Source: Candidatus Sulfotelmatobacter sp.
GTDB lineage: Bacteria > Acidobacteriota > Terriglobia > Terriglobales > Acidobacteriaceae
Direction: 5' to 3'
DNA length: 19,993 bases
Assembly: GCA_030037575.1 (NCBI GenBank)
Contig: JASHRB010000541.1
Span: 1 to 19,993 of the forward strand
Shown here: one piece after another, positions 1 to 19,993 of the stretch
Layout: every line of letters begins with the position of its first letter
Numbering within the stretch: position 1 is the first letter of the stretch
Notes under the pieces: generated by a model
What the model was told of the DNA's origin: nothing
The model's input: the letters and a program-made list of their open reading frames with translations, nothing else
Databases searched by the model: none
Made by a program: the position numbers and the translations under genes

Positions 1-18
1 TGTGAAGGATTTCACGGT

Positions 19-3039
<3,021 letters not shown>

Positions 3040-3082
3040 ACCACATGGGGCCGCCTCGGCTGTCCGTCGAGCCCGGCTCGGC

Positions 3083-3637
3083 TCAACGGTTCACAGACTT
3101 GAAAGTCATTGCGGCAGCGGCAATTTTTGTTCGACTCCGCCACTCCGCGAACAGCGTCGCGTAATTCTTCCTGATGTACTGATCGCGGCTGACGCCTAAT
3201 TTCTTTGCCGTATCGTCAATCCATCGGGGTGAACCCTCGATCTCGCAAAAATGGCCGATCGGCGTTTCGTCGACCACTACCTGGCCTTTGCCATCGCTCC
3301 ACTCAGCGCGGAATTTTTCGTAGTGAAAAGATGGAGCATATCCTAAGGCGCGCAAGATCGCATCCATTTTCCTGCCCTCGCTAACCGCCGTTTCCAACTC
3401 GATGCGGCTGCTATGCCGGCCGACCTTGCCTCCGCTTTTGTGCGTCAGCGTCCAGTCTTTGCCGTAAAGTCGCAGCCGCAACAGTTGCTTTCGCTTGCGC
3501 AGCTTCTGCCCAGGAAGATCGTAAAGCGTATTCACTTCATGGGTGCGCGGAGTCTGGAGTCGAAATCCGGCGGCGCGCAGGCGGCGGGAGATATCGCGCA
3601 TGTTGCGGACGCGGAATTTGACTTCGATTTCTTTCAT
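3083..3637 (-). CDS. CYTH-domain protein, class IV adenylate cyclase-like (CyaB/ThTPase superfamily)
   Basis: The 184-residue product begins MKEIEVKFR, giving the ExExK signature (E3, E5, K7) of CYTH tunnel-fold enzymes. Further charged positions expected to line the tunnel are visible: LRLRLYGKDWTLTHK (near residues 53-67), the RIELE strand (about 78-82), EKFRAEW (107-113), VVVDETPIGHFCEIEG (120-135), and a C-terminal YIRKNYATLF helix. Members bind triphosphates with divalent metals; known activities are class IV adenylate cyclase, thiamine triphosphatase and inorganic triphosphatase. The sequence cannot tell which applies. The ATG has a GAGGGG stretch about 12 bases upstream. It is the last gene of the minus-strand run, 106 bases after the VTT-rhodanese gene, and converges on secA. 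Its true substrate is unknown. Confidence 0.85.
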   Translation of the reverse strand: MKEIEVKFRVRNMRDISRRLRAAGFRLQTPRTHEVNTLYDLPGQKLRKRKQLLRLRLYGKDWTLTHKSGGKVGRHSSRIELETAVSEGRKMDAILRALGYAPSFHYEKFRAEWSDGKGQVVVDETPIGHFCEIEGSPRWIDDTAKKLGVSRDQYIRKNYATLFAEWRSRTKIAAAAMTFKSVNR

Positions 3638-3671
3638 GGTTGCTTAAGGCCCCTCGGCGCTTAAAGCCACT

Positions 3672-3685
3672 CCCTCCATGGAGGG
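3672..3685. repeat. 14-base perfect palindrome in the VTT-rhodanese/CYTH gap
   Basis: CCCTCCATGGAGGG is a perfect palindrome in the 106-base gap upstream of the CYTH gene. It is flanked by GGCTAAAGCC-like and GGCGCTTAAAGCC-like short motifs (3716-3725 and 3656-3668). The mix resembles a degenerate copy of a GC-rich intergenic hairpin repeat. It lacks the U-tract of an intrinsic terminator. A regulator site is also possible. Confidence 0.35.
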
Positions 3686-3743
3686 CTCCCATGGCCACCC
3701 AAAAGCGCTAACTAGGCTAAAGCCAACGGCGAACCACGCACGG

Positions 3744-4712
3744 CTAACTGAATGTGGGCAGTTTCACCAGATCATCTTTCGGCACCGGCTCGACGGGTTC
3801 TCCGGCTTTGCGCCAGGCGGCGAAGCCGCCGACGATCACAAACGTGTTGAACCCTTTTTCCCGCAGCAGATGCGCCACACGGGCGCTGGTGGCCTCGCGT
3901 GCTCAAGTGCAGTACAGGTAGATGTCTTTGTCTTTGGGAAGGTTTTTGATTTCGTTCTCAAGATTGTTGGGCTCAATTCGAATCGAGTTCTTAATTCGAG
4001 CCGCACCGGCATCGTAATAGCCGTGGCTCCGCACGTCGACGATCTGCACTCGATCGGCATCCTGTGACGCCAGGCGTCGCGCCAGTTCTTCCACCTGCAC
4101 ACGCGGCACGATGCTGTAGATGCGATTCTTGTGATATTGCCTGATGCGATAGATGGCATAAACACCGAGCGCCGCGATAACAACGATTTCCATGGCTCTG
4201 CTCGCCGCATGAAAACCGTTGAGAATCGCGGCAAGAAAATCGCGCGAAACATATCCGATCGCAAGATAAGCTAATACGTATAGGGAAGCGCCGCTCGATT
4301 CGAGGCGCAGGAACTGCCAGAAGCGCATCTTCATGCTGCCCGCTAACGGCGCAGCCATGGTGTTCACGCCGGGGATGAACTTTGCAATCACCAGGGTCAC
4401 CTTGCCGCGCCTATAAAACGACTCTGCCGAACGAAGAATGCAGGTTTCCGGATTGATTGAAACGCGGCAAAGAAATCCCAGTAATGCCCAACCCATGAAT
4501 CTGCCTAGCCAGAATTGCGCGCTATCGCCGAGGATGAGGGCCGTGATCGCCGCAACGAGCACATACGGACCCCACAGGGCGTGGGCGGCGACAGCCGCTC
4601 CGGCCGCAACCAGGGCGACTGCCGCGGGGAAGGGAAGTCCCATGGCTTCGGCGAGGAGAAACCAGAAGGTCCAAGCATAGCCGTGGCGCGCCATCAGCAT
4701 TATCAGATTCAT
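3744..4712 (-). CDS. VTT/DedA membrane protein fused to a rhodanese domain, probable selenoprotein (in-frame TGA at residue 270)
   Basis: The N-terminal part (about 1-195) is a polytopic VTT/DedA domain with hydrophobic segments, the FIPGVNTMAAPLAGSMKM re-entrant-type motif (near 113-130) and ESSGASLYVLAYLAIGY. Residues about 205-322 form a rhodanese domain: VQIVDVRSHGYYDAGAARI, then the active loop YCT-TGA-AREATSARVAHLLREKG, then FVIVGGFAAWRKAGEPVEPVP, ending at TAG. The TGA (3903-3905) falls at residue 270, two after presumed catalytic Cys268; relatives as I recall them have C-x-C there. Downstream reading is complete and family-like, and a SECIS-like hairpin follows. I infer selenocysteine insertion; a simple Cys-to-stop mutation is the main alternative. 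DedA proteins include undecaprenyl-phosphate flippases, and rhodaneses transfer sulfane sulfur. The fusion's substrate is unknown. A standard caller would end it at 3903, giving 269 residues. Confidence 0.8.
3872..3886 (-). promoter_or_regulatory. Candidate bacterial SECIS hairpin in the VTT-rhodanese mRNA
   Basis: On the minus strand the mRNA reads GCGCC-CGUGU-GGCGC, a perfect 5-bp GC stem with a 5-base loop, starting 16 nucleotides after the TGA. The loop begins 21 nucleotides after the TGA and has G as its second base, followed by U. This agrees with the known bacterial SECIS pattern: a hairpin immediately downstream, an apical G within the first two loop positions, and roughly 16-37 nucleotides of spacing. 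A weaker lower helix (CACCA with UGCUG, one mismatch) can extend it across a 3-base bulge. A competing 5-bp stem, GCCAC/GTGGC, also exists. SelB binding is inferred only. Confidence 0.6.
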
Positions 4713-4766
4713 AAGCCCTGTTGGATAAGGAAAATAGCGAAAGGTTTCAAGATAAAGGAAATAGGG

Positions 4767-5756
4767 CTACTTCTCTCTGGCCACGACAAATTCCGGAGCC
4801 CACAGCAGCGCCCGTTTGATCTCCGAATCGGGAAAAATGGAGAGAACCTTCTGTGCCGATTCGGCATAGTGCTCGGCGCGAGCCGTTGCCGCGTCCAGAG
4901 AATCGTAACGTTCGAGAATTTCCAGAATCTGCGCGTGAGTCACGCCGTTGAATCCGCGCTCGCGAAGGATGGTTTCGATCTTATCGCGCTCCTGCGGGGC
5001 GCAGCGCTCGAGCGTGTGAATCACGGCCATGGTTGCCTTGCCTTCGCGCAAGTCGCTGGCAACCGGTTTGCCCAGCACGTCTTCCGAGGCGGTGAGGTCG
5101 AGAACATCATCGACGATTTGAAAGGCCATGCCGAGATCGTGGCCGTATTGCGCCAGCGCTTCCTCCTCTTCCCCGGTCGCTCCACCTAAAATTGCGCCCA
5201 GCCTCATGCACACAGAGAACAGGTAAGCAGTCTTGCGGCAGATCAGATCGAAATATTCGTCAAGCGTGATCGCCTTGCCGAGTTTTTCCATCTGCAGCAA
5301 CTCCCCTTCCACCATCTGCTGCGTCAACTCGATCAAGGCATCGAGAATGCGAAAGTTGCGCTCCTGCACGGCAACTTTGAAAGCCTGCATGTAAAGCCAA
5401 TCGCCGGCAAGCACGCATTTCGAGTTGCCCCACTGCGTATTGGCCGCGGGTCGGCCTCGCCGCGTCATCGCCTCATCGATTATGTCGTCGTGGACTAGCG
5501 TAGCGGTGTGGATAATCTCCACTACTGCCCCTAGGCGCACAGCGCCACGGCCTTCGAAATTAAATAACTTGGCGGACAGAAAAAGAAGCGCGGGACGGAT
5601 GCGCTTGCCGCCGCCGGCGCGCAGATATTCGCCAATCTGCGTGATCGCCTGCACTTCCGAGACCGTGTCGTTGCCGAATTCCCGCTCAAGGGCCGCAAGA
5701 TCATCGTGCAGCAGATCGAATACTTCTTTGGCGTTGATGATAGGCGGCGCGCTCAA
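4767..5756 (-). CDS. Trans-polyprenyl diphosphate synthase (long-chain, menaquinone side-chain type)
   Basis: This all-alpha isoprenoid synthase (329 residues) condenses isopentenyl diphosphate onto an allylic diphosphate. The first aspartate-rich motif is D90-D91-I-I-D94 within LVHDDIIDEAMTRRG, the second is D216-D217-V-L-D220 within GMAFQIVDDVLDLT. The GGGKRIRP element (48-55) binds substrate diphosphate and LREGKAT (236-242) follows the second motif. The fifth residue before the first motif is Ala85, with no bulky aromatic block. This is expected for long products (C35-C50) and fits a hepta/octaprenyl synthase for menaquinone, as in HepT/IspB. It starts at ATG, 35 bases after yajQ, and the VTT-rhodanese gene follows 54 bases later. 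Exact chain length cannot be read from sequence, so no symbol is given. Confidence 0.93.
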   Translation of the reverse strand: MSAPPIINAKEVFDLLHDDLAALEREFGNDTVSEVQAITQIGEYLRAGGGKRIRPALLFLSAKLFNFEGRGAVRLGAVVEIIHTATLVHDDIIDEAMTRRGRPAANTQWGNSKCVLAGDWLYMQAFKVAVQERNFRILDALIELTQQMVEGELLQMEKLGKAITLDEYFDLICRKTAYLFSVCMRLGAILGGATGEEEEALAQYGHDLGMAFQIVDDVLDLTASEDVLGKPVASDLREGKATMAVIHTLERCAPQERDKIETILRERGFNGVTHAQILEILERYDSLDAATARAEHYAESAQKVLSIFPDSEIKRALLWAPEFVVAREK

Positions 5757-5791
5757 AGTCTGGTTTCTCCGGGGATCTTGTGAATCGCAAA

Positions 5792-6286
5792 TCAGTTCGT
5801 CCGATAGTTGGTAAATTGCATGTCGATTCCGAAATCGTGCTGCCGTAGCATCGCTATGATTTCCTGCAAGGTGTCGCGGTCCTTTCCGCTGACTCGAACC
5901 AAATCGCCTTGAATCGATGCCTGCGCTTTTTTTTTGGAATCCTTGATCAGTTTTACAATCTCCCTCGCCTTTTCCACGGCAATGCCTTGCTGCATGGTGA
6001 CGCGACGCTTGGCAGTGCCCCCGGCGGCGGGCTCTATCGCGCCGTAAGTCAACGCCTTCAGGGATACGCCGCGCTTGACCAGTTTTTGCTGCAGAATGTC
6101 ATCGACCGCCCTCAGCTTGTATTCATCGGCAGAATGCAAGACAATCGCATCTTTTTCGAGCTCGATGTTCGATTTGGAATCCTTCAGATCGAAGCGGGTA
6201 TGAATTTCTTTTAACGCTTGCTGAATGGCGTTCGACACTTCCTGCATGTCGACTTTGCTTACGATGTCAAAACTGTTGTCGGGCAC
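5792..6286 (-). CDS. yajQ: YajQ family nucleotide-binding protein (UPF0234)
   Basis: The 164-residue product matches the whole YajQ family length. The N-terminus SFDIVSKVDMQEVSNAIQQALKEI (5-28), the RFDLKDSKSNIELEK segment, the central KRRVTMQQGIAVEKAREIVKLIKDSKKK stretch and the terminal DFGIDMQFTNYR are all characteristic. Two ferredoxin-like folds bind nucleotides and RNA; in Xanthomonas a YajQ homologue is a cyclic di-GMP effector. The start is GTG, because the conserved N-terminus begins there; the upstream ribosome-binding site is weak (AGAAAG about 11 bases away). It lies 59 bases downstream of tatD and 35 bases upstream of the polyprenyl synthase. No regulator partner is visible in the window. 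Confidence 0.95.
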   Translation of the reverse strand: MPDNSFDIVSKVDMQEVSNAIQQALKEIHTRFDLKDSKSNIELEKDAIVLHSADEYKLRAVDDILQQKLVKRGVSLKALTYGAIEPAAGGTAKRRVTMQQGIAVEKAREIVKLIKDSKKKAQASIQGDLVRVSGKDRDTLQEIIAMLRQHDFGIDMQFTNYRTN

Positions 6287-6345
6287 AAAATTTCAATTCT
6301 TTCTGAAATGATGGAATATAAACCTGAGAGTATCAGAAGAACAGT

Positions 6346-7182
6346 TCATGGCGCAGGCGAAAGTGACGGAACTTTGCTTTCAGCCGTTTCAGATAATTTG
6401 AAAAAATTGTAGAAATTGCGGGTGGTCAGCTCGCCGGCCTCTTCTGCCGATAACTGCCGCAGTTCGGCCAGCTTCTGCGCGGTTTCCAGCACGAATGCCG
6501 GCTCGTTGCGCTTACCGCGATGCGGCACGGGCGCGAGATAAGGACAATCCGTCTCAATCAAAATGCGGTCGAGCGGAACCTGGGCAGCGGCACCGCGAAT
6601 CTGCGGCGCCTTGGGAAAGGTGAGATTCCCGGCAAAAGAGATCATGAAGCCCATATCGAGCGCGCTTTTGGCTTGCCGCCATTGTCCCGTGAAGCAGTGA
6701 AGCACGCCGCCGAGTCCATGCACCGACCAATGTTCGCGGATTAACCCGAGGCAATCGTCCCAGGCGTCGTCACGGCCGTCCGACGGCCGGCAGTGAATCA
6801 CGATCGGCAGCTTTGCCACGGCGGCCAGCGCCATTTGCCGCAGGAAAACCTCTTTTTGCACGTCGCGTGGAGAGTGATCGTAGTAATAGTCGAGGCCGAT
6901 TTCGCCCCAGGCAATCACTTTCGAGTGCTTCGCCAGCCCCTCCATGTTTTTATACGCGGCTTCGCCGGCCAAGCGGGCTTCATGCGGATGAATGCCGATC
7001 GTGGCGTAAATGAAATCGTATTTCTCGGCCAGGCGGATTCCGCAGTCCACCTGATCAGGGCCATCGCCGTTGCCGATCGCGACGATGGTTCGGACTCCGG
7101 CGGCCCGGGCGCGTTCAATGACCCGTTCCCGGTCGGTATCGAATTGTTTGCCGTCGAGGTGCGCGTGAGAGTCTACAAACAT
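6346..7182 (-). CDS. tatD: TatD family metal-dependent hydrolase (deoxyribonuclease)
   Basis: This 278-residue amidohydrolase-fold protein has the full metal set: H6 and H8 in DSHAHLD, E94 in WGEIGLDYYYD, H130 in PIVIHCR, H162 in LHCFTG and D212 in ETDCPYLAPVPHRGKRNEP. Characterised TatD proteins are magnesium-dependent 3'-5' exonucleases acting on DNA and in oxidative damage repair; a YcfH/YabD-like member cannot be excluded by sequence. It sits directly after metG (57-base gap), an arrangement common in many bacteria where metG and a tatD/ycfH-type gene are neighbours. The C-terminal tail after residue 265 is variable. The start is the ATG giving MFVDSHAH, the family consensus. Confidence 0.95.
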   Translation of the reverse strand: MFVDSHAHLDGKQFDTDRERVIERARAAGVRTIVAIGNGDGPDQVDCGIRLAEKYDFIYATIGIHPHEARLAGEAAYKNMEGLAKHSKVIAWGEIGLDYYYDHSPRDVQKEVFLRQMALAAVAKLPIVIHCRPSDGRDDAWDDCLGLIREHWSVHGLGGVLHCFTGQWRQAKSALDMGFMISFAGNLTFPKAPQIRGAAAQVPLDRILIETDCPYLAPVPHRGKRNEPAFVLETAQKLAELRQLSAEEAGELTTRNFYNFFKLSETAESKVPSLSPAP

Positions 7183-7239
7183 GGAAGTTGGCTGTGCGGG
7201 AATAGCCGCCTCGGCCCCCCAGGAACTCGCTGCCCAATT

Positions 7240-9255
7240 CTATTTCAGCCTGGCGCCGATCGGTACATCCTCCAAAAAGCTCGCCAGCACCGGCTTTCCG
7301 CCTTCGAGCGATGCGGCCACAATCATTCCATTCGATTCCATCCCGCGCAGCTTGCGCGGCGCCAAATTGGCGACGATGACCACCTTCCTGCCAACCAAGG
7401 TTTCAGGTGCATAAGCTTCGGCGATTCCCGCCAACACCTGCCGTATCTCGCTCCCAATATCGACTTCCAGTCGCAAAAGTTTATCGGATTTCGGAACTCT
7501 CTCGGCCACTTTGACCAAACCCACGCGCAATTCGATCTTGGCGAAGTCGTCGATCGAAATCTTATCGTTCGATGAAGTGGTTGCAGTCGCGGAAGTGGCG
7601 ACAGTTTGTGCCCAGTTCGTCGTGGCCGCTGCGGCCTTTCTCTCCGCCTGATCCGCCAACGCGGCCGGTCTTTGCGTATCCTCCATTCTTTGCATCCTTT
7701 CAACGGCGCTCTTGTCGGCGCGCGGAAACACAGGCTGGACTTCCCCGAGCTTGGTTCCCCATCGCAATTGTCCCCAGGCAAGCTCGTGCAACGCAAACTG
7801 CTTGATGTCGCCCAATCCAATTTGTGCCCAAATTTTCGCCGTGGCGTCTGGAATTACAGGATGCGCCAGCGCCGTAGCGATTCGCAGCGCCTCTGCGGCG
7901 GTATAAAGCACGGTTGCGAGACGCGAGCGGCTGTCTTCATCCTGCTTCTCGCCCAGCGACCAAGGCTCATTCTCAACAATATATTTGTCCACCGCTGCAA
8001 CCAGCGCCCACGCGCTTTCCAGCGCGCGCGAAAATTGAAACTGATCAAACAGATTTCCGAACTCGCGAATCGTTGTTCGCGCCGCGTCGGCAATTGCGTC
8101 ATCCGCGGGGGCTTTCGACGCTGCGTGTGACGGATACGGCACCTCGCCCTTGAAATACCGGTTGATCATCGTGAGCGTGCGGCTTGCCAGATTTCCCAAT
8201 CCATTCGCCAGATCGGAGTTGTAGCGCTGCACCAGGGCGTCGAACGAGAACGAACCGTCCTGTCCGAATACCACTTCACGCAGCAGAAAATATCGCAATG
8301 CGTCGGCGCCGAGCACATCGAGAATCGTCTCCGTGCGCACAATATTGCCGCGAGACTTCGACATTTTGTTTTCTTCAAACAGCAGCCATCCGTGGGCCAC
8401 AATCGCTTTGGACACGGGCAGACCGGCGGCCATCAGGAAGGCAGGCCAGTACACGCAATGGAAGCGAACGATCTCCTTGCCGATCATCTGCACGTCGGCA
8501 GGCCAGAATTTCTTGAACGCCGCCTGCGCTCCGGGATGCGATGAACCGTAGCCGATGGCGGTGATGTAATTGGCGAGCGCGTCGAGCCACACGTAAATCA
8601 CGTGCTGCGGATCGTCAGGAACCGGAATGCCCCAAGTGAAGGTCGAGCGGCTGATCGAGAGATCGCGCAAGCCTGAGCGGACAAAAGAAAGCACTTCGTT
8701 GCGGCGCGTCTCCGGGCGAATAAACTCCGGCTTACAATAAAGCGCAAGCAACTTCTCTTGAAACATCGAGAGCTTGAAGAAATAATTTTCTTCTTGGACG
8801 GTTTCTGTAACGCGACCGCAAGTCGGGCAGGCGTCGCCGGGCTTCGCACCATCGACGTAAAGTTCGTCGGAAACGCAATACTGGCCGGTGAAGATTCCCT
8901 TGTAAATGTAGCCGTTGTCGCGAATGCGCTTATATAGTTCCTGCACACGCTTTTTATGGCGTTCTTCTGTGGTGCGGATGAAATCGTCGTTCGAGATTGC
9001 CATCCGCTTCCACAGCTGGCGGAACTCGCCGGAAATCTCATCGGCGTATTGTTGCGGGGTTTTTCCCGCGGCTTGCGCCGCGCGCTCGATTTTTTGGCCG
9101 TGCTCGTCGGTGCCGGTGAGGAAAAAAGTTTCCGCTCCCAACATGCGCTGGCGGCGCGCAATGGTGTCGCAGGCAATCGTCGTATACGCATGCCCGATGT
9201 GTGGCCGAGCATTCACGTAGTAAATCGGCGTCGTGATGTAGAACTTTCTGCTCAT
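7240..9255 (-). CDS. metG: Methionyl-tRNA synthetase with fused C-terminal tRNA-binding domain
   Basis: This class I synthetase charges tRNA-Met with methionine. The 671-residue protein shows HIGH at 19-22 (NARPHIGHAYTT), a Zn-type insert with CPTCGRV near residue 145, WGIPVPDDPQHVIYVWLDALANY in the catalytic core, and KMSKS at 297-301. An alpha-helical anticodon-binding region follows, including PWSLGEKQDE. Residues 565-671 form a Trbp111/EMAPII-like OB fold (IDDFAKIELRVGLVKVAERVPKSDKLL...LAPRKLRGMESNGM) that adds tRNA affinity and dimerises in relatives. A low-complexity linker of Ala/Thr/Ser (about 535-563) joins the two parts. The gene ends with TAG, 57 bases before tatD, and starts 52 bases after larC. 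Confidence 0.98.
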   Translation of the reverse strand: MSRKFYITTPIYYVNARPHIGHAYTTIACDTIARRQRMLGAETFFLTGTDEHGQKIERAAQAAGKTPQQYADEISGEFRQLWKRMAISNDDFIRTTEERHKKRVQELYKRIRDNGYIYKGIFTGQYCVSDELYVDGAKPGDACPTCGRVTETVQEENYFFKLSMFQEKLLALYCKPEFIRPETRRNEVLSFVRSGLRDLSISRSTFTWGIPVPDDPQHVIYVWLDALANYITAIGYGSSHPGAQAAFKKFWPADVQMIGKEIVRFHCVYWPAFLMAAGLPVSKAIVAHGWLLFEENKMSKSRGNIVRTETILDVLGADALRYFLLREVVFGQDGSFSFDALVQRYNSDLANGLGNLASRTLTMINRYFKGEVPYPSHAASKAPADDAIADAARTTIREFGNLFDQFQFSRALESAWALVAAVDKYIVENEPWSLGEKQDEDSRSRLATVLYTAAEALRIATALAHPVIPDATAKIWAQIGLGDIKQFALHELAWGQLRWGTKLGEVQPVFPRADKSAVERMQRMEDTQRPAALADQAERKAAAATTNWAQTVATSATATTSSNDKISIDDFAKIELRVGLVKVAERVPKSDKLLRLEVDIGSEIRQVLAGIAEAYAPETLVGRKVVIVANLAPRKLRGMESNGMIVAASLEGGKPVLASFLEDVPIGARLK

Positions 9256-9307
9256 GTCCCTAAACTAAGTGCAGTCGTACGGGAATGAAGCCTTGACTTT
9301 CCGGCCG

Positions 9308-10720
9308 TCATTCCGAACCGGGGCGCAGGCCCGCTGAGCAACCTGCTTTTGTTGCCCACGCTTCCACAGCCGCTGCCATTACGATCTTCAGCGGCACATT
9401 GTGCTCCGCCGCGATGCGCCGGCAATCTTCATACTCGGGGGCGCAATTGGTGACCGCCCCACTTAGGCTCGCGATTTTGATTCGAATGTCGCCCCATTCG
9501 GTGCGAACGGTCTCCCAGCGGCGCGCCAGCATCTGCCGATTTTCGTTCCGCCGGCGCACGCCTAGCGTGGTGGTCTCGGTAAAAATCAGCCGCGTCAACT
9601 CCGCCTCGTCGGCCGGATTGCACAGCACGGTCAAAACCATTCCCGGACGGTTTTTTTTCATCTGCACGGGAATTCCGAACGCATCGAGCGCGCCCTTTTC
9701 CAGGAGCCGATCCATGACGTAGCCGAAAACCTGCGGATTCAAATCATCAAGATTCGCTTCGAGCACCGTGATTGTTTCAGAGGCCGCGTCCGTAGGCAGA
9801 CCCCTCAGCGCCGCTTGGCCCAGCGTTAATCTCACGACGTTGGCATGACTTGGAAAATCTCGCGACCCCGCGCCGTATCCCGTTTTTTCGATTGTCATCT
9901 CTGGAAACGAAACAAAGCGGGACGCCAAAGTCTTGACGATGGCCGCGCCCGTGGGCGTCACCAATTCCGCCTGCAGGCCGGAAGAATAAACCGGAGCGCT
10001 GGTCAGCAATGCAACAGTAGCAGGCGCAGGAACTGGGAACGTGCCGTGAGCGCACTTGACTGTTCCGCCGCCGACATTGAGAGGCGAGCAAATGAACTCG
10101 TCCACTCCAAGGGCCTCTGAGCCGACGGCCGCGCATACGATATCCACCATGGCATCGACCGCGCCGACTTCATGGAAATGCACGCTATCGATCGAGCAGC
10201 TGTGAATCTTTGCTTCTGCACCTCCCAGTGCCTCAAAGACGGCGATCGCCTTGTTTTTCGCCGTTGGCGAGATCGCGGCACTTGAAATGATTCGCCGTAT
10301 CTCATTCAATCCGCGGCCGTGTGAGTGCGAGTGAGTTTCTTCATCCCGCGCTGGGCCCGTCGCGGTTGCAGTTTCGCCGACATGAGAGCGCGGGCGGTCA
10401 TGAGAGTGTTTCTCCTGGCAGCGACCGTCTGCGTGCTGATGCTGGTGCCGCGACAAGCGATCGCCCGGACGTTTGTGCTCCTGGCGGCGTCCCTCCCAGT
10501 ATTCCTCGCGTGGCAAATCCTTTTCTCCATCGACCCACACATCGACCTTCGTCGCCGAAATTCCGCCGCGCACGACGCGCGAAATCTCCAGCCGCGCTCC
10601 GATGTTGAGAGCGGCGACGGCATCGTGCAGCGTTTGCCGCGCAACTCCGGCATCGACAAGCGCGCCCATAAACATATCGCCGCTGATTCCGGAAAAACAC
10701 TCGAGGTATGCGATACGCAT
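9308..10720 (-). CDS. larC: Nickel-pincer cofactor nickel insertase LarC (single-frame, His-rich linker)
   Basis: LarC inserts nickel into pyridinium-3,5-bisthiocarboxylic acid mononucleotide to complete the nickel-pincer cofactor of lactate racemase and related enzymes. The 470-residue product begins RIAYLECFSGISGDMFMGALVDAG, the family N-terminus, and contains SVHFHEVGAVDAMVDIV (179-195), LVTPTGAAIVKTLA, TGYGAG, EANLDDLNPQVFGYVMDRLLEKGALDAF (321-348) and TTLGVRR. In Lactiplantibacillus plantarum larC needs a programmed frameshift to join LarC1 and LarC2; here both halves are in one frame. Residues 80-136 form a polar linker with about ten histidines, plausible for nickel binding. No larA, larB or larE is in the window, so the client enzyme is unknown. 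It diverges from argS and precedes metG. Confidence 0.93.
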   Translation of the reverse strand: MRIAYLECFSGISGDMFMGALVDAGVARQTLHDAVAALNIGARLEISRVVRGGISATKVDVWVDGEKDLPREEYWEGRRQEHKRPGDRLSRHQHQHADGRCQEKHSHDRPRSHVGETATATGPARDEETHSHSHGRGLNEIRRIISSAAISPTAKNKAIAVFEALGGAEAKIHSCSIDSVHFHEVGAVDAMVDIVCAAVGSEALGVDEFICSPLNVGGGTVKCAHGTFPVPAPATVALLTSAPVYSSGLQAELVTPTGAAIVKTLASRFVSFPEMTIEKTGYGAGSRDFPSHANVVRLTLGQAALRGLPTDAASETITVLEANLDDLNPQVFGYVMDRLLEKGALDAFGIPVQMKKNRPGMVLTVLCNPADEAELTRLIFTETTTLGVRRRNENRQMLARRWETVRTEWGDIRIKIASLSGAVTNCAPEYEDCRRIAAEHNVPLKIVMAAAVEAWATKAGCSAGLRPGSE

Positions 10721-10751
10721 GGAAGTATCGTTGCTGATTTTTCATCATAGG

Positions 10752-10793
10752 GAACACTCGCAAGTGCGTCAAACCAGCCTCGGGCAAGTGTTC
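10752..10793. repeat. Inverted repeat in the larC-argS divergent region
   Basis: GAACACTCGC (10752-10761) is matched by GCAAGTGTTC (10784-10793), 10-base arms with one mismatch and a 22-base spacer. The right arm ends directly before the TG of the extended -10 box of argS, so a dimeric repressor or an mRNA-independent DNA hairpin are both possible. GCAAGTG also occurs as a direct repeat (10760-10766 and 10784-10790). No regulator is identifiable. Confidence 0.35.
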
Positions 10794-10802
10794 TGCTAGA
10801 AT
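10794..10802 (+). promoter_or_regulatory. Putative extended -10 promoter of argS
   Basis: TGCTAGAAT is an extended -10 element (TGn plus a TATAAT-like hexamer) ending 32 bases before the TTG start of argS. No good -35 hexamer is visible, as is common for extended -10 promoters. The expected transcript would have a leader of about 25 bases. Confidence 0.45.
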
Positions 10803-10834
10803 CACTATCTTCTCAACAACTTCAGAGGGAACTT

Positions 10835-12847
10835 TTGTATCGTCATCTCGAACAGCGGCTTAGCCGGCGTTTGGCGCAGTTTTTGCAGCATAATTATCCC
10901 GACGCCGATCTGCCTGCGGTGGTCATTGAACAGCCGCCAAGGATTGAATTAGGCGATTTTGCGATCCCCATGTTTCCGTTTGCGAAGCCCTTGCGCGCGG
11001 CGCCAATCAAGCTCGCCGAAATTATTCGCGCAGGGATGGGAACGATCGAGGGCATCGCCGAAATGCAGGTTGTGCCTCCCGGGTATCTGAATGTCAGGAT
11101 GGATCGTGCTTGGGTGGCGCGGGCCTTGACGCCCGAGCGCAAACCGCAGCAGAGAGTTTCTCCGGACAAGATCCTGGTCGAGCACACCAGCATCAATCCC
11201 AACAAGGCGGCGCATATCGGTCACTTGCGAAATGCGGTTCTCGGCGACACGTTTGTGCGTTTGCTGCGTTATACCGATCGCCAGGTTGACGTTCAAAACT
11301 ACATCGACAATACCGGCGTGCAGGTCGCCGATGTCGTTGTCGGATTTACCCATCTTCAGAAGAAATCCTTCTCTGAAATCGAAACCCTTACCCGTCAGCC
11401 CGGCTTCGATTACTACTGTTGGGATCTCTATGCCCGGGTCTCGCAGTGGTATGAGCAGGATGAAAGGAACAAACTCGCGCGGACGGCAACGCTTCATGCC
11501 ATAGAAGACGCGGCGAGCGAAACGTCCGCTATCGCGGATCTGATCTCGACTGCGGTGCTGCGCCGGCATCTCGAAACCATGGATCGGCTCGATATCGAAT
11601 ATGATTTTCTGCCGCGCGAGAGCGAAATTCTGCATTTGCATTTCTGGGATGCTGCATTCGCAAAGCTAAAAGATGCAGGCGTGCTCACTTACGAAAATGA
11701 GGGCAAGAATAAAGGCTGTTGGGTCATGAGGCGGGCGGGAACCGGAAAATCAAGAAGCGGCGAGCCCCCCGCAAATTCGCCGGGAGCGTCGGCCTGTGAG
11801 CGGGCTTTAGAAGAGGAAGACCAAAAGGTGATCGTGCGCTCCAATGGAACCGTCGGGTACGTTGGGAAAGACATTGCTTATCACATGTGGAAGTTTGGAC
11901 TGCTCGGCCGCGATTTTGGTTACCGAAAATTTTATCGTTATCCCAATCGGCACGAGTGCTGGATTTCGGCGGCGGAGGGAGAAAAAGACCATCCTCATTT
12001 CGGCGGGGTTGCAGAAATTTACAACGTAATCGATGCCCGGCAATCGGAGGCGCAAAGCACTGTAATCGAAGCGCTGCGCGGGCTTGGTCACAACGAGGCT
12101 GCCGACCACTACACCCATTTTTCCTATGAAATGGTTGCCCTCACTCCCCGATGTGCCGCCGAGCTCGGCTACAGGTTAAGCGAGGAAGATAAAACGCGCC
12201 CTTACGTTGAGGTTAGCGGGCGCAAAGGTTTCGGCATTAAGGCGGACGATTTGCTTGACCGGCTCATTATTTCGGCGAAGAGCGAAGTCGATGCGCGCCA
12301 TCCGTCACTGCGCGATGCTGAGCGGCAATCCATTGCCGCCCAGATCGCGACCGGGGCGATGCGCCACTTCATGCTGAAGTACACCAAGCAATCCGTGATT
12401 GCGTTCGATTTTAAGGAAGCATTGAGCTTCGAAGGCGAAACCGGGCCATACGCACAATACGCCGCAGTTCGCGCCACCAGCATTTTCAAGAAGGCCGGGA
12501 TCGATGCTGATGCGTTTTCGGCGGAGATTGCCAACAAGATGTCTCCGGCCGACTTTGCAACCTTTCTGAATGGCGAAAATGGCATTGAATTCTAGGAGCT
12601 TTGGCTGGCTTTGTCCAAGACTTCGTATGTTGTGGCCCAATGCATCGCGGCCACGGAGCCCGCGTACCTGGCCAAGCACGTTTTTCAACTGGCGCAACTG
12701 TTCAACGCGTTTTATCACCGGCACCCGATCCTGAGCGAAGCCGACGAGAAGCGAAAACAGTTTTTGCTCATCACTGTGGCTGCGGTCCGCCGCGAACTGA
12801 TGCGCAGCCTCGCCCTGATGGGAATTACCGTGCCGCCGGTGATGTAG
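10835..12847 (+). CDS. argS: Arginyl-tRNA synthetase interrupted by an in-frame amber codon (residue 587)
   Basis: This class I synthetase charges tRNA-Arg. Residues 1-586 contain the N-terminal additional domain, HIGH at 127-130 (NPNKAAHIGHLRNA), the VGYVGKDIAYHMWKFG and HFSYEMV regions, the KGFGIKADDLLD segment in place of KMSKS, and GETGPYAQYAAVR. An unusual hydrophilic insert lies near 297-328. The frame stops at TAG (12593-12595) after NGIEF, then continues in the same frame with ELWLALSKTSYVVAQ...YLAKHVFQLAQLFNAFYHRH...RRELMRSLALMGITVPPVM, the DALR anticodon-binding domain, ending at TAG 12845-12847. A TGG-to-TAG or CAG-to-TAG change would explain it. Whether it is a sequencing error, a true nonsense mutation, suppression or a split enzyme is unresolved. 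The start is TTG with GAGG 6 bases upstream. Confidence 0.9.
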
Positions 12848-12888
12848 CTTGGGCAAACGGTGTGTTCGCTGCAGCTTTCTCAATTGAA

Positions 12889-13902
12889 ATGCCCCACGCC
12901 GATGCCTCATCAACGCAGCATCGCCCGTTTCGCCGCTTCGCGGCGGGAATCGTAATGATTGTGGTGGCGATCGCCGCTTGTGGCGCGATTTACGAAAGCG
13001 TATGTGAGTCGCGTGATCGGCTCGTTTACCCGATGCCCGGCAGGCTCGTCGATGTCGGCGGTTACAAAATGCACATCGACTGCATGGGCGAGGGAGCGCC
13101 CGCGGTAATCCTCGATTCCGGCCTGGGAGACAATTACACTTCCTGGCGCAAAGTGCAACCGCCGATCGCACAGTTCACCCAGGTTTGCTCTTACGACCGC
13201 GCGGGGCTTGGTTACAGCGATTCGAGTCCGCGCCGACGGAACAGCAAGATTTTTGCCGAAGAACTTCATGCCCTTCTGCGCGGTACTGGAATCCCGGCGC
13301 CTTATGTGCTGGTCGGCCACTCCATGGGCGGTTTTGATGTGCGTCTTTACGCGAGCCTTTACTCCGGTGAAGTCGCCGGTATGATATTGGTTGACTCGTC
13401 TCACCCCGAGCAACAGAAGCGTCTGCCGGCGGCGGTGAATGACATCGATGCCGGATGGGTGCGCGAGCAGGAGCTCTTCGAGTTCACCATGCCCTTCGGA
13501 TTGCCGCGGTTGTTGGCATTCTGTAGCGGCGATGCGGAGGTTCGCGCCGCCGAGTGCAACTTTCGCAATGTCCACGAGAGTGTCGCCGAGTTGAAATCGA
13601 TTTCTGAGAGTGCGGTGCAGACGGCCGCAACTGGCACAGTTGGCAACCGGCCGCTCGCCGTTCTTTCCCAAGATCCGGATGCGCCGCAATACGACCTGCC
13701 AGAAGATCTGCTCAAGCCCACCAACGACGCCTGGCAGCAGATGCAGAATGAACTCGCTCAACTCTCCACGCGCAGCATGCACATAACTGCCAAAAATAGC
13801 GGGCATTACGTTCAGCTTGACCGCTCCGATGTCGTCGTTGATGCGATTCGAAAGATTGTCGATCAAGTTCGGACAGCCCGGGAATCCGAGATCAGGCATT
13901 AA
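12889..13902 (+). CDS. Membrane-anchored alpha/beta hydrolase
   Basis: The 337-residue product has an N-terminal hydrophobic segment (about residues 17-33, FAAGIVMIVVAIAACGA) that should serve as a signal or anchor, placing the enzyme outside the cytoplasmic membrane. The hydrolase fold shows DSGLGDNYTSW (76-86, oxyanion region), YDRAGLGYSD (102-111), the nucleophile elbow GHSMGG with Ser145, MILVDSSHPEQ, and His306 in NSGHYVQLD. The catalytic acid may be Asp262 or Asp264 in LSQDPD. The substrate is unknown; esterase or lipase-like activity is the general expectation. The ATG start was chosen because it precedes the hydrophobic segment; an alternative GTG lies at 12862. Neither has a strong ribosome-binding site. 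It follows argS by 41 bases. Confidence 0.85.
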   Translation: MPHADASSTQHRPFRRFAAGIVMIVVAIAACGAIYESVCESRDRLVYPMPGRLVDVGGYKMHIDCMGEGAPAVILDSGLGDNYTSWRKVQPPIAQFTQVCSYDRAGLGYSDSSPRRRNSKIFAEELHALLRGTGIPAPYVLVGHSMGGFDVRLYASLYSGEVAGMILVDSSHPEQQKRLPAAVNDIDAGWVREQELFEFTMPFGLPRLLAFCSGDAEVRAAECNFRNVHESVAELKSISESAVQTAATGTVGNRPLAVLSQDPDAPQYDLPEDLLKPTNDAWQQMQNELAQLSTRSMHITAKNSGHYVQLDRSDVVVDAIRKIVDQVRTARESEIRH

Positions 13903-14033
13903 GGCTCGTCGATTATTTTGCATGGCCGTGGTCGCGAGTTAGACCCAACATGAGAAAATGTCAGAGGGAAAAGTACAAGAATCGCGATTCCCCCCGCGCC
14001 TCATCTGAGGCCATACTCGGTAAGTAAAATCCC

Positions 14034-14363
14034 ATGTGCAGAAACATCAAAACCCTCTTTAACTTCAATCCTCCGGTCAACGACGATGAAATTCGGGAGG
14101 CATCGCTGCAGTTTGTAAGAAAGATTACCGGATTCAACAAGCCATCCAAGGCGAACGAAGCGAGATTCCAAGCGGCTGTGGAGGAGATCTCCGGATGTAC
14201 GGCACGCTTGCTGGAGTCGCTTGAAACCAGCGCGGCGCCGCGCAACCGCGAAATCGAGACCGCCAAAGCCAAAGCCCGCGCGCTGGAGAGATTCGGCGCC
14301 CAAGCGCGAGAAACAATTTCGCCAGGGAATCGAACGGATCGTCAGCGACGGTTCTTTTATTGA
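14034..14363 (+). CDS. DUF2277 family small protein
   Basis: This 109-residue protein begins MCRNIKTLFNFNPPV and continues with EIREASLQFVRKITGFNKPSKANEARFQAAVEEISGCTARLLESL and RNREIETAKAKARALERFG, the pattern of the DUF2277 family, whose function is unknown. It is predicted cytosolic and helical, with no signal or membrane segment. The conserved domain ends near residue 88; the last 20 or so residues (AQARETISPGNRTDRQRRFFY) look like a non-conserved extension. It converges with pepA, only 25 bases between the stop codons. The start is fixed by the invariant MCRNIKTLFNF N-terminus; upstream GGTAAG is a weak ribosome-binding site. Confidence 0.88.
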   Translation: MCRNIKTLFNFNPPVNDDEIREASLQFVRKITGFNKPSKANEARFQAAVEEISGCTARLLESLETSAAPRNREIETAKAKARALERFGAQARETISPGNRTDRQRRFFY

Positions 14364-14388
14364 TGCCGATCCGGGAAAATTCGTGGCG

Positions 14389-15906
14389 CTATTGCACGAA
14401 ACTTCTCACAAACTGGATAATGCTGCGCAGCGCAATTCCCGACGGCCCTTTTGCAATCCAAGGCTTTTGCTCTTCCACCCAGGCAGTGCCGGCAATATCA
14501 AGGTGAATCCAGGGAATGTCTTCCGCGAACTCCTGCAAGAACATGGCCGCGTTGATGGCTCCGCCCCAGCGCCCCCCGGTGTTCATGATGTCAGCAATCG
14601 ACGAACGAATCTGTTCTTTATATTCATCGTCAAGCGGAAGCCGCCACATCTTTTCGCCGGCTTCCTCGTTGGCTTTATGGAAGCGCCCGTAAATGGCGTC
14701 ATCGTTGGCGAAGACGCCTGCGTTCAACATTCCCAGCGCCACCACCACGGCACCGGTGAGCGTGGCTGCGTCGACCAGATGGGTGGCGCCGAGTTGCTTT
14801 GCGTAATGCAACCCGTCGGCGAGTACGAGGCGCCCTTCGGCGTCGGTGTTGATGATTTCGATGGATTTTCCCGACATGGCGATCTGAACATCGCCGGGTT
14901 TTTGCGCGTGGCCGGAGGGCATGTTTTCGGTGGCGCAAACAATGCCGATCACTTTGACTTTCGGTTTGAGGAGAGCAATGGCGCGCATCACGCCCATCAT
15001 CGTCGCCCCGCCGGCCATGTCGTATTTCATCTTTTCCATGCCATCGGCGGGCTTAATCGAAATACCTCCGGTGTCAAAAGTAATGCCTTTGCCTACAAGG
15101 CCTACCACGGGCTCAGCAGGCGCGCCGGCGGGTTCGTATTTCATCACAATCAGCGCGGGCGGTTCATCGGAGCCTTGGGCGACGCTCCAGAAGGCGCCCA
15201 TTTTCATCTCTTTAATTTTGTCGGGGCCGTAGACCTCGCACTTCAGTCCGACCTCTGTGCACATCTTCTTGGCGCGGTCAGCAAGAATCGTCGGAGTCAT
15301 GCGATTCGAAGGCTCGTTGACAAGGTCGCGAGTGAAGTTCTGCGATTCGCCGATGATGATCGCCTCAACCGCCGCTCTCTCCAGCGCGGCTTTGTCGGCT
15401 TTGCTGCCGGCAAGAATGGTGATTGCGTCAATTTTCTGATCTTTTCGGTCGCTGCGGTAGTAATCAGAATCGAAATTGCCCACCACCGCGCCTTCAACCA
15501 TGGCCCGCACTGCCTCGTCGGCCGGAAAACTCGGGGGAGCGATGATGGCGAAGCTGCGGATTCCGCGCGACTTCAGCGTGCGCACGGCCGTGCCAGCGAC
15601 ACGCCGCAATTCGTAACTGGAAAATTTGTTCGCGGAGCCGCCACCGATCAGCAGGAGACGCTTGGCTTTTAGTCCGGCGGGGTTGTGTAGCAGATTCGTT
15701 TCGAACGGTTTCGGCGTGACCTCGCCGCTGGAGAGAAGTTCAGACGCGGCAGATTGCACGGTCGCATCTTTCGCCGCAACTTTCAACTGCGGCTTGGCCT
15801 GTTTGTTTTTCTCGTTTTGAGCCGGATCGGCGTGGTCGAGCACGACCGCAACCAGCGCTTCGGTTTCCGGGTGAGAGGGCGTCGAGAGGGAAATGGTCGT
15901 TTTCAT
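14389..15906 (-). CDS. pepA: Leucyl aminopeptidase (cytosol aminopeptidase, M17)
   Basis: This M17 enzyme removes N-terminal residues from peptides with a two-metal centre. The 505-residue product carries the full catalytic set at K273, D278, K285, D296, D355, E357 and R359, each offset by three from E. coli PepA numbering, and the signature NTDAEGRLVL at 353-362. The N-terminal domain (about 1-180) is the less conserved regulatory part; the peptidase domain covers about 185-500. Members form hexamers, and some, such as E. coli PepA, also bind DNA, which cannot be judged here. It ends with TAG and converges on the DUF2277 gene. The ATG start precedes TTISLSTPSH; the upstream ribosome-binding site is poor. 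Confidence 0.97.
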   Translation of the reverse strand: MKTTISLSTPSHPETEALVAVVLDHADPAQNEKNKQAKPQLKVAAKDATVQSAASELLSSGEVTPKPFETNLLHNPAGLKAKRLLLIGGGSANKFSSYELRRVAGTAVRTLKSRGIRSFAIIAPPSFPADEAVRAMVEGAVVGNFDSDYYRSDRKDQKIDAITILAGSKADKAALERAAVEAIIIGESQNFTRDLVNEPSNRMTPTILADRAKKMCTEVGLKCEVYGPDKIKEMKMGAFWSVAQGSDEPPALIVMKYEPAGAPAEPVVGLVGKGITFDTGGISIKPADGMEKMKYDMAGGATMMGVMRAIALLKPKVKVIGIVCATENMPSGHAQKPGDVQIAMSGKSIEIINTDAEGRLVLADGLHYAKQLGATHLVDAATLTGAVVVALGMLNAGVFANDDAIYGRFHKANEEAGEKMWRLPLDDEYKEQIRSSIADIMNTGGRWGGAINAAMFLQEFAEDIPWIHLDIAGTAWVEEQKPWIAKGPSGIALRSIIQFVRSFVQ

Positions 15907-16168
15907 AATGTGGTTAGCAGGGTTAGAAGCAACCCTCCAGTATCGTCGGCAGAGAAGGAATTAGGCAAGCAGATCGGGGCTGTTTTGCCCCTCCGGGGGA
16001 AACCCGGCTTCCTCGACTGTGCCTTCTGGCGCGGATCGCGCCAGAAATGCTCGCTTGGTTGACAGAGCTTAATAGCGGATGTCCACTGCGGCTCCGATCC
16101 GGCCGGACTTTGTGCTGCGCACAGAGTGCCAATTCGAGAGAAATCCGCATCCACGCGTTGGACGAAAA
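15907..16168. other. Intergenic region with GC-rich hairpins, no gene supported
   Basis: This 262-base stretch between pepA and the downstream end of the PPOX-fold gene has an open frame on the minus strand, but it lacks any recognisable domain, so I do not call a gene. It holds two strong symmetric elements (CCCCTCCGGGG near 15988-15998, and the hairpin described separately). It may be an intergenic repeat family or the pepA leader plus a terminator zone for the PPOX gene. Confidence 0.5.
16024..16046. repeat. Perfect 10-bp hairpin upstream of pepA
   Basis: TTCTGGCGCG and CGCGCCAGAA form a perfect 10-bp stem around the 3-base loop GAT. It lies 118 bases before the pepA start and 123 bases after the PPOX gene's stop codon. 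There is no clear U-tract, so it is not a classic intrinsic terminator, though it could stop or stabilise transcript ends. A repeat-element origin is equally possible. Confidence 0.6.
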
Positions 16169-16639
16169 TCACGATGCCAGCGCGCTGGGGAAACGGGTTT
16201 CAAAATCCAGCAGGCCGACCCACTCCGGCGTAACCGTGATGCGCACCATGCTTGAGATCACGGAACGAAGATTCTGAAGCCAGCCCTGAGCCTGCTCCGG
16301 AGTGAAATAGCGCTCGGCCGCGGCCGCATATTCGGGAACGATGCCAGCAACATCTTCCAACCGCGACGTGCCGCGGATGAGCAGAACTTTGTGAGGAAAA
16401 ATATTGTCGTCGATGGTGAGAGAAACTTTGGGATTCCTTTTCAGAGCTTTCAGCTTCGGCGCACGCGGCGGCGTCGCCATGACGATCTCGCGGCCGTTCC
16501 AGTGGAACCAGATCGGGATCACTCGGGGCGTTCCGTCGAGCCACACGTAGGCCAGCCGAGCGGGGATTTTTGAACGCAGCAGTTCCTGGGATGCGGGATG
16601 GTGCAAAAGATCGAGGCTTCCTTGATCGACACGATTCAT
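16169..16639 (-). CDS. Pyridoxamine 5'-phosphate oxidase-fold (split-barrel flavin-binding) protein
   Basis: The 156-residue product has the FMN/F420-binding split-barrel pattern: IPARLAYVWLDGTPRVIPIWFHWNGREIVMATPP (about 25-58), a LKRNPKVSLTIDD strand (66-78), VLLIRGTSRLE (about 85-95) and a C-terminal VRITVTPEWVGLLDFETRF. Relatives bind FMN, F420 or haem and include small oxidoreductases; the substrate here is unknown. A frame remains open further upstream, but the ATG at 16639 is chosen because a perfect AAGGAG ribosome-binding site lies 6 bases before it (AAAGGAGTCGACATG), and the upstream residues have no family similarity. It is transcribed away from the small + strand peptide gene at 16880. 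Confidence 0.88.
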   Translation of the reverse strand: MNRVDQGSLDLLHHPASQELLRSKIPARLAYVWLDGTPRVIPIWFHWNGREIVMATPPRAPKLKALKRNPKVSLTIDDNIFPHKVLLIRGTSRLEDVAGIVPEYAAAAERYFTPEQAQGWLQNLRSVISSMVRITVTPEWVGLLDFETRFPSALAS

Positions 16640-16805
16640 GGTCGACTCCTTTGACGAGCGGACAATCTTCAGAGGTGGACCCGAATGCCGCGTGGAATTG
16701 TGCTCCTTCCGAGGGCGCCGGTCAAGATTCGGCTTGGTGGAGTCTCGTTCTGGTGTAGCCTGCGGCAGCGTGGCGGGAGCCGTTTGATACACATGTTCTT
16801 GCGAG

Positions 16806-16835
16806 ATGACGGTAGGCAATGGGCCCGCGTATGAT
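16806..16835 (+). promoter_or_regulatory. Candidate sigma-70 promoter for the small peptide gene
   Basis: ATGACG (16806-16811) and TATGAT (16830-16835) are separated by 18 bases, a plausible -35/-10 pair. It lies 44 bases before the ATG of the small hydrophobic peptide gene. The -35 matches the consensus in four of six positions. Confidence 0.3.
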
Positions 16836-16879
16836 CCAAGCAATAAACTCACGTTTGAGGGAAGTCCAGGAGTCGTCTT

Positions 16880-17020
16880 ATGAAGGCAGGATGGATCATC
16901 GTGCTTTTGCCGCTGATCTCGGTGATTGCGATCTCGCTCGCAATACACGAGCATGACGTTCGGTCCGGACAATCACGCCCTGTCGCCACCCCGGCTGCCT
17001 CTTCGGCTGCCGCCAGGTGA
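16880..17020 (+). CDS. Small hydrophobic peptide, 46 residues, unrecognised
   Basis: The frame encodes MKAGWIIVLLPLISVIAISL followed by AIHEHDVRSGQSRPVATPAASSAAAR and a TGA. One N-terminal hydrophobic segment (residues 4-21) with a Lys at position 2 suggests a single-pass membrane peptide or a signal sequence with a short Ala/Ser-rich tail. AGGAG ends 7 bases before the ATG, a good ribosome-binding site, and a promoter-like pair lies just upstream. I know no family for it. The evidence is only start context and composition, so it may be non-coding. The region on its left, 16640-16805, holds nothing else I can identify. Confidence 0.45.
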   Translation: MKAGWIIVLLPLISVIAISLAIHEHDVRSGQSRPVATPAASSAAAR

Positions 17021-17075
17021 CTGCAGTTTCGGGCTCACCGTGGGCACGGCTCTTGGACCGAGTGCAGTCTGAGTT

Positions 17076-17412
17076 TTACTGCACCATTATTGTGACTCCG
17101 CGGTTTCTGCAGCCAAGGTCAGAATCGCGTTTGAGCTCGGGGTGCGACTGCCAGAGCTTTCCAACCGCGTCGTTCGACTTTGACCAGTCCTCGCCGAAGA
17201 TGCAGTCGGTGATCTAACCGTTTTGCACCATCTCCAGGAGACGATTTTGCACGGCGAGCCGGATTTCACCTCCAAGCTCCAGTTGAGCCGTAGCCGTGAA
17301 TGATTTTCAGCAGCTGCGTTTGGTTTTGGCGGGCAAGTCCAAGTTCCCGCTCGAGCCGCCCTAGGGCTTCGCGAACCAAAGGCATATCGGATTTCAGGTT
17401 AACGGTTTTGAT
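17076..17412 (-). pseudogene. Decayed Smr-domain (MutS2 C-terminal-like) protein gene
   Basis: The joined translation reads KTVNLKSDMPLVREALGRLE...LLKIIHGYGSTG then, after a frame change, GEIRLAVQNRLLEMVQNG, an amber, ITDCIFGEDWSKSNDAVGKL, HPELKRDSDLG and NRGVTIMVQ. The KIIHGYGSTG-GGEIRLAV core is the Smr signature; Smr domains bind or nick nucleic acids. Three lesions are visible. The expected start codon reads ATC (17410-17412) although GAGAGGG sits 6 bases upstream. One extra base lies at 17274-17275 (GCTTGG instead of GCTGG). A TAG at 17214-17216 probably replaces CAG. Removing the extra base restores a 111-residue frame. It follows smpB by about 120 bases. Confidence 0.75.
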
Positions 17413-17532
17413 GGGCGGCCCTCTCGGTTGCACGATAATGATAGGGCCAGCTGGGTTTAGTTTTTTCGTCGCCAACTGTAGACCTCGCTCTCCATGCACT
17501 ACATTGTGGTGCAAAGCGAAGAAATCCAAGCT

Positions 17533-18063
17533 TCACGCGTCCTTTCTTCCCCTCCCTACCGCCTCCCTCGCTTCCTTATCCGCCGTTCTTCGCCGCTCGG
17601 TTTCGCGCTTATCCCACAACTGCTTGCCCTTTGCTAATGCCAACTCGAGTTTCACGCGGCCGCTCTTGAAATACATGCGCACCGGGATCAGCGTCAGGCC
17701 CTTTTGTTGGGTCTTGCCGATCAGCTTGCGGATTTCTTCCTTGTGCATCAGCAACTTGCGGCTACGCAGGGGAGCGTGGTTGAAAATGTTGCCGTGCTCG
17801 TAAGGGCCGATGTGGGCGTTAAACAGCCAGAGTTCGCCCTCCTTAACGATGCCGTAGGAGTCTTTAAGGTTAGCCAAGCCGCTGCGCACAGATTTGACCT
17901 CGGTTCCGGTCAGAACCACTCCGCACTCGAATTTTTCCAGCAAGAAATAGTTATGCGAAGCGATCCTATTGACGGCGGCGTCTCGCTGGCCGGAGGCTGT
18001 CGGGTCGCGGCGCGGCGATTTCTCCGGCCTCGGCTCCGTCTGGTGCGTGGATTGGCGGGGCAT
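17533..18063 (-). CDS. smpB: SsrA-binding protein SmpB
   Basis: SmpB binds tmRNA and delivers it to stalled ribosomes for trans-translation. The 176-residue product contains NRIASHNYFLLEKFECGVVLTGTEVKSVRSG (about 32-62), NLKDSYGIVKEGELWLFNAHIGPYEHGN, a KLLMHKEEIRKLIGKTQQKGLTLIPVRMYFKSGRVKLELALAKGKQLWDKRE core and a basic C-terminal tail that normally enters the ribosomal A site. About 30 N-terminal residues (PRQSTHQTEPRPEKSPRRDP...) are extra compared with the usual 150-160 residue protein and are low in complexity. The true start could therefore lie further in, for example near GQRDAAVNRIASHN. No ssrA gene is in the window. Confidence 0.95.
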   Translation of the reverse strand: MPRQSTHQTEPRPEKSPRRDPTASGQRDAAVNRIASHNYFLLEKFECGVVLTGTEVKSVRSGLANLKDSYGIVKEGELWLFNAHIGPYEHGNIFNHAPLRSRKLLMHKEEIRKLIGKTQQKGLTLIPVRMYFKSGRVKLELALAKGKQLWDKRETERRRTADKEAREAVGRGRKDA

Positions 18064-18300
18064 GGATTGAATTCATCTTAGCAGGGCTGAAAGCTGGCGT
18101 CCGGCTCCGTGCGGTCGGCATCGAGCTGCGGGCTCAGCTGGAATTCAGGCTGCAACAGTCGGCAGAATATTGATTAGTGAATCGCCCAAGCCTTTTTGAG
18201 CGCCGAAAGTGGAGAGCCGAAGCCTGAAATCCCCTTTGGGGCTAAGACTAAAGAGTGTAACTCCCGCAGGTGCAATCAGATGGGTCGCGGCGGAAGTCGA
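18064..18300. other. Intergenic region between smpB and the secretin transcript
   Basis: smpB and the secretin gene diverge here. I find no supportable gene. A short CCCC-TTT-GGGG hairpin occurs at 18231-18241. A minus-strand open frame (18145-18591) crosses into the secretin gene and has the odd composition of shadow coding, so it is not called. The region could contain an acidobacterial intergenic repeat. Confidence 0.4.
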
Positions 18301-18309
18301 TGCTATAAT
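18301..18309 (+). promoter_or_regulatory. Extended -10 promoter upstream of the secretin gene
   Basis: TGCTATAAT is a perfect extended -10 element (TGn-TATAAT). No convincing -35 lies 17 bases upstream. The predicted start near 18316 gives a leader of about 120 bases before the secretin ATG, within which the 38-codon leader frame lies. Confidence 0.6.
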
Positions 18310-18317
18310 CGCAGAAA

Positions 18318-18434
18318 ATGAACCATCACTACTTTGTTGTGTCGAACAAGTTGCCAGTGTCGCAGTCGATTGAGGGCGGAACTGCCGCTGTGGCGAAGAC
18401 TTTATACAACAAGACTTTACACCAAGAGGACTGA
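18318..18434 (+). CDS. Possible 38-residue leader peptide
   Basis: An ATG directly after the promoter opens a frame beginning MNHHYFVVSNKLPVSQSIEG and ending ...LYNKTLHQED before TGA, three bases upstream of the secretin ATG and in the same frame. It has no ribosome-binding site of note and no known family. The near-leaderless position and tight junction raise the possibility of translational coupling, but chance occurrence in the leader is equally likely. Confidence 0.25.
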   Translation: MNHHYFVVSNKLPVSQSIEGGTAAVAKTLYNKTLHQED

Positions 18435-18437
18435 GGA

Positions 18438-19993
18438 ATGAGACGTCTGAAGCCTGCGGCGGTACTGCTGCTGGTGCTGGTTGCGATTCTGCCTGCCATC
18501 GCCGACAAGGCCAAGAAGATCTACGACCAGGGCCAGGACGCCGAGGCCCGCCAGAACTACGAAGCCGCTTATAACTTCTACAAACAGGCATACGACCTCA
18601 AGCCCAAGGACCTGCGCTACCGCTCGTCATTCGAGCGGCTCCGCTTCAAAGCCGCCGCCACGATCGTCCATAACGGCCAGAAATTGCGGGACGAGGGCCA
18701 TCTGCAGGAAGCGGTAGCTCAATTCGAAAAAGCGGTTCAGATCGATCCGTCGCTGTTTATCGCGCAGCAGGAATTAAAAAAGACGCTGCAGATGATCAAC
18801 GATGCGAACAATCCCCCGCCGCAAGCCGCGGGTCCGCCGAAAGGCCTGGAGCGAATGATTCGAGATGCCGGCGGTCCGGTAGAACTCGCTCCGATCTCGA
18901 AGGTTCCCATCACGGTTAAGCTCACCGAAGATTCCAAAGTTATCTATCAGACGATTGGGCAGTTGGCCGGCGTCAATGTGCTCTTCGATCCCGATTACAC
19001 TTCGCGGCGAATTAAGGTCGAGCTGAATGGAGTGACCCTTGAGCAGGCCCTTGAAATTACCGCACTCGAATCAAAGACGTTCTGGCGTCCCGTAACCGGC
19101 AATACGATTTTTGTGGCGCAGGATAATCCCGCCAAGCGCAAAGAGCTGGAACAAAGCGTACTCAAGACCTTTTATCTCTCCAACATTTCTCAGCCCACCG
19201 AATTGCAGGACGTGGTCAATGCGATTCGCGCAGTGCTTGATGTGCAACGCGTGCAGCAGCTGCTTTCACAGAATGCGCTGGTCGTGCGGGGCACTCCCGA
19301 TCAGATCGCGTTGGCGGAAAAGCTGGTGGATGACTTGGATAAGCCACGGCCTGAGGTGATCGTCGACATCGCCGTTCTCCAGATCAGCCGCGACAAATCG
19401 CGAACTCTCGGCATCAGCCCGCCCAGCAGCGCCAGCGTGACTCTGCAGAGCAACATCAATAGCACCAGTTCTTCAACCACTTCTTCGACGACCGGAACAA
19501 CAACGAGCACGAGCAGCACCGGGCTGGAGTTGAATACGTTGGGCAATCTCAACGCCACCGACTTTCAGGTAAGCATTCCTTCCGCCAATCTCTCGGCCAT
19601 CATGGGTGATACGGACACCAAAATGCTGCAGAATCCGCAGGTGCGCGCACTGGATAATCAGAAGGCGACACTGAAGATCGGCGAGCGCGTGCCGGTGGCG
19701 ACTGGTTCGTTTCAACCCGGCATCGGCGGCGTCGGAATCAACCCGCTGGTGAACACGCAATTTCAATATCTTGACGTCGGCGTGAACATCGATGTGACTC
19801 CGCACGTGCATGCCGACCGGGAAGTCACCCTGAAAATCACGATGGAAATTTCTTCGGTGGTGGGGCAATCGAGCATCGGTGGAATCAGCCAGCCCATCAT
19901 TGGGCAGAAAAAAATCGAGCACGAGATTCGCCTGGCCGATGGAGAATCCAGCTTGATCGGCGGAATTTTCGACGATTCCCAAACCAGGTCGCT
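18438..19993 (+). CDS. Secretin (GspD/PilQ superfamily), N-terminal 518 residues, runs off window
   Basis: This is an outer-membrane secretin of type II secretion or type IV pilus systems. Residues 1-22 are a signal peptide. Residues 24-122 contain TPR-like helices (YEAAYNFYKQAYDLKPKD, AVAQFEKAVQIDPS). Residues 157-228 form an STN/N0-type domain (ITVKLTEDSKVIYQTIGQLAGVNVLFDPDY). Residues about 242-302 are NolW-like (VVNAIRAVL...LVVRGTPDQIALAEKLVDDL). A Ser/Thr-rich low-complexity insert spans 341-361. Secretin-core motifs then appear: QNPQVRALDNQKATLKIGERVPV (398-420) and VGVNIDVTPHVHADREVTLKITMEISSV (447-474). The TPR-plus-Ser/Thr architecture is typical of acidobacterial GspD-like proteins. 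Start ATG has AAGAGG 8 bases upstream. The frame is still open at the window's last base. Confidence 0.93.
   Translation, partial: MRRLKPAAVLLLVLVAILPAIADKAKKIYDQGQDAEARQNYEAAYNFYKQAYDLKPKDLRYRSSFERLRFKAAATIVHNGQKLRDEGHLQEAVAQFEKAVQIDPSLFIAQQELKKTLQMINDANNPPPQAAGPPKGLERMIRDAGGPVELAPISKVPITVKLTEDSKVIYQTIGQLAGVNVLFDPDYTSRRIKVELNGVTLEQALEITALESKTFWRPVTGNTIFVAQDNPAKRKELEQSVLKTFYLSNISQPTELQDVVNAIRAVLDVQRVQQLLSQNALVVRGTPDQIALAEKLVDDLDKPRPEVIVDIAVLQISRDKSRTLGISPPSSASVTLQSNINSTSSSTTSSTTGTTTSTSSTGLELNTLGNLNATDFQVSIPSANLSAIMGDTDTKMLQNPQVRALDNQKATLKIGERVPVATGSFQPGIGGVGINPLVNTQFQYLDVGVNIDVTPHVHADREVTLKITMEISSVVGQSSIGGISQPIIGQKKIEHEIRLADGESSLIGGIFDDSQTRS

Follow-up and report, generated by a model that had tools for sequence, protein, structure and literature searches.

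This locus raises the question of whether a TGA codon inside a gene for a membrane protein is a stop, an error or a codon for selenocysteine (Sec), and, if the last, what a selenol might do in such a protein. The gene occupies positions 3744..4712 on the minus strand (the strand of all features described here) of the window, by which we mean the whole stretch of 19,993 nucleotides that was analysed. It runs from ATG to TAG in a conserved frame and encodes 322 residues if UGA270 is read as Sec. The translation is M...IYLYCT-U270-AREATSARVAHLLREKG...KLPTFS-TAG, and it contains exactly one internal stop, the TGA at 3903..3905, two codons past Cys268. The earlier note on this DNA had described this arrangement, with a complete rhodanese C-terminus running on to the TAG, and had proposed a VTT/DedA-rhodanese fusion; the translation and the Pfam matches agree with it on both points. 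The membrane domain (VTT, DedA/SNARE-associated, PF09335; residues 29-154, 4251..4628) scores 38.8 bits against a cut-off of 33.9 and is helical in the structure model. The rhodanese domain (PF00581; residues 208-302, 3807..4091) scores 50.1 bits against a curated cut-off of 22.2, has the rhodanese fold and crosses the TGA. A basic stretch near residues 187-205 follows the last membrane helix and suggests that the rhodanese domain probably lies on the cytosolic side of the inner membrane.

Conservation of the TGA codon and its exchange with cysteine

When genome contigs were scanned with the read-through protein, 34 related loci were found, all of them acidobacterial and 12 from Candidatus Sulfotelmatobacter. 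The TGA is present at site 270 in 33 of these 34 loci, which come from other assemblies; the site is unreadable in one (L047), and another (L048) has the TGA but its frame is broken further upstream. The same genus gave 46 matches in 43 of 45 genomes at E 1e-60; 42 of them extend over residue 270, each with a single TGA, and the other four end before it. Across the order, 220 of 249 genomes were matched at E 1e-40. Each of the best 46 of these 220 has a single TGA in a near-complete match (55-100 % identical, 20 genus codes), and a match in G214, spread over several contigs, also has one, which gives 47 TGA-form genomes in the order. In a wider sample of the phylum, 55 of 297 genomes were matched at E 1e-30, with a TGA within the match in 28; 20 of these 28, scored by the presence of a TGA and not by its position, sit in 11 other family codes. 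Two distant matches stand apart, one with two in-frame TGA codons (G443:C53:4760-5680) and one with a TAG (G040, C5:1917551-1918438).

A count of homologues at residue 270, which the earlier note had proposed as a check, was made on the best 120 of 6522 protein matches, the window's own shortened frame included. Ninety-six end at YCT and 24 read on, and the residue at 270 in the latter is Cys in 22, Arg in one (P0004) and Ser in one (P0052), but never Trp. All 22 of the stop-free loci that were fetched also encode Cys at the site, and the statement of the earlier note that relatives carry C-x-C in this loop is correct. In the kept columns P0004 differs from one TGA-form row nowhere else, and its Arg may thus stem from an error or from loss. 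The site was masked to construct a tree of 93 rows, on which the label Cys requires 10 changes, at least three of them forced by starred branches; Sec and Cys have thus been exchanged repeatedly.

The family comprises two paralogous subfamilies. Subfamily A has mostly the motif YLYCTUAREATSA; the second VTT-rhodanese subfamily, B (L086-L103), is 32-36 % identical to the window protein, has mostly IILYCTUPNEATSA and shares with A the C-T-U motif and an almost identical downstream hairpin. In an alignment of 119 rows, many of which are near-copies and not independent (over 150 bases, subfamily A yields 62 distinct sequences), the 79 A rows and 18 B rows have U in column 270 and the 22 stop-free rows have C, so that every row has U or Cys at the predicted Sec codon. 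Each of the 79 A and 18 B rows has exactly one in-frame TGA in the aligned span, always in the same column. The loop motif was not found in L047, L048 or L123, and L111 was left out of the DNA counts. Two members of subfamily B (L093 and L099) have Ser instead of Arg and other hairpin loops (AGTCT and AGTTT).

A candidate SECIS hairpin

A SECIS-like hairpin, GCGCC-CGUGU-GGCGC, lies at 3872..3886, or +19 to +33 when the T of the TGA is 0, and was recognized by conservation of its pairs and by RNAalifold; most of the genes have GCGCC-CGKGU-GGCGC at these positions. Bacterial SECIS elements are described, in the available part of the source, as hairpins just downstream of the UGA whose small apical loop contains a G (PMC1088965). 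The hairpin of the window has both features, although the minimum-energy fold of the same region is a different one. With identical and short rows dropped, and L104 and L105 removed from the Cys set, all five pairs are intact in 62/62 A sequences, 16/18 B sequences and 1/20 Cys forms. In L049, a member of subfamily A, both sides of one pair have changed, from C-G to T-A. Codons 276, 277, 279 and 280 are each 98-100 % a single codon in subfamily A, and codons 277, 279 and 280 are variable in the Cys forms.

The consensus energy from RNAalifold is -9.06 for A versus a mean of -0.98 on synonymous resampling, and -8.4 for B versus -0.72, with a value as low in 0 of 200 resamplings in either case; the Cys forms give 0.0. 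The energies of single sequences are less telling: in A the value (-16.06) is no lower than that of the synonymous control (-16.3), and in B (-13.76) it is somewhat below the control (-12.12). When 42-54 bases of the window's own gene are folded, the minimum-energy structure is not the hairpin. Because neither this fold nor the energies in A lend support, the case for the predicted hairpin is evolutionary and comes from its conservation. The hairpin core GCCCGKGTGGC follows a TGA at three places in the source genome, namely this gene, L144 and L145; the latter two are possible further selenoproteins or may reflect chance.

Selenocysteine machinery and the reading of UGA

The source bin is 82 % complete and consists of 751 contigs. 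Of the genes that the earlier note had suggested seeking there, selB (365.5 bits, cut-off 242.25), selC, encoding tRNA-Sec (67.5 bits, cut-off 47, with UCA in the anticodon loop), and selD (378.4 bits, cut-off 125) all score above their cut-offs. The selD gene (L149, G000:C165:468-1397) itself contains an in-frame TGA, in AAG-U-ASKLS, which is presumably the usual SelD Sec site. For selA, the best match in this 82 %-complete bin has 68 bits, below the cut-off of 267.9, and covers residues 354-454, and another piece covers residues 1-51. These C-terminal and N-terminal pieces (L013 and L017) are on different contigs, and selA is perhaps split by the assembly. Of 14 control genomes, those of E. 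coli and M. jannaschii alone have selB above its cut-off, and tRNA-Sec was called in these two and Thermus composti at a strict threshold and in five genomes at a loose one; a tRNA-Sec call alone is therefore no proof.

Among the matches listed of the order scan, selB was found at E 1e-85, always above the cut-off, in 44 of 47 TGA-form genomes versus 2 of 41 stop-free genomes, 20 of which were checked and all have Cys. tRNA-Sec, again among the matches listed, is present in 45/47 versus 2/41. Three TGA-form genomes were missed in this way. With a lower E-value limit, G092 yields a selB match of 276.1 bits, above the cut-off; in G168 there are fragments, and in G118 no match exceeds the cut-off. 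tRNA-Sec is present in all three. Two further TGA-form genomes (G117 and G235) have no listed tRNA-Sec, and both have selB. Genomes with a TGA-form B paralogue have selB in 18 of 18 cases and stop-free B genomes in 7 of 41, among the matches listed. We note that two genomes (G160, with L139, and G123, with L140) carry the Cys form yet have both selB and tRNA-Sec, and that five genomes of the order (G090, G119, G193, G204 and G225) each have two tRNA-Sec matches above the cut-off.

In the phylum sample, from which G472 was left out as the site is not covered, selB occurs in 27 of 28 TGA-form genomes, G324 being the one with no selB match, and in 2 of 26 stop-free genomes, a class defined by the absence of a stop and not by Cys as a set; 8 of the 28 and 23 of the 26 are shared with the order sample. 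Outside the order the figures are 19/20 for TGA-form and 2/3 for stop-free genomes, and with selB present in two of the three latter the contrast says little there. The sampled genomes are related, and the selB and tRNA-Sec counts are not independent.

Three other readings of the codon have to be weighed against Sec. Were the TGA a true stop, the product would be a 269-residue VTT protein with half a rhodanese domain, or the gene would be decaying, and gene callers do indeed end the protein there, as in the 96 of the best 120 matches that stop at YCT. However, purifying selection is the same on both sides of the codon, with a median omega of 0.130 in the 50 codons before the TGA and 0.132 in the 50 after it (425 of 600 sampled pairs, those kept after limits on the range of dS, from 60 of 61 distinct sequences). 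The completeness of the rhodanese domain across the TGA, the retention of the TGA in the 46 near-complete matches (20 genus codes, the best listed) and its replacement by Cys argue in the same direction; a true stop or decay is rejected, and we regard this reading as very improbable. A one-base error of sequencing or assembly might be suspected in a bin as fragmented as this (751 contigs). Such an error is refuted, since TGA recurs at this site in other assemblies (33 of 34 loci), in 47 of the order's genomes and in the paralogous subfamily; we take its probability to be negligible.

There remains readthrough without Sec, by a near-cognate tRNA or under a changed code, in favour of which it can be said that an open frame alone does not tell which residue is inserted. 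In this window, however, TGA serves as an ordinary stop, for it ends six of the 12 other genes that were checked. Moreover, 22 of the 24 read-on proteins among the best 120 matches have Cys at the site and none has Trp, the hairpin is missing in 19 of 20 Cys forms and selB accompanies the TGA form within the order. Recoding to another residue is rejected on these grounds, and we give it scarcely any weight. The selenoprotein reading put forward in the earlier note is thus upheld by the exchange of Cys and TGA, the loss of the hairpin in Cys forms, the equal selection and the Sec machinery; judged from these comparisons of sequences, we place the probability that UGA270 is read as Sec at about 0.97. 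That this recoding and the proposed domain anatomy both hold is likely as well.

Possible function and comparison with known systems

The entire Cys and Sec content of the protein is Cys82, Cys91, Cys268 and Sec270. Cys268 (3909..3911), the presumed sulfur acceptor, is present in 119/119 rows, is the first residue after a strand (263-267) in the structure model, as expected of the catalytic Cys, and is supported by a gapped profile alignment to domain 2 of 6mxv. In an ungapped phmmer alignment, by contrast, it is residue 270 that falls on the catalytic Cys of 6mxv; the loop that holds Sec270 is two residues longer than usual. In the VTT domain, Cys82 (4467..4469) and Cys91 (4440..4442) are each invariant in the 116 of 116 rows with a residue at that position, and both are found in all 45 rows of another set. 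Alignment of E. coli YqjA and DedA reveals no counterpart of either.

On the preferred reading, SelB and tRNA-Sec decode UGA270 as selenocysteine, aided by the hairpin from +19 onwards, and the product has a VTT domain in the inner membrane and, after it, a rhodanese domain. The four residues suggest how this protein might work. Cys268 would take up sulfur or become oxidized, Sec270 would resolve it as a selenenylsulfide, and equivalents would be exchanged, in one direction or the other, with Cys82 and Cys91 in the VTT domain; the persulfide or thiol state could thereby drive or gate the membrane domain. Such a membrane-bound selenol/thiol relay from Cys268/Sec270 to Cys82/Cys91, deduced from patterns of conservation, is a tentative proposal. 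The fullest version, a two-subfamily selenoprotein family of Acidobacteriota in which a four-residue relay (Cys82, Cys91, Cys268 and Sec270) couples VTT to a Cys-x-Sec rhodanese and transport at the membrane is driven or gated according to persulfide or redox state, is more doubtful still. As to what the VTT domain moves, our first guess is a polyprenyl lipid carrier.

The guess about the substrate touches on the gene neighbourhood, in which the counts are affected by some of the 34 loci ending short. A polyprenyl synthetase gene (PF00348, 4767..5756) lies upstream with 54 bases between and is present in 29/34 related loci, and a gene for a CYTH-domain protein (PF01928, 3083..3637) lies downstream and is found in 28/34, as is a YajQ gene nearby. 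The polyprenyl synthetase neighbour fits, but does not show, a link to a lipid carrier.

An alternative is that the protein is a DedA-type undecaprenyl-phosphate flippase, the rhodanese being an accessory sulfurtransferase that Sec only speeds. The VTT domain and the upstream polyprenyl synthetase favour this, yet the synthetase ends within 200 bases of the gene in only 6 of the 29 loci. The scores of the window protein are far below the UptA and DedA cut-offs, and the invariant Cys82 and Cys91 lack a counterpart in YqjA or DedA. In the alignment with YqjA and DedA, an arginine pair of these two proteins, assumed here to correspond to the pair described as essential in YghB, falls on Lys111 and Asn117, the latter position being Asn, Ser, Gly or Ala in relatives. 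In the accessible text of the 2023 DedA survey that pair is placed in the second re-entrant helix, and, in favour of the alternative, the DedA-rhodanese fusions of COG0586 are among proteins proposed to be C55-P flippases (PMC10127716). The redox relay is preferred to a plain flippase because of the pattern of Cys82 and Cys91 and the loss of the second arginine, and we regard the flippase as possible but not favoured. Rhodanese chemistry also fits a role in the handling of sulfur or selenium: the protein might, for example, deliver persulfide or perselenide at the membrane, or it might protect the cell against selenite. A DedA protein of Cupriavidus has been tied to selenite resistance or uptake (Ledgham 2005, as cited in the available parts of PMC10127716 and PMC2744661). 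However, Cys forms persist in genomes in which selB was looked for and not found; the protein thus has some use besides selenium metabolism, and we think a role of this kind unlikely.

If the gene does encode a selenoprotein, a membrane selenoprotein of many genomes would be added to a phylum in which, in Table 2 of a 2006 survey, four selenoproteins in three families were counted (PMC1794560). In the deep-Sep study, as far as its available text goes, one organism listed under Acidobacteriota was tested, with three known and no new selenoproteins reported (PMC12013277). Gene callers shorten most of the closest copies (96 of the best 120 matches). The protein also offers a testable handle on rhodanese domains fused to DedA transporters, the role of which is called unclear in the part of the 2023 survey at hand (PMC10127716), and the occurrence of Sec and Cys forms among close relatives permits a direct test of the benefit of selenium.

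The earlier note had suggested that both the membrane fusion and the CxU geometry might be new. The latter is rejected: an inventory of 119 selenoprotein families or subfamilies (PMC13188914) includes, in the portion available, a CxU rhodanese, NF041203 (form 3). The former stands so far, since Table 1 of that inventory and a word search of its available text for DedA, VTT and SNARE gave no DedA or VTT entry. A literature search on selenoprotein, DedA and rhodanese, with subscription papers mostly and preprints wholly outside its scope, returned no paper, and a search on selenoprotein and DedA returned, among the matches listed, none on a Sec-containing VTT-rhodanese by title, which is a weak test of absence.

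The closest known relative is NF041203 (rhodanese_LYCAU), the best NCBIfam match of the window protein and likewise a rhodanese with Cys-x-Sec. However, the window protein scores 88.3 bits against it and three members of subfamily B score 83.2-88.4, all below the cut-off of 115 and so outside the family as defined. NF041203 is a rhodanese-only model of 126 positions, whereas the window protein carries a fused membrane VTT domain; the middle residue of Cys-x-Sec is Thr in the window protein and, by the name of the family, Ala in NF041203. TsoB, a rhodanese/DsbD fusion-like protein, and the thiosulfate transporter YeeE/YedE, both in Table 1 of the same inventory (PMC13188914, as available), are similar by name, both being selenoproteins linked to sulfur and to a membrane or redox partner, and differ, again by name only, in their Sec motifs (UxxxxU and GUxSG) and in their other domains. 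E. coli YqjA and DedA can be aligned along the whole VTT domain but have neither a rhodanese domain nor Cys82 and Cys91, and they have an arginine pair in place of Lys111 and Asn117. The DedA-rhodanese fusions of COG0586, such as PA1209 of P. aeruginosa (PMC12893004), share the order of PF09335 followed by PF00581, but Sec is not mentioned for them in the available text of either source (PMC10127716, PMC12893004). CxU rhodanese selenoproteins and DedA-rhodanese fusions are thus both already known, and it is their combination, a Sec-containing membrane VTT-rhodanese fusion, that is new so far as these searches show.
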